Virus record (IMG/VR): IMGVR_UViG_3300045135_001679
Span: 1-34,010 of that record
Direction: 5' to 3' (one strand)
DNA from: a virus
Length of the DNA stretch: 34,010 nucleotides
Shown here one piece after another: positions 1 to 34,010 of the stretch. Positions within the stretch are counted from its first letter, which is position 1, and every line of letters begins with the position of its first letter. Below the pieces are notes generated by a model. That model ran no database searches, was not told the DNA's origin, and saw only the letters and a program-made list of their open reading frames with translations. A program made the position numbers and the translations under genes.

Positions 1-3000
1 CGTATCTTTATATACCCATTCTTTTTCATTGATATCTTCATCAGCACTTGCAGTACGATAGTAGAAGTCAATCGCAGAACCAGGAGGTAAATTGCATCGT
101 GCTCTCACATCAAGACCGGTTGCTGGCACTTCAGTTATCACGGGTGTCGTGATGTGTTTAGAGCCAGTTGAACCACCACTTGGTGTAGTTTCATCGACAG
201 CATAGACCTGTGGTGTTACTTCTGGATCATCTATACATTCACCTGCCAGAGTCAGAGACGCACGTTGTAAATCAATCACAGGCGAAACATAATTGTTTGC
301 GGATTTCAGATCGATTTTCATATAAGCAGAGTATGCGCTTGCGGCACTTACACCACCCAGACCACTTGTCACATCAGTGACACCCGAATGGTAAATTGCT
401 CGTGCAGTATCAAGCTCAATGTTCTGATCAAGGGTGATTCTCTGATATTTTGCATTAGCCATTGAACCAGAACCACCGTTTGGCTTGAATCGCAAATTCG
501 CATCACCCGACACATGCACACCTGTAGTGAACTTAGCAGACACGTCAATAGATGTGTTATTAGGAACAATCGTTTCTATATTCGGGTTTGCTACGTCAAA
601 TACGAAGTTGTGTTGAGTTGTGACATTAACACCACCACCCGTTATATTTCGATCCGAAGTGGCACTCGATGGCATTGTAAATGTATAACCGTTGATATCA
701 ACCGCAGTGACCGTGTGAGTTCCATTGATCGATACGTTAGCAACAATATTTGCTAAGTCTTCGCAACCAGCAATTGTGACGGTGTCACCGACTGCAAGAC
801 CATGACATGTTGCTTTGACGTAAACAGTACCAGAACTTTCTGTTAAACGAATTGGATTCTTGTCGAGTAGTTTAACAGGCATCGGTACGTTTCGAATAAC
901 AACACTACCGCCACCAAGATCAAACTGAGCACGATAGATCGTCATCATCAGATCTTGATCTTTTGACTCAGTCCATGTCACACCATTCTGAGGTAAGAAC
1001 AATGATCCAGGTGCAGGCTGTGTGGTGATTCGACGTGCAGTAGAACCTAATACGTTCTCTTGTGTCTTAGCACTCCACAACTCATACTTGGTAGATTGCG
1101 ACTCTACAACTATAGCATATTCTGTCGAAGGTTGCAAGTAAACGGGTTCATCAAATTCAAAGTTTGTTGGTGATGCCGCAACAACTGAAAGTGTGGGGCT
1201 ACCAACAATCGCATTTACTTGACTCGGATTCAAAAATACATGAGAGTCTGGTACGATCTCTGTGTCTGACGGTTTTCCGTTTACAACTGGACGCAAATGA
1301 ATCGATACAGGCATGTTGTCATCAGTAGGTTTCGCTTTGAAGAACAATGAAACTTTAGTGATAACAGCACCAAACTGATTGTCAACATAGAACGTCTGTG
1401 CTAACGGATTTTGTGGAGCATCATAGGTCGCTACAGAGTTACCCGACGACTGATTAACATCAACGCTAACATAGTCAGACAATACCTTCGACATCTCTCC
1501 ATCGGCGTCAAGTGTAGCGAGTGCCGTGTTGTTTAAGAAAGTTGTGTCAGGACCATACTGACCTGCTAGTTGTGGTTGCTCAATACCCACATTTGCGGCA
1601 GTGATCTGATCAAGGGCTTCTTTCAACTCTTTTGGTGTGTATGCTGAAGTAAATCCACCAAAACCATAACCCAATGGGAATGTGTATTGAAGTGGTCGAG
1701 TCGTTAAGTGATTCAGCCAACGAGTCCATAATGCACCACGTGCGGTGTAATAAGTAAACGCTTTACTACTCGCTTGGTTCCAATCGTTAACATTGATATC
1801 AAGTAGTTTGAACTCACGCACACCTACACGGAATCTTGGATAAACCGCTTTTATTTCTTTACGCTTACCAACTTTCTTCGTATAGTATTCTGGCTTGATA
1901 TTTGGAATCCACAATGATCCAATTACTTCACCGTTTGCATCAGTAACAAGTGACGTTGATCCATCGGGATGTTCAGTCAATGTGCTTTGAGTAAACAAAT
2001 TACCCACATCGTCTGTGCGATCAGACCATTGAACAAACGTGGACTCTTGACGACACCATTGTGATACGTCTTGACCATCAAAGAATGGCGTAAACTTCGT
2101 ATTGGGTTTTAGACCTTTCGCATGGAAATAAACTTTACGAGAACGCATCCATGGAATAAGCGCAACATCAATAGTTTTGTTGCCTACTTGAGTACGTAGC
2201 GTGTCATTCTTGACGACTCGTCTAACATGACCAGCATCACCACGAGTCAATCGTTGTGATGAGTAAACATCGCCTTTGTCTAAGAAACGCTGTAAACGTT
2301 TACGAGTTGAATAGCCAGCCGCAGTGGCACGAGCACTTGGATATTTCCACTGATCTTCATCGCTACGACCTTTCCAGTTCCACTGCCAGTTGTTCCACAA
2401 GAACGCTTGCTTGACATCTAGCTTACCCGAACCTTTAATGACCTTGACAGCATCTTCTTTCGAATCTTTGAATTCGTCAGATGATGGCGACAACTTGATC
2501 GTGCCAATCGTTGCCGTAGATGAGAATGGATTGACTTTAACAGAACGAGATGCTAACGGTTGATCTTTCCAAGTTACCTCTGTATAATCAAGGTAGACGT
2601 TGTCACCTTTCTTGATAACATTGCTTGACAATGAACTCTCGTACACCATTCGAATATTGTCTTCGTCTAACTTAGGACGAATCAATTGATTCTCAGGATC
2701 AAGAGAAGCCGCATAGTCATCATTCTCAGTGTCAGCACCAGTCTGATCTAAGTTCTCATCGACAACCATACCTGCTTCGGGTCGAGGAATACCGTCACTG
2801 TCTAATGATGGTGTGTGATACGCACGAAGTTCTGCGATGTTTAGTTCAGTATACTCTCGAAGATCTTCAAGTTTGTTTTCTAACTTGGCAATATCAGCCA
2901 TTGTGTAATGCTTGTGTTCAATCGCTCGAATCTGAACATCGTCTTCGTCGGCTGTGTTTGCGCCCATTAGAATCTGATACAATTCCATTGAGTTGTCAGG

Positions 3001-5265
3001 TGTTTTCTTCAACTGTGGATCACGTGACTGTTGACCCATCAGAATCTGAAACTCACCTTCTTGAGTTGCAATTAACTTATCCGCACGAGGCAAATAGTAT
3101 GATACATCGGCAGTGATAGAAGTACCACGACGAGGCAAATAGAAAATGTTTGAGAAACTGTTGCCATTTTTATCGGGACGGAAGTCAAGATAATTTCTCA
3201 GACTTACCTCAGTACCATCTTTCAGCGTGTGAGTCGGCACTTGAGAATAAGGCACGTCATAAGAAGAAGGTGCATAGAAATCACCGACACCCGTGTGATC
3301 GAACTTCTTGTATGAGACATATAGTTTACCACCAAGTGGAGTGCCTGCGGGATTCACACTATCTTCACCCGAAATTAGTAACAACTTACTTGTGTCATAG
3401 AAGTTATCTCGTTGACCATCATCGAGAATGTATCGTTCTGAGACATCGATACCGGTTGCGCTGTCTTTGATCTCGTCAATTTGATACACATCAGGTACAC
3501 CAAAATCGTATACGCCGGCAGAAGACAAAGAAATTGTTGCACCTGTAACATCTACGGATGATTTCGAAGCAATCACGGGTGTGTCAACTTGCATATAATA
3601 AAGAACACGATAAGTTGCGCCGGCTGTTAGACCTGTAATTTTCGCCGTGTCTGTGCCAATTCCAGTGACAGTTGCACCGGTTACAGCCGCATTAACGGTG
3701 TCTGTTCGACACACAATCCACAATGCGTTGTCAATGTACACACCATTTGTTAAAGTGCCTAGTTCAAGTTCACCTGAAACATTTGCATCGCCCGAGAAAT
3801 ACTCTTGGCGAACTAGAATGATATCAGCCAATGATTCTGAACGTGGACGAGGTGTGGGGAACAGCAGATCATTATCAGTTGTACCCAAAAGTTGTGCATT
3901 TGAGCCAGTAGGATTCGTGATATACAGGCGCTGAGATGTGTTTGTACCAATTGACGTTGCAGTACTAAAATCAGCGCCAGCATTCATTTGAACATCAAAA
4001 AGAAATGCTCTTAGACCACCCGAAAAGTCGATACCTCGCACACGACATGTACCAATTTGCGTTGTGCTAGTCGGTACGCCACTGTAAATATTTTGAACAC
4101 CATACGACAGATCAGGAAGAATATTCGCACCGTCAAGTTCAACATAGTTGCCGTAGATAACGGGAATCGGCTCGTTGTTAACAAGTTCTGTTTCTTGTGA
4201 ACGTGGTACTGTTAATCGAATCGGTGAAGGATTCTCTACTCGATAACCATTGATGTATGCTAATCCAGGTGATACAGTAACACTGAGATTATTTACATCA
4301 GCAGAATCAAATTCTAAAGTGAAAGGTGAAACGATGTAGTCACCTGACTCTTCTTTGGTTCTTAGTGCAAGAAGATCATTAATCTTGTTGTAGCCATCAT
4401 TCGTATCAATTTCATCAACGATCTTTGAGTTCTCAATTCGTGCAATAAAGACGAATGTATCGTCAGTTGTGACATCGTCTTGATTGACAAACTCTAAGGT
4501 GATTCGATATCGGTCAGCACCTGGAGATGCAGTGTTGACAAGACCACCTGCATTATCGTATAATGCGGACGTGTCGTTTACTGTAACAACTTCTTGAACA
4601 ACTTTAAAGCCAACAACAGCGTCGACGGATGAACTGTATGGCGACAAAAGTAAAGACTGAGCAGATGCATGAACGAAGCGACCCATGACAAAGAAATCAC
4701 CTTCAGCAACATCAACTCGAACACCCTTACCTGTGACGTTCGTTGCAGGTGCAGTTGCTGAAGCCGCTACTGTTAGTTCGTAGTCGCCACTAATCTGAGT
4801 AAGTGATGCACTGGGATCAAACGTTTTGTAATCACTACCTACGACAGAAGATGCGTTGTCTCCACTACTAATGTATTGAACGTAGAGTGTGTTTACAGTA
4901 ATGCCATTGGCAACATCGATAGGCACTACTGCTAAAACTCTTGCTCGAATATCTTCCGGCTGTTGAACGAAAACTGAACCAACTGGTATATCAGCAAAAT
5001 CACCACCCGATACTATTGAACCAATCTGTACGAAATCATACGCACTGTTGATTGAAGTACCGCCCGATGAAACTGCCGCACCTTCTTTGAAGATGTTTCG
5101 ACCAAACCGACCAAGTTCTTGATAGATCAGCGTCTGAAGTTGTGTCAGTTCTCGTGCTTGTAATGCTCTTCCAGAATTGAATAATATTTGATGATAGTGA
5201 TCATCTTTATTAAAGTCATCATTATAGATGCTGGAAAGAGTTGTAGAAGTGAAAGTGGTTGCCAT
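1..5265 (-). CDS. Very large baseplate/tail structural protein, DUF4815-type (C-terminus outside window)
   Basis: One frame stays open from an ATG at 5265 to the left edge, at least 1755 codons, so the C-terminus is missing. The N-terminus (about residues 25-55) has the motif GRALQARELTQLQTLIYQ followed by FGRNIFKEG, typical of DUF4815 structural proteins of T4-like marine phages. A later segment, PLAQTFYVDNQFGAVITKV, is also typical of large cyanophage/pelagiphage structural proteins. Most of the rest is beta-rich, Ser/Thr/Gly-rich and low in Cys, as expected of a virion protein. It begins three bases after the gp8 stop and is the last gene of the baseplate operon in view, where T4 has gp7 or gp10-like wedge proteins. 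I infer a peripheral baseplate or fibre-attachment role. No enzymatic motif was seen. The gene identity (gp7, gp10 or neither) is not settled. Confidence 0.8.
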   Translation of the reverse strand, partial: MATTFTSTTLSSIYNDDFNKDDHYHQILFNSGRALQARELTQLQTLIYQELGRFGRNIFKEGAAVSSGGTSINSAYDFVQIGSIVSGGDFADIPVGSVFVQQPEDIRARVLAVVPIDVANGITVNTLYVQYISSGDNASSVVGSDYKTFDPSASLTQISGDYELTVAASATAPATNVTGKGVRVDVAEGDFFVMGRFVHASAQSLLLSPYSSSVDAVVGFKVVQEVVTVNDTSALYDNAGGLVNTASPGADRYRITLEFVNQDDVTTDDTFVFIARIENSKIVDEIDTNDGYNKINDLLALRTKEESGDYIVSPFTLEFDSADVNNLSVTVSPGLAYINGYRVENPSPIRLTVPRSQETELVNNEPIPVIYGNYVELDGANILPDLSYGVQNIYSGVPTSTTQIGTCRVRGIDFSGGLRAFLFDVQMNAGADFSTATSIGTNTSQRLYITNPTGSNAQLLGTTDNDLLFPTPRPRSESLADIILVRQEYFSGDANVSGELELGTLTNGVYIDNALWIVCRTDTVNAAVTGATVTGIGTDTAKITGLTAGATYRVLYYMQVDTPVIASKSSVDVTGATISLSSAGVYDFGVPDVYQIDEIKDSATGIDVSERYILDDGQRDNFYDTSKLLLISGEDSVNPAGTPLGGKLYVSYKKFDHTGVGDFYAPSSYDVPYSQVPTHTLKDGTEVSLRNYLDFRPDKNGNSFSNIFYLPRRGTSITADVSYYLPRADKLIATQEGEFQILMGQQSRDPQLKKTPDNSMELYQILMGANTADEDDVQIRAIEHKHYTMADIAKLENKLEDLREYTELNIAELRAYHTPSLDSDGIPRPEAGMVVDENLDQTGADTENDDYAASLDPENQLIRPKLDEDNIRMVYESSLSSNVIKKGDNVYLDYTEVTWKDQPLASRSVKVNPFSSTATIGTIKLSPSSDEFKDSKEDAVKVIKGSGKLDVKQAFLWNNWQWNWKGRSDEDQWKYPSARATAAGYSTRKRLQRFLDKGDVYSSQRLTRGDAGHVRRVVKNDTLRTQVGNKTIDVALIPWMRSRKVYFHAKGLKPNTKFTPFFDGQDVSQWCRQESTFVQWSDRTDDVGNLFTQSTLTEHPDGSTSLVTDANGEVIGSLWIPNIKPEYYTKKVGKRKEIKAVYPRFRVGVREFKLLDINVNDWNQASSKAFTYYTARGALWTRWLNHLTTRPLQYTFPLGYGFGGFTSAYTPKELKEALDQITAANVGIEQPQLAGQYGPDTTFLNNTALATLDADGEMSKVLSDYVSVDVNQSSGNSVATYDAPQNPLAQTFYVDNQFGAVITKVSLFFKAKPTDDNMPVSIHLRPVVNGKPSDTEIVPDSHVFLNPSQVNAIVGSPTLSVVAASPTNFEFDEPVYLQPSTEYAIVVESQSTKYELWSAKTQENVLGSTARRITTQPAPGSLFLPQNGVTWTESKDQDLMMTIYRAQFDLGGGSVVIRNVPMPVKLLDKNPIRLTESSGTVYVKATCHGLAVGDTVTIAGCEDLANIVANVSINGTHTVTAVDINGYTFTMPSSATSDRNITGGGVNVTTQHNFVFDVANPNIETIVPNNTSIDVSAKFTTGVHVSGDANLRFKPNGGSGSMANAKYQRITLDQNIELDTARAIYHSGVTDVTSGLGGVSAASAYSAYMKIDLKSANNYVSPVIDLQRASLTLAGECIDDPEVTPQVYAVDETTPSGGSTGSKHITTPVITEVPATGLDVRARCNLPPGSAIDFYYRTASADEDINEKEWVYKDT

Positions 5266-5268
5266 GTT

Positions 5269-6657
5269 TTATCCTAACTGAATGACTATTCTAATATCTT
5301 CTGTTTGAGTATCTTCTCGGCTAACTCCGATTGTACTCGATCCAGAACCCAATGCATTTATGTTATTTATGTACAATACATCACCCGAATATGTATTAAA
5401 ATCTGCTTGATTCACCGCAGTGAATGTGCCTGAAGTACCTGAGTTACTAGGACCAAACGCAGATATTGTATCATCAATTGTTTCATCGAACGGTGTGAAA
5501 TGTGTTTCTTCGTCTTGATAGTAGTACACTAACTGATTAACAGTATCGTGGTGAACGACTTTACCAACGGCGGTCTGACCATTGTTTCGAAACTTTTCGT
5601 CTTCAAACAATTGTGACCCTGTTGTGATCGTTGTAAGCTCTAATGTTTTTAAAGCATTGCCAGTGTTTCCAGTGAAGTCTGAATCTGAAAACTTCTTCAG
5701 ATTTCTCAGAATACCTATCTGACTGAAATCGTTTTGTGCAAGTATGGTATCAAACTCATCACCTGCAAAGTCTGTTTGAAGCATCACAGAAGTTGCTCGT
5801 AATGTTCTGATAGGGTCAGCGTTAAGTCCATCTCTTGAAAGAACGGGTCGAAGAACAGCATCGCCTGTTGATACGATAGCCGATGCAAAATCGTAACCCG
5901 AACCGTGTGCCCATTTTGTAGGCGTAGAGAAAGTACCATCGGAATCTACTCGAACTCGAACGATTCTACCACCATTTACATCACACACAAATCTAGCGTT
6001 CGAGCCATTTCCCGTGATCGTAATCGTCGGTGAGGTTGTGTAGCCTGTTCCCGCACTGTCAATTTGTAGATTGAGAATTTCACCCGCTACAGCACTGTCT
6101 TGGAGTAGTAACTGACGATTCTCTTGTGGAATAGAAATGAAAGCGCCAGTGTCGATAACTTTCTTCACTGGTATCCAATCGATCGTATTATATGTTGCTA
6201 CTGCGATGTTACTGATCGGATAAAGATAACGCCACTTGTAACCATCAGTTGTTTCGAATGTCTTAGCACGATTTGAAGCCAGTGTTGATGTTGGTTCAAC
6301 GGTCGATGGTAGTTCAGTGCCGTCTACTGTTCTAGAAGTTTCAACGCATATGAACACTTCATTGTCTGAATTTACAACATAGAAACCAGTATCTAAATCG
6401 TTATCATATTGTGTGTATATTACGTTTGCTGTCCAGTTTTCTCTCGCCACAACAAATGATGCATTCGACAATCGTTTGACCGATAGAAGAGTATGTCTAA
6501 ACTTCGACTCTTGGTAAGGCGATGCAACATCTTCAGTTTCTGTTATTGTTTCAGCATTAGACAAACCGACAAAATATGTCGCACTGTCACTGGCGACATC
6601 AGCAGTGAACAGATCGACTAACAGTTGTTTATAGCTTTCGGTGATATTTGAAGACAT
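5269..6657 (-). CDS. 8: Baseplate wedge subunit, gp8-like
   Basis: This 462-residue protein matches the T4 gp8 layout. The N-terminus has an ESYKQLLVDLF-type helix, and near residue 135 there is the DGYKWRYLYPIS motif, equivalent to DGYVWEYLFEIP of T4 gp8. In T4, gp8 joins gp6, gp7, gp10, gp53 and gp25 in the wedge. The protein is about 130 residues longer than T4 gp8. Part of the extra length is a glycine-rich beta segment around residues 195-270 with a GTGYTTSPTITITGNG motif, which looks like an inserted beta domain. It lies between gp6 and the giant structural gene on the same strand and has its own late-promoter box upstream. The SD is weak: only a purine-rich GAGAAAAAAG precedes the ATG. 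Confidence 0.85.
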   Translation of the reverse strand: MSSNITESYKQLLVDLFTADVASDSATYFVGLSNAETITETEDVASPYQESKFRHTLLSVKRLSNASFVVARENWTANVIYTQYDNDLDTGFYVVNSDNEVFICVETSRTVDGTELPSTVEPTSTLASNRAKTFETTDGYKWRYLYPISNIAVATYNTIDWIPVKKVIDTGAFISIPQENRQLLLQDSAVAGEILNLQIDSAGTGYTTSPTITITGNGSNARFVCDVNGGRIVRVRVDSDGTFSTPTKWAHGSGYDFASAIVSTGDAVLRPVLSRDGLNADPIRTLRATSVMLQTDFAGDEFDTILAQNDFSQIGILRNLKKFSDSDFTGNTGNALKTLELTTITTGSQLFEDEKFRNNGQTAVGKVVHHDTVNQLVYYYQDEETHFTPFDETIDDTISAFGPSNSGTSGTFTAVNQADFNTYSGDVLYINNINALGSGSSTIGVSREDTQTEDIRIVIQLG

Positions 6658-6683
6658 ACTTTTTTCTCTTATTCAACGATTCT

Positions 6684-6691
6684 TATTTATA
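6684..6691 (-). promoter_or_regulatory. T4-type late promoter -10 box upstream of gp8
   Basis: The minus strand reads TATAAATA, a perfect match to the T4 late-promoter box used by gp55 sigma with gp33 and the gp45 clamp. It ends 26 bases before the gp8 ATG and overlaps the gp6 stop codon. It would allow separate late transcription of gp8 and the giant downstream gene. Confidence 0.7.
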
Positions 6692-8489
6692 CTGTATCCG
6701 TGATAACTGCCCTAGCAGAAGACGCAGACCGATCAAACGCCAATACGTTATTTCGTCTAGCATTAACTGTTGCCTGGTTCGCAGGTATTGCAGTGATTCT
6801 CAAATAATCACCTGATATCAAAGTACCCGTAAATGAACTCAATGTAAGTTTACCTTCAGCAGGAATATATTCACCAATGTTGTCAAGTAAAGGAAGACCT
6901 GTTGACAAATCAATGACTTCAATAACGGTAGAATTCAAGCGATTACGTAAGAAGCAGACACTTGATCCAATGTTGAAGTTCTCACTTCGAATGGTGTACG
7001 TATCATCTTGAGCCGATTGAATTGCAGTTGGGAAAATGATATCATACGCCACAACGCCCGTAACGGGTGTAAATCGATACTGCATTTTAATTTCTGCACG
7101 AGATGAAAGAATAGATGGTTCAGCATCATCAATGTCTGTCAGAAGATTTGATCGTCTAAATGACTTATCAAATCCACCAAGTTCATCCTCAAAATATTGT
7201 GCCACTGTCGTGTTGACCAAATTCTCGATTGCAGTCTGTGTTGAACTTGTCAGGTTTGGATTCCACTGGAATATCACACTGACTTCTAGATATGTTGTAA
7301 TAGGATCGGTGAATTCAACATTGAATGATGCTACAGATAAATTCTTCGCAAGGGCTTGAATATTAGACTTTGTTTCTTGTTGTACAACTAGATCGGGCGT
7401 ATTGAAAACAACTGACAGAAAGACTGTACCGTACTTGGGTGGTAAATTATCTTCGCCACCCCACGCCTTGATATCTGAAATCGAATTGCCATAGTTGCGT
7501 AATGCAAGAGACGCATAGTCTTGTGCGGTCACCATTCGATTCTGAGTGGCATACATGTAAGGAGCATTCTTGCGAATAGATTCGATACCCTCTTTGTATG
7601 CACCCGAATGAGCGACTGTGACAGTAACAACATTCAATGTCAATTCTTCGTTCTCTGAATCTAACACACGATCTAGTGGTGTGAATGTTCTAGCACCGTT
7701 CGCTTCTGGTCCTGCAACCTTGTCGTAGATAACTTCTATTTTATTACCTGAAGAAGGAAACTGACCAAGTCGAGCACCATTACCGAACGTTAATTCGTAT
7801 TGTCCGTTGGGTGTTTCTTTCACTGTAAATATTTTTGAGTTCTTGTCAATCGAAGCCAGATCGTTTATGTTCGTATACACATCATAGAAAGCCGTTGACT
7901 GGTCTGCATACACACGCACCTGAACTGTTGACAAATCCATGTTGTCAGTTGGTATCACATAAGTCTCGTTCTCACCAACAGGTCCTGCAATGAACACTTT
8001 ACGTTGCTCTTGACCTTCATGAATCACTACGTTTTGGTTTTCGCCAAGTCGAAAGAAGTATTGGTTCGAACCGTTGTTTGTGGCGATCAGTGTCTTACGT
8101 GTTTTGAAAGTATAACTCTTACCATTAACCGTAGAGGTAAAACGAAAGCCTGCGGGCAAAGTCATTGTCGATGGATTTAAAGGGTTTGTCACATATAAGT
8201 TGATCGTAGAGCAAGCGGCTCGACGTGAGCCTACTGTGTAACCCAAAGCACCCGCTAAACTAACAAGAGATGAACGAAGTTGAGCAGTCGAAAGAAACGA
8301 CTCGTTCAATGCAAAGTTTGCCAACAAAGCGTTGTAGTGGGTGTTATATGCAAGAACATCTAAAAGACTTGACAAAGCACTTGCTTCAAAGTTATAATCA
8401 GCAAACTCTGGTGTCTGTGCTAAAAAAGACTTTAGATTATTCTTGATGTTATCAAAATCAAGATCTGTTGATCTGATAGTTGTTGCCAT
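6687..8489 (-). CDS. 6: Baseplate wedge subunit gp6
   Basis: The 600-residue protein is close in length to T4 gp6 (about 660) and belongs to the gp6/J-like baseplate family. The N-terminal region is the most recognisable part: a TDLDFDNIKNNLKSFLAQ start, then DVLAYNTHYNALLANFALNE and a helix ending in LAGALGYTVGS, all typical of T4-like gp6. In the T4 baseplate, gp6 dimers form the inner ring that ties the six wedges together. The ATG at 8489 has a strong ribosome site, GGAGAT, about six bases upstream. gp25 lies immediately upstream, and the spacing indicates co-transcription. Confidence 0.93.
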   Translation of the reverse strand: MATTIRSTDLDFDNIKNNLKSFLAQTPEFADYNFEASALSSLLDVLAYNTHYNALLANFALNESFLSTAQLRSSLVSLAGALGYTVGSRRAACSTINLYVTNPLNPSTMTLPAGFRFTSTVNGKSYTFKTRKTLIATNNGSNQYFFRLGENQNVVIHEGQEQRKVFIAGPVGENETYVIPTDNMDLSTVQVRVYADQSTAFYDVYTNINDLASIDKNSKIFTVKETPNGQYELTFGNGARLGQFPSSGNKIEVIYDKVAGPEANGARTFTPLDRVLDSENEELTLNVVTVTVAHSGAYKEGIESIRKNAPYMYATQNRMVTAQDYASLALRNYGNSISDIKAWGGEDNLPPKYGTVFLSVVFNTPDLVVQQETKSNIQALAKNLSVASFNVEFTDPITTYLEVSVIFQWNPNLTSSTQTAIENLVNTTVAQYFEDELGGFDKSFRRSNLLTDIDDAEPSILSSRAEIKMQYRFTPVTGVVAYDIIFPTAIQSAQDDTYTIRSENFNIGSSVCFLRNRLNSTVIEVIDLSTGLPLLDNIGEYIPAEGKLTLSSFTGTLISGDYLRITAIPANQATVNARRNNVLAFDRSASSARAVITDTV

Positions 8490-8502
8490 TTATTATCTCC
8501 TG

Positions 8503-9072
8503 TTAGTATGGACCGTCATCCGCTACTAAGTATATTCCCGCTTCTGTTAGAATTGGATTGAGTGACTCTGTTGTAATGCTGTTACCATCGTAAGGTTCAG
8601 CAGGCGGCGCAGGATTGAATTCTGGTGTACAGTCACCAATACTGCCTAGTACGATCTTCAGTACGTCTGTGATACCTGTAGAGACTACTCGAAATTCTAT
8701 TACTACATTAACTTTGTTGTAATCTGGTTCGGCTGTAACTTCTATATCAAGAATACGAACACGAGGTTCATATCGGGCAATCGTGCTCTTGATTCTGGAT
8801 AGTATTTCATCTCCAGTCTCTTCGTTGGCTAATTCAAACAATAAGCCGGACAGATTACCACCAAAGGCAGGTCGATACGGTTTCTCGAATCGATTTGTCA
8901 GAATCAGAGTTTTCAGTGCCTGCTTAACAGCGGCGGCATCTGTCTTCTTAAAGATGTCTCCGTCCGTTGTTGTACGTGCACCAAACGTGAGATCAAAATC
9001 AGAATAGAGTCGCTCTTTGGCAACTCGAATACTGTTAGTTAAATCTCCGTCTTGATTTGACTTTATTGCCAT
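8503..9072 (-). CDS. 25: Baseplate wedge subunit gp25 (GPW/gp25 family)
   Basis: A 189-residue protein with the GPW/gp25 domain in the middle: VKQALKTLILTNRFEKPYRP, then FGGNLSGLLFELANEETG, followed by ARYEPRVRILDIEV. These are the conserved features of T4 gp25, a wedge component near the sheath contact point. It is longer than T4 gp25 (132 residues) because of a C-terminal tail of about 50 residues containing Pro-rich ties (FNPAPPAEPYDG). It is followed by gp6 as in other T4-like phages, and a perfect late-promoter box lies 24 bases upstream of its ATG. Confidence 0.93.
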   Translation of the reverse strand: MAIKSNQDGDLTNSIRVAKERLYSDFDLTFGARTTTDGDIFKKTDAAAVKQALKTLILTNRFEKPYRPAFGGNLSGLLFELANEETGDEILSRIKSTIARYEPRVRILDIEVTAEPDYNKVNVVIEFRVVSTGITDVLKIVLGSIGDCTPEFNPAPPAEPYDGNSITTESLNPILTEAGIYLVADDGPY

Positions 9073-9096
9073 ATCTGAACCATTTTTATTTTATTT

Positions 9097-9104
9097 TATT
9101 TATA
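9097..9104 (-). promoter_or_regulatory. T4-type late promoter -10 box upstream of gp25
   Basis: The minus strand carries TATAAATA in the 32-base gap between gp25 and the preceding gene, directly after that gene's stop codon. The position, 24 bases before the gp25 ATG, fits a functional late promoter driving gp25-gp6. Confidence 0.7.
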
Positions 9105-9836
9105 TCAATCGTCAGAAAGAATTTCTAACAATTCGTTTTTGGTTTGCAGTTGACCATTATACAAAGTCTCAAGGTTGTACTTGTATGAAACTTTGTAGTC
9201 TGCTGGTACTTCTGGTGTTTCAACCACTATCTGACAAGTCAATTCACCTGACGGATCATATGTGTCATAGTCAAGTGTGAGTTTGTCATAGTTGATATAA
9301 TCTTTCCAATATACCGCCAGATCAAACGTCTTCTGGGGATCTGTTTTGCCATTTCGATCAATGAGTTGATAAACGACTGCTTGACCTTTTCGTCGAAGTG
9401 CTAGAATATCTGAAGGCATTTCACCAATGTAGTTTGGATAACGAACAACCCATCCCGTTCCGCTTTTGCCATACGTTGCTCCAGGTCTTTCGCTCGCTAG
9501 AAACTTCGCAAATCCTTCATCGAATGCTGGCTTTTCTGTGACTTCAAACTTGGGATTTGGTTCATACACACCTTCACTCACAATCAAACGATGCTGTGAG
9601 TACTCTGCCATACCGACAATCGATTGTAGAATCTGAGCATGAAGTGTTAGATTTCGTGCAAGTTGTAATCGATCAACTGAACCCGTAAAACTCTCATTGT
9701 ACAGTTTCTCTAATTGTGTTCGAGATCCTTTCGCACCCAAAAACTTAGCCATAGAAATTCCTGGACCAAGTTTCGTTGCCGAAGTAATCTCGTTGATGAG
9801 ATTAGGATCGTATTTAGGATCTATCAATATATTCAT
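9105..9836 (-). CDS. Uncharacterised protein in baseplate operon
   Basis: A 243-residue protein that I cannot assign to a family. The N-terminal half is mixed helical (LQLARNLTLHAQILQSIVG). The C-terminal half is beta-rich and acidic, with YWKDYINYDKLTLDYDTYDP and a final ELLEILSDD. There is no signal peptide, membrane segment or catalytic motif. Its ATG overlaps the stop of the needle gene by four bases (ATGA), so translation is probably coupled. Its place between the gp5 needle gene and gp25 makes a structural or assembly role in the baseplate likely, but that rests on position only. Confidence 0.8.
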   Translation of the reverse strand: MNILIDPKYDPNLINEITSATKLGPGISMAKFLGAKGSRTQLEKLYNESFTGSVDRLQLARNLTLHAQILQSIVGMAEYSQHRLIVSEGVYEPNPKFEVTEKPAFDEGFAKFLASERPGATYGKSGTGWVVRYPNYIGEMPSDILALRRKGQAVVYQLIDRNGKTDPQKTFDLAVYWKDYINYDKLTLDYDTYDPSGELTCQIVVETPEVPADYKVSYKYNLETLYNGQLQTKNELLEILSDD

Positions 9837-11287
9837 TTTCTATTCACCTTAAATCTCTTGCTTCGATTATCTGCGGGGTTATTACCCAACAATTCAACAC
9901 CAAATCTTATCGTACCTTTCTTGCTGGCTGATCGACCAATATTCTGTGGTATCGTTTTCTTAAATTTAGAATTCAAAAGACCGTTTTGAACTAGATACGA
10001 AGTAAACGTCTCGTTGTTTCTATTTACAGGGCTCCGAATTTTCGATCGAATCTCGTGAATGTCGGGATCGAAGTTAAACAACTCTTCGTAATCATCAGAC
10101 TTGAGTATCTTGTCTTTGAGTTTCGGATCAATCGCTACATTACGCACACCATACGAACTCGTTGACAACATTAGTTCGACAATAGGTGGTGCAGGTAATG
10201 GTGCAGATTGTGTTATCTGAGGATACGGCATAACTCCTGGAGTTGGCTCAGGTGTTGATACAGTTGTCTTCTTCTCTTTGTTGGCGATCAATGCTTTACC
10301 GGCACCTTTCGCATACTCTGCTGTTGTACATGTCATCGAGTAGTCTGCATGAAACGCTTCAGTAGCACGACCAACAAGAGCACCATAGAATGTCGAGACG
10401 TTTGTTTTCTCACCAGGAAGACCACCGTATGTTTTGCCGTAGTAGTCAATTGCGGGTCCACCAATCACACCTTTGTGACCAATGATACCTAAATGTCGAG
10501 CAGTGATACTTGCTGTAGGTGCCGCCGCTACCCATTCTTCAACTGCTGTCGTAATCAGTTTGCCGCCTGTTGTGATTTCAATATCATCTTCGACGAAATG
10601 CTTTGCTGTACCTTTGATGATCCAGTTCGCATCTTCGAGAACAGTTGTCGTTGCCATACCCACGACTTGCTCACCACGAGCGCCTCGAATCGTATAGTTC
10701 TGATCACGGTTTACTGTTTTGGTGTGTCGTCCTTTGATCTCTTCGTCTTTATCTCCTGCGACACGTAGATTATAATTCCCACCAACATCAACGTTGAAAT
10801 CGCCAGAAACAGTGAGATTGAGATTGCCTTTGTAAACAAGATTACCTTCTCCTTCGACAATTACTGTCTCATCGCCAGAAACTACCTCAATCTTTTGTCG
10901 TTGTGATGAAATAACAACACTGCCGTCTGCACGTAGTTCCATGCCAGCGCCAGTGCGATGCTTGATTAATATACGTTCACCACCGGGGGTGTCATCTATT
11001 TCAACAACATGACCCGATGGTGTTTCCGAAACTTGGTTGTGTGGATATTGAGAAGGCTTTTGCTCAGGCAAATCAAAGTTGACACCGAACTCACTTCCGC
11101 CTAAAGTAAGACTGTTGATCTTTGCACCCATCGCCGCTTTGTTGATGCTCGTGCCAAAGAAGTAATCACGCTTGGGATATTCACCAGTCGCATCAGCAAA
11201 ACCGTCGGCGGGTACACCTTCAGTTTCTTCTTGACCTTGAGAGATTATAAGATCACGAAACTTTAAATTGTCTATACTATTAGTCAT
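9833..11287 (-). CDS. 5: Baseplate hub needle, gp5 C-terminal beta-helix protein
   Basis: This 484-residue protein corresponds to the C-terminal part of T4 gp5. Near residue 30 it has DATGEYPKRDYFF, matching the DPTGQYPRR linker after the OB fold in T4 gp5. It then has YPHNQVSETPSGHVVEIDDT (residues 80-100) and GGERILIKH, matching the T4 segment before the needle. Residues about 130-240 contain repeats such as GNLNLTVSGDFNVDVGGNYN, the octapeptide-like pattern of the triple beta-helix. After the helix comes a Pro-rich stretch and a basic C-terminus that T4 gp5 lacks. It has no OB fold and no lysozyme domain: these functions lie in the two upstream genes. It is translationally coupled to the amidase gene by a four-base overlap. 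Confidence 0.88.
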   Translation of the reverse strand: MTNSIDNLKFRDLIISQGQEETEGVPADGFADATGEYPKRDYFFGTSINKAAMGAKINSLTLGGSEFGVNFDLPEQKPSQYPHNQVSETPSGHVVEIDDTPGGERILIKHRTGAGMELRADGSVVISSQRQKIEVVSGDETVIVEGEGNLVYKGNLNLTVSGDFNVDVGGNYNLRVAGDKDEEIKGRHTKTVNRDQNYTIRGARGEQVVGMATTTVLEDANWIIKGTAKHFVEDDIEITTGGKLITTAVEEWVAAAPTASITARHLGIIGHKGVIGGPAIDYYGKTYGGLPGEKTNVSTFYGALVGRATEAFHADYSMTCTTAEYAKGAGKALIANKEKKTTVSTPEPTPGVMPYPQITQSAPLPAPPIVELMLSTSSYGVRNVAIDPKLKDKILKSDDYEELFNFDPDIHEIRSKIRSPVNRNNETFTSYLVQNGLLNSKFKKTIPQNIGRSASKKGTIRFGVELLGNNPADNRSKRFKVNRK

Positions 11288-13131
11288 TTTCCAAACCTTG
11301 TTTTAACATAATCAGGTACATCAAATCCTGGATCGATATTTTCACCTGTGTCATCTATATCATTGTGACCGAGAATTGAAATACCTGGATACACTCGATA
11401 TATTGCACGACAGAAGTGGTCGAATGTATTCAACTGTGCTCGTGTAAGAGATTGAGCAGATAGAAAGTTCTCGCTGTTTGGTGTTCCTGTTGGTACATTA
11501 ATGCCGCCGATAAAAACAACACCCAAAGACTTCTCATCGAATGATAGTGGCGATGCATGTTCACCTTGTATGTTGACTGGTCGACCACGTTGTAATGATC
11601 CGTCTCGACGTATTACATAGTGATAACCAATGCCATCTAGACCCGCTTCAATATGAATCGCATTGATCTCTTCTGAGCCGATATTTTTATTAGTATGTGT
11701 CTCTGACCAATGAACAATGACCTTGTCAACCTCACGTGAGATAAATTGTATCTCGGCTTGCAGTTCTTCCACAGACGAAACATAAGGAAAGACAGGATCA
11801 TTTTGACCTTTCTGCCATTGTTCTTGATATGATCCTATTTCATACGGATCGGGAAACACCTGCTGAGAAACAGGAGGTCGAGTCGAATTGAAGATAGTGG
11901 TGTCAATAGATTTGAGAAATGCTTTGATTACATTATAGTCTTTCTTGGTCAAGTTGTACAGTAATTTAACTGCTTCACTCTCTTCTGCTTTATCGCCTTG
12001 AGACAGATTGATAACACGATTGACTTCTGCATCTGTTATAAATTTTGGTGATACAAAGTTTCGAATCTGACCTTGGACATCTGAGAGAGTCTCGGCACTA
12101 ATACCTTGAACCACGCCAACTTCAGAATTCTTGGCAACACGAGTTGTCACTATCGATTCGTAGTTACTCACTTCTGTAGAGAATCTACTTCGGCGATCTG
12201 CTTGAGTTTGAACAGACTCGATCACTTGATCAGGGTCTTTGCCGCCTGAAAGATTTTCCACATCGGCTTTTGCGGCCTCAAGATTCTGCTTGACTTCATT
12301 TTCTGGCTTGATTAGAACATCTAAGTCAAAGCCAACGTTTGTGCTCAGATTATCAATCATTGCATTGAATTCACCAAGATCTGTTGGACCACTAGATGTT
12401 ACAGTACCATATGTGTATACTAATTCTCCAAGTCCATCGCTGTCTATGTTAGTAATCTTGTTAACAGTTTTGTTGATATCACCACCTGCAAGTATTCCAG
12501 GTAAAACTTTATCAATGAGATCGTCAGTAACTGCCTTGAGTCCGTCTTTCGCCAGATTCTTTAAAGCGTCTGCTCCGCCGAATGCGCCGATCTTACCTTC
12601 GACTAATTCTTTTCCTGCATTCAACAATCCTTCAGGAGAAGCATCTGTGATGATCTTCTGTAAACCTCCAGGTTCAACACCAAGACCTGTAATCTGAGAA
12701 AGAACAGATGCGATTGCCTCTTCGCCTGTAGTGTCTGTTGCTAATGAAGATGCAATAGGAAGAACAACGCCGTTCTCATCAGGCTCACCGAATTGTATTT
12801 CTACTTTTGCACCGAACTTTGATGTTAAGCCAGATAATGCATTGTTGACCATATCGGTCGCCATGTTCTCTAGGCTAGCGGTGTTATTACTGAGTAAACC
12901 TTCAACGGTCTTCTTGGCGTCTTTCAGTTCACCCTTGAAAGCATCGACCTGCTGTGTTAGACTTTCGATACCACCTTGAACTTGACCTGCTATCTGACCT
13001 GCAATGCTCTCGCCTGCATTTGTAAACGCCTGCTTTACTTCTTCTGCGGTCGATTCGATCTTTTCGGTTGATATCGATTTAGAAGCATTCTTTACCTGAG
13101 TTTTTAATTGTTCTAGTTGTGTTTCAGCCAC
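11284..13131 (-). CDS. Baseplate-associated N-acetylmuramoyl-L-alanine amidase with long helical N-terminus
   Basis: A 615-residue protein. Residues 1-100 are coiled-coil-like (Glu, Lys, Gln, Ala rich). Residues 100-460 are unassigned. Residues about 468-615 form a T7-lysozyme/AmpD-type amidase_2 domain. Visible motifs are VIVHWSETHTN with zinc ligand His474, GYHYVIRRDG (Tyr503-Gly511), GEHASPLSF (His525), SLGVVFIGGI, LGHNDI with His589, and NIDPGF with Asp600 as third zinc ligand. The Lys that precedes the third ligand in T7 lysozyme and AmpD (K-x-C/D) is Asn598 here. The family cleaves the bond between MurNAc and L-Ala in peptidoglycan. Its position between the two gp5 pieces suggests a virion-borne wall-opening enzyme that supplements or replaces the T4 gp5 lysozyme. 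It overlaps both neighbours. Confidence 0.85.
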   Translation of the reverse strand: MAETQLEQLKTQVKNASKSISTEKIESTAEEVKQAFTNAGESIAGQIAGQVQGGIESLTQQVDAFKGELKDAKKTVEGLLSNNTASLENMATDMVNNALSGLTSKFGAKVEIQFGEPDENGVVLPIASSLATDTTGEEAIASVLSQITGLGVEPGGLQKIITDASPEGLLNAGKELVEGKIGAFGGADALKNLAKDGLKAVTDDLIDKVLPGILAGGDINKTVNKITNIDSDGLGELVYTYGTVTSSGPTDLGEFNAMIDNLSTNVGFDLDVLIKPENEVKQNLEAAKADVENLSGGKDPDQVIESVQTQADRRSRFSTEVSNYESIVTTRVAKNSEVGVVQGISAETLSDVQGQIRNFVSPKFITDAEVNRVINLSQGDKAEESEAVKLLYNLTKKDYNVIKAFLKSIDTTIFNSTRPPVSQQVFPDPYEIGSYQEQWQKGQNDPVFPYVSSVEELQAEIQFISREVDKVIVHWSETHTNKNIGSEEINAIHIEAGLDGIGYHYVIRRDGSLQRGRPVNIQGEHASPLSFDEKSLGVVFIGGINVPTGTPNSENFLSAQSLTRAQLNTFDHFCRAIYRVYPGISILGHNDIDDTGENIDPGFDVPDYVKTRFGK

Positions 13132-13991
13132 TACGTCATCACCTCTTCATAAGCCCGTTCCGCCAGTCTCTTTGTATTCTGTGGTATTTTCAGATACAAT
13201 CTATTTACTACTTCACTGGCATCGGTTAAATTTTGTGTGGCAAGAAGAGCATTATTTGCAGAACCAAACTTATTTCTCAATTCAAATAAAACATACTGTA
13301 ACTGAACAGAGAATAATTTCCAGTCAGTTGCTGGCACATACGAGACGGCAAATTGCAATAGACCTGCATAACGACTACCAATCTTACCATCGACCGACCA
13401 TTTTGCAATACCTGTTTTGGGTTTGCTATTGAATGTGACAAACGATGATGCACCTTGTAAAGCGCCAGCCAATGCGGCAGAGTGTATCAGATTGTAACCG
13501 TTATCAATGAAGAACTTCATCGCTTGTTGTCGTCTTAGGTTTACGTCAGCATTTGGAACGTCATCATCGTAGAGTCTTGTTATGACAACATTCTGAATTC
13601 GATTCTGATCATAAACAAACTTATCAATGCTGTTCAATCGTCTACCGCTCTGTACTGTTGTTGGCAGTTCAATACGAGGTAATGAACCTAACACAAGTGG
13701 AATCTGAGATGCGATACCGTCAAGAAAAACACCGAACACAAAAGCGCCTGTAGTCATCTGAGGAATACGACCGATACCAGAAGATCCGCCTTCAGTGGTT
13801 GGCACAATGACTTGTGCCCATGGTAGATCCTTTTCAGGAATGTCATCGGTCTTTTCACTGTGTACCCCCAGAATACGGACTTTCACACGACCTTCAAGAC
13901 CAGCAGGGGGTGTGGCGTTGACGACATAGCCCAAAAACCAGCGTACATCATCACCGTAATATTCTTTTTGTATGGGTCTCAATACATTCAT
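13131..13991 (-). CDS. 5: Baseplate hub gp5 N-terminal OB-fold protein with degenerate lysozyme-like domain
   Basis: A 286-residue protein. Residues 15-107 match the OB-fold of T4 gp5: WFLGYVVNATPPAGLEGRVK, then LPWAQVIVPTTEGGSSGIG, then FGVFLDG and PLVLGSLP. Residues about 152-275 resemble phage tail lysozyme domains (goose/SLT-type helical fold): a QQAMKFFIDNGYN helix, SAALAGALQGASSF, YAGLLQFAVS, an LQYVLFELRNKF helix and ASEVVNRLYLKIP. Where such enzymes have the catalytic Glu (pattern GNLxxES), this protein has GALQGAS (residues 176-182), so it may be inactive. The beta-helix needle is absent and is encoded two genes downstream. Its ATG overlaps the stop of the gp27-like gene, consistent with the gp27-gp5 hub complex. 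The OB assignment is firm and the lysozyme-like assignment is tentative. Confidence 0.85.
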   Translation of the reverse strand: MNVLRPIQKEYYGDDVRWFLGYVVNATPPAGLEGRVKVRILGVHSEKTDDIPEKDLPWAQVIVPTTEGGSSGIGRIPQMTTGAFVFGVFLDGIASQIPLVLGSLPRIELPTTVQSGRRLNSIDKFVYDQNRIQNVVITRLYDDDVPNADVNLRRQQAMKFFIDNGYNLIHSAALAGALQGASSFVTFNSKPKTGIAKWSVDGKIGSRYAGLLQFAVSYVPATDWKLFSVQLQYVLFELRNKFGSANNALLATQNLTDASEVVNRLYLKIPQNTKRLAERAYEEVMT

Positions 13992-15349
13992 ACGCCGTAA
14001 TCTTTTGGTAGTTCGCCAATCTTAGTTAATCGAAGTGAAGATAGGTGCTTGTTCTCATTGAACCTATGGTTTATTGCTAAAATCAAATAATCACCACTTT
14101 TTCTTTTATCTATTTGTGATGCATCTTCTTTCTCGTCATTTGATGTATTAGAGTTTAGAAATATGACACGAACTTTATTACCAGGAGATGCCTCTGATTC
14201 TAAAAACAATCTACCATCTACACCAATGTCAATGACATTCTTTTTGAGAATGTTGCGAATGATCTTATTTGTGATCTTGAGTTTTGATTCAATAAGATCG
14301 TTGTATTCGTTTAATAGTACCGCCTCATCATGATAACTCTTAAACTGGTTGTATGTGCCACTCGATGTTACCTGAAACACACTTAAAGAATTGTATTCGT
14401 CGGACAATTTACCATCAATCAATAAAGAAGGATCATATACTGTTTGAGCAACATCAGGTGAAATAAGACCGTTAGTATAGAACTCATCTATGATATCTCG
14501 AATCGTTATATGCGCACCCGAAGAAATGCCTGTACCGGCATCGATGTTTGCATAATAAGAACCTATCGCACCTTCTTCGTAGAGTTGCATCATGTTATCA
14601 ACGTTTGACTCTCGATATGAGATGATGTTATAATATGATTTCAATTCATCATCTTTATCATCAACACTCGAAGCCGCTTGAGTGTATCGTAGAGGAAACT
14701 TTTCGTTAAACGATGGTTCTTTTAGCAGACTGTCAAGATCGGATAATCTCAATGAGTTTGAAAACAACGAAGCATGAAGATATATCGGAGAACCTGTTCG
14801 AGTCGTTGCACGATCTTTTATCCAATTGACTGCTTCAAGAGGACTCAAATAAGGTATAATGACTTTTCGAATACCTTGAGCAGTACCTTCAAACTTATAC
14901 TTTGTTACTGATCGACCTAGTTCATTCGTGACAATAGTTTCGATCATGTTTTCTATGTTTGATGTAAACGATCGACTGATTTGTTTTACAGCATTAACGA
15001 ACACATGCTCTTCAACGAGTTCTAGAGAGATGATCTCCGAGCGTTCGTTGGCTTTTCTTACTTCATTGATCTTTGAGAAGAAGAAAAACTTTGTAAAGCT
15101 AACTTGTTCAGGCTCATCTAGATCACCGATAGTTATGCGAAGACGTTCAGTTCCTTGAACAGACAAGGTGTCTTTCATACCGAAGTCATCTAGAAAAACA
15201 ATACGTGCATCAATGTATGGCTTCTGGAGATGTTCGAACGTCTGAAACTCAATGACATTATTTCGAATGTCAACTTCGACTTCAGAGCCATCGACACGTG
15301 AAAATATCACGCTGGCATCAATTATATTGAACTGCGTCTTCGATGCCAT
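13988..15349 (-). CDS. 27: Baseplate hub subunit, gp27-like
   Basis: A 453-residue protein placed directly upstream of the gp5 OB-fold gene, as expected for the hub trimer partner. The N-terminus (DASVIFSRVDGSEVEVDIRN, then FEHLQKPYIDARIVFLDDFG) fits the first beta-barrel of gp27/gpD/VgrG-type hub proteins. The middle has LSPLEAVNWIKDRA, a typical helix of this fold. The C-terminus has GNKVRVIFL and SGDYLILAINHRFNENKH, which resembles the final barrel strand-loop of late-control-D proteins. T4 gp27 is 391 residues. The protein should form the torus on which gp5 sits and through which the tail tube opens. The assignment rests on motif pattern plus position. Confidence 0.78.
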   Translation of the reverse strand: MASKTQFNIIDASVIFSRVDGSEVEVDIRNNVIEFQTFEHLQKPYIDARIVFLDDFGMKDTLSVQGTERLRITIGDLDEPEQVSFTKFFFFSKINEVRKANERSEIISLELVEEHVFVNAVKQISRSFTSNIENMIETIVTNELGRSVTKYKFEGTAQGIRKVIIPYLSPLEAVNWIKDRATTRTGSPIYLHASLFSNSLRLSDLDSLLKEPSFNEKFPLRYTQAASSVDDKDDELKSYYNIISYRESNVDNMMQLYEEGAIGSYYANIDAGTGISSGAHITIRDIIDEFYTNGLISPDVAQTVYDPSLLIDGKLSDEYNSLSVFQVTSSGTYNQFKSYHDEAVLLNEYNDLIESKLKITNKIIRNILKKNVIDIGVDGRLFLESEASPGNKVRVIFLNSNTSNDEKEDASQIDKRKSGDYLILAINHRFNENKHLSSLRLTKIGELPKDYGV

Positions 15350-15352
15350 TGT

Positions 15353-16099
15353 TTATTGTCCAGTCAGTGTTTTGAATCTACCGACAACACTTGCAATTAA
15401 TTCTTTCTTGATCACTCGAATCGTTTTCAATTCATCATTCTCATTGACGAGATGTTCCAAGTTCGTCACAGGCACTTTTGTTGTGCTTGAACTAAAAAAG
15501 AAATCTATCGGATTTTCACTGTCATCTATGTAGTGATATGTTCCGTTATATTCTCGAATCGTGTTTGAAAGACCAATAGCATTTGTGCCGTCACCATATG
15601 AAAGTGCTGTCAGACCGCTGTGATCACTGTCTTCTGAATAAAAGGGCGAGTAAAGCGTTATTTCACCTACTTGTAAATTCTTTGACTTGACGATCATTCG
15701 TCTACCGTTCAATAAAACTTCTTGGCCTTTAGGATAGATCGTTGCAAATTCAGCCGAACTATCAGCAGTGGTAATATCTAGTAAGCACGTCCAATCTTTA
15801 TATAATTCCTTTGTGCCTACTCTGTACAATTCTTGAAGAGGTAGAGGCCATCCTCTTTCTCGAAGTGTATCATTCATAACAAAGAATGTCCAGTCATATT
15901 CGCTTGTTCCATATAAACGATATGACAATGTGTCTGGTCTTTCAAAATCACGAATTTCATATGTCAGATAAGCCGATATCTCGTCTGCTATCTGATCAAT
16001 TGCGTTGACATATTTTGATAAGTCTTGTATGGCAACAGGAGATTTTTCGTTACCAAACAGATATAGTGTTTTTCTAAAGTTTTCGAAATAATTAGACAT
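15353..16099 (-). CDS. 53: Baseplate wedge subunit gp53
   Basis: A 248-residue protein with the gp53 hallmark in the first half: RDFERPDTLSYRLYGTSEYD, then WTFFVMNDTLRERGWPLP and the EL of LQELYRVG. T4 gp53 (196 residues) contacts gp6, gp7, gp8 and gp25 and locks adjacent wedges. The LYG-x-x-x-YDW-x-FF pattern is the main evidence. The last third has the short motif NPIDFFFSSSTT and no further known domain. Its ATG overlaps the final base of the gp48-like stop codon, and the gp27-like gene follows three bases after its own stop, so it sits in one transcription unit. Confidence 0.9.
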   Translation of the reverse strand: MSNYFENFRKTLYLFGNEKSPVAIQDLSKYVNAIDQIADEISAYLTYEIRDFERPDTLSYRLYGTSEYDWTFFVMNDTLRERGWPLPLQELYRVGTKELYKDWTCLLDITTADSSAEFATIYPKGQEVLLNGRRMIVKSKNLQVGEITLYSPFYSEDSDHSGLTALSYGDGTNAIGLSNTIREYNGTYHYIDDSENPIDFFFSSSTTKVPVTNLEHLVNENDELKTIRVIKKELIASVVGRFKTLTGQ

Positions 16100-17304
16100 T
16101 AGTAACCTGCACGTACTTTCTGTTTATCAAGTGTAACGATTTCTGTAAACGTAAGACTGATACTAGCCTCAAGAAAACTACCGTCAACAAACATTGCGGG
16201 AGTTGTCTCGTTGAATGTTGTTGAAACGTTTTGAAGATAACATCTTTGAAATTTAAAACCAGGATTCTGACCGAATCTGTTCTTCACCTCGATCTCAAAC
16301 ATGTTGGGAAATTTATATGCTAACGGAACACCACTTGTACCTAAAGGTATCTTTTCGGGATATAATTCTTGTCGAAAGAACTTGATGATATCACGAATCA
16401 CTTGAGATTCTTCACGATTGTTTGCAACTAATTTGAAGTCAAAGGTGAAGTTTCTCATTGGAACATTTTGAAATAATGTTCTTAAATTTGGTGCAGAAGC
16501 AACACGAGTGGCACTTGTTACAGCATTACCAAGACCTTCACCGATATTCGAACCTGCTACAAAACCGACAACCGAACCTTGAGCTTTACCACCTAGAGCA
16601 AAACCTGCGGCGGCGCCGAGTACAGAACCAAGATTTTTTGCGACAGATTGTGACACTAACCTACTTGCCGCACTAGTCAAATTACCTGCATTGTCAGTTG
16701 CGCCCGCAAACGGATTCTGACCATTTAATGCGGATTCAGCCGCCGCACCGATAACACCTAAGCCAGTTGTTGTGTTATAGTTTGCAACATCACTATACTT
16801 GAGTGACACTTGAAGAGGCAGAGTAACTCGACCTACTTCTTCACCACCTGTATTGTTTTCATAACTAACTAATTCTGTCTTCTTAATTTTGCTGTCTTCA
16901 ATGATTTTATCCGCTTCTTCAGGCTCAACATTCTCTTCACTGACCGAAGCATTCTCACCAGTTAATCTATCGATACCAGATTTGATGTTGTCATATAACT
17001 TGGTGATACCCGTCTTTTCAAATACATCAACGCCTTCTACCTTAATCGCTTTGAATATAATCTTAGATGGAAAACCTTCTTGCTCCATCGTCAGAGGAAA
17101 TTTGTAATTTCGGGCACGATCAAGATCATCGAGAGTGGGTTCTGTCTCGCTTACATTCTCTTCAGGTTCAGCAGTTTCTTTGGCAATAACAATCTTCTGT
17201 GCTGTAACTTCGATTTCTTGAAGTTCTTCACCACGACCAGCACGTAGCAACTCACGTGCTTTTTGATTCGCCGCCTCACGGTATTTGTTTGTTCTAAGTG
17301 CCAT
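16099..17304 (-). CDS. 48: Baseplate tail-tube cap/junction protein, gp48-like
   Basis: A 401-residue protein. Residues 1-170 are acidic and probably extended. A Gly/Ala-rich stretch follows (about residues 215-265, with GSVLGAAAGFALGGKAQGSV). The C-terminal third is a tube-like domain: PMRNFTFDFKLVANNREES, then IRDIIKFFRQELYP, KFPNMFEIEV and ASISLTFTEIVTLDK. This C-terminal pattern is shared by gp48/gp54-type tube-baseplate junction proteins. T4 gp48 is 364 residues. It is the first gene of the minus-strand baseplate operon and has a perfect late-promoter box 31 bases upstream. Whether it is strictly gp48 or plays the gp54 role cannot be decided from sequence alone. Confidence 0.75.
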   Translation of the reverse strand: MALRTNKYREAANQKARELLRAGRGEELQEIEVTAQKIVIAKETAEPEENVSETEPTLDDLDRARNYKFPLTMEQEGFPSKIIFKAIKVEGVDVFEKTGITKLYDNIKSGIDRLTGENASVSEENVEPEEADKIIEDSKIKKTELVSYENNTGGEEVGRVTLPLQVSLKYSDVANYNTTTGLGVIGAAAESALNGQNPFAGATDNAGNLTSAASRLVSQSVAKNLGSVLGAAAGFALGGKAQGSVVGFVAGSNIGEGLGNAVTSATRVASAPNLRTLFQNVPMRNFTFDFKLVANNREESQVIRDIIKFFRQELYPEKIPLGTSGVPLAYKFPNMFEIEVKNRFGQNPGFKFQRCYLQNVSTTFNETTPAMFVDGSFLEASISLTFTEIVTLDKQKVRAGY

Positions 17305-17313
17305 GAAAGCCCC

Positions 17314-17321
17314 AATAAATA
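17314..17321 (+). promoter_or_regulatory. Candidate late promoter box for the plus-strand head/tail operon
   Basis: The plus strand reads AATAAATA, seven of eight matching TATAAATA, ending 29 bases before the gp4 ATG. The plus-strand block needs a promoter in this 46-base divergent gap, and this is the best candidate. It is weaker than the minus-strand box next to it. Confidence 0.4.
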
Positions 17322-17334
17322 AGTTCTGTCTTTT

Positions 17335-17342
17335 TATTTATA
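17335..17342 (-). promoter_or_regulatory. T4-type late promoter -10 box for the baseplate operon
   Basis: Perfect TATAAATA on the minus strand, 30 bases before the gp48-like ATG. It lies in the divergent gap between the minus-strand baseplate operon and the plus-strand gp4 operon, and is the likely start of the long baseplate transcript. Confidence 0.7.
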
Positions 17343-17350
17343 GAGAAAGT

Positions 17351-17827
17351 ATGGCATATTCTGGAAAATACAAAGTAAAACATCCTGAGAAGTATCAAGG
17401 TGATCCACGTAATGTCGTATATCGAAGCATGTGGGAGAAGTGGGCTTTCAAATGGTGTGACGAGAGTTCGGAAGTGAAGGCTTGGTCGAGCGAAGAGGTC
17501 GTTATACCGTATCTGTATGAAGTCGACAAGAAATATCATCGATACTTTATGGATCTAAAGATCGTCTATAAGACAGGTAAAACAGTTCTCGTAGAGATAA
17601 AGCCCGATAAAGAAACACGACCACCCACAGGCAATAGACGAACGAAACGATACATCACCGAAGGATACACATATATTAAAAACATGAACAAGTGGGAAGC
17701 GGCGAACGAATACGCTAAAGATCGTGGTTGGCACTTCGAGATCTGGACAGAAAATACACTTGAAGCCAAAGGTATTAAACCTAAATCAACAAAGCCTTTA
17801 AAACCTTACAGAAAAAAGACTAAATAG
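17351..17827 (+). CDS. 4: Head completion protein gp4 (TnsA-like nuclease fold)
   Basis: Start chosen at ATG 17351, because the encoded MAYSGKYKVKHPEKYQGDPR matches the T4 gp4 N-terminus and a GAGAAAG ribosome site lies just upstream. An upstream in-frame ATG at 17285 would run through the promoter gap. The protein is 158 residues, close to T4 gp4 (150). Conserved features are NVVYRSMWEKWAFKW, IPYLYEVDKKYHRYFMDL and VEIKPDKE. Asp68 and Glu82-x-Lys84 form a PD-(D/E)xK-like active site, as in TnsA-like nucleases. In T4, gp4 acts after DNA packaging so that tails can join heads. The C-terminus is strongly basic. It is the first gene of the plus-strand block. Confidence 0.92.
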   Translation: MAYSGKYKVKHPEKYQGDPRNVVYRSMWEKWAFKWCDESSEVKAWSSEEVVIPYLYEVDKKYHRYFMDLKIVYKTGKTVLVEIKPDKETRPPTGNRRTKRYITEGYTYIKNMNKWEAANEYAKDRGWHFEIWTENTLEAKGIKPKSTKPLKPYRKKTK

Positions 17828-17831
17828 ATTC

Positions 17832-18419
17832 ATGAGTAATCTATTCCAGACAGTAGAAATCGAAGCCTTTCGTGCGGGTATTACACCACGCACCAAAGAG
17901 TCACGTGCGTGGTTTAGAAAGAAAGTGCAGAGAATGCGGGTCAATCGTCGAGCATTGATGCGAGAAGATCCTATTGAAATGAAACCCAAGTATATTACGG
18001 GTTCGATGTTTATGTTCTTCTATGATGCAAAGCATCGAGACACATTACCGTACTGGGATTCATTTCCATTGGTGATTGCGGTGGGACCGGCACAGAAAGG
18101 ATTCTATGGTTTGAATCTACACTATTTGCCCATACCACTTCGTGCAAAGTTTCTTGATAACTTGATGGATATTACAACAGACAAGAAGTACACCGAGAAC
18201 ACTCGATTTGATGTGCAGTACAATTATCTTAATCGAGCGGCTAAGATGAAATATTTTAAACCTTGTTTTAAGCATTATCTCACATCGCAGATAGAAGGTC
18301 AACTAGCAATGGTGCCAGCACCTGAATGGGAGATTGCTACGTTTTTACCAACAGCACAATGGCAAGGCAACAAGAGTCAGGTCTACAAAGATTCACGGAG
18401 AATAATCGCAAATGTTTAG
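17832..18419 (+). CDS. Uncharacterised conserved protein of T4-like marine phage type
   Basis: A 195-residue protein that I cannot assign with confidence. The N-terminal 50 residues are basic and helical (RAWFRKKVQRMRVNRRALM). The most distinctive stretch is residues about 60-105, with MFMFFYDAKHRDTLPYWDSF, then PLVIAVGPAQKGFYGLNLHY and LPIPLRAKFLDNL. There is no membrane segment and no clear catalytic motif. It starts four bases after gp4 and its end overlaps the tube-like gene by eight bases. That position suggests a head-tail joining or DNA-end role, but this is only positional. A gp2-like DNA-end protector role was considered and is not supported by any motif I can name. Confidence 0.82.
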   Translation: MSNLFQTVEIEAFRAGITPRTKESRAWFRKKVQRMRVNRRALMREDPIEMKPKYITGSMFMFFYDAKHRDTLPYWDSFPLVIAVGPAQKGFYGLNLHYLPIPLRAKFLDNLMDITTDKKYTENTRFDVQYNYLNRAAKMKYFKPCFKHYLTSQIEGQLAMVPAPEWEIATFLPTAQWQGNKSQVYKDSRRIIANV

Positions 18420-19131
18420 ACCAGGTACAATTGACGAGTTTAAATCGATCGTTACAAAAGGAAAGGGATTTGCAAAGACCAATCTCTACCATGTTCAATT
18501 ACCTACACTTGGTAATGGACCTAATGGTAAAGCATTAGGATTTTTGTGCAGTAGCGTTGCTCTTCCAAGTCGTGACCTTATGGCTGTAGAAAGACGAGTG
18601 GGTATTGATTTACAGCAAGTCGTGCACGGGTTTCAGAATCCTCCGGTCAGTATGACGTTTCGTGTGCTGAACGATCAGTATGCTCGAAACTACTTTGAAT
18701 ATTGGCAAGAGAACATAGTTAAGCCCTACGGTGCAGAAGGTCGATACATTGTCAATTACCCCGACAATTACTGTTTTCCTATTCACATCTATCAATTAGA
18801 AAAAGGTGTGAGTTATCCGGTTTTTAATAAGCAGGTCGATTTCAGTTTAGGACCTATCAACATCAATCTTGATTTTGACCTTGATGCGGGTAGATCAGGT
18901 AAGGCAAATTATCATTGGATATTAGAACGAGCATATCCAACAACGGTTTCACAAGAAACATTTTCAGACGGTGAAGGTGCAATCAGTGAGATAACAGTTT
19001 CGTTTACATATAAATCTTGGAAAGGCGAGAAAATAAACAGAAAAGGCGAAGTGGGTGCTACAGCATCGGTTGGTGTTTCAACAGATATTGGTAGCAGACT
19101 TGGGAAGAAACTTTACGATATATTAGGATAA
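18412..19131 (+). CDS. 54: Tail-tube-like protein, gp19/gp54 family (probable tube initiator)
   Basis: A 239-residue protein with a T4 gp19-like tube domain: FAKTNLYHVQLPTLG, SSVALPSRDLMAVERRVG, VVHGFQNPPVSMTFRVLND, then YFEYWQENIV. The first half carries the conserved pattern; the region after residue 150 has LGPININLDFDLDAG and ISEITVSFTYKSW, typical of the closing tube strands. T4 gp19 is 163 residues and gp54 is 320. The context with gp26 and the tape measure, and the lack of a neighbouring gp18 sheath gene, favour the gp54 tube-initiator role over the main tube protein. The start overlaps the previous gene by eight bases. Confidence 0.72.
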   Translation: MFRPGTIDEFKSIVTKGKGFAKTNLYHVQLPTLGNGPNGKALGFLCSSVALPSRDLMAVERRVGIDLQQVVHGFQNPPVSMTFRVLNDQYARNYFEYWQENIVKPYGAEGRYIVNYPDNYCFPIHIYQLEKGVSYPVFNKQVDFSLGPININLDFDLDAGRSGKANYHWILERAYPTTVSQETFSDGEGAISEITVSFTYKSWKGEKINRKGEVGATASVGVSTDIGSRLGKKLYDILG

Positions 19132-19146
19132 ATGAGGAAATAAATC

Positions 19147-19839
19147 ATGGCATTACCATTACTAAATGATACACCAAAATATGAGATGAAAATACCTTCG
19201 ACAGGAAAGAAGGTTAGGTTTCGACCTTATCTTGTCAAAGAAGAAAAGATTCTTATGATAGCGGCTGAGTCAAAAGATATACACCAAATTACTAGAGCAG
19301 TTGTTGACACTATTGTAACATGTTGTGACGGAAAAGTCAACAAAAAAGATTTGACAACATTTGATGTTGAGTATATGTTTCTGCAACTTCGAGCAAAGTC
19401 AGTAGGTGAAAATATCTCGCTAAAGATCAATTGCGAAGAATGTGGTACACCCAATGACCAAGAGGTCAATCTTGATAGCATTACCGTTAATGTTGCGAAA
19501 AAAGACAATATCATAAAATTGTCCGACAAGATTTCGGTTGAGATGTCATATCCTAGTTATGAGATGATGAACTTTGATGAGGATGCCAACGAAGCAGGCT
19601 TTATGATTTTAGGTAAGTGTATCAAAGCAGTAATCACTGAAGATGAAAGAATCGATCTGGCGGATGAAACTGACGAGAGCATTAAAAACTTTATTGAGTC
19701 GATGACACAAGGTCAGTTTGAAAAAATAACAAGTTACATGCAAGATATACCAACAGTGAAGCATGATATTAATTTTACATGCCAAAGTTGTAATCATAAT
19801 AATAACATACTTTTACAAGGAATGCAAAGTTTTTTTTAG
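19147..19839 (+). CDS. 26: Baseplate hub assembly protein gp26 / tail assembly chaperone
   Basis: A 230-residue protein of the T4 gp26 (T4_baseplate) family, with the typical start ALPLLNDTPKYEMKIPSTGK and FRPYLVKEEKILMIA. It has two CxxC pairs, Cys96/Cys99 (NCEECG) and Cys212/Cys215 (TCQSCNH), which look like a zinc site. Ribosome site GAGGA lies eight bases before the ATG. The gene ends in Ser-Phe-Phe-stop, encoded by a run of eight T directly before TAG. A -1 shift there would extend it into the next frame (see frameshift site). It sits immediately before the tape measure, as tail assembly chaperones do in other tailed phages. In T4, gp26 is needed for hub assembly. Confidence 0.87.
   Translation: MALPLLNDTPKYEMKIPSTGKKVRFRPYLVKEEKILMIAAESKDIHQITRAVVDTIVTCCDGKVNKKDLTTFDVEYMFLQLRAKSVGENISLKINCEECGTPNDQEVNLDSITVNVAKKDNIIKLSDKISVEMSYPSYEMMNFDEDANEAGFMILGKCIKAVITEDERIDLADETDESIKNFIESMTQGQFEKITSYMQDIPTVKHDINFTCQSCNHNNNILLQGMQSFF
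19830..19836 (+). other. Probable programmed -1 ribosomal frameshift site (T_TTT_TTT) at the end of gp26
   Basis: In the gp26 frame the codons read AGT TTT TTT TAG. With the last T of AGT they form the heptamer T_TTT_TTT, a perfect slippery X_XXY_YYZ sequence, immediately before the stop. A tandem -1 slip gives TTA as the next codon and then enters the downstream frame (GTG TGC CTG), which is open for 65 codons. The fusion would be about 296 residues. I see only a weak GTG/CAC stem downstream, so stimulation may come from elsewhere. Confidence 0.65.
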
Positions 19840-20036
19840 TGTGCCTGTCTCACGATAGTCTAGCAAATTATTTCAAGACGAATTTTTTGCTACTCAGGTA
19901 TCATCATTATGCATTAACAGAGATTGAAAACATGATGCCATGGGAGAGAGAGGTTCACTTGATTCTGTTAATGCAAACTTTAGAAGAAGAAAAAGAGGCT
20001 AAGAAGAAAGCTAATGGCAACAATTACACTGGATGA
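19839..20036 (+). CDS. Second frame of the gp26 unit (gp51-position; probably made as a gp26 frameshift fusion)
   Basis: A 65-codon frame that begins at the last base of the gp26 stop with GTG, a poor stand-alone start: the nearest SD-like AAGGA is about 17 bases upstream. The product is helical, with LANYFKTNFLLLRYHHYALT and MMPWEREVHLILLMQTLEEE, a compact pattern like the second frame of tail assembly chaperones (lambda GT type). In T4 the hub gene set includes gp51, and this gene occupies a comparable place, but I see no sequence evidence for homology. It overlaps the tape-measure start by 23 bases. Independent GTG initiation remains the alternative. Confidence 0.72.
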   Translation: MCLSHDSLANYFKTNFLLLRYHHYALTEIENMMPWEREVHLILLMQTLEEEKEAKKKANGNNYTG

Positions 20037-21516
20037 TGTTGTACTAGAACAGATGCAAACCAATCAGACTCTTGAGCGTATCGAGGGTCCTCTTATTGGC
20101 ACCTTGAAAAGCCTTGATCGTAACCTTGACAATTTCATCACACTTTGGTTCGCCAGTAAGATGGATGAAATGGAGATGATGCGAGAACGTATTTCTGGTG
20201 ATAGTGGTCCTGATGTTGATGGTGGTAGTGATAATGATAAGGATAAAGATACTGGCAAGTTGAAGTTGTCAGGCTTGGCAATGCTGGCGGCAGGATTGAC
20301 AGGCGCTGTTGCTGGCTTTGCCGCAGGTATTGCTGATACACTTTGGACTCTTCTAAAAACATTTAAAGCAGATTTTGCCGCTAGACTTGCTCGATGGGGA
20401 CAAGCGATCAAGACGTTCTTCTCTTCAGAAGGTGCTCTTGGTAGAGCATGGCAGTCAATCAAGAATGGCTTTAAACCTGTAACAGACTTCTTCACACGAA
20501 TGGGCAACTTCTTTAAGACCGAAGGTGCGTTTGGTAAAGCGATAGGTAAAGTCGCAAAGTTCTTCAAGCCGATTACTGATTTCGCCAAATCCTTTGGTCG
20601 AATCTTTAGTAAGTTCTTTGGTTTCTTTCGTATCATAGGTCGAATCTTCCTACCCATCACAGCCGCATTTGAAGTAATTAGTTCGCTCTATAATGAGTTG
20701 ACCACAATGGCACCTGGTTCAGACTTTCTTGATACGTTCTATGCTGTAGCACGAGGTATCGTTAAGGGTCTTGCCAACATTGTATTAGTGCCACTCGACA
20801 TGTTGAAAGATGGTGTCTCATGGCTCATGGAAAAACTGGGCTTTGAGAACTTTGCAAAACTTCTAGACAGTTTCTCTTTCTCTGATACGTTTGGTCAAAT
20901 TATTGATTGGTTGTCGAACTTCAGTGAAGGTCTACTTCGTGGTATTGGGGCGGCGGTTAAAGCGGCACTGAGATTTCAGAATCCAATCGAGGCTTTCAAG
21001 ACAGCGTTTAATCATGCCTTTGAAGGTGGCAGTGGAGGTACTATGCCTGAGACTTCAGAACCCCCAGGAGAAGTCATCGCATCTGGTCCTCCATCAGGAC
21101 AAGGTAGACGTGCAAGACGTGAAGCGTCTCAAAATGCAGAAGGCGAAATGACAGTAGCAGATGCGCTGAATGCTGATCCACGATACAATAACAGATCAAG
21201 TGCCTCAAACAACATTGAAGGTAATAGTACTTCTGGTACGTCAGCAAAAGAAATGGTTGAGACTATGAAACGAGGGGCGCAAAGACAGACGATTCGAGAA
21301 AGAATGAGAGGTGACACTACACGAAGCACAATTGCTAATAAGATAGGTGAAGATACTGTTCTTGAATCACCTACTATTAATGTGATCAATCAGTCAAACG
21401 TCAATGCACCGACTTCGAATGTAACGGCTAACTCTGGTGGCGGAGATCCTTTCTACACACCAAGTCCTGTTACTAGTAATGGTAGTAGAGCAGACGCTTA
21501 CTCTATGGCTTGGTAA
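20014..21516 (+). CDS. 29: Tape measure protein, gp29-like
   Basis: A 500-residue protein, near the size of T4 gp29 (590), placed directly after the gp26 unit. Residues 1-60 are helical and residues 63-80 form an Asp/Gly-rich linker. Residues 84-114 are a hydrophobic Ala/Gly segment (LAMLAAGLTGAVAGFAAGIA). Residues about 115-350 are long amphipathic Phe/Lys-rich helices, including a 31-residue repeat (see repeat entry). Residues 350-500 are low-complexity Ser/Asn/Thr/Gly, ending with TINVINQSNVNAPTSNV. This architecture is typical of short myovirus tape measures, which set tail length and exit with the DNA. Assignment rests on position, composition and repeats; I see no diagnostic gp29 motif. 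Confidence 0.75.
   Translation: MATITLDDVVLEQMQTNQTLERIEGPLIGTLKSLDRNLDNFITLWFASKMDEMEMMRERISGDSGPDVDGGSDNDKDKDTGKLKLSGLAMLAAGLTGAVAGFAAGIADTLWTLLKTFKADFAARLARWGQAIKTFFSSEGALGRAWQSIKNGFKPVTDFFTRMGNFFKTEGAFGKAIGKVAKFFKPITDFAKSFGRIFSKFFGFFRIIGRIFLPITAAFEVISSLYNELTTMAPGSDFLDTFYAVARGIVKGLANIVLVPLDMLKDGVSWLMEKLGFENFAKLLDSFSFSDTFGQIIDWLSNFSEGLLRGIGAAVKAALRFQNPIEAFKTAFNHAFEGGSGGTMPETSEPPGEVIASGPPSGQGRRARREASQNAEGEMTVADALNADPRYNNRSSASNNIEGNSTSGTSAKEMVETMKRGAQRQTIRERMRGDTTRSTIANKIGEDTVLESPTINVINQSNVNAPTSNVTANSGGGDPFYTPSPVTSNGSRADAYSMAW
20416..20601 (+). repeat. Two-copy 31-residue repeat within the tape measure
   Basis: Residues 135-165 and 166-196 of the tape measure align with period 31: FF-x-x-EGA-x-G-x-A, then F-KP-(V/I)-TDF, with EGA at 139-141 and 170-172 and FKP at 153-155 and 184-186. 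It looks like an internal duplication of a helical unit. Confidence 0.6.
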
Positions 21517-21550
21517 AAAAAAGGCGGGATTCTCACCCGCCTCCTGTTTT
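21514..21550. terminator. Bidirectional intrinsic terminator between tape measure and gp32
   Basis: A seven-base-pair perfect stem, AGGCGGG/CCCGCCT, at 21522-21528 and 21536-21542 with a seven-base loop. An A-run (21515-21522) lies on one side and a TCCTGTTTTT tract on the other. On the minus strand it gives a GC hairpin followed by eight U, a strong terminator for gp32. On the plus strand the U tract is less perfect but serves the tape-measure operon. Confidence 0.88.
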
Positions 21551-21570
21551 TCCACCAACAGGTAAACCGA

Positions 21571-22470
21571 TCAGTCTTCAGCCGCTAACTTAGCAAAGTA
21601 AGACATTGTGTCTTCTTCGGTGTCTTCAACAACACTGCTCGCAGGTGCAGGAGCTGGCGCTGTTCTAACGGGAGCAGGTTCTTCTACTCGCTCCATAACG
21701 ACTTGCTGTTTAGTTGACTGAGGTGCAGTCTCACCAAGAACAAGCATTAATCGAGCTTTTAACTCATCATAAGACTTATACTGTTTAGGGTCAGTGAACT
21801 CATTCAGATCGTGCAACTGTTCATAGATTTGTTCCAGTTCATCTTCATCACCGCCCAATAGCGTAGACTGAGATGCAAACTCGGACTTATCATAGTTACG
21901 ATAACCCGCAACATTCTGAATCTTAAGTTTAAATGAAGCGCCTTCCCAGAAGTCAAACGGATTGATTGGATCTTCATCAGCAAACTGAGGTTGCATTACG
22001 TCCATGATCTTGTCATAGATTTTCTTACCATAAGTGAACATGAACACTTTACCCTCGTTCTGAGGATTTGCAGGATCAGATTCAACGTAGATGTTCGAAA
22101 CATAGTGCAATCGACGTTTCTGTTTACGTGCAGTTTCTTTATCTTCTTCTCGACCCGAGTTCCACAAGATTGAGTTGTGTTCGGAAACAGGGTCTTGTTG
22201 ACCAATTGAAGTCAATGAGCGTTCGATGTACCACTGACCAGTTGGACCTTTGAAGCCATGATCCCAGTATCGTACCCAAGGTAGTTCGTTACCTTCAGGT
22301 GCGGGTAGAAAACGAATCACAGCATAACCATTGCCTGCTTTATCAACAGTTGGCTTCCACTGGCGTTCGTCGACGTAGGATTTGGTATCTTTGGGAGCAT
22401 CTGTTGCCTGTGCGGCAGAGACTAGATCAGAGATAGAGTTACGGTTGCGTTTTAGATTTGCAAAAGACAT
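21571..22470 (-). CDS. 32: Single-stranded DNA-binding protein gp32
   Basis: A 299-residue gp32 homologue, close to T4 gp32 (301). The N-terminus has the basic cooperativity motif LKRNRNSISDL. The OB core has YAVIRFLPAPEGNELPWVRY, DHGFKGPTGQWYIERSLTS and DPANPQNEGKVFMFTYGKKI, then FDFWEGASFKLKIQNVAGYR, all matching gp32. The C-terminal tail is Pro/Ala-rich and then acidic (VVEDTEEDTMSYFAKLAAED), the part that in T4 contacts replication proteins. There is no Cys in the whole protein, so the T4 zinc site (His and three Cys) is absent. It is transcribed alone, from a late-type box with an AU-rich leader, and ends at a strong terminator. T4 gp32 represses its own translation by binding its leader. 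Confidence 0.95.
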   Translation of the reverse strand: MSFANLKRNRNSISDLVSAAQATDAPKDTKSYVDERQWKPTVDKAGNGYAVIRFLPAPEGNELPWVRYWDHGFKGPTGQWYIERSLTSIGQQDPVSEHNSILWNSGREEDKETARKQKRRLHYVSNIYVESDPANPQNEGKVFMFTYGKKIYDKIMDVMQPQFADEDPINPFDFWEGASFKLKIQNVAGYRNYDKSEFASQSTLLGGDEDELEQIYEQLHDLNEFTDPKQYKSYDELKARLMLVLGETAPQSTKQQVVMERVEEPAPVRTAPAPAPASSVVEDTEEDTMSYFAKLAAED

Positions 22471-22539
22471 ATGTATTTCCTTGTATTTCAGCGTATAGTT
22501 TCGTATTAAGTTTTGTCCACATAATTCATAATATATGTT

Positions 22540-22547
22540 TATTTATA
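22540..22547 (-). promoter_or_regulatory. Late promoter box and AU-rich leader of gp32
   Basis: TATAAATA on the minus strand, 69 bases before the gp32 ATG. The leader between (22471-22539) is AU-rich and has an AAGGA ribosome site about ten bases before the start. An unstructured AU-rich leader suits gp32 autoregulation as in T4. No gene lies in this gap (22471-22559). Confidence 0.65.
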
Positions 22548-22559
22548 GTATCAGAAAAC

Positions 22560-22922
22560 CTATTCATTGTCAACCTTCTGCCATACAGAATCGGCTGTAA
22601 ATTCATAAGAGCCTAGATACTTTTTGTCCCATTCGTTTGGACCAATGAGACTCAAAATAATTTTGCCATCGATATCGTAGAGGTGATACACCACGCCAAC
22701 ACGAGGGACAAAATTATATTCTGCTTTATAGATTAGTTCGTTCTCCATTGCTAAATTAACCAACTCCTGATATTCACGATTGAGAAGTTCCAATCTGTTT
22801 TCAAAATAATTTCTTGCAAGCGAACCCCGTTCACTCTTAAACAGATCAGTGTCTGGTAGAGTGATAGCCGGAACGCTTGAGTTCAGACCATACGGCAGTA
22901 ACGCTTGCGGATTCTTGTTCAT
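22560..22922 (-). CDS. DUF2452-type protein
   Basis: A 120-residue protein. It has the DUF2452-like pattern: LEL-x-N-x-EYQELVNLAM helix, YNFVPRVGVVYHLYDIDGK, then LSLIGPNEWDKKYLGSYEFT and a final Trp (DSVWQKV). The family is found in bacteria and in T4-like marine phages and has no known activity. There is no membrane segment. It is the last gene of the operon that carries gp33, and its ATG overlaps the gp33 stop by one base. Function unknown. Confidence 0.75.
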   Translation of the reverse strand: MNKNPQALLPYGLNSSVPAITLPDTDLFKSERGSLARNYFENRLELLNREYQELVNLAMENELIYKAEYNFVPRVGVVYHLYDIDGKIILSLIGPNEWDKKYLGSYEFTADSVWQKVDNE

Positions 22923-23176
22923 TATAAAGGTAATTCATTACCACGAGGCAGATAGTTTAAACGTCTGGCTTCTGCTTCGAGTTTCTCCTTGATAGGGTCA
23001 CCAATAAATTTCTTTACATCTTCTATTTCTAGATTATTTTCTTCACAAAGATAAACAATCGCATCAATGTATGACAACGCATTTTCTTTTACCGCAGTCT
23101 CTATCATACGATTAAATCGTATCTTTGTCAACATCACGTCGCCAAGTTTCATTGTATTTCCATATCCTTTGTCCAT
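22922..23176 (-). CDS. 33: Late transcription accessory protein gp33
   Basis: An 84-residue protein that fits the short gp33 of marine T4-like phages: FNRMIETAVKENALSYIDAI, VYLCEENNLEIEDVKKFI, then LKx-type EKLEAEARRLNYLPRGNELP. In T4, gp33 bridges RNA polymerase beta-flap and the sliding clamp gp45 and works with sigma gp55 at TATAAATA promoters, which occur in this window. Two starts are possible. ATG 23176 has AGGA five bases upstream. ATG 23152 would make an ATGA overlap with the upstream stop and a 76-residue product. I kept the longer form because of its better ribosome site. Confidence 0.82.
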   Translation of the reverse strand: MDKGYGNTMKLGDVMLTKIRFNRMIETAVKENALSYIDAIVYLCEENNLEIEDVKKFIGDPIKEKLEAEARRLNYLPRGNELPL

Positions 23177-23883
23177 ATAGTTCCTAGATCAGGATAATAA
23201 ACGCCTTGTGTGCGTTTTACTTCACCGTTTCGATCATATGCCAACACACGACTGACAGGAACTGTTCTCTTTTCTCGATTCTCACCCCAATGTGAGTCGA
23301 GCCAAACTCCGCTTCGAAGATACAATGCGAGATTGTAGACATACGTTTGTGCTATTTGGTATTCCATGCGATACTTTGAATCAACATGATCTTCATACGA
23401 CTTAATGCTTTTGAGATGGGCTTGCCATTTCTTCAGCCATTCTTTTACTTTGGTAGGATGCCATTCGTCCTCTTTGTCAAGGGATGAAAAGTCAAATCCA
23501 GTTTCAACAACTTGATCACGAAGTTTCTGTGCTTTGATAAGAAGCGGCTTGAGTTGACTCTCCAAAAATCGATACACATTATCGGGCATGTAGCCTAATT
23601 GTCGTGCTTTCCAACCGTTCTTGGCAAACACATGAAGAAATGTATCAGGTATGATCTTCACTTCTTCGGTCAGATTCCAATTGGATTCTAATTCAACCCA
23701 TCGCTTCAGACCGTGCGTGTGTTCTTTTTCTGTGACTTCATAGTGAACAAATTCATCACAGGTGTGCCATGCGTCAAGACGTTCTTCTTCCGTCTTTGCC
23801 TTTCTTAACTTATCCCAGTTTGGTTCAGGTATAAGAGTTTTAATCTTTCTCTTAGTAGGCTTGACTTTCTTAGGTCTTGCCAT
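23149..23883 (-). CDS. Uncharacterised protein upstream of gp33
   Basis: A 244-residue protein with a very basic N-terminus (MARPKKVKPTKRKIKTL), then helical segments rich in Trp, Lys and Glu (VKEWLKKWQAHLKSIKSYED) and a C-terminal beta part (VPVSRVLAYDRNGEVKRTQG). No family recognised. I compared it with T4 gp59, the helicase loader often found near gp32/gp33, and see no match. The basic tail suggests nucleic-acid contact, as an inference only. Its ATG overlaps the preceding small membrane gene's stop by one base, and its end overlaps gp33. Confidence 0.8.
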   Translation of the reverse strand: MARPKKVKPTKRKIKTLIPEPNWDKLRKAKTEEERLDAWHTCDEFVHYEVTEKEHTHGLKRWVELESNWNLTEEVKIIPDTFLHVFAKNGWKARQLGYMPDNVYRFLESQLKPLLIKAQKLRDQVVETGFDFSSLDKEDEWHPTKVKEWLKKWQAHLKSIKSYEDHVDSKYRMEYQIAQTYVYNLALYLRSGVWLDSHWGENREKRTVPVSRVLAYDRNGEVKRTQGVYYPDLGTIWTKDMEIQ

Positions 23884-24104
23884 CAGTCACCTCTTGCAAA
23901 ATAAAGTCTAACATAATATTTTCTTATGACGGCTAACACAGTAAACACAGCCGTCATGAATATTGACATTGTAAAAACTGTCATTTCCATCCAAAAACAA
24001 AAGCCAATCAACACAAAGTTTAACGGCAAATTTATAATAGAGGCAAGAATTGTATCACTCACTGATTCTTTAAGTGCTCTTCTTTTTAGTTCTCTACTCG
24101 GCAT
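23883..24104 (-). CDS. Small membrane protein (DUF7220-like)
   Basis: Start set at ATG 24104, giving 73 residues beginning MPSRELKRRALKESVSDTIL. Longer in-frame starts (up to 24305) would read through two other genes with low-complexity, non-conserved sequence. The product has a basic amphipathic start, two hydrophobic helices (ASIINLPLNFVLIGFCFWM and TVFTMSIFMTAVFTVLAVI) and a basic end, IRKYYVRLYF. The pattern, Lys-Glu helix, Asn-x-x-x-Asn and IRxYxxRxxF, is like small two-helix phage proteins of the DUF7220 type. It overlaps the zinc-ribbon-like gene by 11 bases. ATG 24110 or 24116 are alternatives. Function unknown. Confidence 0.7.
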   Translation of the reverse strand: MPSRELKRRALKESVSDTILASIINLPLNFVLIGFCFWMEMTVFTMSIFMTAVFTVLAVIRKYYVRLYFARGD

Positions 24105-24282
24105 TTTCATCTGCATCACACCATTGACAAGATGACCCTTTTTGAAGTACTGTCTCGCCATTGTGTTTGCAGTAATGACTCCAAGTTTCTTGCTTATTTT
24201 TATTAAAAATAGAATCCCAGTTTGATTCAAACTTTTCTCTATCAACCGAGAAGGGTCTCGGCTTGCTTCCTTTCCCCGACAT
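24094..24282 (-). CDS. Small conserved phage protein with Cys pairs (MSGKGSKPRPFSV type)
   Basis: A 62-residue protein starting MSGKGSKPRPFSVDREKF, followed by NWDSIF, a start common among small proteins of marine T4-like phages. It has Cys38, His40, Cys52 and Cys55 (HYCKH and CQWCD), which could bind one zinc. A purine-rich AGAGAGAA precedes the ATG. It overlaps the upstream 199-residue gene by 41 bases and the downstream membrane gene by 11. Function unknown. Confidence 0.8.
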   Translation of the reverse strand: MSGKGSKPRPFSVDREKFESNWDSIFNKNKQETWSHYCKHNGETVLQKGSSCQWCDADENAE

Positions 24283-24841
24283 CTTGATTCTCTCTTTCTA
24301 TCCACCAGTTAGGTGGTTTACGATTAGTCCATTTGGCAAATTCCCGTTTGTCAGTCCAGTAGTAGTTTCGATAAGACTGTATTGAATCGCCTTCTACGAT
24401 ACACTCAGGTGCATTGCCCATGGCAGGCGTTGGCTGAGTAAAAGCAACATCAGGTATTTTCTGAGGTGGCAAAAGGAGATAATACTCTAGTTTACGAAAC
24501 GACTCATGAACTCGATTGTATCTATGCTCGTACTCGTATGCGAGTGCGGTCCACATGTCGTATAACCAAGCGTAGTTTCGTGCAGACTTACGTACCCACA
24601 AAGCAGACGGATGGTTGATGTGACATGCCTTGTACAACTCAGAGTTCATAGAAGGATCTGGGTGAAAATAACGAGCGATACGTCGACCAGTCGTTGTTCG
24701 ACCATACCAGTGCTCACCATCAACTACACGATGCGCTGTCGATAGCAACTGAGCATACTCAATAAGCATTTTGACCACATGCTTATCACAATGTTGTTGT
24801 GCGCAAATATTAGGATCAGCATGTAAATAAAATATATTCAT
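24242..24841 (-). CDS. Conserved phage protein, HCDKHVVK motif, function unknown
   Basis: A 199-residue protein that starts MNIFYLHADPNICAQQHCDK followed by HVVKMLIEYAQLLSTAHR. This His/Cys/Asp/Lys-rich start recurs in marine phage proteins. The rest has HINHPSALWVRKSARNYAWL (Trp-rich helix) and ends with a basic RNYYWTDKREFAKWTNRKPP. Such proteins are sometimes compared with pyrimidine-dimer glycosylases, but I see no firm match to T4 endonuclease V, so no activity is assigned. Its ATG overlaps the stop of the 48-residue gene (TAATG). Confidence 0.8.
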   Translation of the reverse strand: MNIFYLHADPNICAQQHCDKHVVKMLIEYAQLLSTAHRVVDGEHWYGRTTTGRRIARYFHPDPSMNSELYKACHINHPSALWVRKSARNYAWLYDMWTALAYEYEHRYNRVHESFRKLEYYLLLPPQKIPDVAFTQPTPAMGNAPECIVEGDSIQSYRNYYWTDKREFAKWTNRKPPNWWIERENQDVGERKQAETLLG

Positions 24842-24987
24842 TATGTATCTTTACGTCTCTCAAGATTGAATTTGTAGATATCAGCAAGAAGACCTTTTTC
24901 TTCATGTGATAACTCATTATAGTTTCTTTTTGTCTTCTTGTCAACCTTACCGTATTTTCGCATCAACTTGGCTTTCTTGCTGTTCAT
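24841..24987 (-). CDS. Small basic protein of 48 residues
   Basis: The 142-base gap between two larger genes is fully used by a 48-codon frame: ATG at 24987, TAA at 24841. The product is Lys-rich and helical (MNSKKAKLMRKYGKVDKKTK at the start, LERRKDT at the end). Its ATG overlaps the stop of the oxygenase gene (ATGA), and its stop overlaps the next ATG (TAATG). This double overlap on the same strand is good evidence for a real gene. Function unknown. Confidence 0.8.
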   Translation of the reverse strand: MNSKKAKLMRKYGKVDKKTKRNYNELSHEEKGLLADIYKFNLERRKDT

Positions 24988-25766
24988 ACTAATTTATTCA
25001 CCTTCTTGAATCCAAATATTTTGATTGAGTGTAGTTCGTTTACCGATCGGTGTGTCTTGTCATGGATATCATGCTTGTCTGTTTTGTAATCATGATAGTA
25101 CTTACCATCTTCGGTGTACATTGCAAAATTGATAATACGTCTTAGATGCGTTGTGGGATATCTCACTGTCGCACGATGCCATGAGTTCGTCAGATTAGGC
25201 CAAATGACAAACACGTTGTCTTCGTATGGTATTTCTTTAATCAGACGATCTTTACCGTCGGTGATTTGAAAGTGACCGTCGTCGGAAGTATCGCCTTTCT
25301 CTCTAAAGTATAACAGACCCGATACCAACTTGTCACCATTATCCATGTGCCAGCCGATAATATTTTTTGCCTCAGTACATGCATTGTATGCACCATACGA
25401 GTACATACTCTTGTCTTGTAGCATAGAATCGGAAAAGTTTGGATACTCTTTTTCAAAATATGGACGAAATGCTTCGTCAAGCATGTCCCGAAATCCTTCG
25501 CTATTTTGCAATGACGTTAATGTTTTCATAACAACATCATTGAACTTACCGGAGAATTTATTTGAAGGTAGTGCAGTTGTCCATCGACTCTCACTCTCAC
25601 GACCCACAAATACACCATAGCGTTCGAGATTTCGAAACTGTCTCATGGTGTCTTTGAGTTCTGCATTGTTACTAAGGTAATCAAGCATCTCTTTGTCTTG
25701 GACAAAGTCACGTATGATGATGTGTGGAAATGGTGTCTCGTGTAATTCGTAATTTAAATTAAACAT
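24984..25766 (-). CDS. 2-oxoglutarate/Fe(II)-dependent oxygenase
   Basis: A 260-residue protein with the double-stranded beta-helix signature. The start, PFPHIIIRDFVQDKEMLDYL, is typical of prolyl-hydroxylase-like phage oxygenases. Iron ligands are His140 and Asp142 (GWHMDNGDKLVSGLLYF) and His197 (SWHRATVRYP); an Arg about ten residues on (Arg209 or Arg210) would bind 2-oxoglutarate. The family uses O2 and 2-oxoglutarate to hydroxylate or demethylate a substrate, which here is unknown. T4-like marine phages often carry several such genes. It overlaps the bilin reductase by eight bases, so the two are co-translated, but a shared pathway is not implied by sequence. Confidence 0.85.
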   Translation of the reverse strand: MFNLNYELHETPFPHIIIRDFVQDKEMLDYLSNNAELKDTMRQFRNLERYGVFVGRESESRWTTALPSNKFSGKFNDVVMKTLTSLQNSEGFRDMLDEAFRPYFEKEYPNFSDSMLQDKSMYSYGAYNACTEAKNIIGWHMDNGDKLVSGLLYFREKGDTSDDGHFQITDGKDRLIKEIPYEDNVFVIWPNLTNSWHRATVRYPTTHLRRIINFAMYTEDGKYYHDYKTDKHDIHDKTHRSVNELHSIKIFGFKKVNKLV

Positions 25767-26385
25767 ATGGAAACTGTATCTTTTTGAATTTGTTTACATA
25801 TTCTTCATCAAGACCGAGCGATATCATTACGTTTTTACTGTTCTCGTTCATCAACTGGTTTTTGCAGTATTTAGCCTTACCTTCACGATGCGCTTCAGAA
25901 GATGCTGGTCGATGATCAAACCAATCTTTGAGATGCTGAATACCAAATGATATCAAGCGATCGACCTCTTCTTCGTCTCGAACATTACCTGCCGCAATCA
26001 TTGAATCACTAAAGATCTCCTTTGCCCAATCAGGCAATGGTCGAGTTCGCTCAGGTACGAATGGTGCGACTTGCTCTCGAAACTTTTGACACAAAGGGTG
26101 ATTCACATCGTCTGTAGGCGACATGTCATGAAAACATCCTGTAACTTTATTCTTGCCTACTACAACATCAAAGCCATAGATCGGCATTGGCACATATCCT
26201 TTTGAGTATGTGTTGACATGCATCATCCACATACCCTTCGAAGGTCTCATATCAATGATCGATATATGTCCCATCTCTAGTACATCTGACGACCAGAAAT
26301 AGTTGCTGTGACATTTATCCCATTCATTCACACTGTAGTGACGTTTACCATTGGTATCAAATATCTTTATGAGTTCTTCACTCAT
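25759..26385 (-). CDS. pcyX: Ferredoxin-dependent bilin reductase, PcyA/PcyX type
   Basis: A 208-residue protein (numbering from ATG 26385) that aligns with PcyA along its length. Matches include a central block HVNTYSKGYVPMPIYGFDVV, then HDMSPT, then LPDWAKEIFSDSMI, and C-terminal AHREGKAKYCKNQ. His56 and Asp73 are 17 residues apart, the same spacing as catalytic His88 and Asp105 of Synechocystis PcyA. At the PcyA Glu76 position there is Ile44 (next residue Asp45), so the Glu is absent. PcyA reduces biliverdin to phycocyanobilin; PcyX, a PcyA relative from marine phage DNA, makes phycoerythrobilin. The lack of Glu76 and the phage context favour PcyX. Electrons would come from ferredoxin; none is encoded here. 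It starts ten bases after the heme oxygenase stop. An upstream GTG (26409) is a less likely start. Confidence 0.85.
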   Translation of the reverse strand: MSEELIKIFDTNGKRHYSVNEWDKCHSNYFWSSDVLEMGHISIIDMRPSKGMWMMHVNTYSKGYVPMPIYGFDVVVGKNKVTGCFHDMSPTDDVNHPLCQKFREQVAPFVPERTRPLPDWAKEIFSDSMIAAGNVRDEEEVDRLISFGIQHLKDWFDHRPASSEAHREGKAKYCKNQLMNENSKNVMISLGLDEEYVNKFKKIQFPYV

Positions 26386-26395
26386 ATCGATAAAC

Positions 26396-26914
26396 TTATC
26401 CCACAACACGAAAGTACCTTCCTAACTCTTTACTGATATTGATGTGCCAGTGAAATCCGTTGCGAACTTCGTTCACAAACTCTTCGGTGTCTTCACACAC
26501 CTGTTCACGTATATATTCTCGTTTCTCTTCGATCTCTTCAAACTCATACATTGAAGCAGACGTAGGGTATCGCTTCTTCATGATCTGACCACCGTACATA
26601 AATCCCATGTAGTTCAGATAGATGTGAGCGCCTATGTTTTCACAATGATGTTGTAGATAATACGAATAATCAATCGATGATCCTAGAACAAAATCCGAAG
26701 GACCGCCTAATGCTTTCAGATCCTTTTCTATTGCTTTGAGTCTTCGAAACTCTGGTGGTACATGCGGATCAAGTGATGTGAATATGTGCTTGTTTGATGT
26801 GAGATAGGCTCGACGTTCTTCGTCAGTCTGTTCGCCCTTGAACATCTTAACGTTGAATGGCAGTGCTTCTAACTCGGTGTGAAGATCGTTTGTGGCTTCT
26901 CGAATAAAACTCAT
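26396..26914 (-). CDS. ho1: Heme oxygenase (HO1 type)
   Basis: A 172-residue heme oxygenase, shorter than the cyanobacterial enzymes (about 240) because the C-terminal tail is missing. The proximal heme ligand is His12 in REATNDLHTELEALPFN. The distal helix with its flexible glycines is YMGFMYGGQIMKKRYP (Gly104, Gly108, Gly109). IDYSYYLQHHCENIGAHIYL and EDTEEFVNEVRNGFHWHINI are also family patterns. The enzyme opens heme to biliverdin, CO and iron, using ferredoxin electrons. It directly precedes the bilin reductase, so together they form a two-step heme-to-phycobilin route. Its ATG overlaps the stop of the DruA-like gene (ATGA). Confidence 0.92.
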   Translation of the reverse strand: MSFIREATNDLHTELEALPFNVKMFKGEQTDEERRAYLTSNKHIFTSLDPHVPPEFRRLKAIEKDLKALGGPSDFVLGSSIDYSYYLQHHCENIGAHIYLNYMGFMYGGQIMKKRYPTSASMYEFEEIEEKREYIREQVCEDTEEFVNEVRNGFHWHINISKELGRYFRVVG

Positions 26915-28242
26915 CGTCCTACCTCATTTAAATATTTTTCTTTAGTTTCTTCCCACGTCAAATAGATCAAATCATCGTAGAACAATGTCTCGTCAGACAC
27001 ACGATCGTTTTCTACCAAATTTCTAATACGTTTCGATGCGTATTTAGTTTTCCACAATTCAACTAAGGTCTCGTCCGAAGTATCTATAGACTTTATGAGT
27101 TTTGTCTCATCTATTTCACCACGTAAAAACTCTTTGGTGTTGTCATACAAAGGAGCAAAGTATATACCTCGACCGTGTTCACATGATATCAAGTGCTTAG
27201 GTATTTTCAATTTCGAATATGTGAAGTGAAACGAACGATTACGGTGATCACGCTTGTATGGCATACCCGAAGCCTTCACTGCCTCATACCATTCAAAGTA
27301 TTTGTATGTGTGATGCTTTGCCATCCACTTCAGTATTTTAGCTTGGGTGTCTTTGTGTGTTTCGTATGCCATTGAGCCTGAACTAAAGCCCATTTTCTTC
27401 CAGTGTTTAAGACGATCATACTGAGAAAGACCACCTTGCTTTGTCTTACCGTATAGAGATGTTGTGGTAACACCAGTCAGAACATCACCATATTTTTCTT
27501 TCCACAGGTTCTGCACTGTGTCAGACAAACACAGTAATGCAAGCAATTTGCCTCCGACGTAGTTGTAGCCTAACGGTTGCGTCGGTACAATTGTACTGCC
27601 AATAGCAGTGTAATTGATCATATTGCCTTGGGTTTTCTTTTCACGTTCCCACCCTATCCAATTGTCACGGGGTGTTAAGTCGAGAAAGTCCGAAGATATG
27701 CACATTACACCAAGATATTTACCGGTAACTTCATCGATGACCTGAAAGTTTAAATTGCGACCAATATTAGGATTGTTCTTCATGGTCGATGTGAAATTTC
27801 GTACTAGATTCCACTCAGCCGCTAACGTATCGGTACGCTTAGTCTTCTCAGTAACAATACTACCATCAACACCCACACGAGTAATTTCTTGAGTATCGTC
27901 GGTATACACAAGTTTAGGCTTCAGTTTCCGATAATCATCAGGATGTTCAGGACGCCAAATGTTAGACTTAGCGGCATCGATCGCTTTCTTCTGATTAGGA
28001 TCTTTGAGTTGAACCTCTTCGCCGAACAAGGTAGAGACGGTTTCAGTAGGATATTTACGATGCACCTCAAGCCATTTCTGGTAAAGTGTATATTCACCAA
28101 CGGTCATCTGCGAAACAAATTCTAGGTCTTTCATGATTGTTTCACGCATCTCTTCATCAGAAATGTCTTCGATGGATTCTATATCAGCGTTTGCCTGAAA
28201 CAATTCCCATTGTTCTTCAATGCTTACTTCACTTGTCTTCAT
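26911..28242 (-). CDS. DruA-like (DUF4338) protein
   Basis: Start set at ATG 28242 with GGAA just upstream (443 residues); the in-frame ATG at 28320 would overlap the nuclease gene by 92 bases. The N-terminal 140 residues are acidic and helical. Residues about 165-295 resemble the DUF4338/DruA domain: KYLGVMCISSDFLDLTPRDN, WIGWE, then GSTIVPTQPLGYNYVGGKLL, ALLCLSD, W-x-x-KYGDVLTGVTTTSLYG. In bacteria DruA is the common component of Druantia defence systems, and the fold is discussed as acyltransferase (Mom)-like. A phage copy could be a DNA-modifying or counter-defence protein; this is inference. It lies between a nuclease and the heme oxygenase gene. Confidence 0.6.
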   Translation of the reverse strand: MKTSEVSIEEQWELFQANADIESIEDISDEEMRETIMKDLEFVSQMTVGEYTLYQKWLEVHRKYPTETVSTLFGEEVQLKDPNQKKAIDAAKSNIWRPEHPDDYRKLKPKLVYTDDTQEITRVGVDGSIVTEKTKRTDTLAAEWNLVRNFTSTMKNNPNIGRNLNFQVIDEVTGKYLGVMCISSDFLDLTPRDNWIGWEREKKTQGNMINYTAIGSTIVPTQPLGYNYVGGKLLALLCLSDTVQNLWKEKYGDVLTGVTTTSLYGKTKQGGLSQYDRLKHWKKMGFSSGSMAYETHKDTQAKILKWMAKHHTYKYFEWYEAVKASGMPYKRDHRNRSFHFTYSKLKIPKHLISCEHGRGIYFAPLYDNTKEFLRGEIDETKLIKSIDTSDETLVELWKTKYASKRIRNLVENDRVSDETLFYDDLIYLTWEETKEKYLNEVGR

Positions 28243-28891
28243 ATTTCCGAATTGTCTCCAACAATCTGTCTGTCCAATTATCACGATGCTCAACGAATAT
28301 TTGAGGCTGTTCGTCATCAACGGCGATCAGTGTCACGAGTTGAGTGATAGGTATACCTGTTCGTTCTTCAAACATTATAGCATATGCGGCTTCTTGCATA
28401 AAGTAGTTTTCGATATATTTTTTCTGCTTGATCTTACGAGAAGTCTTAAAGTCGATGATCGAAATCTTGCCGTCAAACTCTGCTACACAGTCAACTCGTC
28501 CCGCTACACGCAAGTGGTGAGAGAAGAGAGGCACTTCTTGAGCATAGATCTTGCCGATACGAGTATCTAGGATTTCTTTAAGTGGCAGAAAATTATCGAT
28601 AATATTCAGAGCATACTTTTCTTTGTAGTTCTCAACGTTGTTCAGATAATCTTCGACAATAGCATGTACTGCTGTACCACGTGTGGAGGCACGGTGGGAA
28701 ATTCGGTTCGCTTCTTCTTCACCAACACGTTTACGCCATGCTTTGATGGCGTCTTCGGAGAGAATAGAAAGAACTGTCGTTATAGAAGGATACTTGCGAC
28801 CGTCAGGTGTAGAATAGAGTCGACCTGACTCTGAAGTATCCGCATTTAAATCATCATAACCAAGATCAACACCAACATGTTCAAACATCAT
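28229..28891 (-). CDS. RecB/Cas4-like PD-(D/E)xK exonuclease
   Basis: A 220-residue protein with the full RecB-family nuclease pattern: RGTAVHAIVEDYL (His76), IYAQEVPLFSHHL (Glu119), VAGRVDCVAEFDG (Asp134), ISIIDFKTSRK (Asp147, Lys149) and FMQEAAYAIMFEE (Gln166-x-x-x-Tyr170). These residues bind Mg2+ and DNA ends in RecB, Cas4 and MGME1-type exonucleases. A single-domain form like this is common in T4-like marine phages, where it probably acts in recombination or host DNA breakdown. It overlaps the DruA-like gene by 14 bases and the upstream gene by four. Confidence 0.88.
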   Translation of the reverse strand: MMFEHVGVDLGYDDLNADTSESGRLYSTPDGRKYPSITTVLSILSEDAIKAWRKRVGEEEANRISHRASTRGTAVHAIVEDYLNNVENYKEKYALNIIDNFLPLKEILDTRIGKIYAQEVPLFSHHLRVAGRVDCVAEFDGKISIIDFKTSRKIKQKKYIENYFMQEAAYAIMFEERTGIPITQLVTLIAVDDEQPQIFVEHRDNWTDRLLETIRKYEDK

Positions 28892-29637
28892 TTAGCCTTT
28901 CGTTTTATAGCCTCTTGTGCACGTCTTTGCTTTCGATTTAGAGGCTGTGTATCAATGGGCACGTGCATACCACGACCATCACTAATGTCACTAACATCTT
29001 GAGTGGTCTGTGCCTTTGTCAGTTTATCATTATACACCACCACTTCCATATTGTCAAGTTTCGGTATCTTTAAATTATCATGATTGTGATGAAGCACAAA
29101 CTTAGTGTTGGGAAACTCTCGAAAGATATCACGCCAGATAGGACGCCAGTTGTTTAACAGTCTGAAGTTGTTGGTGGTTGTACGATCACTGGATAGAATC
29201 AGATCAGTCACACTACGCATGTTGAAATCAAACAGTGTGTCGAATCCGTACATGTGAATCTCATCTGCTTTCTTTTGGTTGGCGGCATAGTGAACTGCCA
29301 TATGACCACAGTTAAAATTCGTCGCATTACCTGCATACGCTGGTACGTGCGTGTAGAACTCTTTGACACGATTAGCATACTTGAGATAGAAAGCAGATCG
29401 CTCATACATCCAGATACGAGGTCGAGTACCTAAAACCCACTCGTACTGATCCAGTTTGATCGAACCCTCTGTCAATGCCATCATCATCTTAAAGTCGACC
29501 ATGCATGTTGCATACACGTCTTGAGGTGCCATTTCAAATGGAGGCATATTGCAAAGGAGATTGTATCCTTCTCGCTTCTCTCTTTTATAGTAAACGGCTT
29601 TATCGCCGTTGCCAATTACATGAAATACTTTACTCAT
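28888..29637 (-). CDS. Putative sugar-transfer protein (GT29/GT42 or DUF115-like)
   Basis: A 249-residue protein with a start like Rossmann-type transferases, MSKVFHVIGNGDKAVYYKRE. The middle has NFNCGHMAVHYAANQKKADE and IHMYGFDTLFDFNM, then a Trp/Arg-rich segment and KFVLHHNHD. The pattern GNG near the start, a GxxAxxxA helix and a YGFD loop recalls sialyltransferase-like or DUF115 proteins, but the match is weak. The C-terminus is basic (LNRKQRRAQEAIKRK). Next to three glycosyltransferase-like genes, so a glycan role is likely by context. Overlaps the GT8-like gene by eight bases. Confidence 0.5.
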   Translation of the reverse strand: MSKVFHVIGNGDKAVYYKREKREGYNLLCNMPPFEMAPQDVYATCMVDFKMMMALTEGSIKLDQYEWVLGTRPRIWMYERSAFYLKYANRVKEFYTHVPAYAGNATNFNCGHMAVHYAANQKKADEIHMYGFDTLFDFNMRSVTDLILSSDRTTTNNFRLLNNWRPIWRDIFREFPNTKFVLHHNHDNLKIPKLDNMEVVVYNDKLTKAQTTQDVSDISDGRGMHVPIDTQPLNRKQRRAQEAIKRKAK

Positions 29638-30286
29638 TATACATTAATTTCCGTATCTGATCTTTACCTGCTTGACCTGTCCAATGCATACACAGCTTGT
29701 TGGGATTATCTTGTCCATCTATTAGCTGTATACGCAACCAGTTGTATATATTAGGTACGTCAGCGATGTGCATCAATCTCATCATAGGATTGATTCTCAC
29801 TATTTCATGTAGTATTTCTTGATCGCCAAGTCTTGGATTATTTAAGCAACTCTGCATCCACTTTTTTAGAATCGGTGGCTTACCACGAATCGCTACGACA
29901 CCTGAGTTGTGCCATTTCTCACCTCGTCGTGCAGACCATGGCTTGTCTTCGACCATGGCGAGTTTATCGTTCTCAACGTATTTGAAAATACCAGATAGAT
30001 CACCTAGTACCTGAATGTCGGTATCGATCCAACACGTTTCTTCGTAAGGTGAATGATACAGTGCCGCAGGCTTATAGAACCATCCACCTACTGATTGCTT
30101 GGGTAAGTCTATGATTTCTATCTTCTCGACCTGATATAACCAAGACCGTGTTTCTTGGGTGATACCAAAATCACAAAACACCAATGGTGTATCATTGTGC
30201 TTCTTATAGTTCTTGATGAACCACTTGAGCATCCATTCGGTATTAGAATCACATCCTGTTATAAAGGCTCTATTCGACTTTGACAA
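29630..30286 (-). CDS. Glycosyltransferase, GT8-like
   Basis: A 218-residue protein with a GT-A pattern: SNRAFITGCDSNTEWMLKWF at the start, a metal-binding DxD motif at Asp88-Thr-Asp90 in CWIDTDIQVLGDLSG, then KWHNSGVVAIRGKPP (the acceptor-loop HNSG) and CMHWTGQAGK near the C-terminus, as in GT8 enzymes. No signal or membrane segment. It should move a sugar from a nucleotide-sugar to an unknown acceptor. It overlaps the GT25-like gene by 17 bases, as part of one operon. Confidence 0.7.
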   Translation of the reverse strand: MSKSNRAFITGCDSNTEWMLKWFIKNYKKHNDTPLVFCDFGITQETRSWLYQVEKIEIIDLPKQSVGGWFYKPAALYHSPYEETCWIDTDIQVLGDLSGIFKYVENDKLAMVEDKPWSARRGEKWHNSGVVAIRGKPPILKKWMQSCLNNPRLGDQEILHEIVRINPMMRLMHIADVPNIYNWLRIQLIDGQDNPNKLCMHWTGQAGKDQIRKLMYNE

Positions 30287-30932
30287 AATCGTAACTCCCT
30301 TCTTTGTAGTTGTGCTTGGCGTAACAGCCCGTCTTGTTTTGAATCGTAGTGAACGTATCTTTAGCGACCACAGGCCAAGGGTAATATTCCTCTAGCCAAG
30401 GAAAAAGGTCTACGTTCAAATAAACATCAGTCGCTTGAGCATAGAATGGTGCCTGTTCAACTAAAACTTTGGCACCTGCTGGCTTAAGTTTGTATGCGTG
30501 TGCGCCTGGAAAGTATTTCTTACTCGTCAATGGTATGACGCCCATCTGAAACGGCTGAACAAACTTACCATAGCTCGGTGCACCAAGACTGAGACAACCT
30601 TTGTAAGGTGCGTACTGTGGTATCTGATCAAGAACAACAGCGTCATGCTCAAAGATCACAAACTCTTCTTTACCCTTAGCACACATATCCCATAGTGTAT
30701 AGTGAGACATGAATGCCGAGATCACATTGTCAGGTCGTGAGCCAACATCATGCTTGAATCCTTCAAGGTTGATTTGTCGTTTCTTGGCTAACGCTTTCGG
30801 ATTCTTCTTAGGCGTGATAGCATCAAACATCTCGACGTGAAGATTAGATTTGTCGTTGGCACTTTTGATACAACGCTCAGAACACTTAACAGATCCATCT
30901 AAATCGGTTATCGTAATAACAAATGCTTTCAT
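30270..30932 (-). CDS. Glycosyltransferase, GT25-like
   Basis: A 220-residue protein of the GT25 (LPS galactosyltransferase) type. It has the short N-terminal ITITDLDGSVKCSERC strand, a helix with SAFMSHYTLWDMCAKGKEEF, the metal-site motif EHD at 95-97 (FVIFEHDAVV) and the later PGAHAYKLKPAGAKVLVEQA, a GT25 pattern. Probably adds a sugar to a glycan such as host LPS or a virion glycan. Its stop lies in the GT8-like gene, and the next gene upstream ends one base before its ATG. Confidence 0.72.
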   Translation of the reverse strand: MKAFVITITDLDGSVKCSERCIKSANDKSNLHVEMFDAITPKKNPKALAKKRQINLEGFKHDVGSRPDNVISAFMSHYTLWDMCAKGKEEFVIFEHDAVVLDQIPQYAPYKGCLSLGAPSYGKFVQPFQMGVIPLTSKKYFPGAHAYKLKPAGAKVLVEQAPFYAQATDVYLNVDLFPWLEEYYPWPVVAKDTFTTIQNKTGCYAKHNYKEGSYDFVKVE

Positions 30933-30933
30933 T

Positions 30934-31701
30934 CTATTCGCTCGGTTTTGTAAAGTAATCGCCTTTATGATGCGTACAATACTTAGATAACGGCACGTTC
31001 TTCCAACTGTTCCATGACATCTTCAGTTTGGGCGGGAGTAATTTGTGTGACTCAATGCCTTGTGCTTCCAAGTATTGTATACAATGTTGAAACGCATGGC
31101 AATCCGTCCAGCCTGTTTTAATATCAAATAGTTTCAAATCATCGTACAAGGTTCTCATCTCTTGCCAATACAAATCGTTGGCTGAATGATGAGTGTCAAA
31201 GCCTATGTAACCCGTGTCGGGAAAAAGATAAGAACCCGTCTCACGATTTATATAAGAAGCAAACTTACCTTCTTCAAACAACGTGTAAAGAAAATCATCA
31301 GGCATCTTTTTATGGAATATCACATCAGAGTCTATGTAACACAGATAGCGATTGGTCAGTGGTAAAGAATTTAATATGGCATAGACTTTGTAACAGAAAC
31401 GATGCGCATCCCACAGCCACATATCACTTTTAGTATATGACATGTTTTCGCTTTTCTTATTAGATCGTCTTCGCTGTACCTTAGTGGCAAGTAGATCTTT
31501 TGACTTCTCCTGAAAAGCCTTTACTTCAGTGAGATCAAACGGTACATAAGTGATCTTGTCAGTATTCTCAGGTAGATTATCACCCTCATACTGAACGATG
31601 ATATTGCAGTTGTCGGGCAAACATTTCTCAGCCGCCTTCACATTATCGAATGCGTATTGATAACGTTCGGGGAATGTAAAGACGGCAGTAAAATCCATCA
31701 T
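30934..31701 (-). CDS. Putative glycosyltransferase with DSD motif
   Basis: Start set at ATG 31701, where ATGA overlaps the gmd stop; the ATG at 31770 would run 73 bases into gmd. The 255-residue product has a GT-A type DxD motif, Asp124-Ser-Asp126 in YLCYIDSDVIFHKK, and later SYLFPDTGYIGFDTHHSAND and TGWTDCHAFQHCIQYLEAQG. Family not recognised with certainty. Its place between gmd and GT25-like points to use of an activated sugar made by the two upstream enzymes. Confidence 0.6.
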   Translation of the reverse strand: MMDFTAVFTFPERYQYAFDNVKAAEKCLPDNCNIIVQYEGDNLPENTDKITYVPFDLTEVKAFQEKSKDLLATKVQRRRSNKKSENMSYTKSDMWLWDAHRFCYKVYAILNSLPLTNRYLCYIDSDVIFHKKMPDDFLYTLFEEGKFASYINRETGSYLFPDTGYIGFDTHHSANDLYWQEMRTLYDDLKLFDIKTGWTDCHAFQHCIQYLEAQGIESHKLLPPKLKMSWNSWKNVPLSKYCTHHKGDYFTKPSE

Positions 31702-32666
31702 GACAACCTTTGTAGGTCTGCTTGTACCATAATCGAAGCCAGTTCTTTCAGTTCCATCTTGGCTTCCCATCCGAGTTTCTCTTTTGCTTTCGAAGCATCA
31801 CCTAACAGAACATGGAGTTCGGCAGGACGGAAAAACTTAGGGTCTTGTTTAACATACTGTGACCAATCGGCTATTCCAACTTCGGCAAAGGCAAGATCAA
31901 GGAAGTCCCGAATGCTGTAGCTCTTTCCTGTAGCGAGAACATAATCGTCAGGCTCTTCTTGTTGAAGCATCATCCACATACCTTCAACAAACTCTCCTGC
32001 AAATCCCCAATCACGTTTGGCTTCCAGATTACCCAACACAATCTCGTCACTTAAGCCAAGTTTGATTCGAGCAACACCATCACTAATCTTCCGAGTCACA
32101 AACTCAATGCCCCGAGTCGGACTTTCATGATTGAAGAGAATACCGCCACAAGCGAACATGTCATAACTTTCACGATAGTTGACGACCATATTATGAGCAA
32201 ACGCTTTGGCAACACCGTATGGAGAACGAGGAATAAAAGGTGTCAACTCAGTCTTAGGCTCTGCACCGCCTGAGTTGCCGTACATCTCAGAAGTACCTGC
32301 TTGATACAGTTTGGTATGAGGACTAAACTGTCGGATTGCTTCGAGAACATACAACACACCCATACCATTCACAGCCGAAACATAGACAGGCATCTGCCAT
32401 GACAAACCCACAAAACTTTGGGCGGCAAGATTGTAGAACTCGTCAGGTTGAATATCTTTGACGATATTCTGAATACTACACTGATCTGTTAAATCAGCAC
32501 TAACTAACTCAATCTGATCTTTGATACCAAGCCATTCGAGATTTTCGAATGACTGATTGATTCGACGTGAAATAACGCCATAGACTTTGTAGCCCTTACC
32601 AAGAAGAAACTTGGCAAGGTAACCACCGTCTTGACCGGTAACACCAGTAACTATTGCAGTCTTCAT
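31698..32666 (-). CDS. gmd: GDP-mannose 4,6-dehydratase
   Basis: A 322-residue short-chain dehydrogenase/reductase. The NAD(P) site is GVTGQDGGYLAKFL (Gly8, Gly11, Gly14). FYNLAAQSFVGLSW and TSEMYG (Thr125-Ser-Glu) are Gmd-specific, and the catalytic Tyr150-x3-Lys154 lies in SPYGVAKA. NHESPTRGIEFVTRKI and GNLEAKRDWGFAGEFVEGMW complete the match. It converts GDP-mannose to GDP-4-keto-6-deoxymannose, the precursor of fucose, rhamnose, perosamine and colitose. The next gene upstream, a ColD-like enzyme, fits the last route. It overlaps both neighbours by four bases. Confidence 0.95.
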   Translation of the reverse strand: MKTAIVTGVTGQDGGYLAKFLLGKGYKVYGVISRRINQSFENLEWLGIKDQIELVSADLTDQCSIQNIVKDIQPDEFYNLAAQSFVGLSWQMPVYVSAVNGMGVLYVLEAIRQFSPHTKLYQAGTSEMYGNSGGAEPKTELTPFIPRSPYGVAKAFAHNMVVNYRESYDMFACGGILFNHESPTRGIEFVTRKISDGVARIKLGLSDEIVLGNLEAKRDWGFAGEFVEGMWMMLQQEEPDDYVLATGKSYSIRDFLDLAFAEVGIADWSQYVKQDPKFFRPAELHVLLGDASKAKEKLGWEAKMELKELASIMVQADLQRLS

Positions 32667-33829
32667 AACTGATTAAGAACTCCTTCAAGTAATTCAAAGT
32701 GCTCATCGGTCAATAGATGATTGTTGCCGATGTACACTCCATGTTCATGCGCCAGATCTGCATTTGCTTGATCTGTAGCAACGGGTACATTATCTAGTCG
32801 CTTTAAAAATGGGTGTCTCATCAGATTACCACCGATAACAGGACGAGTCTCAATACCCGCTTCGTCTAACAATTTCTTGACTCGATCCGCCACTGCCTTT
32901 TCTTTGGCAACAAAGGGGAAACAGAAACTGCTGTTGTTTCTACCCGCTTCAGGAACATAGAACTTGAATGGATCTAATAACTTGATATATCGATCAAAGT
33001 TCTTTCGACGTGCTTCGATGAAACTATCGAGACGCTTTAACTGCTCTAGACCAAGAACAGCATGTACCTCATCGTTTCGACAGTTTAATCCATCAGTGAC
33101 AAAAAGAAACTGAGGATTGATATCAGGATTCTGAGCGGCATATTCTTCAAATCGAGTTGACTCACGTGCCATACCGTGACTACGCTTCATTCTCATCAAA
33201 TCATACAGATCGTCGTCATTACAACAAACCATACCACCTTCGATCGTTGTCATGTGATGACCAAAGTAGAAACTAAATGTAGAACCAAGAGATTTTGCTC
33301 CTCGCTTAACTCCGTTCGCATCTTCGACACCATGGCTCTCACAGACATCTTCGATGAGTATTGCATTAGGGAAAAGATATGCAATATCATCCACCTTCGC
33401 ATTCAATCCTAGAAGGTGAGTGATGAAGACCATCTTGATTTCTTTTCGTTCGTCTTCACTCATCTGCTCTTGAATTTTTATCAGATCAAAGCTGTAGTCG
33501 TCGAAGTTGATATCGGCAAAGACCGGTGTCAAACCAAGTTGCATAATTGGCGCAACGTTGGTCATCCATGTGCAGAGAGGAACAAGGACTTTGTCACCAT
33601 TTTGTAGATTGTATTTCTCTTTGACAGCCGCTACCAAAAGAAGGTTAGCTGTACTGCCCGACTGAACAAACAGAGAGTGTTTACAACCTAACCACTCACT
33701 CCATGCTTCTTCAAACTCCTTTACCTTCGGTCCGTTTGTCAGACGGTCTGACGACAGTAGAAAGTCTGCCATTGCCGCTTTGTCTGAAGGTGTGATTATG
33801 TCATCCATTAATTTCCATTTATAACTCAT
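32663..33829 (-). CDS. ColD-like GDP-4-keto-6-deoxymannose 3-dehydratase (DegT/AHBA family)
   Basis: A 388-residue PLP fold-type I protein, the same length as E. coli ColD. The usual aminotransferase Lys motif is replaced by FGHHMTTIEGGMV (His191-His192), the pattern of ColD and related PLP 3-dehydratases, where His stands in for Lys. VQSGSTANLLLVAAV, PLCTWMTNVAPIMQLGL and EDVCESHG are family motifs, and the C-terminal IETRPVIGGNLMRHP and HGVYIGNNHL match ColD closely. The enzyme would remove the 3-hydroxyl of GDP-4-keto-6-deoxymannose, the Gmd product, toward a 3,6-dideoxysugar such as colitose. The ColC step is not in the window. No iron-sulfur cysteines of the RfbH type were seen. Confidence 0.85.
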   Translation of the reverse strand: MSYKWKLMDDIITPSDKAAMADFLLSSDRLTNGPKVKEFEEAWSEWLGCKHSLFVQSGSTANLLLVAAVKEKYNLQNGDKVLVPLCTWMTNVAPIMQLGLTPVFADINFDDYSFDLIKIQEQMSEDERKEIKMVFITHLLGLNAKVDDIAYLFPNAILIEDVCESHGVEDANGVKRGAKSLGSTFSFYFGHHMTTIEGGMVCCNDDDLYDLMRMKRSHGMARESTRFEEYAAQNPDINPQFLFVTDGLNCRNDEVHAVLGLEQLKRLDSFIEARRKNFDRYIKLLDPFKFYVPEAGRNNSSFCFPFVAKEKAVADRVKKLLDEAGIETRPVIGGNLMRHPFLKRLDNVPVATDQANADLAHEHGVYIGNNHLLTDEHFELLEGVLNQL

Positions 33830-34010
33830 AAGTAATTCCCATGGCTTTTGTATTCTTGAATTTCAGATTGTGCTAGTTGATTTATCTTTCGTTTTACTTC
33901 GGCTCTCATATCATTCAAAATATAAACAGACCGAGAAAGATCAATAAACTCTTGATTGAATTCTTTCAATGCTTCGTGCTTTCTCTTCTCGTCCTCAATC
34001 TGCCAACATT
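33826..34010 (-). CDS. Partial protein (C-terminal end only)
   Basis: A frame open from the right edge to a TGA that overlaps the ColD-like ATG (ATGA). About 60 residues of the C-terminus are visible: charged and helical (DEKRKHEALKEFNQEFIDLS, then MRAEVKRKINQL and QEYKSHGNYL). No family is recognised. It continues the same minus-strand operon. Confidence 0.65.
   Translation of the reverse strand, partial: CWQIEDEKRKHEALKEFNQEFIDLSRSVYILNDMRAEVKRKINQLAQSEIQEYKSHGNYL

Follow-up and report, generated by a model that had tools for sequence, protein, structure and literature searches.

A gp5-type needle hub predicted from three adjacent phage genes, with two cell-wall-cutting folds that look reciprocally inactivated among relatives

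Introduction

In mature T4, the OB and lysozyme part of gp5 and the needle are separate chains, the cleavage site lying between lysozyme and needle (from the available text of PMC7650644 and PMC3004832). By the T4 domain borders given in PMC7650644, the linker motif falls on the OB side, before the lysozyme. A hub equipped with several hydrolases has a precedent in gp15 of the Anabaena phage A-1(L), which according to the available text of PMC10966104 carries a lysozyme, an endoglucanase and a peptidase domain, with activity demonstrated for two. It differs from the locus described here in its domains and in being one hub chain, with the spike as a separate protein (same text of PMC10966104).

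Further likenesses are found among other phages in our survey. The gp5 of Caulobacter phage Cr30 (locus L323) has OB, Phage_lysozyme2 and needle domains in the same order as our locus, but in one 701-aa chain with the catalytic Glu intact, with no amidase gene and with a PAAR protein encoded next. Rhizobium phage RHph_I1_18 (L324) has a split arrangement, in which a 300-aa Phage_lysozyme2 protein is encoded apart from the needle gene; however, a 116-aa ORF and not an amidase gene lies between them, and the needle has a weak Peptidase_M15_3 match. Rhizobium phage RL38J1 (L244) encodes, as a separate gene, a short OB protein that includes a wall-cutting domain, in this case a CHAP domain. As read from their predicted proteins, Cr30, RHph_I1_18 and RL38J1 make both splitting and enzyme exchange known in cultured phages. 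The gp5 of HTVC008M, under the accession that we take to be the right one, is a single 350-aa gene.

An amidase-type gene between the OB and needle halves was present in no annotated phage record searched, and the open-access PMC literature searched, by title or start of abstract, gave neither an amidase gene dividing gp5 nor reciprocal inactivation of two hub hydrolases. Tail hydrolases are usually seen as interchangeable modules; in this locus two unrelated ones adjoin, and the relatives reveal which active site each lineage gave up while the fold was retained.

Results

Layout of the locus

The window, by which we mean the whole stretch of DNA analysed, is a virus sequence of 34,010 bases whose minus strand carries a baseplate operon of T4 type. 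ORFs, Pfam and PHROGs give the gene order gp48-like, gp53-like, gp27-like, genes 1–3, gene X, gp25 and gp6, of which the following are considered here.

13988..15349, minus strand: gp27-like hub protein (phrog_350, E 2e-37)
13131..13991, minus strand: gene 1, OB fold plus lysozyme-fold protein, 286 aa (ORF; Gp5_OB and Phage_lysozyme2 matches)
11284..13131, minus strand: gene 2, amidase protein, 615 aa, GTG start (ORF; Pfam)
9833..11287, minus strand: gene 3, needle protein, 484 aa (ORF; Pfam)
9105..9836, minus strand: gene X, which several relatives have fused to the needle

That three adjacent genes overlap between 9833 and 13991, as originally predicted, was confirmed by the ORFs and by their junctions, with a 1-nt overlap between genes 1 and 2 (TAGTG) and a 4-nt overlap between genes 2 and 3 (ATGA). 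Short stop/start overlaps of these types are common among translationally coupled genes. From its gene position, the gp27-like protein would be the partner of gene 1, and gene X probably encodes a needle partner. The best phage-record match of gp6 was phage C48C1 (38%), followed by Synechococcus phage S-CAM1 (33%). None of the 1,392 phage records matching gene 2 spans 80% of it and gene X had no match in the phage records searched, so that, judged by sequence matches, the phage has no close cultured relative in that collection.

Gene 1 combines an OB fold with a tail-lysozyme fold

13671..13952, minus strand: OB domain, residues 14–107 (Gp5_OB, 30.2 bits)
13134..13550, minus strand: lysozyme-fold domain, residues 148–286 (PF18013, E 3e-6; phi29 gp13, Z 14.9)
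13449..13451, minus strand: Ala181, in the catalytic Glu column (family alignment; gp13 Glu45 via L083; codon checked)
13401..13403, minus strand: Lys197, in the column of the Gln in GIAQW (alignment; codon checked)

The first gene had been described as the OB fold. Its N-terminal OB domain was borne out by Pfam (Gp5_OB above its cut-off of 25 bits, E 6e-7) and by the OB profile, which matched T4 gp5 chains at E 3e-13; the description nevertheless overlooked residues 148–286, a tail-lysozyme domain. PF18013 (Phage_lysozyme2) scored 27.8 bits on gene 1, 0.4 bit under its cut-off of 28.2, and matched 35/35 aligned gene 1 proteins at E up to 0.01, with 91.6 bits for the relative L083. The structure model (mean pLDDT 70; 77–95 per ten-residue block in the lysozyme part) aligned with the phi29 gp13 lysozyme over 136 residues at an rmsd of 2.4, well apart from the next unrelated structures at Z 8 and below, and Foldseek gave the same match a probability of 1.00 (E 1.7e-3). 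By profile and model, gene 1 has a tail-lysozyme fold of the phi29 gp13 type in its second half. A T4-type lysozyme family was absent from the Pfam hits on gene 1 at E up to 1.

The catalytic residue was located through L083, where the second Glu of the motif GNLEAES aligns onto gp13 Glu45. This is the suggested catalytic residue of gp13, and its counterpart in a GH184 muramidase is essential by mutation, as stated in the available text of PMC10394673. With Ala181 in this column, the gene 1 lysozyme looks dead in this phage. Among relatives dN is low and dS saturated, the lysozyme domain included, which argues that the fold is still constrained. Gene 1 also matches PHROGs annotated "baseplate hub subunit and tail lysozyme", an example of how profile-only annotation can give the name of tail lysozyme to a protein missing its catalytic residue.

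Gene 2 encodes a predicted zinc amidase with a long N-terminal part

11812..13131, minus strand: N-terminal part, residues 1–440 (no known family)
11326..11736, minus strand: zinc amidase domain, residues 466–602 (Amidase_2, 40.5 bits; T7 lysozyme)
11710..11712, minus strand: His474, predicted zinc ligand (invariant in 38/38; codon checked)
11365..11367, minus strand: His589, predicted zinc ligand (invariant in 38/38; codon checked)
11332..11334, minus strand: Asp600, predicted zinc ligand (invariant in 38/38; codon checked)

The placement of an amidase in the middle gene and of the needle in the third held up against Pfam, with Amidase_2 on gene 2 at E 4e-10 (cut-off 26 bits) and Gp5_trimer_C on gene 3 at E 1e-7. 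When the profile of the amidase domain was compared with the PDB, T7 lysozyme was the best match (E 6.7e-18; Foldseek E 1.1e-6), and every one of the 30 Foldseek rows at E 0.001 or below was an amidase or PGRP fold. T7 lysozyme, also a zinc amidase, differs in being a stand-alone protein and in the third ligand, which is Asp in the window and Cys in the relative L285. H474, H589, D600 and Y503 are invariant in all 38 aligned gene 2 proteins; from the T7 lysozyme family we take the former three to be the zinc ligands and Y503 to be the active-site Tyr. The amidase looks alive in this phage. For the first ~440 residues of gene 2 Pfam and PHROGs gave no credible family match; the structure model of this part is poor, and we claim no fold for it. 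It may dock the amidase to the hub, which is our guess.

Gene 3 carries the needle and a displaced linker motif

10562..10774, minus strand: Gp5_trimer_C needle repeats, residues 172–242 (Pfam)
11168..11206, minus strand: linker motif DGFADATGEYPKR, needle residues 28–40 (alignment; checked)

Gp5_trimer_C matched gene 3 with 32.3 bits against a cut-off of 30.9, pointing to a beta-helix needle encoded as a gene of its own. The linker motif noticed in the needle by the original prediction is real, as DGFADATGEYPKR aligns at 61.5% with EGFSDPTGQYPRR, residues 112–124 of gp5 of the T4-like phage OLB35 (E 0.003; five subjects), but its setting is not that of T4: in T4-like gp5 the motif comes before the lysozyme, whereas in this phage it comes after the lysozyme domain and a gene break. 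The gp5-like protein of Vibrio phage D479, one chain with no lysozyme match, has the motif directly after the OB fold. These positions suggest that an ancestor without a lysozyme acquired lysozymes of different kinds at separate sites.

This phage and T4 gp5/gp27 thus share an OB fold, a lysozyme-fold domain, a trimeric needle and the linker motif. They differ in that three ORFs stand in place of the single gp5 chain, with an amidase gene between the parts, and in that the lysozyme domain is of the Phage_lysozyme2 (gp13) type rather than the T4 lysozyme type, lacks the Glu and precedes the linker motif. An exact equivalence of genes 1 and 3 to gp5* and gp5C was dropped, since the motif lies on the other side of the lysozyme. 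Of the original proposal that a cleaved chain is here encoded as separate parts, the separate genes stand as a conserved arrangement; the T4 cleavage is not copied, as the break falls upstream of the linker motif.

The three-gene order is conserved and the two active sites are nearly reciprocal

Relatives were taken from scans of the collections as the best 80 of 575, of 225 and of 147 matches. The 326 loci and the window gave 305 OB rows; a lysozyme domain was present in 293 of these and uncut in 279; merging identical gene 1 proteins reduced the 279 to 166 unique ones. With one global alignment per site, 143/166 were scored at both sites. Of the 23 unscored at the zinc site, 14 lacked a nearby following ORF of 250 aa or more (11 lay near the end of the locus, L203 and L301 had a short ORF there, and Cr30 is fused), five had a next ORF without an amidase match (four cut by the locus end, and RHph_I1_18), and in four the ligand region was cut. 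An apparent Glu loss in L210, taken from the profile alignment, was overturned by the global alignment.

The survey of gene order proposed at the outset gave a uniform answer: among the matches listed, 142/142 unique relatives in which the middle gene is complete and a needle gene is visible encode the parts as three separate ORFs, typically overlapping by 1, 4, 8 or 11 nt. The order recurs across relatives from many IMG/VR contigs. By domain prediction, this is a large group of mostly uncultured phages with three needle genes and two different cell-wall-cutting folds.

The two sites were distributed as follows among the 143 unique loci from the matches listed, with L285 (His, His, Cys) counted as having an intact triad.

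Glu absent, zinc triad kept: 57/143, window included
Glu kept, zinc triad absent: 68/143
Both sites kept: 17/143
Both sites absent: 1/143 (L183)

Under a stricter lysozyme rule of "Glu and Gln" the same classes hold 60, 68, 14 and 1. In the 61 Glu-lacking proteins the Glu column is occupied by A, V, I, K, Q, T, S, C, R or L; of the GIAQW motif, 7/61 retain the Gln, against 102/105 Glu-keeping proteins, and 61/61 the Trp. On the amidase side, the triad is HHD in 57/58 scorable Glu-lacking proteins, and 68/69 triad-lacking loci have the Glu. The active-site Tyr is kept in 73/73 HHD proteins versus 8/70 others. Triad-lacking domains carry many different residues at the ligand positions and are recognisable amidase homologues (27 middle genes against our own profile, E 1e-35 to 0.009).

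In most lineages, then, one cutter or the other looks dead while its fold is retained. The original prediction of exchanged wall-cutting chemistry is not supported as a simple swap of lysozyme for amidase, since the lysozyme domain is still present without its Glu and some related lineages have both sites intact. The nearly reciprocal pattern makes the "exchange" look like reciprocal inactivation of two coexisting hydrolases rather than replacement.

Phylogenetic analysis

A tree was built from 106 representatives with the catalytic columns left out. On it the Glu changes four times by parsimony, with the main loss at the base of the window clade, what look like reversals in L043 and L116, and a change in L183; the zinc triad, which is scored as lost in L285 for this tree, changes twice. 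In the needle-domain tree the Glu-lacking group of the window forms one side of a branch with support 92, and the triad-lacking rows need two changes. If the triad is treated as irreversible, the His-His-Cys of L285 implies nine zinc losses, all in Glu-keeping rows save L183; the same no-regain rule gives nine losses of the Glu, driven by L043 and L116. An independent-pairs test gave p 1 with too few informative pairs. With so few independent events (two zinc losses and one main Glu loss), the link between Glu loss and zinc loss is suggestive and not demonstrated statistically.

Discussion

We favour, and consider probable, a gp5-type hub assembled from all three products: the needle would breach the outer membrane, the amidase would cut through the wall, and the lysozyme fold would persist as an inactive part. 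From the gene and domain content we infer assembly of the hub, the presence of its parts in the virion, their step in infection and the loss of lysozyme activity. The injection hub would be made from the separate chains of genes 1–3, with the OB and lysozyme-fold protein seated on the gp27-like hub and gene 3 forming a trimeric membrane-piercing needle. Gene 2 would act as a zinc N-acetylmuramoyl-L-alanine amidase, which its long N-terminal part may dock. Upon contraction of the sheath, the needle would pass through the outer membrane and the amidase would then open the peptidoglycan, with the lysozyme fold of gene 1 as an inactive remnant kept as a structural or glycan-binding part.

Three other explanations bear on this reading. 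Three genes produced from a single gp5 gene by frame-shift sequencing errors, the condition under which the original prediction was to fail, are refuted: nothing was found to support such errors, and the same three ORFs with their typical overlaps are present in every one of the 142 unique relatives among the matches listed. Gene 2 could instead be an endolysin that happens to sit in the baseplate operon, leaving the hub with no functional hydrolase. Among phage proteins, the amidase domain does match stand-alone amidases or endolysins of T7-like phages best; yet gene 2 lies between genes 1 and 3 in all of those 142 loci, has ~440 extra N-terminal residues absent from T7-like endolysins, and is retained as a protein in many relatives without zinc ligands, which is more in keeping with a structural role than with lysis, and we regard an endolysin as unlikely. 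We give equally little credence to a gene 1 lysozyme that is active through another residue, so that both enzymes work. Its fold is well kept and under constraint, and the Trp of GIAQW is never lost, but the Glu column and the GIAQW Gln drift freely in the window clade and are nearly fixed outside it.

A wider history can be drawn from the same data, and we consider it evenly balanced between right and wrong: the hub inherited two wall-cutters, a glycosidase in the OB protein and a zinc amidase next door, and either one was then inactivated in different lineages, perhaps more than once, with both folds surviving as machine parts. Against it stands the possibility, real though the lesser one in our judgement, that the reciprocal pattern is a coincidence of ancestry, in which a few old losses were inherited and the sites are functionally unlinked. 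The two zinc and four Glu changes required by parsimony agree with shared ancestry, as does the independent-pairs result, for which the pairs are too few to inform. Coincidence sits less well with the near-fixation of the other site after either loss (triad 57/58, Glu 68/69), or with the nine zinc losses implied by L285 without regain of the triad, all but L183 in lineages that keep the Glu. If reciprocal inactivation is true, the group amounts to a natural either-or test of which bond has to be cut for phage entry: whether one specific bond is needed, or any one, becomes testable, as does the use of dead hydrolase folds as structural or glycan-binding parts.

Four loci depart from the simple pattern. 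The window-like L043, L116 and L118 have a Glu at the catalytic column, which counts against our preferred explanation; because their GIAQW Gln is gone, we judge this Glu to be chance. L183 lacks both sites. A Peptidase_M15 domain was sought in it and dropped, as there was none by Pfam or listed by our own profile, and what is left is a residue motif: the C-terminal part of its needle protein has HPLGWAAD and HYD motifs, which resemble the M15-type peptidase domains that L077, L079, L080, L083, L168 and L171 carry fused to their needle.

The needle gene and its neighbor

The ORF that follows the needle gene in the window, gene X (9105-9836, minus strand), had no match among 50,697 phage records. 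In several relatives (loci L077, L079, L080 and L083 of the hub survey) its counterpart is joined to the needle C-terminus, and because of this fusion gene X is likely a partner of the needle. The C-terminal ~180 aa of the fused needle-X protein form an M15-type peptidase domain (L077, L079, L080, L083, L168 and L171), assigned from weak Pfam matches (L077, L083) together with profile and residue motifs. With this predicted peptidase, the phages in question would have three wall-cutting enzymes, since their lysozyme catalytic Glu and the zinc-ligand triad of their amidase domain are both intact.

Variants of the middle gene

Three relatives have variant forms of the amidase-type middle gene:

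L285, 6861-8918: middle gene, amidase domain with a His-His-Cys triad
L301, 6843-7373 and 7355-8668: overlapping middle-gene ORFs
L203, 6867-7424: short middle-gene ORF

The rest of the clade of L285 is without the ligands, and the triad of L285 points to repeated losses of the zinc ligands. A short ORF opens the middle gene in L301 and L203, either a real split or a frame error; the amidase-type domain of L301 sits in the second, overlapping ORF.

Other genes in the window

25759-26409, minus strand: ferredoxin-dependent bilin reductase (PF05996, E 1.3e-7)
26396-26914, minus strand: heme oxygenase (PF01126, E 2.5e-11)
30270-33829, minus strand: glycan cassette (Pfam matches)

A Pfam search with one cassette gene returned no match; the others putatively encode a GT25-type glycosyltransferase, a GDP-mannose 4,6-dehydratase and a DegT-type aminotransferase. 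In this uncultured T4-like phage, the adjoining heme oxygenase and reductase genes would constitute a bilin-synthesis pair.

Follow-up and report, generated by a model that had tools for sequence, protein, structure and literature searches.

A conserved T_TTT_TTN slippery site supports a programmed −1 frameshift joining gp26 to a small second frame in a marine T4-like phage

Organization of the gp26 junction

How is the small reading frame expressed that overlaps the stop codon of gp26 in a marine T4-like phage, as part of gp26 or as a gene of its own? The question was raised by a window of 34,010 bases, the whole stretch of DNA analysed here, from IMG/VR virus record IMGVR_UViG_3300045135_001679. 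The window carries a T4-like tail module. Its − strand encodes baseplate wedge and hub proteins; on the + strand lie genes for head closure, a DNA end protector and a tail tube-like protein, then gp26 with the small frame behind it, and a 500-aa ORF. A single gp26 match was found in the record, which may be a fragment, so that a second copy may lie elsewhere. Parts of a T4 gp5-type hub/lysozyme are split over three − strand ORFs (window positions 9833-13991): 9833-11287 is hub-like, 11284-13131 bears an amidase domain at its C-terminal end, and 13131-13991 is an N-terminal gp5-like ORF.

The 3′ end of gp26 reads AGT (19828) TTT TTT TAG (19837-19839). As the initial annotation had pointed out, a slippery heptamer, T_TTT_TTT, stands immediately 5′ of the stop. 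It is of the X_XXY_YYZ type as read in the 0 frame and lies within a T8 run (19830-19837). The −1 frame is indeed open, but from TTA at 19836 it runs for 66 codons, ending at 20036, and not for the 65 first reported; it is already open 31 nt upstream of the gp26 stop. In-frame T_TTT_TT occurs twice in the 32 ORFs of the window (9,359 codons), one copy being the gp26 junction. The second copy lies at codon 21, near the start, of the baseplate wedge gene at 6687-8489 (−).

Table 1. Features of the gp26 junction (positions in the window).
Feature	Position	Strand	Basis
gp26, short tail assembly chaperone (TAC-N), 230 aa	19147..19839	+	Pfam PF12322, phrog_150, AlphaFold2
SD-like AAGGA, candidate frameshift stimulator	19817..19821	+	8 nt 5′ of heptamer; synonymous recoding test
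Slippery heptamer T_TTT_TTT inside T8 run	19830..19836	+	direct reading; conservation; entropy 0
−1 frame extension (TAC-C; homolog of T4 gp51 C-terminus), 66 codons + stop	19836..20036	+	phrog_634; gp51 alignment
Candidate downstream stem, 5′ arm	19841..19847	+	4 nt past heptamer; covariation in window clade
Candidate downstream stem, 3′ arm	19895..19901	+	covariation in window clade
Following ORF (500 aa), probably the tape measure protein	20014..21516	+	weak PHROGs matches, phrog_27688, position

The pair had been placed directly before the tape measure. The 500-aa ORF does adjoin it, with 23 nt shared with the −1 frame. Its identity is less firm: matches to tape-measure PHROGs are weak (E 1.8e-6 to 1.9e-4), no significant Pfam match was obtained and the Pfam TMP repeat stayed below its cut-off. 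It is a probable tape measure protein. In some relatives the ORF after the pair is merely about 104-142 aa long. An A8 run (21515-21522) overlaps the stop of the 500-aa ORF.

Conservation of the slippery site

Relatives were collected by three IMG/VR scans with gp26, which gave 9 loci, the best 80 and again the best 80. These listed loci and the window made up 170, with a gp26 end in 169; 152 were unique and 134, including the window, remained after filtering to <80% amino acid identity. Being relatives, they are not independent draws. Both best-80 scans used query peptides from roughly the first third of gp26 and therefore did not select for its 3′ end.

Alignment of these 3′ ends, a check proposed in the initial annotation, bore out the slippery site: among the matches listed, T_TTT_TTN was present in all 134 non-redundant loci, and this conservation rules out a chance origin of the heptamer. 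The probability under codon usage is 10^−27.6 for 80 representatives, an indicative figure only, as it presumes independence. The last base of the heptamer was T in 77 of the 134 listed loci, C in 34, A in 21 and G in 2, and in 131 loci the first heptamer codon lay 6 or 9 nt upstream of the gp26 stop, the distance being greater in the other three. The second codon was Leu (TTA/TTG) in 23 of the 134, so it is the nucleotides that are preserved and not the amino acid. In the alignment of listed loci, entropy was 0 at all six Ts, against mostly 1.7-1.9 bits at the upstream wobble columns. The most variable codon position switches at the heptamer from the wobble position of the 0 frame to that of the −1 frame, a rule from which a few columns on either side of the heptamer depart.

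In each of the 134 listed loci the −1 frame was open into the same second protein; the lone short one (L022) stops at the end of its contig. Fusions of gp26 and the second part in one frame were found in none of the 134.

The heptamer was also kept in 13 of 17 named phages (cyanophages and phages of Sinorhizobium, Pseudomonas, Stenotrophomonas, Aeromonas and Vibrio). It was absent from the remaining four, one T-even phage with a two-gene form, Enterobacter phage VIPECLUMC02, and three phages of Ackermannviridae type. Vibrio phage D528 (L019), Aeromonas phage phiA8-29 (L104) and Vibrio phage 1.255.O (L105) lack T_TTT_TT and have CTTTTC or CTTTTT near the stop. A small −1 frame follows the stop in these three phages, with a TAATG stop-start in two of them, and in this lineage the second frame may be reached by reinitiation or at a weaker shift site. 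The feature tables of the named phage records L011-L017 and L101-L108 do not join the pair as a frameshift gene; the small frame is entered as a separate gene, often with a late start, or is unannotated.

Homology of the two parts to T4 proteins

gp26 matched the Pfam family T4_baseplate (PF12322) with an E value of 6.9e-61 (206.2 bits, gathering cut-off 24.5) and phrog_150 with 1.4e-61. The −1 frame matched phrog_634, ‘baseplate hub assembly catalyst’, at 1.7e-22. Neither gp26 nor the small frame nor the 500-aa ORF reached the cut-off of any NCBIfam model.

The AlphaFold2 model of gp26 had a mean pLDDT of 91.1. For residues 1-86 the best PDB match was the HK97 tail assembly chaperone gp13 (2OB9; Z 6.3, rmsd 3.3 over 84 residues), next came YqbN (3KLU; Z 6.0) and the following match had Z 3.0. 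A Z of 6.3 is moderate, under the level (8) called safe by the comparison tool. By its modelled fold gp26 looks like a tail assembly chaperone, in agreement with the role first suggested for it.

T4 gp26 and T4 gp51, a short and a long paralog, both match PF12322 and phrog_150, the Pfam family spanning residues 1-206 of 208 in T4 gp26 and 1-201 of 249 in gp51. Unlike T4 gp26, gp51 reaches the last part of phrog_150 and also matches phrog_634, and the −1 frame of the window aligns with its C-terminus. A profile HMM built from 133 computed fusions aligned T4 gp51 straight across the junction. With an HMM of the −1 part alone, run against 14 targets, all six gp51s were matched (E 1.4e-9 to 1.6e-5) and no gp26 fell below E 0.19. 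In the AlphaFold models the order of elements is alike in gp26 and T4-type gp51, to which gp51 adds C-terminal helices. The gp51 model, with 7 sequences in its alignment, gave no PDB match at Z of at least 5 and did not recover the HK97 chaperone. On the gp26/gp51 homology, the fusion HMM and the fold, the window phage appears to obtain from one frameshifted gene the products for which T4 has two separate genes.

Candidate stimulatory elements

The end of the SD-like AAGGA lies 8 nt upstream of the heptamer. Among 80 representatives, AGG/GGA words concentrate at −15 to −10 relative to the heptamer, which is close to the distance at which such elements stimulate −1 shifting in dnaX. The null consisted of 200 synonymous recodings based on pooled codon usage. 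An SD-like word was present in 73 of the 80, against 68.4 ± 1.8 after recoding, a weak figure as 73 was also the maximum among the 200 recodings. The mean anti-SD pairing energy is the stronger figure, at −5.98 against −4.97 ± 0.13.

Downstream, a 7-bp stem was 88.1% paired in the clade of the window (12 of the listed loci, support 0.944), with double changes at three of the seven pairs. In the controls, 10 of 500 shuffles matched this number of double changes and slid partners paired at 26-49%. The complete stem was present in 8 of the 133 listed loci examined, all inside the 12-member clade, and its RNAalifold consensus energy was merely −1.3 kcal/mol. There is moderate evidence for a covarying stem, confined to the clade of the window. 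More generally, 65-nt windows that begin between about +8 and +26 from the heptamer start folded with unusual stability; the mean z was −1.76 at +14, compared with +0.2 to −0.5 for ten upstream offsets (79 of 80 representatives). A single downstream RNA structure common to all relatives was considered and rejected, the stem being clade-confined and its consensus energy small. Rfam gave no match within 19600-20200. The SD-like word and the stem are regarded as candidate elements.

Probable frameshifting and its alternatives

Three other explanations were weighed. RNA polymerase could slip on the T8 run and produce mRNAs with one extra U, giving a transcriptional fusion. A run of eight, as in the window, is shared by 57 of the 134 listed loci, but an equal number (57/134) have exactly six Ts, and polymerase slippage usually requires longer runs than that; what is conserved, moreover, is the in-frame T_TTT_TT pattern. 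We regard this explanation as very unlikely.

A separate gene started by stop-start coupling is judged highly improbable. Such a start is available in the window, where the GTG at 19839 overlaps the gp26 stop (TAGTG) and defines a 65-aa ORF (19839-20036) in the −1 frame; the small frame had fairly been described as having no convincing start, although a start codon as such is present. At the matching place, ATG or GTG is found in several named phages, and database records show gp51 or the small ORF as a gene of its own. Separate initiation is also possible in the 21 of 134 listed loci with a start codon early in the −1 frame and in the 9 with one upstream. In the other 104, however, no ATG, GTG or TTG exists upstream or in the first eight codons of the −1 frame, so that separate initiation would lose the conserved LSHxxL stretch there. 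The AAGGA, close to the heptamer, ends 17 nt from the GTG, and a coupled start has no need of six invariant Ts.

That a sequencing or assembly indel split one in-frame gene can practically be dismissed: homopolymers are error-prone and a T8 lies at the junction, but all 134 listed loci and 13 named phage genomes show the identical frame relation, whether the run is T6, T7 or T8.

The comparative data all fit, and support, a conserved programmed −1 frameshift joining gp26 to the small frame, as the initial annotation had proposed, with the conservation, the switch of wobble phase and the phrog_634 match arguing for it. It is very probable, in our judgement, that gp26 is TAC-N and that a −1 slip on T_TTT_TTT yields a minor 296-residue TAC-NC. 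Slippage itself and its efficiency we infer. Some ribosomes would slip by −1 on T_TTT_TTT, with both Phe tRNAs re-pairing with UUU, bypass the TAG and read 66 more codons, giving a minor form of 230 + 66 = 296 residues. By analogy with lambda gpG/gpGT, the short and long forms would coat the tape measure and recruit the tube protein.

A wider proposal is put forward tentatively, as somewhat less than an even chance. In the marine clade the invariant U6, an SD-like word that begins 10-15 nt upstream and is kept to a degree not demanded by the protein, and the covarying stem 4 nt downstream may jointly tune the ratio of short to long form to the tail; the T4 lineage may later have frozen this ratio into two divergently transcribed genes.

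Comparison with other tail assembly chaperones

Compared with lambda G/GT, the window has T_TTT_TTN as slippery site, from which that of lambda differs, and a gp26 of about 230 aa, in which the chaperone-like N-terminal domain is followed by a zinc-ribbon-like part. Both would share a −1 slip where the short gene ends and a long minor form; the lambda pair precedes the tape measure gene, and the pair here adjoins a probable tape measure ORF. The lambda features are taken from a 2016 review, in which the G-T frameshift is called conserved in long-tailed phages ‘except T4’ (PMC5009743).

T4 gp26 and gp51 share the PF12322 family with the window, and gp51 holds the C-terminal part found in its −1 frame. 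In T4, however, they are encoded separately on opposite strands, and the 3′ end of gp26 has no slippery run. T4 gp51 is reported, in an excerpt of PMC3004832, to be absent from the particle. Phage 0305phi8-36 likewise has a short and a long paralog, gp143 and gp144, in place of a frameshift, according to the section of PMC2147016 that treats them; as a member of another lineage it provides a precedent for the two genes of T4 but none for the device of the window. Frameshift and two-gene pair together offer a natural experiment on gene duplication replacing a frameshift.

In the excerpted text of Sullivan 2010, gp51 of cyanophage and marine vibriophage T4-likes is about 20% of the T4 length, without the first ~200 residues, and term counts gave no mention of a frameshift for this short gp51 (PMC3037559). 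The short ‘gp51’ is best read as the far end of a frameshift product and not as a truncated gene, the missing part being gp26. Many phage records could be re-annotated on this basis; 739 records match gp26.

Vladimirov and colleagues reportedly found frameshifting kept in several T4-like groups, with T4 using separate genes. Excerpts of citing papers indicate that their study (Vladimirov, Gautam, Davidson 2022, Virology 566:9-15), which is reported to have identified the tail assembly chaperone genes of T4-like phages, deals with the same genes. PMC12846349 credits it with poly-T slippery sites within T4-like TAC-N genes, and PMC10885494 with short and long chaperone genes in some T4-likes. 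In the literature searched, as far as the excerpts go, the T4-like frameshift surfaces only via citations of that study. The view that gp26 may be the T4-like counterpart of G/GT is supported, but the device is of an already known kind, and T4 uses genes 26 and 51 instead. On the word of the citing papers, the poly-T frameshift device is already described for related T4-like phages, of which the window is a well-supported example.

What the first reader, a model, noticed from the sequence alone, without database searches (positions are those of the whole stretch)
25759..26914. Phage heme oxygenase and PcyX-type bilin reductase pair: a heme-to-phycobilin pathway in a T4-like phage
The two adjacent genes encode every enzyme needed to turn heme into a phycobilin. 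The reductase is PcyA-like, not PebS-like, so it belongs to the type (PcyX) described from marine viral DNA of non-cyanophage origin and shown to make phycoerythrobilin. Here it is embedded in a full T4-like core, next to gp33. What a heterotroph-infecting phage would do with a pink bilin is unknown.
Basis: partly seen in the sequence, partly recalled or inferred. Interest (0 to 1): 0.9.

Follow-up and report, generated by a model that had tools for sequence, protein, structure and literature searches.

The report
Odd heme-to-bilin gene pair in phage
A T4-like aquatic phage carries two adjacent genes related to enzymes that open heme and reduce the product to a coloured bilin; such pairs are already known from marine phages, but in this phage lineage both proteins lack residues that their characterised relatives use for catalysis, so the pigment they make cannot be taken as known.

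Summary
[quoted passage not shown] Both are intact, overlap by 14 bases, match Pfam, and give confident models with HO and PcyA/PcyX folds. Phage hemO-pcyX pairs are already published, including the isolated pelagiphage Mosig, so the headline is not new. The FDBR's best match is PcyX, and a tree rejects placing it with cyanobacterial PcyA. But it belongs to a separate, fully supported clade ("S-type", 34 other contigs), and placing it with the characterised PcyX clade is also rejected. All 18 S-type representatives have serine where PcyX has catalytic Asp55 and PcyA has Glu76; the His88 and Asp105 equivalents are kept. The partner HO has lost three residues of the distal hydrogen-bond network (human Tyr58, Arg136, Asp140), and all 25 distinct S-type HOs in the tree share the Arg and Asp losses; the heme ligand His is kept. 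Selection is purifying. gp33 is 2.6 kb away, and the host is unknown. Verdict: new variant of a known kind; probably active, product unestablished.

The parts
26396..26914 (-). Heme oxygenase (HO-1-type fold, 172 aa), 'S-type'
   Evidence: Pfam PF01126 E 2.5e-11; AlphaFold pLDDT 95.5, Foldseek to HmuO/HO-1. Ribosome-binding-like 'gaggtagg' upstream; ATGA overlap with the upstream ORF.
26879..26881 (-). HO His12 codon = human HO-1 His25 (proximal heme ligand), kept
   Evidence: Alignment
26780..26782 (-). HO Phe45 codon = human Tyr58, replaced
   Evidence: F/M in 32 of 32 S- and E-type HOs, Tyr in 28 of 28 others
26612..26614 (-). HO Asn101 codon = human Arg136, replaced
   Evidence: Asn in 32 of 32 S- and E-type HOs; Arg in 26 of 28 others
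26600..26602 (-). HO Phe105 codon = human Asp140, replaced
   Evidence: M/F/L/V in all 26 S-type rows (the window counted once); Asp or Glu in all 24 D- and K-type rows
25759..26409 (-). Ferredoxin-dependent bilin reductase (216 aa), PcyX-related, 'S-type'
   Evidence: Pfam PF05996 E 1.3e-7; PDB 5owg PcyX E 1e-39; tree; model pLDDT 93.2
26260..26262 (-). FDBR Ser50 codon (TCG) at the PcyX Asp55 / PcyA Glu76 position
   Evidence: Ser 18/18 S-type, Asp 8/8 PcyX, Lys 15/15 K-type, Glu in all PcyA
26218..26220 (-). FDBR His64 codon = PcyA His88, kept
26167..26169 (-). FDBR Asp81 codon = PcyA Asp105 / PcyX Asp86, kept
24984..25766 (-). 2OG-Fe(II) oxygenase-like ORF, start overlaps the FDBR stop
   Evidence: Pfam PF13640 E 1e-4, below cut-off; homologues in only a minority of S-type contigs
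26911..28320 (-). DruA-domain ORF just upstream; not a conserved neighbour
   Evidence: Pfam PF14236 E 6e-20; homologue in 1 S-type locus
28229..28891 (-). PD-(D/E)XK exonuclease (phrog_298), conserved upstream neighbour
   Evidence: found in 33 S-type loci, 0 D/K/E-type loci
22922..23176 (-). gp33 late-transcription coactivator
   Evidence: phrog_254 E 9e-22
21571..22470 (-). gp32 single-strand DNA-binding protein, used for lineage placement
   Evidence: phrog_224 E 2e-111

Best explanation
The pair is a translationally overlapping hemO-FDBR auxiliary metabolic cassette of the phage hemO-pcyX kind, in a divergent form here called S-type, kept in one lineage of T4-like (Kyanoviridae-like) aquatic phages. 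The HO most likely still binds heme and opens it to biliverdin, using a different distal hydrogen-bond network, as plant HOs do. The reductase then reduces biliverdin with ferredoxin. Because His64 and Asp81 (PcyA His88 and Asp105) are kept but the acid at Asp55/Glu76 is serine, the likeliest product is a bilin reduced on the A-ring without reduction of the 18-vinyl group: phytochromobilin-like, or phycoerythrobilin reached by another route, and not phycocyanobilin. The cassette probably serves the infected cell's heme, iron and redox economy, or supplies a chromophore to a host photoreceptor. Shown: genes, folds, homology, clade, residue changes, purifying selection, conserved locus. Inferred: both activities, the product and the use.
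For: Families and folds. The cassette is intact in S-type loci wherever the contig reaches (the one exception, L045, has its reductase split into two overlapping ORFs). dN/dS is about 0.09-0.10 against the nearest relative for both genes, with dS near saturation. Proximal His25, Glu29 and Gly143-144 are invariant in the HO; His88 and Asp105 equivalents are invariant in the FDBR. Precedents: soybean HO-1 lacks Arg136 and Asp140 and uses another network (PMC7948506). Pre-PcyA enzymes without Glu76 are active and make phytochromobilin, one also PEB via phytochromobilin; Glu76 is needed for 18-vinyl reduction (PMC10151467). The phage CB_2 reductase without Asp55 makes PCB (PMC11480375), so the product appears to follow this residue.
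Against: No S-type enzyme has been assayed. A hydrophobic residue at Asp140 is harsher than the plant His; the D140A mutant of human HO-1 becomes a peroxidase (PMC5623701). Pre-PcyAs also lack His88, so they are imperfect models. No GAF-domain photoreceptor gene was found in the larger contigs with these cassettes, so no use for the pigment is visible in the phage itself.
Confidence: 0.55

Rival explanations
1. The FDBR is a working PcyX that makes phycoerythrobilin via 15,16-dihydrobiliverdin; loss of Asp55 is compensated by another residue such as the invariant Asp53 (PcyX Asp58).
For: Nearest characterised relative is PcyX; Asp53 is Asp in 18/18 S-type and 8/8 D-type sequences; an S+D clade is not rejected (p-AU 0.35).
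Against: The window protein cannot be held in one clade with D-type PcyX alone (p-AU 3e-5); Asp55 is invariant in D-type and absent in all S-type; other invariant differences separate S from D.
Confidence: 0.22
2. The HO-like protein no longer performs canonical heme oxygenation: it acts as a heme-binding protein or peroxidase, and the reductase works on biliverdin from the host or on another tetrapyrrole.
For: Tyr58, Arg136 and Asp140 are all replaced in the S+E HO clade; D140A turns human HO-1 into a peroxidase (PMC5623701).
Against: Soybean HO-1 is an HO that lacks Arg136 and Asp140 (PMC7948506); the heme ligand and other pocket residues are invariant; the gene always sits next to an FDBR where the contig allows. 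The E-type relatives pair the same HO kind with a Glu76 reductase, which suggests biliverdin is still needed.
Confidence: 0.15
3. The main selected output is not pigment but iron release and heme or biliverdin clearance during infection, with the reductase pulling the HO reaction forward.
For: A role in iron supply has been discussed for these cassettes (PMC11480375); no GAF photoreceptor gene in the phage contigs.
Against: No direct evidence; the FDBR would not be needed for iron release alone. This is compatible with the best explanation and differs only in purpose.
Confidence: 0.3
4. The cassette is decaying and inactive.
For: Canonical catalytic residues are absent in both proteins.
Against: Open frames in dozens of divergent contigs, dN/dS about 0.1, and clade-wide fixed replacements rather than random decay.
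Confidence: 0.04

Closest known systems
Phage PcyX (EBK42635, PDB 5owg; and Pelagibacter phage Mosig EXVC030M)
   Same: Best sequence match (E 1e-39), about 36% identity to the Mosig protein over 96% of length, hemO directly upstream, T4-like phage; His88/Asp105 equivalents kept
   Different: Separate clade; Ser instead of Asp55; the window HO found no Mosig match by tblastn at E 0.01; different genome site (exonuclease/gp33 side rather than beside the neck genes)
hemO-pcyA/X-alaS cassettes of aquatic phages (PMC11480375)
   Same: Same two-gene core in T4-like myoviruses
   Different: No 5-ALA synthase found in the S-type contigs searched, though these are fragments
Alphaproteobacterial and cyanobacterial PcyA
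   Same: Same FDBR branch; His88 and Asp105 kept
   Different: Glu76 replaced by Ser; tree rejects a window + cyanobacterial PcyA clade
E-type phage cassette (L087, L088, L201-L211; contigs up to 274 kb)
   Same: Same HO clade, lacking Tyr58/Arg136/Asp140
   Different: Reductase carries Glu at position 76 and branches outside the PcyX group
Plant-type HO-1 (soybean)
   Same: Lacks Arg136 and Asp140 yet is an HO (PMC7948506)
   Different: Has His150 there; the window HO has Phe105 and keeps the ordinary proximal His and Glu29

Membership tests
PcyX (phage phycoerythrobilin synthase) | Sequence kinship to PcyX above all other FDBR classes | tested here: met
   PDB search E 1e-39 vs 3e-12 for PcyA; tree
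PcyX (phage phycoerythrobilin synthase) | Falls in the clade of the characterised PcyX | tested here: not met
   S-type clade 100/100; D-type clade 91/86; window + D-type rejected, p-AU 3e-5. A joint S+D clade is not rejected (p-AU 0.35)
PcyX (phage phycoerythrobilin synthase) | PcyX-specific catalytic Asp55 | tested here: not met
   Ser50 here and in 18/18 S-type representatives
PcyX (phage phycoerythrobilin synthase) | His and Asp at the PcyA His88/Asp105 positions | tested here: met
   His64, Asp81
PcyX (phage phycoerythrobilin synthase) | Adjacent phage heme oxygenase gene | tested here: met
   14-base overlap
PcyX (phage phycoerythrobilin synthase) | Makes PEB from biliverdin | not testable with these tools
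   Needs an enzyme assay
PcyA | Glu76 | tested here: not met
   Ser50
PcyA | Groups with cyanobacterial PcyA | tested here: not met
   p-AU 2e-63
PebS / PebA / PebB | Groups with these in the tree | tested here: not met
   They lie beyond a 100/100 branch
HY2 (plant phytochromobilin synthase) | Groups with HY2 in a tree | not tested
   No HY2 sequence was in the tree; no HY2 chain matched the window protein at E<=1, and HY2's PebB relatives lie far away
Heme oxygenase (HO-1 type) | Pfam family and fold | tested here: met
Heme oxygenase (HO-1 type) | Proximal heme-ligand His25 | tested here: met
   His12, invariant
Heme oxygenase (HO-1 type) | Distal network Tyr58, Arg136, Asp140 | tested here: not met
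   Phe45, Asn101, Phe105
Heme oxygenase (HO-1 type) | Converts heme to biliverdin | not testable with these tools
   Needs an enzyme assay

The most novel reading that the evidence does not exclude
The S-type cassette is a new heme-to-bilin route: an HO with a rebuilt proton network feeding a reductase that lacks the acid at Glu76/Asp55 and makes a bilin other than PEB or PCB (for example phytochromobilin), kept by a distinct lineage of T4-like phages found in dozens of contigs.
Probability: 0.35. Interest if true: 0.7.

Novelty: new variant of a known kind. Interest (0 to 1): 0.5.

Why it matters
Phage bilin reductases have been shown to make PEB (PebS, PcyX) or PCB (CB_2 PcyA), and the PcyX/PcyA difference is thought to follow one active-site position. 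This window shows a phage clade with a third residue (Ser) there, and a related clade with a fourth (Lys); the Ser clade is paired with heme oxygenases that lost the textbook proton network. That gives a natural set (Asp, Ser, Lys, Glu) for testing what sets FDBR product specificity and how an HO works without Asp140, and it bears on the open question of what phages of non-photosynthetic hosts gain from these genes.

Tried and rejected
Membership in cyanobacterial PcyA: rejected by AU test. Membership in PebS/PebA/PebB: rejected by tree. Single-contig error as the cause of Ser50: rejected, since it is fixed across the clade. Host from bacterial records: related reductases found in bacterial MAG contigs (L126, L127, L129, L132, L135, L137, L139) sit in the viral D- and K-type clades in bins of unrelated phyla, which looks like phage contigs in bins and gives no host. 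A first genome-contig scan with the Mosig protein found nothing. Host from core genes: the nearest isolate or complete genome is Phage C48C1 with no host recorded, and no paper on it was found. 5-ALA synthase and [2Fe-2S] ferredoxin were not found in the S-type contigs searched, but these are fragments. TATAAATA late-promoter-like sites (4 vs 1.7 expected) are not clearly above chance and none lies at the cassette. No tRNA or Rfam match in the window. FEBS J 2018 on the PcyX mechanism is not held, so the role of Asp55 rests on PMC11480375. The last part failed on an N base; only the pairs printed before that are used.

Full report
Observation. The window is an IMG/VR virus record of 34,010 bases. 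Two overlapping minus-strand ORFs lie exactly at the stated coordinates: 26396-26914 (172 aa, heme oxygenase, PF01126 E 2.5e-11) and 25759-26409 (216 aa, ferredoxin-dependent bilin reductase, PF05996 E 1.3e-7, over cut-off). Both have ribosome-binding-like stretches, and the HO start overlaps the upstream stop (ATGA). The surroundings are T4-like: gp32, gp33, tail tube, DNA end protector and baseplate genes. gp33 is at 22922-23176, so it is 2.6 kb away rather than adjacent.

Structure. Models built from S-, D-, K- and E-type relatives are confident: FDBR pLDDT 93.2, HO 95.5. Foldseek puts the FDBR with PcyA/PcyX (5owg TM 0.81 by target length) ahead of PebA/PebB/HY2/PebS by E-value, and the HO with HmuO and mammalian HO-1.

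What is already known. PcyX plus hemO cassettes in marine phages, their link to T4-like pelagiphages and to isolate Mosig, and a PCB-making variant in phage CB_2 were published in 2024 (PMC11480375). Mosig's HO-PcyX pair was read here. In IMG/VR, 105 stretches encode a relative of the window reductase, so the family is common.

What is different. An IQ-TREE tree of 74 FDBRs puts phage proteins into a D-type clade (Mosig, EBK42635; support 91/86), a K-type clade (100/100) and an S-type clade with the window (100/100). The residue at the PcyX Asp55/PcyA Glu76 position follows the clades without exception: Asp 8/8, Lys 15/15, Ser 18/18, and Glu in all cyanobacterial, alphaproteobacterial and E-type sequences; His88 and Asp105 equivalents are invariant in all of these groups. 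The PDB entry for the PcyA E76Q mutant confirms the register. AU tests reject window + cyanobacterial PcyA (p 2e-63) and window + D-type alone (p 3e-5), but not S + D together (p 0.35). The S-type proteins also carry other fixed differences, such as an acidic residue in 17 of 18 where PcyA and PcyX have Arg (window position 45).

The partner HO. Human HO-1's distal network includes Tyr58, Arg136 and Asp140 (PMC5623701). In the window these are Phe45, Asn101 and Phe105. Across the tree set, all 32 S- and E-type HOs have Phe/Met at the first and Asn at the second position, and all S-type HOs have a hydrophobic residue at the third; D- and K-type HOs keep Tyr, Arg and Asp/Glu. The S+E HOs form one group at 100/100, so the change is shared with the E-type cassettes of large phages (contigs to 274 kb), whose reductases keep Glu. 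His25 and Glu29 equivalents are invariant. Soybean HO-1 lacks both Arg136 and Asp140 and uses another network (PMC7948506), so activity is plausible; but D140A in human HO-1 gives a peroxidase (PMC5623701), so it is not assured.

Selection and context. Against the nearest relative, dN/dS is 0.096 (FDBR) and 0.092 (HO), with dS near saturation, so these are rough values. In S-type contigs the pair sits between a phrog_298 exonuclease and the phrog_624/gp33/gp32 genes, a site not seen for D-, K- or E-type loci. gp32 and gp6 place S-type contigs together (window vs other S-type: gp32 67-87%, gp6 50-82%), then Phage C48C1 (host not recorded), then methylophage Melnitz, cyanophages and Mosig. The host therefore stays open.

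Mechanism. Glu76 is required for 18-vinyl reduction in PcyA, and pre-PcyAs without it make phytochromobilin, or PEB via phytochromobilin (PMC10151467). With His88 and Asp105 kept and position 76 serine, I infer A-ring reduction without 18-vinyl reduction. Steps shown: gene pair, folds, clade, residue changes, constraint. Steps inferred: heme opening, reduction, product, purpose. No GAF photoreceptor gene was found in the larger contigs; a [2Fe-2S] ferredoxin was found in Mosig only.

Verdict. The gene pair is confirmed, its general kind is already known, and its assignment as a PEB-making PcyX is not established. It is a new variant, of moderate interest.

Noticed in passing
L048-L082 (K-type loci, without the D-type L057 and L059), e.g. 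L067:9363-10064, L078:8942-9643: A second phage FDBR clade has Lys at the Asp55/Glu76 position in every member aligned; two of its larger contigs also carry 5-ALA synthase.
   Followed up: partly
L201-L211: Large phage contigs (up to 274 kb) carry HO plus an FDBR with Glu at position 76, whose HO shares the altered distal network of the window HO.
   Followed up: partly
L001 record MT647606, 2758-3000: Pelagiphage Mosig encodes a [2Fe-2S] ferredoxin-like protein, a possible electron donor for its own HO and PcyX.
   Followed up: no
window 26911-28320: DruA-domain protein (PF14236) directly upstream of the HO; nearly absent from related contigs, so likely a recent insertion.
   Followed up: partly
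window 11284-13131: 615 aa ORF with an amidase-like domain only in its C-terminal quarter, among the baseplate hub genes, beside separate ORFs matching the gp5 N-terminal and C-terminal parts.
   Followed up: no
window 29630-33829: Glycosyltransferase-like ORFs, a GDP-mannose-dehydratase-like protein and a DegT aminotransferase: probably a phage sugar-modification cluster.
   Followed up: no
L126, L127, L129, L132, L135, L137, L139: Bacterial MAG contigs carry D- or K-type phage cassettes, probably phage contigs binned into MAGs.
   Followed up: partly
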